The notes under the pieces were generated by a model. It saw only the letters and a program-made list of their open reading frames with translations. It had not been told where the DNA came from and did no database searches. 49,131 nt of DNA, taken from positions 1 through 49,131 of the forward strand of contig MCFE01000658.1 in the NCBI GenBank assembly GCA_002104905.1, given 5' to 3'. The position numbers were made by a program, and so were the translations under genes. Below are positions 1 through 49,131 of this stretch, piece by piece. Each line of letters starts with the position of its first letter. The stretch's first letter is position 1. The stretch comes from Basidiobolus meristosporus CBS 931.73. Its lineage: Eukaryota > Basidiobolomycota > Basidiobolomycetes > Basidiobolales > Basidiobolaceae.

Positions 1-156
1 TGCCTGTCCAATTGCATCAAGTGTTCTACTGTCACCCATGCAGACCTTCCTTGAAAGAGTTTTTTAGTATTTGGCATCAAATTTATCAACCATGGAAAAA
101 TTCCAGTAATAGAAGTAGCAGACAGTTTGGAAAGTGCCAACTTGGGGCTTAAAACT

Positions 157-501
157 TATTGTAGGAGTCTGGAGATAGTGGAACTGATTGGGAGCAAAGT
201 GGATTGTGTGGTTCTCACCTGATAATATATTAAATGTAAAGGTAGTGTTTATGCTTTTACATGGTACTGGCAGAACAAACATATATAATATGCTGACAAA
301 AGTCCCACAAACATGTGTACAAAATTTGGGGTTGTTTGGACAGCTTTGAGAAATTTCATGCTCTGGGTACCCAATATTGTGGTGAAATATCCATGGTACA
401 TCCCAACAGGGAATTTAATCAGAACCTTTTAAGATCCGTAGGTAATGATCTGCATGACTAAATTTGGTGAATGCTTAGATGTAATTACAAAATTTAAAAC
501 A
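157..501 (-). repeat. Diverged solo LTR of the local Copia family
   Basis: About 345 bp that aligns by eye, reverse-complemented, to the Copia LTRs at 40487-44059. Its ends are TATTGTAGGAG and TTTAAAACA, degraded forms of the family termini TGTTGT and ACAACA. The shared interior includes the TATA-like region, the AAACTTTGCACACATG-like segment and the GGTACCC block. No 5-bp target duplication remains, so the copy is old. No internal region flanks it. Confidence 0.75.
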
Positions 502-828
502 GGGTCAACCTGATAAAGCATTAAGATTCAGAAGAGTTATACTGAAGCAATCATTATGTTATATCAGTGGGAGTTATAGAAATCTACACATAAGGTCATC
601 AGGGAAAGGGAAGTTGAATTCAGTAAAAATCACTACTATCTATCAGCAAGATTAAATGTTATCATGATTGACTCAGCCAGTGAAAATCATAAAATATATG
701 GCTGGGAAAAGGAAAAATTCCATTGTTGGGTCACGTGACCCACGAGGGGGCATTTTTCAATAAAGGGAATTCTCAATGGGTAAGAGTGGCCCATTATCAG
801 GTAGTGTACCGGGTACAGAACAAGCATC
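502..828. other. Intergenic, XAP5 upstream region
   Basis: No gene, RNA or repeat seen between the solo LTR and the XAP5 start codon. A TCACGTGA-type palindrome (GGTCACGTGACC) at about 729-740 lies roughly 90 bases upstream of the ATG and could be an E-box-like bHLH site; this is inference from the core CACGTG only. Confidence 0.4.
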
Positions 829-2248
829 ATGGCCGAGTACAAGGGAGGGAATTCGGAGGGGCTTCGACAAGCGATGCTCGAGAAGCAACGACAGAAGATG
901 TTGGACGATTTCGAGAAGAAGCGAGAGCAGATCACCAAAGTAACTTTTTCGCCCTTACCTTTGACGAACCAACGAGAGGACTGACGAACTTCCGGGGGGT
1001 GGCGGTGAACTAATTTCCAGGATAGTAAGGTGCGCATCGGTTCCGACAAGTTCGTCTCGCAACACGACTCCACGGAGACCATGCTGAAGAAATCCACCAT
1101 CGGGTTGGTTCAGTTGGAGGACTTCCAGCGGATCCGCTCGGAGATCGAGCTCAGACGTGCCCAGGAAGCGGCCAAGACGCTGGTGAAAGAGTAAGTAGAG
1201 GAGGTGTCGGTTGGGCGGCGGGGGAAGCGAACGGTTTAGTAACCACGTGGGTTCTCTTCAGTGACGACAAGAAGAAAAGAAAGAAGAAGAAGAAGGAGAC
1301 GAGTCGGTTGTCGTTTGCCCTAGAGGAGGAGGGAGAGATGGAGGGCGAAGAAGGTAAAGGGCTGTTTGGCAGTTGCTCGATGGAACCCTCGCTCACCATG
1401 TACCTAGTGGAAGCAAAAGAAATCAAGAAGGTTAAACTTGGAAAGAATCCGGACGTGGACACGAGCTTCCTCCCGGATCGTGATCGCGAAGCGGAGGAGA
1501 AGCGTCAGAGGGAAGAGCTACGCGTCGAATGGCTGAAGAAGCAAGAGATAATCAAGGGTGGGTGACAAACGGAGGTTTGAGCACGAGTGGGCATGGCTAA
1601 CGGGCACCTTGCGTCCAGATCAAGACATAGAGATCACCTGGAGTTATTGGGATGGAAGAGGTCATAGAAAATCCACCAAGGTTTGTTCGATCCTCCCGCC
1701 TGGTGAATTCCAGCGTCACTCATTTCGTTGCGGTTTAGTGCAAGAAGGGAGACACGATCTCCACCTTCCTGATCAAGTGTCGGGAACAAATCCCCGATAT
1801 CAGAGGGGTCCACGTGGACAACCTGATGTACATCAAAGAAGATCTCATCATCCAACATGTATGTTGTCCGCGCACCATCCGCCGCGCCTAACATTGCCAG
1901 CTAACCTTTGGCCGCTGTAGCACTACACGTTCTACGACTTCATCATCAACAAAGTCCGCGGCAAGTCAGGCCCACTCTTTAGCTTCGATGTGAAGGAGGA
2001 CATCCGTCTGGTGAACGACGCCGCGGTTGAGAAGGAGGAGGTAAGTGGCTGGCATTGCTGCTCGACGCGTAACAGTACTCACCTCCCGTTTGCTTTAGTC
2101 GCATGCAGGGAAAGTCGTGGAGAGGGCGTGGTACGAGAGAAACAAGCACATCTTCCCTGCCTCTCGGTGGGAGCCTTATGATCCCGAGAAGGACTACGGG
2201 AAGTATTCCATCAAGGACAAGCGAGAATCCACCGAGCCCACCATGTAG
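829..2248 (+). CDS. XAP5/FAM50 family nuclear protein
   Basis: Eight exons: 829-939, 1021-1190, 1262-1353, 1408-1557, 1619-1680, 1739-1858, 1921-2040, 2099-2248, giving 324 residues with all phases consistent. The N-terminus [11 protein letters not shown], the [13 protein letters not shown] segment, the hallmark [64 protein letters not shown] and the C-terminal [15 protein letters not shown] follow the family order along its whole length. XAP5/FAM50 proteins are nuclear and linked to spliceosome function and chromatin or transcription control in animals, plants and fission yeast. The 54-nt intron 1354-1407 is a multiple of three and could be retained, but removing it gives a better family match. 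The start is the first ATG and matches the conserved N-terminus. It converges on the next gene with 127 bp between stop codons. Confidence 0.95.
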
Positions 2249-2375
2249 ATTTCCAAATAAAGTAGGATGGACCAATATCGTATGTACGACTAGTAGAATT
2301 TATTATATATACCAGATACAAAACTATACAAAAAGACCCGGATTTGGTTACATCAATAACGACTGGTTGTGAGCC

Positions 2376-4445
2376 TTAATCTTTTCGTACTTCCACGGAG
2401 TCGTTGGGGACCCACGCGAAGTCCATGTCTTCCGGGAGTTCACTCAGATTGGTGAACGTTTGGGTGTGCTGACGAAGGGAGGGGGGGAGCTTGTCGGCGT
2501 TACGTGCTAACCGAGCGGATCTGCGCACTGGGGTCAGCACGACGTTGCAGTCCAGTGATTGTCTAAGCTTACGCGATGGGGTGATGCAAGTGTACACCAG
2601 TTGGCTAGCTTCGTTTTCAACCTCCTCCTCCAGCTGCTTTTTCACAGTGCTAACACGCTTTCCAGTAAGCTTCTTTTTCGTTGACTCCCCAGCTGGGGTG
2701 TCAGCATTAAGCAGTCGAGCGGAACGACGCACCGAGTCCAGGGCTGAGGCTTTGCTACGGCCTCTGCGTGTAGCTTTGCGGGGGGTGCTTACACTGATAG
2801 AAGCCTCATCACCACAGCATTCACTTATGGCAACTTGATCGAGCATGTTGGTCATGTCCTCGACCTCCTTCGATGGGACATCCTCCGTTTCACTCATATT
2901 TGTGGTCTCTTCATCTTCATTAGCGGACTCCTCTTCGCTAAAGGTCACATTGGATTCTAGCACAGGAGGTGCCATAGTATCATCATCACTCACGAATGGG
3001 CTACATCTAACCTCCCGGGGCAGTTCAAATACGGGGTCTTGCTCTTTGACCTGGGAATCACTGCTGTCGAAACCATTTGAGGCCCCGTCGACAGTGCTAT
3101 CACCAGTACGCCCCGAGGTTTCCGAAGCTAGCTCGCAGTCTACAGAGGATTCTTTGGAAGCGTGACCATCCATCTGGAAGCGGATGTTGATGGGCTCAAA
3201 CTCCACCATTTCCCCGAGTTCGCGGTGACGACCAATGAAGCGGTTGATGGCCACCTTAACATCCTTAGTAGGCTTGGCTTTCATTTGCTTGCCCTTTTGA
3301 AGCAGACCCAGCGCAACCTGGATGTTCCCGCATTGTTCTTCGAATTTGGCACGCTCGATCCAGTAATCGGCGGTGTAGGTGATATGCACCGTGCCGGACT
3401 TAGGAGGTGCGCCAAGAATCTCGAACATGGCTCGAGTAACCTCCTCCTCACCGGTAGCGGCATACTCCACTACCTTCGACAAGCGGAAGAGCGAGATGCC
3501 ACGAGATGGGACGAACTCTTCGAGCAGGATTTCCTTGGTTTGGGCATCGATCACCTGGAGGATCTTCGGGGTCGGTACGGCGAAAGCCGACTTTCTGGAT
3601 TCCACCAATTGTTGCTTTTGAATCAGGTGGAACTTGTGGACGATGGATGCGACATTTCCGGAGGCATCCTCAGTTGCCTGGTCGCACTGCTTGGGTGCTT
3701 CTTGAGGCTCTGCGGCATTTACAGGCTCGAGTTTAACGATCATACATGGGGAAGTCTGGGTACCAATGGTGGCATATCGGAGGGCACGGCGGGGCGTCTT
3801 CATGATACAACGGGATGTCTCAACCCTTTGTGCTGGCTTGCGCAGAGATGTGAGAGTAACATCGTTGAGGGGACCGCGTCTGACAGTTACTTGAGTAACT
3901 CGGTTGGCAGAAAGATTGATCCTGGGGCTGTTTCTTTTCACCATGGGAGAGCGTTTCTTGTGAACGAGTCTACTCCTTCTGGTTGTTTTGGGGGAGGATC
4001 TGATCGGATTGGACTCTGGGTTCTGAGACTTCAAACTTGTGCTCAAGGTGCCTCTAGTCAGTCTGCTGGTCACAGTGTTCGCGGCGAAGGTGGTCGCCCT
4101 TCTTGCGGCGGGCCTATTGGCCGGGGTTCGAAAACGCGACATGTTGGTCGCATCTTTGGCTTGTGTGGCAGGAGCCAGTGAGTAGGAAGGGTTTTGCTGC
4201 AAGACCAATCGATTGGATATCGCAGTTCTAGGCAGCTTGTTGGCAGTCCGCTGAATAGGGGTCTCGGTGAAGGGGACACGTGGGAAAGTTTTTTTCACGG
4301 TGGCCGGAAGGCGTCTCACGCTGTTGGCAACGCTCAACGGAGCTTTGTTCAACGATTGCCCAGTATTTCGTAGCTCCTCCTTCCTCTTGCGGAACTCCTC
4401 GAGCATCCGACGGCGCTCTTCCTGGGCGGTATTCATTGTTTCCAT
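2376..4445 (-). CDS. CKAP2-like, probable microtubule or chromatin-associated protein
   Basis: Intronless 689-residue ORF. The N-terminus has a short charged helix (EERRRMLEEFRKRKEELR), followed by a long basic, Ser/Thr/Pro-rich disordered region. A compact helical segment at about residues 280-410 contains YWIERAKFEEQCGNIQVAL and AKPTKDVKVAINRFIGRH; it resembles the C-terminal helical domain of cytoskeleton-associated protein 2. An acidic stretch follows, then two copies of a VRRSARL motif with a TP dipeptide nearby, possible CDK sites. CKAP2 proteins bind spindle microtubules; that role is inferred here from weak resemblance only. It could instead be an unnamed fungal mitotic protein. A 339-codon ORF on the opposite strand is a shadow of this gene. 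Confidence 0.75.
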   Translation of the reverse strand: METMNTAQEERRRMLEEFRKRKEELRNTGQSLNKAPLSVANSVRRLPATVKKTFPRVPFTETPIQRTANKLPRTAISNRLVLQQNPSYSLAPATQAKDATNMSRFRTPANRPAARRATTFAANTVTSRLTRGTLSTSLKSQNPESNPIRSSPKTTRRSRLVHKKRSPMVKRNSPRINLSANRVTQVTVRRGPLNDVTLTSLRKPAQRVETSRCIMKTPRRALRYATIGTQTSPCMIVKLEPVNAAEPQEAPKQCDQATEDASGNVASIVHKFHLIQKQQLVESRKSAFAVPTPKILQVIDAQTKEILLEEFVPSRGISLFRLSKVVEYAATGEEEVTRAMFEILGAPPKSGTVHITYTADYWIERAKFEEQCGNIQVALGLLQKGKQMKAKPTKDVKVAINRFIGRHRELGEMVEFEPINIRFQMDGHASKESSVDCELASETSGRTGDSTVDGASNGFDSSDSQVKEQDPVFELPREVRCSPFVSDDDTMAPPVLESNVTFSEEESANEDEETTNMSETEDVPSKEVEDMTNMLDQVAISECCGDEASISVSTPRKATRRGRSKASALDSVRRSARLLNADTPAGESTKKKLTGKRVSTVKKQLEEEVENEASQLVYTCITPSRKLRQSLDCNVVLTPVRRSARLARNADKLPPSLRQHTQTFTNLSELPEDMDFAWVPNDSVEVRKD

Positions 4446-5003
4446 GCTAAAAAAGGGAAGGGGAAAGTTAGTGTTGGACTGAGCCGGCGCGAGTCAGTGT
4501 CTGGTATGAACGGTGAATAAGAAAAACAGTGGAAAGCACGTATAACCGTCACGCGTGAAAACGCTATGTTGTCAAATAGTGAGTTTGCCAAATGTAAACA
4601 AACTCAGATACAATGGAGTGCGGTTTCATTGGTCGAGATCACATGATCCAGGGTGGTGCATGAAGCCTCCTCAACTCGGCCAAGAAAATTTATTTACGAG
4701 AATGAAATCTATTTCCACATCAATCCCACATCAATCCCACATCAATTCCACATCCCTCCCCACCCACAACAGTTGTAAGATCCGGTGGCAGGATTGATCA
4801 GCTATTCGTTTAGCCAAATTTGTTAGTTATCTATCAGGTTAAGTAGGCTGATTAGCTCATCTGCTAAACAGGATAGATGAGATAAGTGGGAGGGGAATAT
4901 TTGAGGGATTCGTCCAGTTACCAAAAAGTGAACCTTCATCACTTTGAAATCAACGTAGAAAGGTTATTTCCGTATCTGACCACCAGTGAATACCCCCAAG
5001 AAA
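4446..5003. other. Divergent promoter region with short tandem repeat
   Basis: This 558-bp gap separates the divergent CKAP2-like and TM9 genes and must hold both promoters. At 4714-4755 it contains about four tandem copies of a 10-11-bp unit, CCACATCAAT. No other gene or RNA is visible. Confidence 0.6.
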
Positions 5004-7532
5004 ATGGCTTTTGGGTTTAGACTTCCGACTTTACTCGTGTATCTGCTAACCTTGCTGCCATACATATCGTATGCCTTTCACGTCCCCGGGTTCACCCCAA
5101 ACGTCTACAAAGAGAACGATAACATCCCACTTTATGTCAACAAAGTGTTCTCTGACAAGACTCAGCTGCCCCATGCTTACCATGACTTGCCGTTTGTGTG
5201 TCCCAACCCCGATGCCAAACGTTCCATGTTGAATCTGGGCGAGATCCTGAGTGGAGACCGAATCTACAACTCCGAATACAAGGTATACGTTCATCCACCC
5301 CTGACCCCACACGTGCTCCTGCCTACTAACCCATCATAGCTTCATTTCGGAGAGAACACCGAGTGCAATAGGCTGTGTACGTTACAAATCACTGCGGAAG
5401 ATGCCAAGACCGCCCAAGAAATGATTAGGGATGACTATCGCGTTGAATGGTATTGAGAACTCCGGAATGGTCAACCCGACGACAGTCGGAACTAACCCCC
5501 CCCCCTCTTCAAAGGATTGTAGATGATTTACCCAGTGCTGCGCCCTACCATACCGTGGAAAACACCAAAAAAATGTACGAAGCAGGTTTCCACTTAGGCC
5601 AAGTTGACCCCAAGGTTTCCGCCCATTTCAGATACCCACCAACTGCACTATCACTTCCTAACTCACTCCACCCTTTCCAAGACCTCGAAAACTTACCTCA
5701 ACAACCACGTCCTGATCAACATTCTCTACGAAACCAAAGAAGCAGACCCAACCGCCCGGCTGATCGTAGGATTCGAGGTGTATCCTTACAGGTGAATATC
5801 GACCAGTCTCTTCGCAACATCCTAGGTACAGCTAGCTAACGGCCCTCAGCATCGAGTCTGCCGCCCAGTGTCCCAACATCAAGCTCAACAACGATCAAGC
5901 GGTCCCAAAGAAGGAGATCTCGAGCCAGGATACTTCGATCGACTTCACCTACACTGTCGTTTGGACCAAGGTATTGATCAGGCGGTGTTGCTTGTGTGGG
6001 CCTGATGTTGACGTGTTCGAATGAATCTAGGAAAATGTCATCACCTGGGGCACCCGATGGAGCCTGTACATGGCCAACAATGATCCCCAGATCCATTGGT
6101 ACTCGATCATCAACTCCATGGTCATCATCCTGTTCCTGACATCGATGGTGGCCGTGATCATGCTGCGCACGCTCAACAGAGATATCTCTCTTTACAACGA
6201 TGAGGACTTCAGGGTCAGTGTGTTCATGTGGATGCATCCTTGCTTGGCGTCGGTATTGATTCGGTGTAGTTTGAGGAAGCGCAAGAGGATACCATCGGAT
6301 GGAAGCTTGTTCATGGAGATGTCTTCAGGGCACCTAAGTACGGCGGCCTGTTTGCGCCCCTGGTCGGTACTGGTGTCCAGCTGTTCATGATGTTCTTTGC
6401 CACCATATGTAGGTATTCCTTCTTTCCGACATCAGCCACCCGTGCTAAACCTCTTCTAAAACCCAGTCTTTGGGCTTGTTGGCATCCTCAATCCTTCATA
6501 CCGCGGGGGCCTCGTCTCATTTGCCTTGTTTTTATTTGTCTTCATGGGGTAAGGGATATAGTTCCGTTGCGCCGTACCAAATGCTAACCGAGATTCCAGA
6601 ATGTTCGGAGGGTACTTCAGCGCACGTCTGTACAAAGTATTCAAGGGGAACTCGTGGAAGAAGAATGCGTTCATGGTATTAGTAGGCGTGATGGGGTGAC
6701 ATTTCCCTTCTCTAACCCACTTCCCCTAGACCGGCTTCGTTGTTCCCGGGTTCATATTTGGGATCATCTGCGTGCTCAACATCTTCGTCTGGGCCCAGCA
6801 TTCATCCACCGCCATTCCGTTTGGGACATTCTTTGCACTGGTGTCCATGTGGTTCTGCATCTCGATGCCCCTGATCTTCGTTGGGTCATTCTTCGGATTC
6901 AAAAAGCAGGTGATCCAACACCCGGTACGAACTAACCAGATCCCACGTCAAATCCCTGAACAAGTGTGGTACATGCAGCCTATCCCGAGGTAAGTGAGCG
7001 TGGATTGCATGGTTGTGGTGTGACGAGCTAAAATTTCAAACCCAGCGTCTTGGTCGGCGGGTTGATGCCATTTGCTGTGATTGTGATCGAGCTCGTGTTC
7101 ATCCTCAAATCGATATGGCAAGACCAGTTCTACTACATGTTCGGCTTCCTCTCCCTGGTGTTTGTCATCCTCGTGATCACGTGCATCGAGATCACCATCG
7201 TCATCACGTACTTCCAGCTCTGTGGCGAGGTTTGTGAGATCTAAATTCGGCTTGGAATCGGCGTAGCGGCTAACCTTTATGAATCCGAACAGAACTACTT
7301 GTGGTGGTGGAGATCCTTCTTTGTTGGCGGCAGCTCTGGGCTGTACATCTTTTTATACTCGTTGATGTACTGCTTCGCGCATCTCCACATCACCCACTTC
7401 GTATCGTTCCTAGTGTTCGTCACCTACAGCTTTGTCGCATGCGTGATATACGCACTTGTGACCGGGTCCGTATCGTTCCTGGTCACCTACTTCTTTGTTC
7501 GTAAGATATTCCGCGCGGTGAAGCTTGATTAA
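5004..7532 (+). CDS. TM9 superfamily (nonaspanin/EMP70) membrane protein
   Basis: Twelve exons: 5004-5282, 5340-5449, 5515-5614, 5682-5791, 5850-5970, 6031-6213, 6270-6408, 6467-6548, 6600-6675, 6730-6989, 7046-7229, 7293-7532; 627 residues, typical for the family. A signal peptide (residues 1-24, ending SYA) precedes a lumenal domain with [23 protein letters not shown] near its start and the later [21 protein letters not shown]. Nine hydrophobic segments follow, with [21 protein letters not shown] and the C-terminal [13 protein letters not shown]. The tail ends AVKLD, matching the KxD Golgi-retention signal of TM9 proteins. Nonaspanins act in the Golgi/endosome system in membrane-protein sorting, adhesion and metal homeostasis. 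The ATG at 5004 is chosen because it starts the signal peptide; upstream in-frame GTG was ignored. The third intron (5615-5681) removes an apparent frame change. Confidence 0.95.
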
Positions 7533-7808
7533 GCCACTTCACAGGCTAGCCTCCTAGGAGCGTTCGCCTCCCCCTCCACGTCATCATCGCCGCCCAACCT
7601 TTGTCAAATATGGCTTCACCGTAAATTTCATCCATTTCCAATCATTAATTTATACGTATTGGACCGTTCCACTTGATGCGGTCAAGGGAAAAGAATAAAA
7701 TCCTAAAGAGACGCTTCAATGCATCGGTAGTGTGACTTCAATTCGATTTATTGTTCATTGAAATAGAAGAGGGGATGGGATTATGATACACTTTGGGGTT
7801 GATATTCG

Positions 7809-10800
7809 CTAGCGACTGTTGGATCGGAACTTGGCGATCACGAACCCGGTGACCACGATGTTGAACAGCCAGAACATGCACATGAAGCCAAAGTTCCGCC
7901 AGCGGTGATGATAACTCCATCCCAGGGGAACGAAGAAATCATCTCCCAGGGAAGCAGAGCAGTACTCACACCCGGTTGTGGCGTTGTAGTTGTTCAAATA
8001 GCCGGCGGCCTTCGTCAGGAATTGGCCAGCGTATTGTCCGCAGGTTTGACCAGAGGGTGGATTGAATACATAGAATTCGTCCGGCTTGCAGGTCACTTTG
8101 AAGTTGTGTAGCTCGTTGACCACTAGCCCTTCGATCCAGTAATGGAATGGATCTAACCAGTACATCCATGCTCTCCAGAAACCTGGCATCGAGTTGTGAG
8201 GGACAACCACACCGCAGAACAGATTGAGCATGGAGAAGAAGAAGGGGTTGAGTAAGGCGGCCATTTGCTTGCTGGACGAGAATGAGGCGATCATTTGGCC
8301 TAAGGAGATGGTAAAGAAGGCGAAGACGACATACATGAGCCACGAGTAGATGGCATGGGCAGAGGCCTCGCTGTAGCCGCATATGTAATAGAAGATCAGC
8401 CAGAATGTGGTGATGGTCACCAAGAGGAACGGAAGCTCGGTTAGCATGATGGAGAGCCAGAAGGGCTTCCATCCGTACATTTTACTGGAATGCTCCCTGT
8501 TGTAGACGTTACGTTCCTCGATGAATCTAGGCTGGGACAGATTCATGAAAATCGTCCCCATGACGGAAGACTGGAAAAGAGCGAACACACGCGCCTGTAA
8601 CTCTCCTTGACTGTGACCCATCTTGTAAAACGAAAAGCCAAGAAGAAGGGAGAAAACGGTACAGAACATGTGCCTTCCGAGGTTGTAGGTGGGGTTACGC
8701 CACCACGAGAGAGCCATTCTGGTCCAAACAACCTTCAGCTGGGTACCGAATGGAGTGGCAAACTCCCGCTGGTTTTTCAGCTCCTCCCTGGTCAACTGTT
8801 TGGGAGTGATATGATCAAGTGTTTGTTGTGTTTGCTTCTTTTCGGGGGACTCGTTCCATATGGATGGCCAATCCAAGGCCCGTTTATCATTGATGACATC
8901 AAGAATATATTCAGCTGGGTTGGCATCAGGAGCACAAGAAGGAGCACCGTTACGCTCAAAGTAGCCCAAGATAGTCTTCGAGTCAGGGCCCAGTTCTCCG
9001 AAGTAGACGGTCTTACCACCGCGAGCAAGGAGCAACATGTGGTCGAAGAAGTCGAAGAGGACCGCACTCGGTTGATGGATGGTGCAGAGAACAGCCTGAC
9101 CCTGGTTAGCCAACTTGCGCATGAAACGGATAATGTTGAAGGCAGCCTGTGCATCCAGGCCAGACGTTGGCTCGTCGAGAAAGACCAACTTGGGCTTGGC
9201 GACCAACTCTACACCAATGGTCAGACGTTTACGTTGCTCTACTGAAATGCCAACACCAGTTTCGACATCTCCGATGACAGCATCAGCGATATCCTCCATT
9301 TCCAGAAGTCTGATGATCTCCTCTACATAGGCATCTTTCTCAGCCTTAGACACCTCTGCAGGCTGTCTAAGGTAAGCGGAGAATTGGAGGGATTCTCTCA
9401 CGGTCACGGCAGGGTTGTGGACATCCATCTGCTCGCAATAGCCAGTGGTACGTTGGAAATCTGGGCCAATTGGACGCTCATCCACCAAAATATCGCCCGT
9501 CACTTTACCGATAGACTTACGTTGAGCTAGCACATCCAGAAGCGTCGTCTTGCCTGCGCCAGAAGCACCCATAAGAGCAGTCATCTGGCCTGGCTTGACC
9601 CAACCATCAATTTTGTTCAGCAGCTGTTTACCTTCAGGGAATCCTTTGGCCGGCACTACGTAGTCAATGTTGTGCCAGGTGAAAGTGGTCCCCTGAAGCT
9701 GGATATCATCGGACTTCTCATCCACCTTCACTCTTGATTCCTGGCCTGTCTCTTGGGCGAGTTTTTTTGTGGGCTTGAACATGTTCAAGGTGAATCCCCC
9801 TCTTCCGAATTGCTTGACCTCCATGGCAATCATGGCGAGGATGGAGTACAACACCCACCAGCAGATAACAGTGACCGTGTCTTTCCACATATCGTGGGTA
9901 TTGTAGCCGAACGATTTAATCAAATAGTCGGCGCCATCCACGTAATTCACACCAGGCTGACTGCCAGCCAGGGTGCATGTTTGATAGTCGATGTTGGTAT
10001 ATCCAGGCCCCCTGGGCACCAGGTCAAACTCAGAGCATGTAAATCGTAGCCCGTGGAACTCGTTGGACATCAGTGCTTTGAAGCCATAGGCAAGCGGATT
10101 GATCCAATAGATCCATACAAACCAACCGTGCATATTGTTCTGAGGAATCAGGTATCCGGTGTACAGAAGAAAGGCTACAAGCACCAGGCCTGACGTACGG
10201 GTTGCCACGTCGAAATTCGGCGAGTAGGCAGCGAACATTCGGAAGTAGGCCGTGAGACTGAAACTGCATACCAATAGAATAAACATAAAGTTGAAGAACT
10301 TTCCAGCTTCTGCCTGCAGACCAGCAGTCCAGTATAGAATGACCGAGAACAGGATGATCTGTATCATCATGAACGGGATGTCCGCAACCATCTGGGCAAT
10401 GTAGTAAGCGCTTGGATAGTAGAAGGCAAATGACTTGTGTTTGTACAGGATCGAACGACCGCTCATAGCAGTTGGGACTTCAGCCTGTGCCACTAGGGAG
10501 TTGAAGAGGAGCGAAAAGAATAGAACACCACCACGTGTAAAAGCCCCCGAGGTGTTATCGGTCGGAAGCTTGAGGAAGGCGGTGCCTACAATGGCTGCCT
10601 TAATCAGGATAGACGAGTAACGGGATATAAGGGCGGCCCGGTCTCCGAGAGTCAGTTGGAACTGACGAAGCGTCAGTGCTTTCACTTGCTGTACGTAGGA
10701 GGTGGTGTATGGGGATTTGTTTGGAACGTGTTTTTGTTTAGATTCCTCGACATGTTTTCGGAAATCCTTCTCAGGTGCGGCTCTACTCAGGTAGTCCTCA

Positions 10801-12173
10801 TACTCTGCTCTCTCTTGTTGCATTCTTTGATATATGTGGGACTTCTTGTATGCCTGCTCCATTGCCTCAGATGTCTGTGGAATTTGATCTTCCATCCCCG
10901 GAGTGATCTTGCGTTCATGTGGATCTGTGACTGCAGTAAGGAAATCTGAGGTGGTCTGGCGAGGTACGTCTTGGAATCCAAGGGAGATGAAGTATTGTCT
11001 GGCTTCTGTGGCGGGCCCGAAATAGACACAACGCCCCTCGTCTAGAACCAAGACCTTGTCGAACTCACGGTAGATACTCTCCGACGCTTGGTAGATTGTA
11101 ACCAGAGTAGCTTTGTGCATAATGTTGGTCATGATGCGCAATGATTTAATGTAGCTCAGTGCGGATGAAGCATCCAATCCCTTGGTACTGCCATCCCACA
11201 TGTTAATGGCCGCACGGGCAGTCATCTGCTCAGCAATAGATAGACGCTTTCTTTCGCCACCAGAGACACCGCGGACAAACTCGTTACCAACCAGGGTATG
11301 AAGAGTGTGCGACAGACCAAACATCTTCAACAACGTGTCTCGGACGTTCTGAACAAAGGATTTCTTGTTTTCGTCGGGCAATCGCTTCCCTGGCGTCTTG
11401 CACTTCAGAGCAAAGTTCATTGTCTCCTGCACGGTAAGAGTCGGGAAATGGAAGTCATCCTCGGGGTTGTATGCTACCTCGCCAGTGTACTTCTTGGCAA
11501 ATTCTTCTGCGGAAATGCCACCGTAAGAGACGTCCCCTTCGATCTTCTTGTACTGCTTTCGCTCATTTGAAAGCACTCTCAACAGGGTGGAGCAACCAGC
11601 GCCTGGCCTACCCAGTACAAACAGCATCTCTCCGTCTTTGCAGAAGCCATCGATTTCGTGGAGGATCACCCTCCCTTCATCCTTGTCACCATGTTCGCGT
11701 TTGGCAAATGGGTTGAATAACCTCCCCAACTTTCGGAATGGGGTTCCACAATCAGGGGCATATACTCGGCCAACCTTATCTCCAATCACAGTTAGATTCT
11801 TGAATGTTAATCCGATTCGCTTCTCCTTGATGTCGGCATTTTTGTTTTGCAGGCATTGTGTTTGAAAGAAATCGTTCAGGTCGAAACCGTCATCTTCGCG
11901 GCCTTCCTCCAGGACGGTATCCGAGCTTGCCCGTGCGCTTCTCTGATGGATGGTCGATATGCGAGAGAGCTCTCTTCGTAGATCTTCGTATTCTCCGGTG
12001 GCTCCAATGACGTCAATGTTTGGCTCACCCTCGCCCCAGTCACCGGTGGACCCCTCGGTGTCGAAATGTGTGCGGACTCTCAGATTGGTGTCTTGAGTCT
12101 TCTCTTTCTGGCCCTCGTCTCCAAGCACGGTAGAGCCGCTGTGGCAACTCTCACGCTCATTATTAGATGACAT
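7809..12173 (-). CDS. Full-size PDR-type (ABCG) ABC transporter
   Basis: Intronless 1454-residue ORF with the (NBD-TMD)2 order of fungal pleiotropic drug resistance pumps. NBD1 has the PDR-specific Walker A GRPGAGCST (residues 188-196; Cys replaces the usual Lys), signature VSGGERKRLSIAEQ and the altered Walker B/D-loop MWDGSTKGLDAS. NBD2 has a canonical Walker A GASGAGKTT (about 868-876), the degenerate signature VEQRKRLTIGVEL and LVFLDEPTSGLDAQ. These asymmetric sites are normal for the family, in which only one composite site hydrolyses ATP. Each NBD is followed by about six membrane helices and an extracellular loop rich in Cys. Expected role: plasma-membrane efflux of xenobiotics or lipids. 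The N-terminal 110 residues are acidic, Ser/Thr-rich and probably regulatory. Convergent with the TM9 gene, 276 bp apart. Confidence 0.97.
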   Translation of the reverse strand: MSSNNERESCHSGSTVLGDEGQKEKTQDTNLRVRTHFDTEGSTGDWGEGEPNIDVIGATGEYEDLRRELSRISTIHQRSARASSDTVLEEGREDDGFDLNDFFQTQCLQNKNADIKEKRIGLTFKNLTVIGDKVGRVYAPDCGTPFRKLGRLFNPFAKREHGDKDEGRVILHEIDGFCKDGEMLFVLGRPGAGCSTLLRVLSNERKQYKKIEGDVSYGGISAEEFAKKYTGEVAYNPEDDFHFPTLTVQETMNFALKCKTPGKRLPDENKKSFVQNVRDTLLKMFGLSHTLHTLVGNEFVRGVSGGERKRLSIAEQMTARAAINMWDGSTKGLDASSALSYIKSLRIMTNIMHKATLVTIYQASESIYREFDKVLVLDEGRCVYFGPATEARQYFISLGFQDVPRQTTSDFLTAVTDPHERKITPGMEDQIPQTSEAMEQAYKKSHIYQRMQQERAEYEDYLSRAAPEKDFRKHVEESKQKHVPNKSPYTTSYVQQVKALTLRQFQLTLGDRAALISRYSSILIKAAIVGTAFLKLPTDNTSGAFTRGGVLFFSLLFNSLVAQAEVPTAMSGRSILYKHKSFAFYYPSAYYIAQMVADIPFMMIQIILFSVILYWTAGLQAEAGKFFNFMFILLVCSFSLTAYFRMFAAYSPNFDVATRTSGLVLVAFLLYTGYLIPQNNMHGWFVWIYWINPLAYGFKALMSNEFHGLRFTCSEFDLVPRGPGYTNIDYQTCTLAGSQPGVNYVDGADYLIKSFGYNTHDMWKDTVTVICWWVLYSILAMIAMEVKQFGRGGFTLNMFKPTKKLAQETGQESRVKVDEKSDDIQLQGTTFTWHNIDYVVPAKGFPEGKQLLNKIDGWVKPGQMTALMGASGAGKTTLLDVLAQRKSIGKVTGDILVDERPIGPDFQRTTGYCEQMDVHNPAVTVRESLQFSAYLRQPAEVSKAEKDAYVEEIIRLLEMEDIADAVIGDVETGVGISVEQRKRLTIGVELVAKPKLVFLDEPTSGLDAQAAFNIIRFMRKLANQGQAVLCTIHQPSAVLFDFFDHMLLLARGGKTVYFGELGPDSKTILGYFERNGAPSCAPDANPAEYILDVINDKRALDWPSIWNESPEKKQTQQTLDHITPKQLTREELKNQREFATPFGTQLKVVWTRMALSWWRNPTYNLGRHMFCTVFSLLLGFSFYKMGHSQGELQARVFALFQSSVMGTIFMNLSQPRFIEERNVYNREHSSKMYGWKPFWLSIMLTELPFLLVTITTFWLIFYYICGYSEASAHAIYSWLMYVVFAFFTISLGQMIASFSSSKQMAALLNPFFFSMLNLFCGVVVPHNSMPGFWRAWMYWLDPFHYWIEGLVVNELHNFKVTCKPDEFYVFNPPSGQTCGQYAGQFLTKAAGYLNNYNATTGCEYCSASLGDDFFVPLGWSYHHRWRNFGFMCMFWLFNIVVTGFVIAKFRSNSR

Positions 12174-13218
12174 TGGCTTGAAGTATGTGTTGAGTGGATT
12201 TCTATGTATATGACAGTTGTTCTATGGGATCTTTCAAAGATGTACGGCTCAGGAAGGCTCTGCTAGGCTTAAATATGCCCACCCACGGTATTTCTCGGCA
12301 TCGCTTCGGCTGAAATAGACCTACGTCCCGTCAAGTATTCATTGTAGTCTAGACACCCCTTCCAGAGTTTACTTGGTATCGGATCCAAAGCTCCGATTCA
12401 CCCGACTGTATTGTGGTAGCTATGGCCATACTTCTTGCTGTAGCCACTTTGGCTTGACATACTCCAAGCGAAAACTCACGCATGATCAAACTTCCTTTTC
12501 TAACCATAGGATGCCGTTGTGCTACCGAAAATCCTCGGGAATCACCAAGAAGCCGGTAAATACAGTTGAGTAAAATACGGGCTTTCCATCACTCCTAATC
12601 CGGATTAGGAAATCCTATCAGCTATGTCTATCCATCTTCCTTATCGGTATCACGACTTTGCCAGATTTGGACACACTATCTTCATTTTAACTACTGAGAT
12701 CTTATCTCGACAACCACAATAACTTCGGTGGGAATCATCCCGCAGCGCCGATGTTGGAAGCCAACAATCACTAACCAGACAGCAAACGAGTGTACCAACG
12801 GCTGGTATGCTCATAGAATAGCTGCGCTCAATGACTGACACAGTCATAGAGGCGTACCAGCATCCAAGACATATCCATCCAAATGCATAATTGCTTCAAT
12901 ACGAGCGTACTGAACAAATCATTTCTAAATAGGATCATGCGACTATATGGAGAATACTACAAGCGTGTATCCTCCGTAGCCATATACAAGAAGATAAGTA
13001 ACCAAATGTGAATATCATAAATATATATTGTCTTTCCTATTTGGCTTCCTTACACATACTCGAAATGTAGTTAGCATTAACCTATATGGCTCCTTGAAAA
13101 TAATCGGGCTATAGGCAGGATAATCATTCATATTTATTTTACATATTTATTTTACACTATGCATACACACATTACTCTAGCCACTGGACTGGTAGAAGCT
13201 GCTGTAGATATTGTATGT
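12174..13218. other. Upstream region of the ABC transporter
   Basis: About 1 kb without a convincing gene. It holds the transporter promoter and, at 12593-12610, a perfect 18-bp palindrome (listed separately). The part beyond about 12850 is AT-rich and grades into the LTR graveyard. Confidence 0.5.
12593..12610. promoter_or_regulatory. Perfect 18-bp palindrome, candidate operator
   Basis: TCCTAATCCGGATTAGGA reads identically on both strands and lies about 420 bp upstream of the ABC transporter ATG (12173). PDR transporters are commonly controlled by dimeric zinc-cluster factors binding symmetric sites (family knowledge). The site does not match the yeast PDRE core TCCGCGGA, so the factor is unknown. 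Confidence 0.35.
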
Positions 13219-13560
13219 GTTGCAAGGCTCTAGGGAGTATTAAAAGTGACCCAAAAATCTAATAGAAATGCATAATATTAACTTGTTAAGCTTAAAGAGG
13301 TATGTATACTTCGATGAGGGCCTTGTAGGGTTAGCTATAAAGATGTACTTCAAAAGCTTTAAGAAAGTAGTGTATCAAATTCGGGGTCTTTTGGCTAAGC
13401 TTTAAAGCTTTGTTAATATTCGGAACTTCTCAATTTATGCACTTGCCTAATATTGTAAAAGCTAATTCCCAAGAGAATAGCTCGTTACTTAGCTTTAAGC
13501 TAAATAGAAACTTACAACATATAGATAATCAGGGTGTAAGCAAGATAAGTACAACAGCTC
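13219..13560 (-). repeat. Very degraded LTR-like stretch
   Basis: Begins TGTTGCAAGGCTCTAGGGAG and continues with short matches to the reversed Copia LTR edge. Homology fades after about 40 bp, so the right boundary is a guess. Confidence 0.25.
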
Positions 13561-13677
13561 TCTATACCCAAATAATACACTGATTCCGTTACTTTGATCC
13601 TAGTAAATGGACTCAATTATTTCCTTACCAGAGTCTCTTACAGGATATATTAGGATCAGATATACCAGAATATTAGA

Positions 13678-13830
13678 TGGAATCCTCCTAATCATATTTT
13701 ACGTGTTTATCTTGCCTAGACCATGCAAAAGTATAAATACCACTTTTACATTCAATAAGTCATCAAGTGAAAACCGCCCAATCTACTTGTTCTCTCAATC
13801 ACTTCCAATATTTCCAAGACTCTTACAAAA
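13678..13830 (+). repeat. 3' half of a Copia-family LTR
   Basis: Matches the last about 150 bp of the family LTR, including the TATA region (AAAAGTATAAATACCACTTT), CATTCAATAAGTCATCAAG and the end CCAAGACTCTTACAAAA. The left half is not recognisable. Confidence 0.7.
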
Positions 13831-14121
13831 TAAGCATCTCAGATACTCACTTTGCAGCAGACAAGCAGACATCTTGTCTGGTAGCAGACTAGGCCAACTG
13901 GCATTTGTACCATTCAAATACCAGCTGTATACTAGCTAAAAATCCAATGAATTCCAGCTTTGAGACTTTTCTAAGGGATTCTGAGAATACTTTTATACCC
14001 TACACTTGCATCTCCAAAGTCTAATAGAGTTGTAAGTTTAACTCATATAACTAATAGCTCACACAGTAAAAATGAAACTTGTATATCTATTTGTAGTTTA
14101 CCTCTGAATACAATTTTTGCC

Positions 14122-14471
14122 TGTTGTAAAAAATTCGGAATTCCACCTAAATATTCACCTAACTTGGCCACTTAGATCATTGCCTTCAAATCCTAGAGAA
14201 TACTGACTAAATCTCTTGTTGGGATTCACCTGGAATATTTTCACCAAAATATCAGGTACCCAGAACATGAAAATTAGATTAATTGTATAAATAGCCACAA
14301 ACTCTGCACACATGCTCTTGGGACCTTCCTTAACCTATTCCATGTGTTTGCTATGCCAAGACCATGTAAAAGTATAAATACTACTTTTACATTCAATAAA
14401 TCATCAAGTGAAAATCATGTTATCTATTTGTTCTCCCAATCACTTCCAATATCTCCAAGACTCTTATAACA
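14122..14471 (+). repeat. Full-length solo LTR, Copia family
   Basis: A 350-bp copy starting TGTTGTAAAAAATTCGG and ending CTCTTATAACACA, collinear with the LTRs at 40487, 41649 and 43710. It carries the same TATA box (AAAGTATAAATAC). Flanking pentamers do not match, so its target duplication has decayed or recombined. Confidence 0.85.
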
Positions 14472-14546
14472 CAATACACCAGTACTACTATAGGCTTTAT
14501 AGTTACGTCTAAGTATTTTATTGACCATGGCACTTTGTATTGAAAG

Positions 14547-14876
14547 TTTTGTAACAGCACCTGAATATTTATCCAAATTACATATATCAATGTCTATAAG
14601 CCTTAGAAAATTCTGGGAAATCGGTTGTGGGGATTTACATGAAATACTTTCATTAGAATATCAGGTACCCAAAGCATAATATGAAAATAGATTATCTGAG
14701 CAGCCACAAACTTTACACACATGCTCATGTGGCCTTCCAAAGCATATTTTATGTGCTTGTTCTGCCATTACCGTGTAAAAGTATAAATATCACATTTACA
14801 TTCATTGAATCATTAAATGAAAACCACTTGATCTACTTATTCTTGCAGTCACTTCCAATAGCTCCAGAGTTGTTGC
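14547..14876 (+). repeat. Diverged solo LTR, arm of an inverted pair
   Basis: Family LTR in plus orientation, recognisable from CACCTGAATATTTATCC through the GGTACCC block and AAAAGTATAAATATCAC. It abuts the next, oppositely oriented LTR. Confidence 0.65.
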
Positions 14877-15235
14877 TGTTGCAATATTCTGAGGAGTATT
14901 GGCAGTGATGTGGAGAACTAGAGGATTTATATGTTATTCACTTATAGATTTCTTGATCAAAAGCATGGTATTTATACTTTTGATGAAGTAGAGCAAGCAA
15001 ACGTGTAGAGTTTGTTAAGAAAGGTCCCAAGAATATGTGTGCAAAGTTTGGGGGCTTTTGGACAGCTTTGAGAAAGATCATAATCTGGGGTACCTGATAA
15101 TTTGGTGAAAATATTCTAAGTAAATCCCGACAAGAAATTTGGTCAGGACAGAATGCTGATCAAAGAATAAGATCTATGTGACTAAGTTAGCATGAACATT
15201 TTGGTGACAACTTAATAATTACAACAATTACAACA
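14877..15235 (-). repeat. Diverged solo LTR, second arm of an inverted pair
   Basis: Reverse-orientation LTR running from TGTTGCAATATTCTG to AATTACAACA. Key segments include GGTATTTATACTTTTGATG (reversed TATA region), GTGTGCAAAGTTTGGGGGC and GGGGTACCTGATAATTTGG. Together with the copy to its left it makes a roughly 700-bp imperfect palindrome. Confidence 0.7.
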
Positions 15236-15289
15236 CCCAGGATATGGGAGGATCTTTAAGTTGTCAAGGGTCTACAAGCTTTTGGACAG

Positions 15290-15445
15290 ATTGTTTGGAT
15301 CATCCTCAGCATATTCTGTATGTTTATTTTGCCAAGATCATATAAAAGTGTAACTACCCCTTTCATATAGTAAATCATCAAGTCAAGGTTGCATAATACT
15401 ATTGCTCTGCCAATTACTTCCAGTATTTCCAAGACTCTCACAATA
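15290..15445 (+). repeat. Partial Copia-family LTR
   Basis: The 3' part of an LTR: TGCCAAGATCATATAAAAGTG, TAAATCATCAAGTCAAGG and the end CCAAGACTCTCACAATA are recognisable. Confidence 0.55.
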
Positions 15446-15504
15446 AATACAAGTGGGTATCATATAATTCTTCTAGCTCTCCTATACACTTCTAATACTC
15501 CCTA

Positions 15505-15612
15505 CAACTTTACAACAAAAGTGTCAACATTACATTTGCATTCAACAAAGCACTGAGTGAGACCATGTAATACACTGGCTCTGCCAAAGACTTCCAGCAT
15601 CCCCAGAACTAT
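15505..15612 (+). repeat. Degraded LTR fragment
   Basis: Short stretch with AAAAGTGTCAACATTAC, GCATTCAACAAAGCACTGAG and GACTTCCAGCATCCCCAGAAC, each a mutated version of the LTR 3' end. Confidence 0.4.
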
Positions 15613-15750
15613 GGCAGAATCTCAAACCTATAGTAGTTTTTTATAGTGGCTTGGAATTGGTACTCGGACAGCATCCTACCAAATTTTCACAGCAGCAATT
15701 TCTACTCATTCTGCAATGGGCTCCAACAATGTATGACAATAGCTTGGTTA

Positions 15751-16101
15751 TGTTGCAAGAGTATTGGAGATTTTGTAAGTGATTGGGAGAACAAGTAGAT
15801 TATGTGGCTTTCACTTGATGATTTATTGAATGCAAAAGTGGTCTTTATACTGTGGCATGGACTTGGCAAAATGAGGATGTACAGTACAATTGATAAGGCC
15901 CCATGAGCATGGGCGCAAAGTTTGGGGGGGGGCTTTGGACCACTTTAAGGGTACCTCATATCCTGGGCACCTGATGTTGTGGTAAAATATTCCAAGTAAA
16001 TCCCAGCAAGGAATTTGGACAGGATATTCCAAGATTCATAGAACATGATCCAAATGACCAAGTTGATGGAATATTTAGGTGCGATTACGAAATTTACAAC
16101 A
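15751..16101 (-). repeat. Full-length solo LTR, Copia family
   Basis: 351 bp in reverse orientation, from TGTTGCAAGAGTATTGGAG to GAAATTTACAACA. Both termini keep the family inverted repeat TGTTG/CAACA. Flanking pentamers GGTTA and TATCA differ. No internal retroelement sequence is attached. Confidence 0.8.
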
Positions 16102-16229
16102 TATCATTCGTCTAAATACTCCCAAGTAGTGTTAGAGTTGCTTAGCGCCAGTAGGTTTTGGCCAGTCATTGATGTTGACCACTTTTAGTGGGCCTAGTTG
16201 GTGGCCAGCTGGCGGGACTGTAAACCCAA

Positions 16230-17150
16230 GTAAACTGATTTTGAGTTGAGCAAAACTGCAATAGAATTCGCGGAATAGGAACAAGCAAACCCATTCCGAC
16301 CCCACCAGTATGCCATCCATAGTCAACCCAACATTTACAGCAAAGATATAACTGTTTCTCGACCTGCTCAAAGAAATCAATCTGGACTTTGTTGATGGAG
16401 AGTCCGGTTCATCCATCCCAACATATCATGGGTTCCGGTGATATTACGACCCCAAACCTCACATCCATCTTTTCCGGGTCTTCCTGACATATCCCATGAT
16501 TTTCTTGAGGACGCATGAGAACCATTTGTCCCTATCATCTACCCCAAGTCTAGCAAGTGAGAGGCACGCCTGGAAATACCGAGAAAATGCTTGCCGTTGG
16601 ATACTGCCAATATGTGTGGCTCTTGGTGGGTGAAGTCGTCAGATCGGAACGATTAGTTGCGACACAAATAGGAATCCACGGGGCATCCTCGGAAGCAAAA
16701 TCGGTGAGATCGTGCCTAACCTCCTGGAACCACCACGAGCTCCTCTCCCATCGACCCCGAGCTACTCTCGCACACACAGTATACCGTCGTTTAAACACCA
16801 CAGGCTTCCTCTAATCATCCCAACCTCCCAAATGCGTGCTCCGTCTTGGGGGGAGGGGTCTGTTTGAAGAGATGGAAAGTCCCCGAATTTCGTACACATT
16901 CCACGGCATCCAGTACCTGATGATCTGCATCCGTGGCCCAGTCGGGTGACCGAAAATCCCGTTCCGTTCCACATGTGCACTGCAAACCTCACCGAACCAC
17001 CGCTTCCAAGATTCCCAGCCAATCGCTCCCAGCCCGCAGCAGGTTCGTTCAATGGAAAGAGCGTAGCGATCGGTAGTCGAGTAATTCCACATCTGAATGA
17101 TTTCGAGAAGGAAAGCACGCTTCCATCACTGGAGAAGACCGCGACCAATG
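16230..17150 (-). pseudogene. Possible degenerate Rab/RABL3-like small GTPase
   Basis: No single ORF, but three minus-strand pieces occur in the order of a Ras-superfamily G domain. (1) About 17118-17030: LEIIQMWNYSTTDRYALSIE, where Rabs have LQIWDTAGQERF. (2) About 16745-16625: WWFQEVRHDLTDF then WIPICVATNRSDL, where Rabs have a helix and the G4 motif NKxDL. (3) About 16383-16330: IDFFEQVEKQLYLCC, resembling the C-terminal helix and a Cys pair. No P-loop (GxxxxGKS/T) was found in about 500 bases upstream, and the DxxG residues are lost. Intron placement is unclear. It may be a real divergent GTPase with unplaced exons, a dead copy, or chance. Confidence 0.25.
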
Positions 17151-17159
17151 ACAATGGAT

Positions 17160-17745
17160 CACGACATCATGGAAAGATGACAGATTGAACCGAGCCAATC
17201 AATCACGCGTAACCAAGCCAAGATTCCATTAATGTTGCCCTAAACGAGGCCATTTCGCTTCCCCTTCCCTCCCCCCAGTTGTGCCTAATGAGGTTCAAAA
17301 ATGGCTTAACGATGAGGATCTAGATGGATGGCTTGCGTTCAGTGATTGTCATCTAAACGAACATCTTGAATCCACCTCGTCACCTTGGGTCAACAAAAGC
17401 CATATGACGGCCCGTTTCACAGGGAACTCACCAGTTTCACGATCACTGCTCTATGTGGCATTGGACTCCATCCAATTCGGGCTCGATTGGGGAGAATGGA
17501 CTACATGGTCGAATGTGCGGTGGAATTTAATAGGAAATACAATAAACAGTATGTAACACGGTGTCGATTGGTGACAAGTCTTGTAACCAATAAATCCATC
17601 TGATTAGTGGTGGTGGTACAGGGTGAGCGGTTGCAGGTGATATGGTGGTGAAGAGGATGGGTAGAGGGGATGCGGTGTGGAAAGAAGGTGGAAATATACA
17701 AAAAAATACATGGTTCGGCGTATGTGTGGGTAGGTGTGTTTGTGC
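17160..17745. other. Intergenic with one unassigned small ORF
   Basis: An open stretch at 17287-17556 on the plus strand has no recognisable motif and no ATG near its beginning in good context, so it is not called as a gene. Nothing else is seen. Confidence 0.35.
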
Positions 17746-18354
17746 TTACACTACACTACTGGGCGTCCTACAGTTTCGGTCACCATAGCTTAGTTTACAC
17801 CTCCACCAACTTCTGGGGGCTTCAGGCTCTTCAGAAATACCGTTCTCTTTCATGTTGTCTTGAGCGTTGAGTATACCATACGCATATCTGCTGAAGCGGA
17901 GATACTGCTCGATGTACAACACCCACTGGGTGAACTCGACTTCCGAGACGAACAAGTCGAACCCAATGGCGACCAGGAAGGTTTGCTCGACGGTGGTAAG
18001 CTCGCCAACTTCAATGCCGGAAATCCACGACCAGCTAGCGTTGGTGAAAGAGTCGTCTTCCAGGACTTTGTGGGCGAGCATGATGGCCACTACGACTGCG
18101 TGGTGCAGAGAGTCGATGGTCCGGAGGTGGGCACCTTTGGTTATTCGTTGTATGTACTTGAGTGCCAGCAGAAGCACCGAGGGGGACGCCCCGCTGTTCA
18201 GGATTACTTGCTCGACGTAGGTTCTCAAGGGCAAGCTCAATTCGGTGGTCGCAGTTTGACCGTTCCACATACGGGCCACCATGTCGGTCGTGAATGTGGC
18301 CAGCCTAGGAACAAAGTCCTCCTGTGTCGTCGAAAAAAGCTCAGAGGGAGTCAT
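17746..18354 (-). CDS. PHO80/PCL-type cyclin
   Basis: Single-exon 202-residue protein. The cyclin fold begins with residues resembling a first helix (LRTYVEQVILNSGASPSVLLLALKYIQRI), continues with LHHAVVVAIMLAHKVLEDDSFTNASWSWISGI, and then EVGELTTVEQTFLVAIGFDLFVSEVEFTQWV. This matches the PCL/PHO80 group, which activates PHO85/CDK5-type kinases; D-S-F-T-N-x-S-W is the group hallmark. Known roles are in nutrient signalling, polarity and the G1 phase. The start codon at 18354 gives a short N-terminus before the cyclin box. The C-terminal 35 residues are low in homology. It is divergent from the RING-CH gene across 675 bp. Confidence 0.9.
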   Translation of the reverse strand: MTPSELFSTTQEDFVPRLATFTTDMVARMWNGQTATTELSLPLRTYVEQVILNSGASPSVLLLALKYIQRITKGAHLRTIDSLHHAVVVAIMLAHKVLEDDSFTNASWSWISGIEVGELTTVEQTFLVAIGFDLFVSEVEFTQWVLYIEQYLRFSRYAYGILNAQDNMKENGISEEPEAPRSWWRCKLSYGDRNCRTPSSVV

Positions 18355-19029
18355 CCAAACTGAATGGAGAGAAAATCAAAGATGCGGATTGCAGAGCCTG
18401 TAGGGATTATATGTATATGGTCCTTACAAATACTGGAGATATAGAATAAGCAACCTTCTAAATCCAACCACCGGTTTCTCCGATCTCCTTATTTATTCAA
18501 ATTTAGTCAACCGATATGATCCCGCAGTAGATAATTTAGGAAGTATGATCTATGGCAATGGAATTGGCATTGGCATTGGAAATCCAAGTTCGCGTAATTG
18601 CTAAATCCACCCCCCGAGTTTTTACGGACTAGAATCCCGAATTAGCCACCTTACACATTTTGCAGCAACACGTCTAACTTGGTTTAGTTCACGACATTAC
18701 ATTGTTCCATGTAGGGGTCATGTGCCAGTAACTGGATGCCTGAAAGCCATCAATGAAATGATCGAGGTGGTGAGTGTTGGGTAATAATCTTCCAATGGGC
18801 GTGCCATGATTCTGGGCTCGCTCCACCGCATTAAGGAATATTTAGTCGTATTGGCTGATGTAGAACGTAGGAGTATCTCTCACAAGTGACTTGATATTGA
18901 AGTGCCAACGGAAAACACATAGGTGACTGTATAGATCCAGCCCAACTCCACACTAAAAGTCATAATAGCCCACTTTCCCTTCAACCATTGTGTTTCTCTA
19001 ATACGTTGCGAGTTTGTTCTTTATAACCG
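18355..19029. other. Divergent promoter region
   Basis: The 675-bp gap between the cyclin and RING-CH start codons. A short run of ATTGGCATTGGCATTGG repeats occurs near 18563-18580. No gene seen. Confidence 0.5.
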
Positions 19030-20298
19030 ATGAGTGACTCGGAAAACCTGGTAAAGAACCAGCTTCAACCCAGTACCAATTACTGCCACGCTCAACAAGG
19101 AGCAGCAGGAAAAGGAAAAGCAAGAGGATCCCGATTTGAACTCGGACAAGGTAGACTCAAACAAGGATACTCCCTCAGAAGTGTCACCTGAAGCTGCTCC
19201 AGCGAAATGTGAAGAGTCAAACGAGTACGAGTATAATCAGTTAGGCAGTGACGAAGAATCCAAACCAAAGGACGAGAAAACCACACGCGAAGGGCCCAAA
19301 GCCCTGCAGGATGCAGAGGAACTTTATTCCGAGCATGATTTGCAGACCCCGGTTTCTTCAGACGCCGAAGATTTCTTTGAGGACAGCGTGGAAGAGTCTC
19401 AGCCTCTTCTGACTTCAGAGGAGAAGGACAATGATGCCCGCTTGGAAACAGCCAAAAACGAAAGGGAAAGCTCCGATGACGAAATAAAAGATGAGAAAGC
19501 CCAAGATGATTGTACAAAAGAGAAGGTGGCTAGTGAGGGAGAGGAGAAGCAGTGTCGTATATGCTATGGTGGTCTGGAGGAAGAGCCATCGTTTGGGAAA
19601 CTTATATCCCCTTGCAAATGTAAGGGAACTATGAAATACGTACATCTGGAATGCCTGAACAGTTGGAGATTGGCCAGTGGTGGTGGCAAGAGTTTTTTCG
19701 AGTGCGATAGCTGTCATTACAAATATAATTTCCAGAGAACGGCTATGGCTAAGGTGGCAACTAACCCATGTAAGCTATATTGAAAGAACCAAAGACAAGC
19801 CGACTTTATTAATACTTTTACCAATCTTTAGTTGTTCTAACTCTATTCAGCCTACTGGTGTTCGTCTTTATCATTTTCCTGGCCGGATTTCCCGTGAAGA
19901 TTGCTCTTCAACACAGTGACATGGAGGAGTTCGAGGTTTGGGATGAGTTTGACGATAACCTGATCACCATTATGGACCTGGGCCCGTTTCTTGCTCTGAC
20001 AAACATCGACTTGTTTCACATGTTGCTCGGGTTGGTCCTGGTGGGTATCATAGGGTTTTTGCACTTTTTGGTAAGCACTCTTGCCTTCGGTGGTCCGATT
20101 CCCATCATTGGTTTTGGATATCGCAACGGTGGTTTCCGTGGTAATCGTGGTGACGACCGGTTCGGTGGCGGCATACTGCTGGTTTTGGTGGCAATTGGTA
20201 TAGTCAAGGCGTTCTGGACTGTTTACAAGATCGTTCGTAGCGTGAGTCGAAGAAGCTTAGAGGCAGTAGGGGCAGCCATTCTAGAGGTTCATGAATAG
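19030..20298 (+). CDS. RING-CH (MARCH-type) membrane E3 ubiquitin ligase
   Basis: Three exons (19030-19050, 19100-19769, 19832-20298) encode 385 residues. The first about 150 residues are acidic and Ser/Glu-rich. The RING-CH finger spans about 158-207: CRIC, then SPCKCKGTMKYVHLECLNSW, then FFECDSCHYKY, in the C4HC3 order. Three hydrophobic segments follow at about 232-256, 290-313 and 342-365, separated by a Gly/Arg-rich loop (GNRGDDRFGGG). The C-terminal YKIVRSVSRRSLEAVGAAILEV is typical of fungal members. Such proteins ubiquitinate membrane clients in the ER/Golgi/vacuole system; the substrate is unknown. The start lies in a 21-nt first exon; the 49-nt intron is among the shortest here. Confidence 0.9.
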
Positions 20299-20678
20299 GA
20301 CTTTGTAGCCTCACATCTTGACCTACTCCACACGTTTTGATATGTATATATACATACATATATATACATTTATTCACTTGGTGTAATTCCTTGTGGTTTC
20401 CATTCACACTCACTAACGACTAGTATGATTTCATTGAATGATGGCTGTTCATCTTGATATTCCGAGGTTTATTCTATTCGCATAATCGTTATTAAAGTGG
20501 TCTTATGTTTGTGACATGATGAGAGCTGTGCTGATCATTCTGGCCCCAAAACGAACTTTCCCATAGAGTTGATTCGCTGATGGCTGATTTCCCGGCTAAT
20601 CCATTCCAGCAATCAGTGTTTATCATTTGCTAGAGCTGCCTTTTATTTCTTTGTCTGGACTAGCAGCGAATACTCGTC
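20299..20678. other. Intergenic with AT dinucleotide tract
   Basis: Contains the RING-CH 3' region and the GT34 promoter. An alternating purine-pyrimidine AT-rich stretch (TATGTATATATACATACATA) lies at about 20341-20370 and could form a hairpin. Nothing else seen. Confidence 0.45.
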
Positions 20679-21603
20679 ATGAAGCGTAATGAAGGCCTTA
20701 GGTTGATACTCGTTATTCTTATACTGCTGTCTATCCACTACTTCCTCTGCGGGAAGCAGCTTACAGGGAATAGGCAGTACTCTGAGGAGGATAACCATGT
20801 AAGCCGTCCCTGGAATAAAGAGACCGAGTTTTTCAGCAATGGGACTCTACCAAGAGTGAAGCCCTCGGAAATTGCAATCTTGATGGCTTTTGATACCGCA
20901 CAGAGTCTCTATTTACCGCGCTCAGTCGATGATAAGCGAGAATACGCCAAGCTTCATGGGTATACATTTTTGAAAGACGGCATTTACGATACTTCTAAAC
21001 CACCGGTAAGTTTCACGACCAGCATACAATTCGTTCAACATCACTTAACATTGCAATGCCTTCAAGGTTTGGGGAAAGATCGCGAGTTTGCGAAAATACA
21101 TGAGACAATACCCAAAGATCAAGTGGTTCTGGTGGATAGACTTGGATACCCTGATTGTAGATCCTTATTATGCTCTAGAGGATCACATCCTTGGAGGAAC
21201 GCGCCATCCGCGTTTTGCGGATAAAGATATAGTTATTTCCTACGATTGTAATGGCTTCAACGCCGGAAGCTTCATGATCAGGAATTCGGAGTGGTCTCGG
21301 GAGTTCTTGAAAGAACTTTATAATCCAATCTACGACAACAGATTTGGGTATCAAGAACAGGGAACCATGCAACATCTATTTGAAACTAACCCTTCAGTCG
21401 CTGAGCACTTCTACATCGTACCGCAAAGAAATTTCAACGCATTTCCCCAATTTGCCTGCAGGGGCGAAAGGGACCATGTATTCCAAGAAGGCGATTTCTT
21501 GGTTCATCTTGCTGGCTGCTGGGCATATGGTTCAGAAATCTGTGAGCAAACATTTGAGCAATATTGGAACCGCAGGGTTCAGATTATCCAAGATGAGCTC
21601 TGA
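20679..21603 (+). CDS. GT34 family galactosyl/mannosyltransferase (Gma12/Mnn10-like)
   Basis: Two exons (20679-21005 and 21067-21603) give 287 residues. A short cytosolic tail and one membrane anchor (about 8-24, GLRLILVILILLSIHYFL) mark a type II Golgi enzyme. The catalytic domain starts EIAILMAFDTAQ; the metal/nucleotide-binding DxD lies in FWWIDLDTLIVDP, followed by FNAGSFMIRNSEW, GYQEQGTMQHLF and VPQRNFNAFPQF, and the late LVHLAGCW. These are the GT34 landmarks of fission-yeast alpha-1,2-galactosyltransferases and budding-yeast Mnn10/Mnn11, which extend N- or O-glycans. The precise sugar cannot be told from the sequence. The spliced frame restores VWGKIASLRKYM across the intron. Stop is TGA. 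Confidence 0.9.
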
Positions 21604-21868
21604 AATATATATATTTTTATGTAACAATGGAATCTGGGATAAAGCATAGAGGATACCAGTGCAAGTTTCCATATAAATAAATTCATTGAAACTCAATCGC
21701 ATAGTTAGGCTGAATTTTACGTAATATGCATATAATGTGACTTGCAAACATCCATTGAAATAAGGCTATTTCTTTCGTCCCTTCTGTACCACCACCCATT
21801 GCACTTTGCACAAAAGTCAGTCAGAGAGGATAAAAAACACGCGCACCTTCAAGTTACGAGAAAAGAAT

Positions 21869-23125
21869 ATGTCTAGATTAGCTGAACTACCAGAGGATCT
21901 ACTTCTGCATCAGCTCCGATATTTCTCAGCAAAGGGGCTAGCTCGTCTGTCAGTTACGAACAAGTACTTCAACAAGATATGCATGGACGATTCACTCTGG
22001 CACAATGTTTGTCGCTCTTATGGGGTAACGGAGTTGGGGAATTGGCCAGGAAAAACCTTCAAGTCTCTTTACTACCTTTTGCTTTCGAAATGGGGCTGGC
22101 TTTTGGGCTTGTGGTTTGGGAATTTCCCAACTATCGGAGATTTAGTACAGGTTGTCTGGGTGCCAGAGGAAGGAGCTTTGGTTGCTTCACGGATCGAATG
22201 CATCAATACATACAATATGAGGATGGAGCAACTATTACCAGTCAATCCAAACGTACTAATTTACGAGCTTCACACATCCTTTAAATATAGAAGGCTTTTT
22301 GTAATAAGTTTGGATGCAACCACTTCTGATATCACAACCCTTTGCCATTACCCTGACCTACTGATCCGACTGGATGACGACACCTGGGTACCAATGGATA
22401 ACCGTACTGGGATAGATCTGAGGCAATGTCATCGTGCAAATGTTTCCAAGGTTTCCTTCTACTCTCATCCCAAGACCGGCCTCTGGGTATCACTTCCTGA
22501 GCAATGGGAGTTGGACTATACAAATCAAGACAGCCCTCAGATGTCCAAACGGCCATGTTTCTCCTGGAGGTGTTCGCGTCATTGCCACGAGTGTTCGAGG
22601 TTTCAAGTCCGAATGTTTGTCCCGTCACTGGCTAAGCTCTTCCCGTTTGAAGTAAATCCCAGCGCAAGCTCACCTCTGCAAGGGCTATGGGTTGGGACTT
22701 ACGGGCCACATGGATGTGAGATACTACTGTTCAACTATGACGAACAGGGATCTCAGTTGCTTGCTTCCAAGATCACTGGCGACATCAACGTACCTCGGGG
22801 AGAGATAACTTTTCTTGTCGACTTCGGAAGAGAGCTGGTCGACGCTTCCAACGTTTTATTTAGAGGTTATCGAGTATATGCAGGGCAGGGGCAAATCGCT
22901 TCAAACAGCTTCCTAAATAGTCGGATGATTGACATTGAATGTATGCACAGATTCCCTTGTCGTATGATCGGGATACTAATACGGTTTATTCGAATAGGTA
23001 TTTGGATCTCTAACGATGAGATTGCTGTATACTGGTGCGACCTTCATCTTCTTGGGCGGTATCTGCGTGTAACAGATAATCAAAGCCGATTTGTTTCTCG
23101 CATCTCGACTCCACTAGCCCATTAA
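21869..23125 (+). CDS. F-box protein, FBXO31-like
   Basis: Intronless 418-residue protein. An F-box occupies about residues 3-48 (LAELPEDLLLHQLRYFSAKGLARLSVTNKYFNKI, then SLWHNVCRSYGV). The C-terminal half has GLWVGTYGPHGCEILLFNY (about 271) and KITGDINVPRGEITFLVDF, then GRELV and GQGQIASNSF. This order matches the FBXO31 substrate-binding beta-barrel. F-box proteins are substrate receptors in SCF ubiquitin ligases; FBXO31 recognises C-terminally damaged or phosphorylated clients in animals. The ATG at 21869 is used: earlier in-frame codons have no ATG and it places the F-box at the N-terminus. A Cys-rich loop (CFSWRCSRHCHECSRF) is unusual and might bind metal. Confidence 0.85.
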   Translation: MSRLAELPEDLLLHQLRYFSAKGLARLSVTNKYFNKICMDDSLWHNVCRSYGVTELGNWPGKTFKSLYYLLLSKWGWLLGLWFGNFPTIGDLVQVVWVPEEGALVASRIECINTYNMRMEQLLPVNPNVLIYELHTSFKYRRLFVISLDATTSDITTLCHYPDLLIRLDDDTWVPMDNRTGIDLRQCHRANVSKVSFYSHPKTGLWVSLPEQWELDYTNQDSPQMSKRPCFSWRCSRHCHECSRFQVRMFVPSLAKLFPFEVNPSASSPLQGLWVGTYGPHGCEILLFNYDEQGSQLLASKITGDINVPRGEITFLVDFGRELVDASNVLFRGYRVYAGQGQIASNSFLNSRMIDIECMHRFPCRMIGILIRFIRIGIWISNDEIAVYWCDLHLLGRYLRVTDNQSRFVSRISTPLAH

Positions 23126-23280
23126 GATGGCTTCTGGATTAGCCATGTAAATACTTTTAATCAGGATAAATATATACTCATAAAAATTCAGTGGTGGCTT
23201 TATAGATTCTCAATTATTAGTCATTGAATATCTGCAGTTCTTGATATTCCATTTGCTGTCAACACGCATACGAGAATTTG

Positions 23281-24046
23281 ATGCAGCCTCTACGCAAGAA
23301 AGCCGTAGTCTCCTTTACAGGCGGAAAAGACTGTTGTCTGAGCCTGTTTAGAGCACTTCAGGAAGACAAGTTCGATGTTGTCGCCCTGGCAACCTTTCAA
23401 TCTTCTAACTTGTTAAGTTACATGAATTACACTCATCCGCTAAAGTTGATCGAAAAGCAAGCAGAAGCACTGAATCTACCTTTGGAGGTGTTCCACTTCT
23501 CAGAGCCACATTTCGATGGTTACAGGAACAGTATATTGGCCTTGAAAGAAAAATATGGAGCAGAAATTCTTATCACTGGTAGCCTTTGCATTTTGCTACC
23601 TTGGCCCTGCATACAAAGGAGTAACCCTTCTTGTCAATTTAGGGGATATTCTGGAAGTCACGGAAGGTTACATGGACAAGGTTGCTGAGGGTACCGGAGT
23701 CAGTTTGTGGAAACCACTGATGGGGATTGATAGAGACGCTCTGCTAAACGAACTATTTAGTAATAATTTCAAAGTGATATTCTCTTGTGTAAGTTGCACC
23801 AGTGCAGGCGAGCAAGACTCGGAAAAACTCGTAGGAAGGACACTATCGCCAGAGATATTCGACACAGTTGTTCGACGCAACGTAAATCATATTGACCTGG
23901 GAGGCGAGTTTGGCGAGTTCCACACCATGGTGTTGGATGCACCAATGTTTTGCAAAAGTATCAACATTCAAGGAGCCCCTGTCCGTACAGAGGAATACAA
24001 CCTAATTTCTTACGAAGTTCATGACATATTGCTAATGGGCAAATAA
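23281..24046 (+). CDS. DPH6-like PP-loop ATP-binding protein
   Basis: Two exons (23281-23578, 23643-24046), 233 residues. The PP-loop SFTGGKDCCLSLF sits at residues 10-22 (SGGKDS in classical members). It is followed by a Rossmann-like half, the LITGDILEVTEGYMDKVAEG region restored across the intron, and the C-terminal GGEFGEFHTMVLDAPMF typical of the diphthine-ammonia ligase superfamily. Family enzymes adenylate a carboxylate and amidate it with ammonia in diphthamide synthesis on EF2. This is a stand-alone ATP-binding domain without the RidA-like extension of yeast Dph6, so it may be the archaeal/bacterial-type member rather than the true Dph6 orthologue. It converges on the RidA gene with 41 bp between them. 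Confidence 0.85.
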
Positions 24047-24087
24047 ATGCTCCCCATTTTCGATAAAGAAATGATGATTTATTCAAA

Positions 24088-24593
24088 TTAGATGCGTGCG
24101 ATACACTCAATCTCTACCAAAGCACCTTTTACTGGGGTTGCGACCACTTGAACGCACGTACGAGCTGGACGATGATCGCCGAAAAACTCCCCGTAGACCT
24201 CGTTCATCTCCGCAAAAAGCCCCATATCGCAAATGAACACATTGACTTTTGTGACTCTATCGCGGCTAGAGCCTGCTGCCTTCAAAACGTAGTCCAGGTT
24301 AGCCAAAGCTTGTTTCTAAGAAATCTCCGTTAGTACAGAATCAAGCCAAGTGCTAGATCGTCAGGAGTATTACGGTTTCGGCTTTGATGCCACCTGGGGC
24401 TAGTTGCTTCTTACTTTCATCCCAGCCCACTTGGCCTGAGCAGTAGATATGAGGGTCGCTCTTAATGGCATGAACTAAAAGAGAACTGAATTAATGCCAG
24501 GCAGACTAATATCTGATATCTCCTCTACGTACTGAATGGGCCGGTGGGTGTGGGTGCTTCGGGAGCAAAAACGGTATTGAGTTGGCTGGACAT
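24088..24593 (-). CDS. RidA (YjgF/YER057c/UK114) family enamine/imine deaminase
   Basis: Three exons in transcript order: 24593-24533, 24474-24374, 24315-24088, giving 129 residues, the usual size. N-terminal SSQLNTVFAPEAPTPTGPF, central IYCSGQVGW, KQALANLDYVLKAAGS, and C-terminal RPARTCVQVVATPVKGALVEIECIA are the family signatures; the Arg in RPARTCVQV is the substrate carboxylate-binding residue. RidA hydrolyses reactive 2-aminoacrylate/enamine intermediates from PLP enzymes. No mitochondrial presequence is evident, so a cytosolic site is likely. Its 3' end faces that of the PP-loop gene 41 bp away. Yeast Dph6 carries RidA-like domains fused to such a PP-loop domain (family knowledge), which makes this pairing notable. 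Confidence 0.93.
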
Positions 24594-24976
24594 CTTGTAG
24601 TGCAGACAGATTTAGCTAGGCGTAGTTTTTATAGATGTCAATGTGGATTATTAATCACTGATGGGTGCAACCACATTGATAATCGTATTAGTTGGAGCAA
24701 CCACATTGATAATGGTAGTGGTTAGAGCAACCACAATCGTATTAGTTATGAATGAATCATAGTGTGGGAAGAAAAGAACAAGCTACATTTCCATATATAA
24801 GATCCACGTCTACATACGATCTTACTGTGGATTTCTATAAATGTACATGCTATGCAACTTCGCCTAATTTTCTGCCAGAATTGATTAATTTGCGACACAT
24901 CTAAATTAGGCACATATTTCACAGCGCTTTGTTTGGTGCTACTGAGCTTTCATCTTTGCTCACGAATAAAGCAGTC
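24594..24976. other. Intergenic with 30-bp tandem repeat
   Basis: Holds the divergent promoters of RidA and the EXS gene. The only structure is the three-copy repeat at 24664-24750. Confidence 0.5.
24664..24750 (+). repeat. Three imperfect 30-bp tandem repeats
   Basis: Units begin G(T/A)GCAACCACATTGATAAT at 24664, 24694 and 24724; the last is shortened. The CAACCAC core in each copy lies between divergent genes, so a regulatory role is possible. Confidence 0.7.
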
Positions 24977-26305
24977 ATGGCCGACTCATATGTTCCTTTT
25001 GAATATCGCGCGTTGCTCCTGATAGATTTGGGACTTTGGTGTTGGGGACTGAATATTCAGCTTCTGAACAAGGCTGGAATAGACGTTCCAACACTCTTTG
25101 GCTTTGAGAAGCATGAAAACAAAGTTCACGGGGTGGTTTACAGGATTGCTCTAGCCTTCTCCCTGATTACCCTAGCCTTTCTGTCCCTTTTCTGGTACGC
25201 AGTAAAGTTGGAATACAGGGGGAAGTTTGTGACTGCAACGTGTTACTTCGTGCTTATTTTTCTCACCATTTGCCCTTTCAATACCTTCTACAAGAAAGTC
25301 AGATACAGCTTCTTAAGGTATGGTCTTCTGTCGTCCTCGTGCAGATTCAAGTCGACTAATCCTTGTCCTGATGGGGGTGTGTCCACAGCTCCCTTCTCAG
25401 GATTATCGTCTCTCCTATTCGCTCAGAACCTTCATTTGGGGATGTTATCTTGGCGGATATTTTGACTAGCTTTGCGAAGGTCTTTGCGGGGATATATTTC
25501 ACTTTTTGCGCGTTCTTTACTGCTTCCAACTCCGATGCTATTTCGTCTGATTACCTTCATCATTCACTTGAGCTGCTTATTATTGGCCCCCTCATCACCA
25601 GGTAAGTGGTCAAGTTTGGGGACTCGAAGCGGCCTCCCTCACCAACAGTGTTTATTTAACAGTCTCCCGTTCCTCTTTCGCTTCCGTCAATGCATATCTG
25701 AATATCTAGCCTCGGAGGGAACCGGGTACAAAGCATTAGCTAATGCCGTTAAATACGCCTCAGCTTTCCCAGTGATTTTCCTATCCGCTCTGATCCATAG
25801 TCCATCGCAGGAAGCTAGCCACATGGTAACCATTTGGTAAGGAACATCAGTTAAGATCAAGGCCTTTGCCTGAATAACAATGTGCATTCTTAGGCTATTG
25901 ACAGTGCTGTTCAATTCACTGTATTCTTTCTACTGGGATGTTGTAATGGATTGGGGTCTTTCGGTTTCCTGCTCGCCTGAGAAGAAGTCAGGGATGATCG
26001 TGCTTCGACACATCTTGCTCTATCGTGAGCCCGTATACTATATTTCAATCCTGGTGGATTTCTTTCTTCGTACCACATGGTCACTGAAACTCTCGGAAAA
26101 TCTTAAATCTGAAGATCTGATCTCGGGTGGATTCCTACTTGAGGCTGCGGAAATCCTGCGACGCTGGCTTTGGGTGTACTTCCGTGTTGAGAAGGAATGG
26201 ATTGGCTTCGGCTTCAATGGGCTTCACTCCAACGATTCATTGGACCGTGTTGAGGAGCAAGAGATCCATCTTATCACCCACGAAAGGGCACATTTGCCAC
26301 AGTGA
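24977..26305 (+). CDS. EXS-domain membrane protein, ERD1-like
   Basis: Four exons (24977-25317, 25389-25601, 25663-25836, 25894-26305), 379 residues. Several hydrophobic segments are followed by the EXS core: LLRIIVSPIRSEPSFGDVIL with ADILTSFAKVFAGIYFT, then LPFLFRFRQCISEY, then LYSFYWDVVMDWGL, then a C-terminal WVYFRVEKEW. This is the order of ERD1/XPR1/SYG1 EXS domains; the absence of an N-terminal SPX domain and the length fit ERD1. Yeast Erd1 resides in the Golgi, recycles phosphate released by glycosylation and helps retain Golgi glycosyltransferases and ER proteins; the GT34 enzyme 4 kb upstream is a plausible client class (inference). Splicing brings separate frames into one continuous protein. 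Confidence 0.9.
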
Positions 26306-26496
26306 GCACTCTCCCGTTGATGTACATAGCATTTTATTTAACGGTTATAATAAAGCAGACCTAGCAGCTCTATGGTGGGGATTTTCCTTCAGCTTACATG
26401 CACAAGATCCTGCTTATCTAATACAATCCCAAAATTTCCTCCAACAAAAAATATGGCACTCGCCAGTATCCTTGATATACACATCAATGTCACCCT

Positions 26497-27800
26497 CTAT
26501 TTACGCTTGACTTGTTTTGATGCCAAAAGCTCGGCCGCGCTAGCGTAACCGAGCCTGTCGCATACATGTGCCAGAATTCCTGTTGGTGGAAGACCCTTCC
26601 TTCGTCGACATATCGAGCAGTTGCATATCCCTTGACACCTATAAATTGTGAAGAGCTCTCGTAAACATGCACAGACAGTATACATATCCTACCAATAGAT
26701 CACTTACACTGGACAAAGCCAATTACCGGACGCCTTCGCTTGTTTGACTGTCATGCCATACCTAAGTGTCAAGAAATCTGCATTAGATAATGGTAAAGCC
26801 AGGAAAAAGAACGTTGTGCTACTTCACCTATTTGTTATGCACATGTCGTCTAATAGTACGTTGCATCTTACACCATCGATAACATTCGTGCATCGAACCT
26901 AGTCAAATAATTAGCTGCTGTGGATAAATAACCGAACGTGCAATGTGGTGCGCCACCTTTTCATCCATGGTTTTTTGTCTATGATAGTAGGTTAAGAGAA
27001 AATTCACGAGATATTACGGAGCAGTATACTAACCGGCATTGATGGCAAGTAGAGCCGCGAAGTGAATCATACACTCTGTAAAGATGAACTATCAACCACA
27101 ACATACTCGCTTCGTGACTGTAAACCGCCTTCTTTACCTGTTTCCCTGATAGCGTACCCCAGGTACACGGCGAGTGGGTTTTCGTGACGCCGCACTCTAA
27201 AATATAGAGCTTAATATCTTTCCACCCAGGTCGAGAGTATGGTAGAATGCTTACCCGACGACGTTGTGTAAAGGAGTATCCGTCTACCTCCTCGGCTTCG
27301 AATAGGTATGCAACAAAGTCGAAGTCTGGATCATCATCTTCATTCTTAACAGCTGTGTACGAATCCGTGTATGATTTCTAGAAAACACCACAAAATTAGC
27401 ATGGTTGGAGAAGAAGGATAGCGCACTCATATGTATATACCCTTCCTCTTGCCCGAGAACTTCGGCGAACTTTAGGTATTAAAACTACCGGCTTATTGTG
27501 CGTGGCAGTACAAACAAAAGAGTAGATAGGATCTTCAACAGGTGGAGTAGGAGAGCTACGGGCTACGACTTTGACTTTGGGAGTAACCTTTGGTATTTTC
27601 TAATGGGTACTACGAAGTTTAGCTCAGATACGCGTGAAATCGCTTTAGGAAACCATCTTTTCACCTCCTCACTGAGTCCTAAACTTTGCAGCAATAGTTT
27701 GTTGGCCTCAATGCGCTTTTGTCTGATCTTTGGATGTTAGTTAGGAAGTAAATTGAAAACAGAATTCAAAGTCCCACCTCTCGACTTCGTAATCGTTCAT
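26497..27800 (-). CDS. CDCA7-like zf-4CXXC_R1 zinc-finger protein
   Basis: Ten exons in 1.3 kb, in transcript order: 27800-27778, 27722-27665, 27599-27441, 27377-27255, 27196-27138, 27075-27034, 26978-26933, 26898-26828, 26761-26708, 26638-26497. They sum to 777 nt, 258 residues, with every junction in phase. The N-terminal helix has ERQKRIEANKLLLQSLGL. The finger (about 148-258) reads VYDSLRGSTCHQCRQKTM, then VRCTNVIDGVRCNVLLDDMC, then NRYGMTVKQAKASGNWLCP, then VCQGICNCSICRRRKGLPPTG. This is the CXXC-type CDCA7 domain, whose vertebrate members recruit the remodeller HELLS/LSH to hemimethylated DNA. One intron (26899-26932) is only 34 nt. No single ORF longer than about 60 codons covers it, so automatic callers could miss it. 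Confidence 0.92.
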
Positions 27801-29755
27801 ATGCGAATAATGTGACTGAGAGTAGTACGTCCAATGCTGTACTGTCGAAGTCTAATCGTAGCTGGCCGTGATTTTATTAAATGTAAACACCACGAAAAGT
27901 AGGTTGTTTTTACTTGCTAGTCACCCAATCCCGGATTCTGATTGGTGGAGCCATGGGAGAGCTTTACTGTGTGTTTCATGAGCTATTTTTAACACGTACG
28001 TGAGGATAATGGCATTTATCGGGGATTTGTGTGAAACGCTTGGTTTTTGGCACTTGGCCAAAGAACATCAGACAAAATACAATGGTAGTGGCGTTTCAGA
28101 CTGCTGTGCAGTTGTAACGCAAGCGGATGCATCCATTATCGAGAATTGTATATAAGCGATGCTGGAAGTGATAGCATCACCCATCCTAGAGCTTGTATAT
28201 TACATTTCCTAATGAAATCCACCGTTCGTGACTCGCTTCTCTGCAACTTGAATTCTTCTGCAAACCTATTTTACCCCTCATACCAAGGGAGAAGAACGCA
28301 ATCCAGGGCCTCCAATCTGCCCAACCCACCTAGTCCAAGTCAGATTTCAGCTCGATCAAGTGTGATGTCACCTCGGTTCAGCTACGAGCCTATGCGGTCG
28401 CCAAGTGCCCCCTGCCCCTACTTTTAAATGCTACACACCTTGCCGCACACCTTGCTGCACACCTCATCTAAACCTCAACACCCATAGATTCGAAATAGAC
28501 TATAGAAAATCATCCAATAATCATACAGGATTTCTAGATGTAATTTAATGCTGCATATCTAACAGTAATAACTGAAGGCGAAATCTTGTGATCAATCTAA
28601 CCACAGAAGGCGTATATCATGATTAACCTACTTAATTAACCACTTGATTAACCCACTTAATAAACACGTAATAAAAATAAGCCAAACCTTGCACAAGCTG
28701 GATCGTGGTCTCAATGATGATAATAATAATAACTACATCGTAGCATCTGTTGACGTTAGCCAAGCTGCTATTTGCCCAGCTGATTACGTTTGATGTTGCC
28801 TAACCGCTATCTGTTTAACTTTTCCATGGTCTGAAACATCTATGATATCACTCCAATGTTGCCTCACAACCAAGCGGATTGTATATTAGGATATATTGAA
28901 GCCACATAAAAGAATTCCATTCTCCAGCGACTGATCTCTCATATTTTATCGAGTGTACAGATTAATTAGCGATGAATCGGGATATGTCCATTCTGCTAAC
29001 ACAAGCGCTCCAAATGTTGTCCTTGGATTTCTAGTTTAGTCAACGATAAACGGCGGAGAGGAGACCTTTGAAATTGAAGTGACGTGTGAATGACTGAAGA
29101 TGCCTTATGTGGACGGCGTCTTGAATACCCTATTCCATATCTGGACCCAGGGTGGCTATATTTGGCTTCGTTCATATATGTTAGCTAATCATTACACATT
29201 CCTCATCGTTTGTTACGCTATCCACCCCGAGCACCATGGTACCACCCAAATTCAAATAAACTCCGAATTAATATTAATTTAATATCGTTCCATATATTTA
29301 TTTATTTTGCTCACTCTTAAAACATCCACAACTAACGGTCTGGATATACCGAAATTGGAAAATTTCAGGAAATGGTTGCTAAGAAAGCTAAATAAAATTT
29401 GTCGCGTTGTGAGGGACTATCTTATAAAGCATACAGTCATCTCTAATAAAAGTAAGGCTCGTATATAAATTTAGCCAATTACTGCCCGGAGGAAACAGCT
29501 GGCGTATACATAAAACATTCTTTTGCCTCATCTAGTCTTTTGTTTTCTGACTGCCATCTTTCCATTTATTGGCTTTTGTAGAATCTTCTCTTTCCGCTCG
29601 TGATTTGCCGACGCATTTTCTGAGATATCTTCAACTTCTTGCGCCATTGTTTGGATGGACGTTGTTTGTCTATTTTAACTCCACCCTGGTAGAGATTTTC
29701 AAGAACACACACCGTATATTTGAATATTGGTCATATCTTAGCCTGAAGCCTTCAT
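27801..29755. other. Long AT-rich intergenic region
   Basis: Nearly 2 kb between the CDCA7-like and chitin synthase starts. One ORF with an ATG (28213-28427, 71 codons, Ser/Pro-rich) follows a TATATAAG box at 28148, but nothing in it is recognisable. The stretch around 28620-28680 has repeated TTAATTAACC/ATTAACCCAC words. No LTR or LINE sequence was noticed here. Confidence 0.4.
28213..28427 (+). CDS. Doubtful small ORF
   Basis: A 71-codon ORF beginning MKSTVRDSLLCNLNSS and rich in Ser and Pro. It lies 65 bp after a TATATAAG element. No signal peptide, domain or homology is apparent. Listed only because the gap is large; it may well be chance. Confidence 0.15.
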
Positions 29756-32700
29756 ATGTCTGCTCCAAAAGCCAACTCATATGAGGCACCGCCCAACCAA
29801 ACCCGAGCAAATGGCCAATCCACTCACGACGCAGAGTCTGGTGATATCTTCTCCCCGTACCAACCGCTTGAATCCCCGTCCCGTTTTTCTGACTACACAC
29901 ACACACCACTAGAGCTTAATAATATACATGACCAAGGTGAAGTCGAGTCCCGTGCTCTCGAGGAGCAACCGTCGCTAAATACACCTCGCAGACAAAGATC
30001 CTTAGTACGGCCAGAACGGCACCCTTCGGAGCGCAGATACCCTCGCCGCGTAAGCGGAGTCGATGGAGATGTCATGTCTGACCGTTCAAGGGCCCACAAA
30101 CACCCTGCTTTGGATCGGAGTGGCAGTACCTTCCGTTCTCTTAAGGGAGGAAAATCAGCAGGAGGATCACATTCACAGAAAGGGCGCAGATGCCCTTCAG
30201 TATGGCAAATGTTTGCTACATGTGTTACCTGTTACGCTCCAAATCCATTGCTCTCATGTTGTGGTTAGTTGATGTTGACCCTAGTTATCATTAATGAATC
30301 TGAATATTGATCCTTGCTTACTCAAGGTATGAAAACCAACGAGATCCGTCGAGCCTGGCGCGAAAAGATGGCCCTATGCACCATCATTATATTGTTATGT
30401 GGAGCAGTAGGCTTTTTGACATTCGGTTTTCAACAGGTGTTATGTGGATTTTCTAGCACCGCCAACCGAGTAAAGCATGGCTCTTTACAAGCAACAGATG
30501 CAATTATCAATGGCAAAGTCTATAGATTGACTGGTTTCACCCATCCACCTGCAGCCAATATTCCACAAGATGGCAATCTAAGCCCAGTTATTGGAGGCCA
30601 GGACGTCTCTTTCCTATTCCAAAGTGCGAATTCCCACTGTAAAGGAATTCTCAATGTCCAATCCGGGGATGCTTCTAGTTACTTCCCTTGCGTTGCGCGA
30701 AACTCAACTGCAGTATCCAATCCATCCGAAAATTCCGATCGTGCTGCTTGTCATAGCCCATCGGCTAGTGCCAGAGTTAAGCAGCTGAAGTTTATTGGAG
30801 ATATTTACTACGAATGGCCAGATATATTGAAGAAGGACAGAAACTTTGTCGTTTACAATGGTCATGTTTTGGACATCGACCTCTTGAAATGGTTGGTTCC
30901 AGGGGTTCAAACACCGGCTATTTTTAACGACCTACTCCGACCCGACTCACCTTACCGCGGCAGTGATATCACGTTTTTCATGGGGAACTACCATCGTGCA
31001 GAGGCTAAGTGTGCGATGGATCTACTCAACGTTGGTGTGTTGGATACCCAATCGATGGGTTGCATAATATCAAATGTTGTTCTGTATGTTTCGCTCATTG
31101 TGATTCTTGGTGTTGTGCTTGCCAAGTTTTTCCTGGCTGTCTACTTTGGTTGGGTGTTGAGCTGGCGACTAGGCACGTTCCGTGAAGAGACTTACGAGGA
31201 ACGCATGAAAAGGCTAGAGGCCATTGAACAATGGAGTGAAAACCCTAACCGACTTGCTGTCTCTGCAAACATGCGCGGAACCAGTAGTTTCCTTCCTCAC
31301 GTAAGTCGCTATACGGCGCCTCCACCGATTTACGACGTCAAGCGAAATAGCTATACTCCGCGTCCTGTGAACAATTCCAGCAACTCCCTTTTGATGGTGA
31401 ATACTGGAGTCCAACGGACCCCAATTGCAACTAGAAATGGTCCACCCGATTCTCCTTATTCACAAGTATCAGGGTATAGCTCCTCAACATTTGGATCCAA
31501 TTTGCATGTGCCTCCAGCTCCACCACCACCTAGTTTCCAACCTTTCAACTTCACTCTGGCGCACACTATCCTTCTAGTCACATGCTATTCCGAAGGCGAG
31601 CTTGGAATGCGCACTACTCTGGATTCACTTGCGTTGACTGACTATCCAGAATCTCACAAGTTGATCATGGTCATTGCTGATGGAATAATCAAGGGTGCTG
31701 GAAATGAGTTATCTACGCCCGATATCTGCCTATCCATGATGAAAGATTTCGTCATTCCGCCGGAGAGCGTTCAGCCTTACTCATATATTGCTATTGCGGA
31801 CGGAGTCAAACGCCACAATATGGCCAAAGTATACGCTGGCTATTACAAGTTCGACAACGCGATCATATCTGCAGATAAGCAGCCTAGAGTCCCCATGATT
31901 CTCATTTCGAAATGTGGCAACGCCGAGGAGCAGAATCTACCGAAACCAGGAAACCGTGGTAAGCGCGACAGTCAAATCGTGCTAATGTCATTCCTGCAGC
32001 ATGTGATGTTCAACGACCGCATGACCGAAATGGAATACGAGCTGTTCAACGCTATGTGGAGCGTTACCGGAGTTAGCCCCGACAATTTCGAGATCGTTCT
32101 CATGGTTGACGCAGACACCAAGGTATATCCTGATTCGGTAACTCGTATGGTATCGTGCATGGTCCTTGACCCTCAGATTATGGGACTCTGCGGTGAAACC
32201 AAGATTGCCAACAAGCGAGACTCTTGGGTGACAATGATTCAGGTGTTTGAGTACTACATCTCTCATCACCAAAGCAAGGCGTTCGAATCTATTTTCGGTG
32301 GCGTGACCTGTCTTCCCGGATGCTTCTGCATGTATCGCATCAAGGCCCCGAAGGGGCCCAATGGCTATTGGGTACCCATTCTAGCTAGCCCCGATATTGT
32401 GGAGCACTATAGCGAGAATGTGGTAGACACATTGCACAAGAAAAATCTATTGCTGTTGGGCGAAGATCGGTACCTCACCACTCTCATGCTACGTACCTTC
32501 CCAAAACGAAAGATGATGTTCGTTCCGCAGGCGGTGTGCAAAACCGTTGTCCCAGACACGTTTGGCGTCCTTCTCTCGCAACGTCGTAGATGGATTAATT
32601 CCACCGTGCACAACCTTCTCGAGTTGGTTTTGATTCGGGATCTTTGCGGTACGTTCTGCTTCTCCATGCAGTTCGTGGTGTTCATGGAGCTGGTCGGTAC

Positions 32701-33286
32701 TGTTGTGCTACCAGCAGCCATTTCCTTCACCATCTACTTGGTTATCATCTCCTTCTTCACAACGCCCGTGCCTATCATCCCGCTCATACTTCTCGCCATC
32801 ATTCTTGGCTTGCCCGCCATACTGATCTTAATGACCACCCGGAAGATCGTGTATGTCGGGTGGATGTTGGTTTACCTACTCTCACTGGTCCTATGGAATT
32901 TCGTTCTACCCACCTATGCATTCTGGCACTTCGACGATTTCAGCTGGGGTCAAACACGACAGGTTGAAGGGGAAGCTAAAGGGGGAAGCCACGGTGATAA
33001 GGAGGGAGAGTTTGACGGGTCGAGAATCAACATGAAGAAATGGAACGAGTTCGAAAAGGAGAAGCGTCGAAAGACCAATATTCTCATCTCCCAGTTGGAC
33101 CTGACTACCGAGTCACACCAGAGCTTGGACAAGCTCGGTTACCACACACCCAGCGAATTGGCCAGATTGTCCAGCATTAACTTCAGGGATAAGGAGGGAT
33201 TCCCCTCGAGTGATGCAGACAATGAGATCGAGGTCGACTTCCCCGGAGGGAACACCGGCCGTGAGCGCCCAACCACACAAAAATAA
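29756..33286 (+). CDS. Class IV chitin synthase (Chs3-like)
   Basis: Two exons (29756-30263, 30327-33286), 1155 residues. A disordered, basic N-terminus leads to two membrane segments (MALCTIIILLCGAVGFLTF and VVLYVSLIVILGVVLAKFFLA) around a large extracytoplasmic region. The GT2 catalytic core contains VTCYSEGE, IVLMVDADTK (about residue 763), the acceptor/product motif FGGVTCLPGCFCMY, LLGEDRYLTTLM (about 881) and the QRRRW signature (about 920), followed by three to four helices forming the chitin channel. The set defines division 2, class IV enzymes, which polymerise UDP-GlcNAc into wall chitin at the plasma membrane. There is no myosin motor, excluding classes V/VII. The Lys/Glu-rich tail is probably cytosolic. 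It converges on a RhoGEF gene; Rho signalling controls wall synthesis. Confidence 0.97.
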
Positions 33287-34002
33287 CTCAACCTCACCAA
33301 CCTAATATTCGTAGGACCTCTTGGGCTTACATTGGCAACCCATTTTGATCATCTGATAGTGAACACCTATTTAGTCACCATTACCAACCACCACAGCAAC
33401 GTCCACGAACTTGCTCCACCTTGCCTCCCACTCACATCATGTATAGACCCCACCCTACCCCCCAGTATATGGAGCCAAGCCTACCTACTTACCTACCGGT
33501 ACATCCATCACGAAACCTTGCCCATCATTCAGGTGACGATTCCAAATAAAGGATTTCATATACTCCGGCCTACATTTACAATCCCAACCATTGCTGATCA
33601 GATGTTTGGTTTATCGAAGACGTAAAGAAAACGGAAATGACCGGGTGCGAGAAATTTACATGGCTTTCAAGGGAGTGGGAGGTAAGAGGTGGGGACGTGA
33701 AGAGAATCAAGGGGACGTGATGGGGCGCGGGAGTGGATGTGTGCGTGTGTAAGGGTGAGAGGAGGTGAAAGTGGATATGAATGCGGATGTGAGGGGTGGG
33801 GAGATGATTCTCTCGAGGTACAAAATACAATTTCGGAGTATGGGGGGGTGGGGGTGGAGAGGGAAATCCGATGCTTGCAGCTCAAGATGGCGATGGTGGC
33901 CCTGATATTCAACACGAGGATATCAAGGGGGCGACGGGGATCCGCATGTGGACGTGGCTCGCTCGCGTTCCGACGTTCACACGGATCCGACGTGACTGGG
34001 AT
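33287..34002. other. 3' region between convergent genes
   Basis: No gene is supported. The second half is purine-rich on the plus strand, with GTGTG/GGGGTG runs. Open frames across it on the minus strand are low-complexity. Confidence 0.45.
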
Positions 34003-36744
34003 TCACTTCGAGCCGGTGTGATGGGAATGGGTGTGGGTGTGGGTGTGGGTGTGAGGATGGGTGTGTATAGGTTTGAGGGCGTGGATGAAGTTCGTCCGTG
34101 GAGGGGTGTGGATGTCGGATTTCTTGAGACTAGACAGCTCGTTCTCGAGGGCGATCAAAAAGTCCACTTTGGATTTCTTGTCTGGGTGTTGGAACACGTA
34201 TTTGTTGGTGGTTTCTGACGGGGGCTTCTTCGCTTTCCTCGCGACCTCTCCATCCCCTGACGACTGTGCCAGCGGGGAGTGGGAGCGCGGGGACGAGGGG
34301 GAAGGCGGCGAGTCGCCCCTGGATCCGACCTGTGTATTGATGGTAAGCTCACCCGCCGTCTTGGGGGAAAGGCCGGATTGGTGCTCGTTGGAAGGAGATG
34401 AAGGGTTGGAAACAAAGATCACCGTCATGTTCACTCCGTCTAACGGCCAGATATCGGGTTAGGATGACACAGCAATAAACAGTGAGCGATAACCCCAATT
34501 ACCTTGGCTGTCCGGCACATTGAACATAATGATGTGTCGTAGGTCGATCAATCTCACGAAGATCCACTTCTCCGTCGGCTTAAGCGGGCGCCCCTTGGAC
34601 GGGGTTGTAAGCATCAAATAGTCCGAATACAAAACCAGGTGCAGCTTGCGATTGGTCCGTGTCTCCAAAACTCCGGTTTCCAGAGTGAACCTTCGATTGG
34701 CATTGATCATCGTGGGCTAGACGTAAGCGTTACTACTTGTTCGTTGGGATTCCGGCCCGAGGGGAATACTAACCGGACAGTTCCGAACGGCGTTGTACAT
34801 GGTGAAGAGTTGGGTCCTCTCCTCCTCCCGCTGTTTGACCTCGTTTACCCTCACCGCGAGTGACGTCATAAACTCCAAAGCCTTCTCGACGTTTCTGAAG
34901 TCCGGGTGATCGGGCTTCGTCTGTTTACGAAGATCTAAAGGTGGGGGTGAGAAAAAGCACACCTGACCACCGACAGCGCGAGATGGCTTTACCTTTCAGG
35001 AGCAGTGTGTAGCGGGTGACTCTTTGGATGGGGATGATCAGGAGCTCCTTCAGCGTTTGCCGCTTGGTGGTCTTTCTTGCCACATGCTGCGAGGGAAACG
35101 AGTGAGAAACCTGGTCAGTGTGGCTGATCGAAGCTCATCCTTTACCTTGGTAAAGCTGTAGAACGAATGGGTGGCCTCAGCCCTTCGAATCGCCTCCCTG
35201 GCAAACGAATAATTGTCTACGAATCGTGGATAGATTTCCCACGCTTTCTGGCGCCTCAAGAAGAGGACCCCTACTCGAGTCTCCTTGTCCCAATGCTCGA
35301 CCATATCCTTCAGCTCCTGGCAGATCTCCTGACTGAGATCGTACAACGACTCTATCCCTTCGAAAATGATCTTCGTGTCGCGCGGGGGGATGATGGGATG
35401 GGAGGATTTGGCGGATTTCTGGATGGGGATCATGAAAGTCTACATGAGAAACAAGGTGAGTCCAGCTGCCACGGACGGAGAACGCGATCTGTCATACGCA
35501 CATTGAGGATGATCTCCAAATTCTCCAGGTAATTCAACTCCGTGGTCAGTATCTCGTCCACTACGTAAAACCGGCCTTCGTTGAACACCGGCCGCACTCC
35601 TTGACGCTGAGGTAATTGAGAACTCGATCAGAAAGATGCACATGCCCCCCGATCATACAACACAAACAAACCAGGTGCTTCGATGCTGCAAATACTTTGC
35701 TCTTTGAAGAAACGTTAGTTGCCATCCCGCGCGCGACTGCTACCTGAGCTCTCTTACCGTGAAAATTTTCTTCTTAGATTCGGTGGCCAGATCAAGCCGA
35801 GGCGACGTCACCTGCGATGGGCTTTTGTCTACATGCTTCTCGTATTTTGCGTTCAAGCTTTGGGACCGCTTGGGCTCCTTTTCGCCGATGCTTACAGGCG
35901 CAGCAGGGTCGGACCTAGTTGAATAGTCACTATAAATAGAGAGTGTATCCAGAGACACGCTGGAATCGTTGCGCGTCAACTCGGCACTCTTTCCAGAAGC
36001 CGGGCTTCCCTGTGAATGACTACGCTGTATGGTCCCTGCCTCAGGCTGGATCGCCCTGCTCATACCCGACACGGGGGCTTTTGCGACCGAGATCAATGGT
36101 AAATCATCTTCGAGAGAGACACTACGACGTGCTGGAATGCTAGCGTCCGATTTCTCCGTTCTGTTGAGCTGAGCTTGTATCTCGTCGACGCTGAAGGATC
36201 GGTGGATGGAATCCAATGTGCAGGACCTCCTACGAAAGGGGGACCGAAAGGATTTCGCGTCTTTCTTCGACTCGGCCGCCTGGCTCGAAGATAGCTCGGG
36301 GTAGCTCTTTTTCTTCGTCTGAGCGCTTCCCGATTCAAACAGGTCCAGGACCCCCCAACCGGACTTCTTCCAAGGGTCGTTCTCGGAATACATGGAACCC
36401 TCGCTGTCGGTTTGAGAAGAGCCGCTCTCGGACCGATTTAATATGGAGGGGCTGGATTTCCTCGTCTTGAAAAGATGGAAGCTACGAAAGTTGTATTTCG
36501 GATGGAAATGGTACGTTTTCGCCTTGCCCTCCATTTCCTTCTTGTGCGCACTGCTGCTCCTCGGCTCGCTGTGTGGTTGGTTTTGGGTGGCGGGGCGACC
36601 CGTTTCCGGTGGACCTTTGGGGGAATGTTTGAGAAAATTGTCGGAAAGGTTCTTGTTGGACTGAACAGAAAAGTCAGACTCGGTCTCTGAGAGGGAGGCT
36701 GCTGTAGACCTTGAAGAGTATACTTTCGTCGGGTCCTGAGTCAT
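34003..36744 (-). CDS. Rho guanine-nucleotide exchange factor (DH-PH)
   Basis: Eight exons in transcript order: 36744-35758, 35701-35672, 35606-35502, 35439-35146, 35086-34993, 34934-34774, 34716-34503, 34439-34003; 773 residues, all junctions in phase. The first about 330 residues are Ser-rich and disordered. The DH domain (about 350-550) starts VVDEILTTELNYLENLEIIL, includes RFVDNYSFAREAI, and has the CR3 helix TLKELLIIPIQRVTRYTLLLK. A PH domain (about 560-670) begins with RRFTLETGVLE and LHLVLYSDYLMLTT and ends NKYVFQHPDKKSKVDFLIALENE, split by a Ser/Pro-rich insertion. It should activate a Rho/Rac/Cdc42 GTPase in polarity or wall growth. The last about 20 residues are His-Thr repeats encoded by a GTGTGG microsatellite. 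Confidence 0.93.
34021..34062 (+). repeat. GTGTGG microsatellite inside the RhoGEF 3' end
   Basis: About 40 bp of GGGTGT units. Read on the minus strand it encodes alternating His-Thr/His-Pro residues just before the stop codon of the RhoGEF. Confidence 0.8.
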
Positions 36745-37514
36745 ATTTCCCCAAGTGTGTAAACAGAATCAAATATCGCGTATAGCTAGCAAAGTACCGA
36801 TCGGGTGGTGACGAAAAGAGAGGCGACGACCGCTACTGAAAAGAATGGGCAAGTGAGGCCAAAGAAAACGGGAAGAGCTGGTTCAAGAAAAAAAGGGCAG
36901 AAACCACATTCGGGGTCGAAATAGAAGAGGTATCTAAAAATCTATATCAGCGGTGTTCATAAATAACGATCGAAGCTAGTGGGTACGAATGTCAATGAAA
37001 TCCAAATTTCACGCAAGCCAACAAGGGACTGAAAAAATCTACTAAACGATGACCAAGCAAGGACTGATCCTATTGAAATGAAAACAAACTATCATTGATG
37101 ACCTTAAATTCCCGAACCATTGTCTAATTATAATATGATCACTTCTGGATCTTTGCTGATCCAATCGCCGGGTAGTTGCTTACAGAAGTCTATATTTGAT
37201 GCGTCTTATTTGGCGATATTTACTATGCTGATGGACCAATTGCTGTCCATGGAAACAACGAGAGATTTCGTTGAGGCTAGCTCCATTGGTCGTCAATGTT
37301 GTACGGGTGCGCGTGTTCTATCATAACAAACAGATGAAGATCTGCTGATAAGTAGCATTTGGCGTAGGATAAAAATAGCCTAGCTGATGGTTGAAGTTAT
37401 TTATTGTACATTTCCGAGATTTAAATAATACATAATATAAGCATCTGGTTTGAGAAGCGATGGTGGTAGCTATCCTGGAGAAGCGAGTGTTGTTATTCTT
37501 AGGTGTACATGGGC
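36745..37514. other. Intergenic
   Basis: Upstream region of the RhoGEF and downstream region of the small ORF at 37515-37778. A TTTATTGTAC word near 37397 could be a minus-strand polyadenylation signal for that ORF. Nothing else seen. Confidence 0.4.
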
Positions 37515-37778
37515 TTAGCGAGACGCGTCATAGAAGTGGAATCCAGTAGCATCGAGTCCTTCCACTCCACCTAGTGTAAGGGCGAAGCCGGCCATGTTAC
37601 GAGATTGTTCCATTCTGCGCTTCTGCTTGAAGTTTCTGGGGGTAGAGGACTGGGTTGAGCATTTTCTTGATTGGGTTATTGTACCCTCGGTCTTGCTGAT
37701 GGTTTGGGTGACAGGCTCATTAAGACGTCGAGTAAACAGTCGGGTGGTTGAATTAACTATGCTGCCAAGGAATGACAT
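37515..37778 (-). CDS. Small basic hypothetical protein
   Basis: An 87-residue ORF beginning MSFLGSIVNSTTRLFTRRL and ending TGFHFYDASR. It is basic and Ser/Thr-rich; the N-terminus could be a weak mitochondrial presequence (amphipathic, Arg-containing). No family is recognised. Support is limited to an ATG, moderate length for this AT-rich gap, and a possible AATAAA-type signal about 115 bp downstream (rc TTTATT near 37400). Confidence 0.4.
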   Translation of the reverse strand: MSFLGSIVNSTTRLFTRRLNEPVTQTISKTEGTITQSRKCSTQSSTPRNFKQKRRMEQSRNMAGFALTLGGVEGLDATGFHFYDASR

Positions 37779-38520
37779 TGGTAAAGGAAGGGATAATGAA
37801 AGTGGTATTCGGCCTATTCCTTATGTTACTTATATTGAGGAGTGGTAGGCCGAGACTGATCCAGATGCCACGTGAGCGTATGAATTATGGGGACGAGGGT
37901 TCTGGAAGCCATGATGGAGTGGGATGGGTGGGATGAGTGGGCATTGCATTGGGTTGAATCATGTTATCGATCACCGTGCCCACTCATAGATTCAGAGTTC
38001 CCTGATTTATCTCATCATATCCTGTATTTAATCCTCAGTAATCCCTAATTTATCCCTTACTTTCCCTGATTTATCCTATCAATATTGACGATTTCGATGG
38101 TTTTGGAGGTTCACGTGGTTCAGAGATTTCATCTATCTTGGGAGGATTTGGGCCCATACGCAACGATTGGCTTGTGAGGTTGACTATGGTGATCTCTGCC
38201 TAGAAAGCTTAGTAATCATGCTGTTGCCGGAATATTCAACTAGCCTTGGCAACTAGTGATACTCGTTTAGTGTCTATGTATGAAATGGTGATATCCGAGA
38301 ATTCCATCGCTTTGATAATACGAACGTTGTTGCTCATTTCTATTTTTTGTGGTGCCACCAGGAGATGTTGATGTACTATGCAACAGCACATTGTATGGTA
38401 TGCGCTTAGCAACATACACTTGGCAGTAGGAATCGAAAGAGTACATAGCATAACTACTACACGAAGTAGATGGATGCTTTATTGGCATAGTATCATTTAC
38501 GAGGACGAAACAATCATGCG
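37779..38520. other. Intergenic with degenerate short repeats
   Basis: At about 38000-38085 the phrase CCTGATTTATCC/CCTAATTTATCC recurs four or five times, separated by TACTTT-like spacers. Elsewhere no gene is supported. Confidence 0.45.
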
Positions 38521-39237
38521 TCAGTATCCAACCTTTTTGGTTGACAGGGCAAATACGTGAATATGGCCTTTGATACCTTTCTGGTAGGGATGAACGTCAT
38601 AGACTTCTTTAGCTGTAGGGAACTCTACATAGGCAACCTCTTTGCTGGGGTCAAGATCCACCTCGGCGATGTAAATTCGAACATCACCGCCATTGGTTGC
38701 AGCCAATCCATTGATTGCAATCTTGTTCCCAGGTGCTAATTCAATTTTCCATTTCCAGTCCGAGGAGCCTACTCTCTCCACCTGTGTGGTACAATCCGTA
38801 TAGACGACCTTGAACTTCCCACCAAAGTTGCCCATGTCGCTAGACAAGAGGAATCCAAGTCGAGTAGCTCCCGGTACTGAGGCGACCTTCACTTTCTGAC
38901 CACCTTCAATCCAATTATCCTTCTTGCTTTTACCCCAATGAGGCAGAGTAAACTTGTAACCATTTACTCGGACAACTTTTCCGGGGCCCCAACCAGCTTT
39001 TAGCAACGAGGAAGCCTTATACCCAGGTCCCCATTTGGCTACTACATCAAAGTTGGCGGGGTCCGTTTTCTGGTCCAAAGAGATGGCCTTGTTATTGAAT
39101 GGAGCTTGAGTATTGGGCGCGTCACATCTCTTTTCCTCCTCGTAGGACTCCCCATAGCCTCCCTCTTCACCATATTCACCACCTAGTACAAACTGAGCGG
39201 TGGCAACAAGAACAATCAGCGAGTACAGGAAGCGCAT
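38521..39237 (-). CDS. Secreted protein with a glycosidase-accessory-like domain
   Basis: Intronless, 238 residues. Residues 1-19 (MRFLYSLIVLVATAQFVLG) form a signal peptide, followed by an acidic Gly/Tyr/Glu linker. The rest resembles the beta-rich accessory module appended to some GH29 and other glycosidases: FNNKAISLDQKTDPANFD, VVRVNGYKFTLPHWG, DNWIEGGQKVKV, then GGKFKVVYTDCTTQ. No catalytic domain is present, so a carbohydrate-binding or wall-associated role is inference. A TATAAATAGG box lies 77 bp upstream. It is the last intact host gene before the telomeric retrotransposons, a location that often carries rapidly evolving secreted proteins in fungi. Confidence 0.75.
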   Translation of the reverse strand: MRFLYSLIVLVATAQFVLGGEYGEEGGYGESYEEEKRCDAPNTQAPFNNKAISLDQKTDPANFDVVAKWGPGYKASSLLKAGWGPGKVVRVNGYKFTLPHWGKSKKDNWIEGGQKVKVASVPGATRLGFLLSSDMGNFGGKFKVVYTDCTTQVERVGSSDWKWKIELAPGNKIAINGLAATNGGDVRIYIAEVDLDPSKEVAYVEFPTAKEVYDVHPYQKGIKGHIHVFALSTKKVGY

Positions 39238-39313
39238 GTCAATATATGGCCAAAGAGGAGGGGCGGAGGAGAAGGATTCGGTGGAAGGTGACTACAAACC
39301 AGAATTGAACTTC

Positions 39314-39323
39314 CCTATTTATA
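39314..39323 (-). promoter_or_regulatory. TATA box of the secreted-protein gene
   Basis: TATAAATAGG on the minus strand, ending 77 bp upstream of the ATG at 39237. Strong consensus TATA boxes are scarce in this window outside the LTRs, which suggests regulated expression. Confidence 0.6.
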
Positions 39324-39864
39324 CTGAGCTAGAGGCTCATCAATATGAGACAGTGTAGCACGCTACATTGCTGTTTTTATCAGTATTGCGGGTAAAGTGG
39401 TGCTTGCAGGAAGCATTGAAGAAATGCGAAGATAAATGTCAACCCAGTTGGATATGGTCATGAAACTGCTGGGCTTGATACAGCAAGGGTAAAGTAAAGT
39501 AGGGGTAATTCTACTGCGTTTGAATCAGGTTGAGCCGGTTTCAGGGTTAGCTGGTTAATAGCAGAAAAGATTCGTTTGGTTTGCATTAAGCGCACCAGTC
39601 TGTGATTTGTGTCAACTGTAAGGATGCAAATGGTCCCTAAGAGCGTGAGTGCCTCTTCTGCTAGTGCTGTGATATGAGCTTGCCACCGACGTTGGGGAAA
39701 CGGTGGTCCCTGAGCCTGACCTAGACGACACAGCAACATTGTTCACCATCCTGATCTGTGAAACCTGTTCCTGACATGCTCCGCGTTCCCCTCCTCGTTC
39801 CTGGTGTGGAACTTGGAGGTGAAGACATCACCATCCGCCCCCGTTGTTGATGACCCTTCCATCA
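39324..39864. other. Subtelomeric spacer
   Basis: About 540 bp with no supported gene. A 93-codon minus-strand ORF (39458-39739) shows no recognisable motif. Confidence 0.4.
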
Positions 39865-40199
39865 TGCTAATCAGAGTTTTGATGACAATGGAAGTGATTG
39901 GGAGAACAAGTAGGTAATGTGGTGCTCACTTTATGATCCATGGAATGTAAAGGTGGTATTAACACTTTTACATGATCTTGTCCAAACCAACATGTAAAAT
40001 TTGTTTGGAAAGGTCTCAAGAACATGTGTAGAGTTTGGGGGCCTTTGGACCACTTCAAGTGTTTTTCATATCCTGGGTACCTGATATTTTGTTGCAACAT
40101 CCCAACAAGGAATTTGGGCAAAATACCTTGAGATTTGCAGACTATGGTCTAAGCAATTGATTTGATGGAATATTAGGTGCAATTACTCAACTTACAACA
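39865..40199 (-). repeat. Diverged solo LTR, Copia family
   Basis: Reverse-oriented LTR with GGAAGTGATTGGGAGAACAAG near its left end, the GGTACCTGATATTTTG block, and the terminus CTTACAACA at 40199. It marks the inner border of the retrotransposon-rich chromosome tip. Confidence 0.75.
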
Positions 40200-40295
40200 A
40201 AGACAAGATAATATACTAGTATTCTATTCATTTGTAATATCTTCATGACTCTAATAATCTGAGTTTGGTAGGTTTTAGATTTGTACTGCTGTAAA

Positions 40296-40480
40296 TTTTA
40301 GGGCTAGGGGGGAGACACTCACCAACAGGTGAAATCTTTATTACAGTTGAAACAAAGAAGCCAGTGCTACTGTTGAGCTTTGATACAAGAATGTGTAGGT
40401 AAGGGGAATTTGTAGGTTAGTTAATCAGGAGAGATGATAGTTATTCAGTGCTCAAGACATTGTTCAGTGGGAAGGTGGGA
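40296..40480 (-). mobile_element. 5'-truncated copy of the telomere-attached LINE (oldest of three)
   Basis: About 180 bp matching the 3' end of the LINE at 44198-48702, in the same orientation. It starts with TTTTAGGGCTAGGGGGG, a degraded telomeric seam, then GAGACACTCACCAACAGGTG, and ends within CAGTGGGAAGGTGGG. It is more diverged than the copy at 48703, hence older, and is cut by Copia element A at 40487. Confidence 0.85.
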
Positions 40481-40486
40481 TGAAAA

Positions 40487-40835
40487 TGTTGTAAAAATTT
40501 GTAATTCCACCTAAATATTCACCTAACTTAGTCACTTTGATCATTATCCTCAAATCCTAGAGAATACTGACCAAATTCCTTGTTGGGATTTACTTAGAAT
40601 ATTTTCACCAAAATACCAGGTACCCAGAACATGAAAATTCTCAAAGTTGTCCAAACAGCCCCAAACTTTGCACACATGCTTTTGGGACCTTCCTTAACCT
40701 ATTCTACATGTTTGTAATGCCAAGACCAGGTAAAAGTATAAATACTACTTTTACATTCAATAAATCATTAAGTGAAAACCACATAATCTACTTGTTCTCC
40801 AAATCACTTTCAATATCTCCAAGACTCTTACAATA
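40487..40835 (+). repeat. 5' LTR of Copia element A
   Basis: 349 bp, beginning TGTTGTAAAAATTTG and ending CTCTTACAATA (CAACA in sister copies). TATA box AAAGTATAAATAC at about 40733 for the element promoter. Confidence 0.95.
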
Positions 40836-40847
40836 GGTTATGAGCCC
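40836..40847 (+). other. Half-tRNA primer-binding site (initiator tRNA-Met)
   Basis: GGTTATGAGCCC directly follows the LTR and is the reverse complement of GGGCUCAUAACC, the anticodon stem-loop of eukaryotic initiator tRNA-Met. Drosophila copia and yeast Ty5 prime from this internal site of a cleaved tRNA rather than its 3' end (family knowledge). The gag ATG (40840) lies inside the site, opposite the anticodon. Repeated at 44060-44071 in element B. Confidence 0.85.
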
Positions 40848-41648
40848 CAGGTTGTTACTCTCTGCAATGTCTGCTACTGCTATTACTGGAATTTTTCCCT
40901 CTGCTGAAAAGTTGGATGGATCTAACTACCAAGTGTGGAAGGTGAAGATGAAGATGCTGCTACAAGAAAGAGGCCTTTGGGATATTGTCATGGGAGAAGA
41001 ATGCCCTCCTAAGAATGTGGGAGAGGAAGCCTTAAAGTACCAGAAGAAAGAACAAAGTGCCTTTAACTGCATTTGCCTTAATGTTAAAGACAAGTTGCTA
41101 ATTCAATGCTCAACAGCAAAAACAGCAAAGAATACCTGGAAGGCATTAGAAGACACCTACCAGTTATGTTCAGCTGCTAAGAAAATTTATCTGGGACAAA
41201 AACTCTTCATTACAAAGATGCTGCCAGGAGAAGAAATGAAAAATCTAATCAACAGAATTACCCTGCTGGTAGATGAAATGGAATCTGTGGGTGTACCAGC
41301 TACTGATGAGGATATGATAGTTACCATCCTGAAAAGCCTGACAGACAAGTTTCAGGGCCTTGTATCAGCCCTAGAGTCCAGAACTGAAGATTTGACCTTA
41401 AATTACGTATATGGAAGACTCCTGGATGAAGAATTAAGAAAGTCAAGCACCAATAAGAAAGAAGAAGAAAATGCTTTAATAAGTAATGATAACCAACAAA
41501 GGAGGTACCCAAGACCCTACAAAGGCAACAGCAACCTGTCTTGTAACTACTGCAAAAGGAAAGGACATACATCACACTGGTGCTTCAAAAAGAAAGATAG
41601 TCAGCAGAAAAAGCCTGAATATGCAAATGCTGCAACAACTGAAGATTG
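40840..41648 (+). pseudogene. gag of Copia element A, interrupted by a solo LTR
   Basis: Open for 269 codons. The N-terminus reads FPSAEKLDGSNYQVWKVKMK, the retrotran_gag_2 (UBN2) start, followed by a helical capsid region and a CCHC zinc knuckle CNYCKRKGHTSHWC near the end. The reading frame runs into a solo LTR at 41649. Across the insertion the next in-frame codons are TGA CTA, then the protease region. Gag forms the particle; here it cannot be expressed with pol because of the insertion and later stops. Frame and length otherwise appear intact. Confidence 0.9.
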
Positions 41649-41998
41649 TGTTGTAAAAACTTGTATTTCCACCTAAATAATCACCTAACTTAGTCACTTA
41701 GATCATCACCTTCAAATCCTAGAGAATACTGACCAAAATTCCTTGTTGGGATTTACTTAGAATATTTTCACCAAAATACCAGGTACCCAGAACATGAAAA
41801 TTCTCAAAGTTGTCCAAACAGCCCCAAACTTTGCACACATGCTCTTGGGACCTTTTTCAACCTATTCTACGTGCCTGTTATGCCAAGATCAGGTAAGAGT
41901 ATAAATACTACTTTTACATTCAATAAATCATTAAGTGAAAACCACATAATCTACTTGTTCTCAAAATCACTTCTAATATGTCCAAGACTCTTACAACA
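41649..41998 (+). repeat. Nested solo LTR with target-site duplication
   Basis: 350 bp from TGTTGTAAAAACTTG to CTCTTACAACA, flanked by the direct repeat GATTG (41644-41648 and 41999-42003). The perfect 5-bp duplication shows that a complete element inserted here and then collapsed to one LTR by recombination. It is inserted at the gag/protease junction of element A. Confidence 0.95.
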
Positions 41999-43709
41999 GA
42001 TTGACTATTTATATTTGCACTAAATATGACCACAAATAATGATTCTCTGATGTGGTATATTGACTCTGGAGCATCTCAACACTTTACACACCAAAAAGAA
42101 CTTTTTACCCAATATCAAGAAATTCCAATTAAGAAGGTTTTCATGGGTGACGATAGAACACTCAATGCAGTGGGAGAAGGAACTATCCAAGTAAACCTAA
42201 GAAGCAGTGAAGGAAGCCATACACTGACTTTCAAAGAAGTACTCTGTGCACCAGAAATAGCCAAGAACTTACTATCTGTAAGCAAGGCCACTGCAGTAGG
42301 ACTCAGTTTCAGTTTTGACAATTCTGGATGCAAGATCACTGATCAAAATGGTGCCCATATTGCTTTGGGTATCCAAGATCAGAATCTTTACTAGTTGACT
42401 TATATTCCATCATATTTGGGAGTCAATATAAGTAACTTAAATGAAGAAACAGCAATGCTTTGGCACAGGAGATTTGGGCACATCAATTTTGATTATTTGC
42501 GCAAAATGATCAAAGATCAGCTAATTTCTGGAGTAAAAATTGATCCCCCAGCTAATTTGGAGCACTGTGAAGCCTGCATATATGGGAAACAAGCCAGACA
42601 ACAGTTCAAAAGCTCTGGGATAATCAAAACTAAGAAATAATTAGATCTAATTCACTCAGATCTGTGTGGACCTATGCAAATTTATCCTTAGGTGGGATGA
42701 AGTATTTAATCACTATTATTGATGATTATACAAGATACACATGGGTCTACTTCATGGAGAGAAAGGAAGAAGCTCTGTCTAAGCTCAGGCAGCTTAAAGC
42801 CATGTTGGAGAGAGAAACTGGTGAAAAAATCAAGAAAATACACTCTGACAATGGTGGAAAACATACCTCAGAACTCTTCATCCACTTCTGCAAAATTTAT
42901 GGGATTAAGCAAGAGACTACTGTACCATACTCCCCACAGCAAAATGGGGTAGCAGAATGTGCTAACAGATCAATAATTTATATGGCAAGATCTATGATCC
43001 ATGATTAAAAATTACCATATGATTTTTGGGTAGAATTAGTTGCCACTGCTGTATATCTTAAAAGTAGAAGTTATAACTGATTACTTTGTGGTTCTACTCC
43101 ATTTGAAGCATGGTATGGATACAGACCAAGTGCAGAACATCTAAGAATACTTGGGTGTACAGCATATGCCAAGAAACCACCCAGAAATCTGTCAAAATTT
43201 GAGCCAAAAGGTGTTAAATGCATATTTTTGGGCTACTGCAATGAGAGTAAAGCATACAGACTCTACAATACCAAAGCAAAGAAGCTAATCAAGTCCAGGG
43301 ATGTGTTATTTGATGAGAATTCAAAATTTTCACAAAAAATGACATCATATGATGACAAAAATCTGATCTCAAGTCCACCAATTTTCAGGATTGAATCAGA
43401 GCAAAAAATTGAAACTTTTTTCACTCCAGAGGACTCTATAACCATGGTTCAGCCAGAATCAGTGCCCAGGAATATCCCAGAAGTGATCTTTCCAGAATCA
43501 AATGCCCAGAGATCTATTTGGACAAGAAATAGCCCAAATTACTATATCATTGAGGGTACAAACTTAGCCTACACCTATTCAGTCGATATTGATGAACCCC
43601 AGACTGTAAAAGAGGCCCTAAATAGCCCTCAGGCAAAGTTTGGGAGATCTGCAATGACTGAGGAATATCAGGCCCTGATGGAAAATCAAACTTGGAACTT
43701 AGTCAATTT
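41999..43709 (+). pseudogene. Protease-integrase-RT start of Copia element A
   Basis: After TGA CTA (42002-42007) the frame encodes an aspartic protease with MWYIDSGASQHFT (catalytic DSGA), then the GAG-pre-integrase zinc motif LWHRRFGHINFDYL with CEACIYGKQ, the integrase core with IIDDYTRYTWVYF, HSDNGGKHTSE and SPQQNGVAECANR (D, D, E triad), and the beginning of RT. In-frame stops occur at about 42392, 42638, 43006 and 43078, and a frameshift near 42690. Where the ancestral residue can be guessed, the stops look like single-base changes from Gln, Trp or Arg codons. No functional protein is possible. Confidence 0.9.
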
Positions 43710-44197
43710 TGTTGTAAAAATTTGCATTTCCACCTAAATATTCACCTAACTTAGTCACTGAGATCATTACCTTCAAATCCTAGAGAATACTAACCAACTT
43801 CCTTGTTGGGATTTACTTAGAATATTCTCACCAAAATACCAGGTACCCAGAACATGAAAATTCTCAGAGTTGTCCAAACAGCCCCAAACTTTGCACACAT
43901 GTTCTTGGGACCTTCCTTAACCTATTCTACGATGTCTGTAATGCCAAGACCAGGTAAAAGTATAAATGCTACTTTTACATTCAATAAATCATTAAGTGAA
44001 AACCACATAGTCTACTTGTTCTCCAAATCACTTTCATTATCTCCAAGACTCTTACAACAGGTTATGAGCCCTGAGCTGTCACTCTCTGCAATGTCTACTA
44101 CTGCTATTACTGGAATTTTTCCCTCTGCTGAAAAGTTGGATGGATCTAACTACCAAGTGTGGAAGGTGAAGATGAAGATGCTGCTACAGGAAAGAGG
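43710..44197 (+). mobile_element. Terminally truncated Copia element B
   Basis: A 350-bp LTR (43710-44059, TGTTGTAAAAATTTGCA to CTCTTACAACA), the primer-binding site GGTTATGAGCCC (44060-44071) and the first about 44 codons of gag (ATG at 44064, same SAEKLDGSNYQVWKVKMK start as element A). Identity with element A stops after GAAAGAGG at 44197, where GTTAGGGGGGG and the LINE begin. It inserted in the RT region of element A. The abrupt end marks a former chromosome end. Confidence 0.93.
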
Positions 44198-44236
44198 GTT
44201 AGGGGGGGAGACAGTCACCAACAGGTGAAATCTTTA
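44198..44236 (-). promoter_or_regulatory. LINE 3' terminus: poly(A) signal, hairpin and telomere-complementary end
   Basis: On the coding strand the ORF2 stop is inside AAATAAAG, followed by TCACCTGTTGGTGA (5-bp stem, 4-nt loop) and CTGTCTCCCCCCCTAAC. There is no poly(A) tail. The layout suggests recognition of a stem-loop by the reverse transcriptase and annealing of the end to TTAGGG DNA. Confidence 0.75.
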
Positions 44237-47032
44237 TTTCAGTTGAAACAAAGAAGCCAGCGCTACTGTTGTAGCTTTGATACAAGAGTGTGTAGCTGAA
44301 GGGGAATTTGTAGGTAAGTTAATAAGAAGTGATGATAGTTCTTCAGTGCTCAAGACACTGTTCAGTGGGAAGGGGGGTAGCAAGAGAGGTAAGAATGACT
44401 TGTGAACAACATTAATGAGGGGAATGTGATAAGGATTGATATTCATCATAAAGGGAGTGTGCTGCTTCAGATATTGCTGCCAAAGGTCTGTCAAGTACTT
44501 CAGGTAGGCCAGCTTGGGGTTTTCTGACTGCAGAATAAATTCAGCAAACTTCTTGACTTCAGGATCTCCAAGTATAGCTCTCCAGCAGGAGCCAGGTGTT
44601 GTGTGGTGTGTTCTCTTCCAGGCCTTAATCAGTGGGTTGTTGCAGTTGTGAAGTCTGAGGTATAATCTGGTTCTAAGGCAAAGAAGTCTGATCTTATAGG
44701 GCATGAACCCAAAAGCACCAAGAATAGCATGTCTGTAGGGGCATTCAGGCAAATGAGGCACCAAGGAGGTAATGCACCATACTGCAAACTTGTCAAGCTT
44801 AGTGCAGTCTCTAGAAGTAAGAGAGAGAAGTGGTAAGCCAAATTCCAGGACAGGGAAGACAAACTGCTTGAGTAGAAGAAGGCAGCTGGGAGCTGAAGTT
44901 GTAGGAGGAGTAACAGCCAGTAGCTTGTGGAGTGCCTGTCTTGCTAGGATAATTCTCTTCTTCAGGTGTGCTCCAGAGTCTAATCCAGTAGGAAGGAAAG
45001 GAAAGCCAAGATATGTAGCAGAAACCTGAGCAGGTAGAGTGGAGTTCTCCAAGTTGATGGGAGAGCCCAAAGGTACTGTCTTTGCAATGGAAAGCTGGAG
45101 ATTATTCTTCTGCAGATACTGGTGGATGGTCTGGGAGTCTTGTTGCACATTGGAGGAGGATATTCTGATGTCATCAGCAAAGAGAGTAACCAGGCAGTCA
45201 GCTGAGAGTCTTGGGAAATCATTCAGGAAGATGGCAAACAGTATAGGACCAAGCACAGAGCCTTGAACCACTCCATTAGGAACTGAGAACACAGCTGATT
45301 GCTCACTTGGGTGCAGAATTCTTGCTTGTGGATCCAGAAACAGAGACCTGACAAGGAGGGTGAGAGAGGTACTGGAGAAGCATTGCAACTTGGACCAAAG
45401 CAGATTTCTGTCAACTGAATCAAAGGCCTTAGTAATATCAAACAGAACAGAGGGATACTTGCACTGGAGAGAGTGATCTTGGCTAAGTATGACTGCATAT
45501 TCCAAGGAGAGGCCAGGAACAAAGCCAAACTGTGCAGGATGAAACTTGAGAGAGTCAGAGTAGAGCTCCTGAGCAAGCAGAAGCTCAAACACCTTTCTGC
45601 AGGTGGGCAGCAGAGATATTGGCCTGTAGGAGCTAGGATCCAGGTGCTTTCCTTTACCCTTGTACAGTGGCAGAACATTTGCAAAGGACCATTCCTCAGG
45701 AGTAGAAAGCTGGGCTGAGCATTGCTGAAACAGTGGAAGCAGAAGTGCAGACATGGCCTTGGTACTAGTCTTCAGAAGCTCATAGGAGATTGTGTCCACA
45801 CCTGGAGCAGTAGAGTTGGAAAGCCTCTTGAGCACATTATGGATTCTCCTTTGATCAAGTGCAAGTGGGATGGGCAGAGTCTTGAAGTCAGGATGAAAGC
45901 CAGGAGTTGAGTACTGCTTTGTAGAGAAGAAGATGTTAGCCAGCTGTTCTGTTGAAGGTAACTTCCTGGAAGAGGGCCTCATTGCCCTGTAGAGTCTTGA
46001 TACTGTTCTTGTTATAGAGTTGGAAGATTGCAGAGGCAAGGAACTCATAATATGATCCCAGAGCTGAGTATGCAGAGTGTGGTGAATTGCCTTGGAGTGG
46101 TGTATTGCTGTCAGGAGGAGTTTCTCTGTTTTTGGGTTAGGGAAGCTCAGGTAGCTTTGTTGCAGGGCTGAAACAATGGATTCCCATTTTCTTGAGGTAA
46201 CAGCAGTAGTCTTGCATGGCAGTGAGAGGGAGGCAGACACCAGAATCAGATGCTTCACAAAGAGCCAGGCATAGTTGAGATCATCTGGCAGAGAAAGTAG
46301 CAAACTGGCAAGCTTCAAGTAGTTCCCAAAGTCTTTCTTCTGATTCTTGGTAGCTTTGTGGGTGAGCACAGTAAGTTTTGGCAGCTTCTTCTTCACAACT
46401 GGTTGCATAGAAAGGGACCAGGCTGGGTGGTCAGAGGCTCTCAAGGATCCTAGCTCAGCTCCAGAGAATTGCTTAACTTCATTCATAAAGTAGAGGGCAG
46501 CAGCAGAAGGGCAGATCCAGTCAACACATCTTTTCTCAGATTGAGCACCTAGTGCTAGCAGGTGGCTTTCTCTCAGGAAGTTCAGTAGGAATGTAGACCT
46601 TGGCTTCATTCTTGCAGTCAGAGTAGTCTTGTTCTCAGGATAGGGAATGTTGAGATCTCCAAGCAAGATAACAGGTGTTGATATAGATTGTTGGTATTGC
46701 TGAACCTTCTGGCATATAACTTGCACTTCCTGAAGGGCTAGACTTGGAGGCAGATAGCAGAGCACCAGACTGATAGTTGGCAACTGGAGAGCAGCACAGT
46801 AAGGGGAGTAAAGAGGAACACAGAGCTGAGGAGTATTGATGGTAGAAGAGATGAAGCAGATAGAGGAGGTATTCTTTGTTCTAGGAGTAGAAAAGCAATA
46901 TAGATTAGTCAAAAGTATAGAGGGTAGCTGGACATCAATCAAACACAGGAGGGAAAATCTTGAAAGAAGTCTCTCTAGAGTTGGTCTTGATGGCTGTATG
47001 CTGTTGCAGTTAAGCAACAGAACTTCAGGTAG
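44234..47032 (-). CDS. LINE ORF2: endonuclease-like domain and reverse transcriptase
   Basis: About 930 codons, in the same frame as ORF1 and directly after its TGA (47033-47035). No ATG occurs until after the endonuclease GDLN motif, so readthrough or non-AUG initiation is needed. N-terminal exonuclease-endonuclease-phosphatase fold: LLLNCNSI, LCYLPPS, VILLGDLNIPYPEN, CVDWICPS and ASDHPAW. The expected metal-binding Glu of the IQEP-type motif reads VQLP. Reverse transcriptase: SSYRPISLLPTCRKVFE, QFGFVPGLS, SVLFDITKAFDSVDR, VPNGVVQGSVLGPILFAIFL and the catalytic LFADDIRIS. A helical C-terminal thumb/linker follows; no RNase H or Cys-rich knuckle is evident. It should copy the LINE RNA onto a chromosome 3' end. 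Confidence 0.92.
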   Translation of the reverse strand, partial: LPEVLLLNCNSIQPSRPTLERLLSRFSLLCLIDVQLPSILLTNLYCFSTPRTKNTSSICFISSTINTPQLCVPLYSPYCAALQLPTISLVLCYLPPSLALQEVQVICQKVQQYQQSISTPVILLGDLNIPYPENKTTLTARMKPRSTFLLNFLRESHLLALGAQSEKRCVDWICPSAAALYFMNEVKQFSGAELGSLRASDHPAWSLSMQPVVKKKLPKLTVLTHKATKNQKKDFGNYLKLASLLLSLPDDLNYAWLFVKHLILVSASLSLPCKTTAVTSRKWESIVSALQQSYLSFPNPKTEKLLLTAIHHSKAIHHTLHTQLWDHIMSSLPLQSSNSITRTVSRLYRAMRPSSRKLPSTEQLANIFFSTKQYSTPGFHPDFKTLPIPLALDQRRIHNVLKRLSNSTAPGVDTISYELLKTSTKAMSALLLPLFQQCSAQLSTPEEWSFANVLPLYKGKGKHLDPSSYRPISLLPTCRKVFELLLAQELYSDSLKFHPAQFGFVPGLSLEYAVILSQDHSLQCKYPSVLFDITKAFDSVDRNLLWSKLQCFSSTSLTLLVRSLFLDPQARILHPSEQSAVFSVPNGVVQGSVLGPILFAIFLNDFPRLSADCLVTLFADDIRISSSNVQQDSQTIHQYLQKNNLQLSIAKTVPLGSPINLENSTLPAQVSATYLGFPFLPTGLDSGAHLKKRIILARQALHKLLAVTPPTTSAPSCLLLLKQFVFPVLEFGLPLLSLTSRDCTKLDKFAVWCITSLVPHLPECPYRHAILGAFGFMPYKIRLLCLRTRLYLRLHNCNNPLIKAWKRTHHTTPGSCWRAILGDPEVKKFAEFILQSENPKLAYLKYLTDLWQQYLKQHTPFMMNINPYHIPLINVVHKSFLPLLLPPFPLNSVLSTEELSSLLINLPTNSPSATHSCIKATTVALASLFQLK

Positions 47033-47035
47033 TCA
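47030..47035 (-). promoter_or_regulatory. Candidate leaky stop (TGA CTA) between LINE ORF1 and ORF2
   Basis: ORF1 and ORF2 occupy one frame and are separated by this single stop. UGA followed by CUA is a known efficient readthrough context in several plant and animal virus and cellular genes. ORF2 lacks a nearby ATG. Readthrough would give an ORF1-ORF2 fusion. Confidence 0.65.
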
Positions 47036-48475
47036 GGCAGAGGTTGTAGCTTCTTCAGAGGCAGCATTAACAATGTGACCTGCAGAGTCCCAGAGCTCTT
47101 CAAATGGTGCATCACTTAAGTCAGCAAGGAGGGAAATGGCATGGTTCCTGAGGAAGTATGCCACATCATAGGAGGGGGCTTGTCTCTTGATGGCAGCAAG
47201 GAAAGACAGAATGGCAACATGGGCTGGAGGCTTGTTGAACAGTAGAGAGTCAGAGGATTCAGATTCTTCAGGCACTATCTTGAAGTCAGTTTTCAGCCAG
47301 TTAAGGTTCTTCTCCACAAAGGCAACAAATGGGTCAGCAATGTTTTGGTCTAGGATAACCTCCAGAATCTTCCCTTTTCTCCAGGCCAGGTTGACAATTC
47401 TTGAGAGCTGAATATTGCATGCCTTGAGTGCTTTCCTGATGTTGGAAATGGGGGTCCAGGGAACTTGCTTCAAGTACACCACAGTCCAGGTAGAAGCTGG
47501 TGGTAGGTTTGCTGGGGGCTTGTAAGTCCTTCTGTGTTGCAATGGAGCTGCAGTAGTCAGATTGGAGTCCACATTCTCAGTAGAAGGTTTTCTTGATGTG
47601 TCTTGCTGAATAGTACTGGAGCTGGATGTGCTGATAATTCTTGCTAGAACCTTGCCTGCATAAGTCTGAGGTATAGCTGAGATGACTGTAGAGGTGGTGG
47701 CAGCTGGTGCAGGTGGAGAGGCAGAGACTGAAGCAGGAACTGAGGTCACCTGGGAGAAGGCAGTAGAAGCAGGTTTTCTGGGAGGAACAGAGTTCACTAT
47801 CCAGTTGTTCTGTAAAACACTGGAGTAGCTTTTCTGTGGAACAGGATCTTGCTCTTGAACAGGAACAGAAGCAGGAGGCTGGGGCTGAGCAGTAGTGGTA
47901 AGGCAGTGGCACTCCAAGGAAGCTTTTTGCAAGGCATCTCTGGCAGTTTTCAGGGCAGTATTGGCAGCCTCTAAATCAGCAATTCTCTTCTCAATTGCAA
48001 GGAATCTCTGAAGAAATGCATCAGTAGAAGTGCTGGCATCTGGGAGAGCAGTGGCAGGAATAGAGTCCATTGACAGTGGGCTTCTTGGAGGCAAGGAAAG
48101 TGGACTGGCAGATTCAGGCACAAAAGGAGATATCCTGGCAGGAGGAGAAGGAGTATCCAAGGCAGTAACAGAGGCAATTCTTGTTGGTGAAGCAGCAGCA
48201 GGGGAGGCAAGCCTGTTCAAAAACTGGGCAGGAGAGAGTGCTTGGGGAGAGGGAGTCTTCAGCTTGCCAAGCATGTCTTCCATCAGAGTGATACCAATAT
48301 TCCTGGTGCATTTGCAGAGAAAAGTAAGCTTCCTGAGTCTGCCAGCTCTTCCATTCCTTCTGATAGTACCTTTGTTTCCACAGTTGGGGCAAGATATCTT
48401 CTTGACAGACTTGTCAAAGCAATCAAGAACCTTCCTTTCAGGTGTAGTGGGCTTCTGTTGAGGTTTTAGTGGCAT
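47033..48475 (-). CDS. LINE ORF1: zinc-ribbon RNA-binding protein
   Basis: 480 residues from the ATG at 48475 (the frame is open a little further up, to 48502). A zinc-ribbon-like motif lies near residues 25-55: KISCPNCGNKGTIRRNG, then LTFLCKC. A Ser/Pro/Ala-rich linker follows, then a short coiled coil (LAIEKRIADLEAANTALKTA), more low-complexity sequence, and an RRM-like segment at about 330-400 (TWTVVYLKQVPW, IRKALKACNIQLSRIVNLAW, KILEVILDQN). It probably coats the LINE RNA and guides it to telomeres. It ends TCT GCC TGA followed by CTA, in frame with ORF2. Confidence 0.88.
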   Translation of the reverse strand: MPLKPQQKPTTPERKVLDCFDKSVKKISCPNCGNKGTIRRNGRAGRLRKLTFLCKCTRNIGITLMEDMLGKLKTPSPQALSPAQFLNRLASPAAASPTRIASVTALDTPSPPARISPFVPESASPLSLPPRSPLSMDSIPATALPDASTSTDAFLQRFLAIEKRIADLEAANTALKTARDALQKASLECHCLTTTAQPQPPASVPVQEQDPVPQKSYSSVLQNNWIVNSVPPRKPASTAFSQVTSVPASVSASPPAPAATTSTVISAIPQTYAGKVLARIISTSSSSTIQQDTSRKPSTENVDSNLTTAAPLQHRRTYKPPANLPPASTWTVVYLKQVPWTPISNIRKALKACNIQLSRIVNLAWRKGKILEVILDQNIADPFVAFVEKNLNWLKTDFKIVPEESESSDSLLFNKPPAHVAILSFLAAIKRQAPSYDVAYFLRNHAISLLADLSDAPFEELWDSAGHIVNAASEEATTSA

Positions 48476-48544
48476 ATCCAGAGTTTCAGCTTCAAATTTC
48501 AATTTTTGAGATTTTTGGGTGATTTTTGATGGGCGGGATCAAAA

Positions 48545-48558
48545 TTAGGGTTAGGGTT
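48545..48558 (+). repeat. Internal telomeric repeats in the LINE leader
   Basis: TTAGGGTTAGGGTT, just over two telomere units, 70 bp upstream of the ORF1 ATG. Either part of the element's 5' leader or a relic of a telomere seam. Confidence 0.85.
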
Positions 48559-48633
48559 GCGCGCTGTGACTGCTTTTTACGATCGCAAGGTCAGATCCTA
48601 GGAAAAAATAAAAATAGTTAGTAAAGGTGATTT

Positions 48634-48653
48634 AATGGATGGATGGATGGATT
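48634..48653 (+). repeat. GGAT tetranucleotide repeat
   Basis: ATGGATGGATGGATGGATTT, four units, in the presumed LINE leader. Confidence 0.8.
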
Positions 48654-48702
48654 TGGAGTCAGATTCAATCAAAAAATCAAATTGTTGACTAATTTAAAGA
48701 GG

Positions 48703-48882
48703 GTTAGGGGGGAGACAGTCACCAACAGGTGAAATCTTTATTTCAGTTGAAACAAAGAAGCCAGCGCTACTGTTGTAGCTTTGATACAAGAGTGTGTAGC
48801 TGAGGGGAATTTGTAGGAAAGTTAATAAGAAGTGATGATAGCTCTTCAGTGCTCAAGACACTGTTCAGTGGGAAGGGGGTAG
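48703..48882 (-). mobile_element. Second, 5'-truncated telomere-attached LINE
   Basis: About 180 bp nearly identical to 44203-44373, beginning after GGGTTAGGGG with GGAGACAGTCACCAACAGG and ending in CAGTGGGAAGGGGGTAG. It keeps only the last about 50 codons of ORF2 and the 3' end. The telomere begins immediately after it, so it is the most recently added element at this end. Confidence 0.93.
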
Positions 48883-49131
48883 GGTAGGGTTAGGGTTAGG
48901 GTTAGGGTTAGGGTTAGGGTTAGGGTTAGGGTTAGGGTTAGGGTTAGGGTTAGGGTTAGGGTTAGGGTTAGGGTTAGGGTTAGGGTTAGGGTTAGGGTTA
49001 GGGTTAGGGTTAGGGTTAGGGTTAGGGTTAGGGTTAGGGTTAGGGTTAGGGTTAGGGTTAGGGTTAGGGTTAGGGTTAGGGTTAGGGTTAGGGTTAGGGT
49101 TAGGGTTAGGGTTAGGTTAGGGTTAGGGTTA
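48880..49131 (+). repeat. Terminal telomere, (TTAGGG)n
   Basis: About 250 bp of TTAGGG repeats running to the window edge, G-rich strand 5' to 3' outwards, so this is the right chromosome end. The inner edge is irregular (GGGGGTAGGGTAGGG), as expected at a healed junction. One shortened unit (TTAGG) occurs near 49113. Confidence 0.98.

Follow-up and report, generated by a model that had tools for sequence, protein, structure and literature searches.

HeT-A, TART and TAHRE of Drosophila form head-to-tail arrays in which the 3' end of each element is directed towards the chromosome interior. Their insertion takes place at broken chromosome ends (PMC4700185). Retrotransposons of telomere ends are known in limited lineages, comprising SART/TRAS, GilM/GilT, Zepp1, MoTeR1, an anole Tx1, Athena and the Drosophila set (PMC10088271), and FoTeR is a further member (PMC12857005). 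The fungal representatives MoTeR1 and MoTeR2 of Magnaporthe and FoTeR of Fusarium are non-LTR elements located at chromosome ends with their 5' end on the terminus side; tandem truncated copies, 5' tandem repeats, the non-autonomous partner MoTeR2 and TTAGGG ends are described for them (PMC7367193; PMC12857005). SART1 of Bombyx requires at least three telomere repeats (PMC7265360). In stringent LINE/SINE pairs such as UnaL2 and its SINE, the SINE borrows the structured 3' tail of the LINE (PMC3747384).

The window analysed here (49,131 nucleotides) is the entire contig C933 of the Basidiobolus meristosporus CBS 931.73 assembly, which totals 89 Mb in 1311 contigs. An earlier note had described a 4.5-kb LINE and a truncated copy lying head to tail between a broken Copia element and the terminal (TTAGGG)n, with interior-facing 3' ends and telomeric seams. 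The coordinates bear out this layout (Table 1): cut Copia, LINE, 5'-truncated LINE copy and terminal tract follow one another, the coding strand of the LINE terminates in ..GTCTCCCCCCCTAAC, and each of the two copies points inward with its 3' end. The same seam was found genome-wide. The second Copia copy is interrupted at the LINE seam, its gag being cut at 44197. Since the other of the two tandem copies reads GAGG then CCTTTGGG, the GTTAGGG of the window seam was added and only GG is shared; a native GGGTTA in Copia as priming site in the window is thereby ruled out.

Table 1. Features of the right part of the window.
Feature	Positions	Strand	Remarks
Third, older LINE 3' fragment	40307..40479	-	orientation as the other two; 92% identity; degenerate seam TTTTAGGGCTAGGGGGG
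Two partial Copia copies in tandem	40487..44197	+	LTR-like starts 40487, 43710
Proximal seam GTTA+G7, cut Copia gag / LINE 3' end	44198..44208	+
LINE RNA 3' double hairpin + C-run	44203..44262	-	folding: MFE -15.8, z -3.51
LINE, near full length	44209..48702	-	5' end 48702 telomere-side, 3' end 44209 interior-side
ORF2, APE-type endonuclease + reverse transcriptase	44234..47032	-
ORF1 frame, 489 aa	47033..48502	-	ends TGA then CTA, in frame with ORF2
Telomere-like TTAGGGTTAGGGTT (+ strand letters) within LINE 5' region	48545..48558	-
One unit of ~99-103-bp tandem repeat, LINE 5' region	48600..48702	-
Seam GTTA+G6, LINE 5' end / next copy's 3' end	48703..48712	+
Second LINE copy, 5'-truncated	48713..48882	-	alignment 48707-48882, 97.8%
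Terminal telomere tract (TTAGGG)n	48883..49131	+	TRF row 48876-49131; tract 252 bp

The element is a non-LTR retrotransposon (LINE) of the APE type. In the ORF2 protein, residues 1-211 form an N-terminal APE-type endonuclease whose fold matches R1Bm EN, and residues 466-678 match RVT_1 (Pfam, 2.8e-25); the top fold matches are L1 ORF2p and R2. ORF1 gave no Pfam match over the cut-off. The ORF1 of the window lacks 66 bp (in frame) that are present, within 1-2 bases, in 29 other aligned copies, which differ from the window copy by 0.5-1.9%. Nonsynonymous and synonymous changes number 43:42 in ORF1 and 14:15 in the part of ORF2 that was read. Their ratio is some 0.4 times that expected under neutrality, which shows the open frames to be under constraint. 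The element resembles MoTeR and FoTeR by its location at chromosome ends, outward 5' end, tandem truncated copies, 5' repeats, non-autonomous partner and TTAGGG ends. However, MoTeR and FoTeR belong to the CRE group and carry a restriction-like endonuclease C-terminal to the reverse transcriptase, whereas the nuclease found here by Pfam and fold search is the N-terminal APE domain. Kinship with MoTeR is therefore unsupported, and membership of the CRE group was rejected on the same ground. In addition, MoTeR2 shares both ends with MoTeR1 whereas the Basidiobolus partner was seen to share the 3' tail only, and FoTeR has 3-7 repeats on its 3' sides whereas Basidiobolus seams mostly have fewer than three.

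This partner is a SINE-like, non-coding element of ~520 bp that is found at the same chromosome ends as the LINE, with the same orientation and seams. Its body is unrelated to the LINE, with which it shares the 3' tail (27 of 30 bases alike, E 2e-6) and the double hairpin: the same two-hairpin 3' fold is found in both, and the inner stem differs in sequence while being paired in each. None of 200 shuffles folded as well as the double hairpin of the LINE. Candidate Pol III A and B boxes are located at positions 12 and 55 of the SINE, with one mismatch each to the box patterns; no match as good occurred among 3000 shuffles or among 3000 random stretches. A tRNA origin of the SINE head was considered and is unconfirmed, ARAGORN giving no match in eight loci and Rfam no tRNA match. 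Within the window, the SINE-like element is absent beyond the 3' tail common with the LINE. The common structured 3' tail recalls the stringent LINE/SINE pairs, and the LINE protein may mobilise the SINE. Known stringent pairs disperse through the genome, whereas both Basidiobolus elements are found at chromosome ends. This kind of partner at the same ends as its LINE appears to be new. A phrase search of the open-access literature found no telomeric SINE in print, and the wider open-access literature gave no title on one among the matches listed. The main text of PMC10088271, which lists telomere retrotransposons, contains no word beginning with 'SINE', and in one open-access paper that names Basidiobolus the passages concerned deal with a FAS gene and with the telomeres of another fungus.

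Genome-wide, the location at chromosome ends, the fixed orientation and the telomeric seams of both elements are strongly supported. The LINE 3' end has 914 matches (strands in contig orientation 828/86) and its 5' end is distributed 52/1; 501 SINE 3' ends (462/39) and 259 SINE 5' ends were found, and a telomere 48-mer gave 5821/62. Copia, used as control, has 1459 matches distributed 822/637. Place and orientation were evaluated on contigs of known length, 50 kb or longer, with a cut-off of 25 kb from the contig end; the LINE-seam, SINE 3', SINE 5' and Copia sets each comprise every usable place in the first 100 of the list, in contig-number order rather than at random. The earlier note would have been refuted by mostly internal copies lacking telomeric seams, or by random orientation; this did not occur, as 42 of 43 seam-bearing LINE ends were 3'-inward and 43 of 43 within 25 kb. 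Among the usable places of the 53 LINE 5' ends, 34 of 34 were 3'-inward and 33 of 34 within 25 kb; the corresponding values were 28/28 and 28/28 for SINE 3' ends, 26/26 and 26/26 for SINE 5' ends, and 130/131 and 130/131 for LINE and SINE pooled. Copia was random in both respects (15/30 in the 3'-inward sense; 10/30 within 25 kb for 8.9 expected). Tracts of (TTAGGG)n, 115-252 bp long, terminate 20 of the 27 right contig ends read, preceded by the LINE in 15 cases and the SINE in five, at a distance of 15 bases or less in 19 cases and 48 bases in one. An assembly artefact, in which repeats gather at contig ends and telomeres are mis-joined, could be suspected from the 1311 contigs and their oddly biased orientation. 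It is most improbable: the abundant Copia shows neither bias, the first 600 bases of 20 left contig ends are devoid of telomere repeats and among these LINE sequence occurs only at the short contigs C32 and C45, and contig C424 (312,558 bp) has a telomere joined to a SINE 5' end at both ends, in mirror orientation.

The seams themselves are short. GTTAGG followed by the LINE end within 0-8 bases has 416 matches in the genome (a few ends being matched twice) against none in the backwards control. TTA directly precedes the G-run at 70 of 91 3' seams (LINE 47/61, SINE 23/30) compared with 22 of 796 other G-runs of the same loci. A partial telomere repeat is present at most seams; the telomere-like part, G-run included, has a median of 13 bases, against 115-252 in terminal tracts, and a maximum of 50 in a single case, and long proximal tracts were seen at none of the 91. 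SART1 and TRAS1 are likewise LINEs tied to telomere repeats with 3' UTR recognition, and the R1Bm EN-like fold adds to the likeness; they insert inside (TTAGG)n, whereas Basidiobolus seams mostly comprise fewer than three repeats on varied DNA. A comparable process is unlikely, in which duplex (TTAGGG)n would be nicked at one phase by the endonuclease, the element would insert within the tract, and contraction or breakage of longer interstitial tracts would leave the short proximal remnants. Random insertion in tracts of terminal length should often leave long remnants, but in 88 of the 91 seams the telomere-like part does not exceed 24 bases, and many have just 0-7 bases added onto non-telomeric DNA. 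Moreover, the active-site Glu of the endonuclease, found in 43 of 47 aligned rows overall, is Asp in the three rows of the window's clade that reach the site. Growth of the arrays mainly by recombination between ends (break-induced replication, unequal exchange), retrotransposition being rare or past, agrees with the occurrence of repeated seams, and recombination is documented at MoTeR ends (PMC7367193). We consider such growth very unlikely here, as the 45-base strings upstream of the 91 seams are mostly different (85 distinct), the 29 aligned copies lie within 0.5-1.9% of the window copy and have constrained frames, and the SINE-like element with its unrelated body has the same seams.

The junctions are best accounted for, and probably arise, by addition of an end-specific LINE and its SINE-like partner to receding Basidiobolus chromosome ends through 3'-OH priming. 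The chromosome end would first lose its TTAGGG tract, the 3'-OH keeping a few telomere-phase bases (GG, GTT, TTA). The eroded 3' end would pair with the RNA of the element at its C-rich 3' terminus (..CUCCCCCUAACC), this RNA being held by the LINE protein through the 3' double hairpin. We infer that the chromosome 3'-OH, annealed to the RNA tail, primes synthesis of a new copy in the 3'-inward orientation. Truncated or full-length copies would next be capped by telomerase or receive a further copy, and repeated additions would yield arrays. The short telomeric seed may be either a copy of the RNA tail or a telomerase product laid down just before. Of 30 junctions in truncated elements, 23 have added bases that are entirely in telomere phase, with the phase extending over 1-4 native bases; such native bases average 2.30 against 0.72 in simulations, none of 20000 being as high. 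This micro-homology was rejected as proof of RNA-tail priming because telomerase healing leaves the identical mark. The Penelope-like Athena elements of rotifers and some fungi are telomere-associated as well. The G-strand 3' end serves as their primer, and short telomeric repeats lie at their junctions; they are endonuclease-deficient and of Penelope type, whereas the Basidiobolus element has a LINE-like reverse transcriptase with an APE domain.

The arrays are tandem with 3' ends inward as in HeT-A. Drosophila however lacks telomerase and short repeats, while the Basidiobolus genome has terminal TTAGGG and a TERT domain, Telomerase_RBD being found over the cut-off at contig C880 in two pieces, one with an internal TAG. 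Loss of telomerase in the host is therefore rejected. The proposal that the LINE caps chromosome ends is right structurally, but given the TERT domain and the terminal TTAGGG the LINE is no replacement of telomerase. More tentatively, the LINE and SINE may possibly serve as back-up end healing beside telomerase: RNAs with telomere-complementary tails would be copied onto eroded 3' ends, laying their own one-repeat seed, and the Pol III transcript of the SINE would in effect be a second, very long telomerase template capping whole chromosomes. With the present element, the described retrotransposons of telomere ends gain an APE-type LINE from an early-diverging fungus keeping telomerase. The several hundred junctions of this genome offer many natural tests of 3'-end priming of a retrotransposon and bear on the old question of the relation between telomerase and retrotransposons.

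In a tree of reverse transcriptases, built with its alignment from the window protein and 55 of the best 120 of 3679 matches, all database relatives rather than reference LINE sequences, the window, P0001-P0004 and P0007 form a six-row clade (support 100/100, branch 2.05). With a warning for long branches, this clade joins at 94/97 an 18-row group including the four named fungal proteins (Mucor, Umbelopsis). P0006, considered as a sister LINE family, was rejected, since it reads by eye as a predicted protein spanning stacked LINE pieces, with a P0007-like first part. The 5' end of the LINE, AAAGAGG, is common to other copies, and contig C370 carries seven rows of the ~99-103-bp repeat of the LINE 5' region in tandem.

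The layout that the earlier note had claimed for 44198-49131, i.e. a cut Copia gag followed by a seam, the LINE, a second seam, a truncated LINE copy and the terminal TTAGGG repeats, was borne out. The window is the entire contig C933 of an assembly of 89,006,234 bases in 1311 contigs. Since a second gag copy in the window departs from the seam copy after GAGG, the GTTAGGG at that seam was added. The gene-bearing part of the contig carries intronless PDR-type ABC transporter and chitin synthase frames (7809-12173 and 30314-33286).

Positions of LINE copies and LINE features (window coordinates unless a contig is named)
Feature	Position	Strand	Basis
Near full-length LINE	within 44198-49131	-	re-reading of the sequence
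Older LINE fragment, oriented as the main LINE	40307-40479		sequence comparison
Three stacked LINE pieces	C474 103341-104520		
UGA-CUA between ORF1 and ORF2	47030-47035	-	
Site of the 66 bp of ORF1 lacking in this copy	~47950-47966		
ORF2 C-terminal end	44234-44300		
CCCTAACCC-like motif in the LINE 5' region	48545-48558		

Genome-wide, the LINE 3' 25-mer (at most 2 mismatches) was found 828 times forward and 86 times reverse (control 0/0), the LINE 5' end pattern 52 times forward and once reverse, and a telomere 48-mer 5821 times forward and 62 times reverse. The strand counts of this 48-mer identify the right end as the usual telomere side of contigs, so orientation was judged by contig end. 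Contigs of known size of at least 50 kb were retained and short ones left out; the places tested were the usable ones among the 53 LINE 5' ends and, for each other class, among the first 100 matches listed. The LINE 5' ends pointed their 3' side inward in 34/34 cases, 33 of them at most 25 kb from the contig end, and the LINE seams in 42/43, all 43 within this distance. Many LINE neighbours are copies of a 521-base SINE-like element, whose 3' ends (28/28) and 5' ends (26/26) were likewise all inward and all within 25 kb. The Copia control was inward in 15/30, and 10/30 lay within 25 kb of an end versus 8.9 expected. A preliminary count on partly overlapping places gave 37/37, 22/22 and 28/28 inward. 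The LINE copy at C746:88525 is internal, hence inward in name only; it is interrupted by Copia-like sequence, and its 3' end was not found in the stretch examined there. The sole outward copy in the test set (C355:154770) is an inverted scrap, roughly 50 bases long, on a telomeric contig, where two mutually inverted LINE 3' scraps lie near the telomere (154680-154900). At 20 of 21 left contig ends (3 kb each) the initial 600 bases were devoid of telomere repeats, and the remaining one, C291, also lacked them at its start. LINE sequence was present at three: forward in C32 and C45, both shorter than 20 kb, and as two inward-pointing copies in C291.

Both ends of contig C424 (1-312558) are telomeric, CCCTAA repeats being joined to a SINE 5' end on the left and a SINE 5' end to TTAGGG repeats on the right. 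This 312.6-kb contig, with a SINE directly under each telomere, is probably a complete small chromosome. Dividing the 48-mer counts by the 22.05 matches per end obtained from 20 ends suggests about 264 telomeric right contig ends versus about 3 left ones. A paper on B. ranarum relates that microscopy of Basidiobolus reveals numerous small chromosomes, from about 60 to many hundreds (PMC3281927). The figure of 264, which haplotypes may inflate, agrees with many small chromosomes.

Seams were characterized at 92 3' ends, 61 from the LINE (of 914) and 31 from the SINE (of 501); one SINE end with a short upstream was dropped, leaving 91. TTA immediately preceded the G-run in 47/61 LINE and 23/30 SINE ends, versus 22 of the 796 other runs of at least four G at the same loci, and the run counted 6 or 7 G in 50/61 LINE ends. 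Genome-wide, GTTAGG 0-8 bases from the element end gave 416 matches for the LINE and 332 for the SINE, a few ends being counted twice, and none for the controls. The inner neighbour was itself a LINE or SINE in 57/91 seams, truncated in 30 and otherwise at most one base from its full 5' end. In 23 of these 30 every added base kept to the telomere phase, which was carried on by 1-4 bases of native sequence (mean 2.30 versus 0.72 simulated; 0/20000 as high); with the other 7 junctions set to zero, the mean was 1.77, still 0/20000. The telomere-like part of the seam, G-run included, had a median of 13 bases and was at most 24 in 88/91 (longest 50, in C713), while terminal tracts measured 115-252 bp at the 20 telomeric ends among 27 chosen right contig ends. 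One telomere tract lies 48 bases from LINE sequence. It is mainly the shortness of the seams relative to the terminal tracts, and not the phase match, that favours addition to tract-poor ends.

The SINE shares its tail with the LINE, 27 of its last 30 bases being identical. Both RNAs are predicted to fold as two hairpins (LINE, z -3.51, 0/200 shuffles as good; SINE, z -2.21, 7/200). The two share the second stem, UCACC/GGUGA, but not its loop, and the inner portion of the first stem is paired in both despite differing in sequence. The SINE 5' head contains A-box-like and B-box-like motifs 43 apart, with one mismatch each; no tRNA was called in the SINE by Rfam or ARAGORN. Pattern matches yielded 501 3' and 259 5' ends for the SINE and 914 and 53 for the LINE, so that, on this measure, full-length copies make up about half of the SINE population but are few for the LINE. 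CCCTAACCC-like motifs occur near the telomere-facing 5' end of both elements and could possibly serve as built-in seeds.

End location, orientation, seams, the common tail, telomere tracts beside the elements and a TERT domain in the genome are direct observations. In the proposed mechanism, the chromosome end would pair with the C-rich RNA tail, its 3' end would prime element synthesis and telomerase would afterwards re-cap the end; the telomere seed would be either copied off the RNA tail or laid by telomerase. Given the endonuclease retained by the LINE, a nick-primed route is possible as well. The endonuclease catalytic set (ORF2 residues 8, 33, 93, 126, 128, 171, 201 and 202) is complete except for residue 33, where Glu is replaced by Asp, as in the related database proteins P0001 and P0003. 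Telomere-end LINEs as such are already known, and no published account of the Basidiobolus element was found in searches of the open-access literature. The Basidiobolus LINE differs from the fungal telomere-end LINEs in nuclease type, seams and partner.

ORF1 and ORF2 lie in a single frame separated by UGA-CUA, identical in 29/29 other copies, where programmed readthrough is possible. The 66 bp of ORF1 lacking in the window copy are present in 29 other copies (within 1-2 bases), and alignments overlap by 15 bases at this gap. The ORF2 C-terminal end is unlike that of P0005, a matching database protein from B. meristosporus CBS 931.73, and its relatives, which suggests a frame change close to the ORF2 end in the window copy. 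P0005 and P0006, public predicted B. meristosporus proteins, read like translated stacks of LINE pieces, and the Pfam labels on P0005 look spurious.
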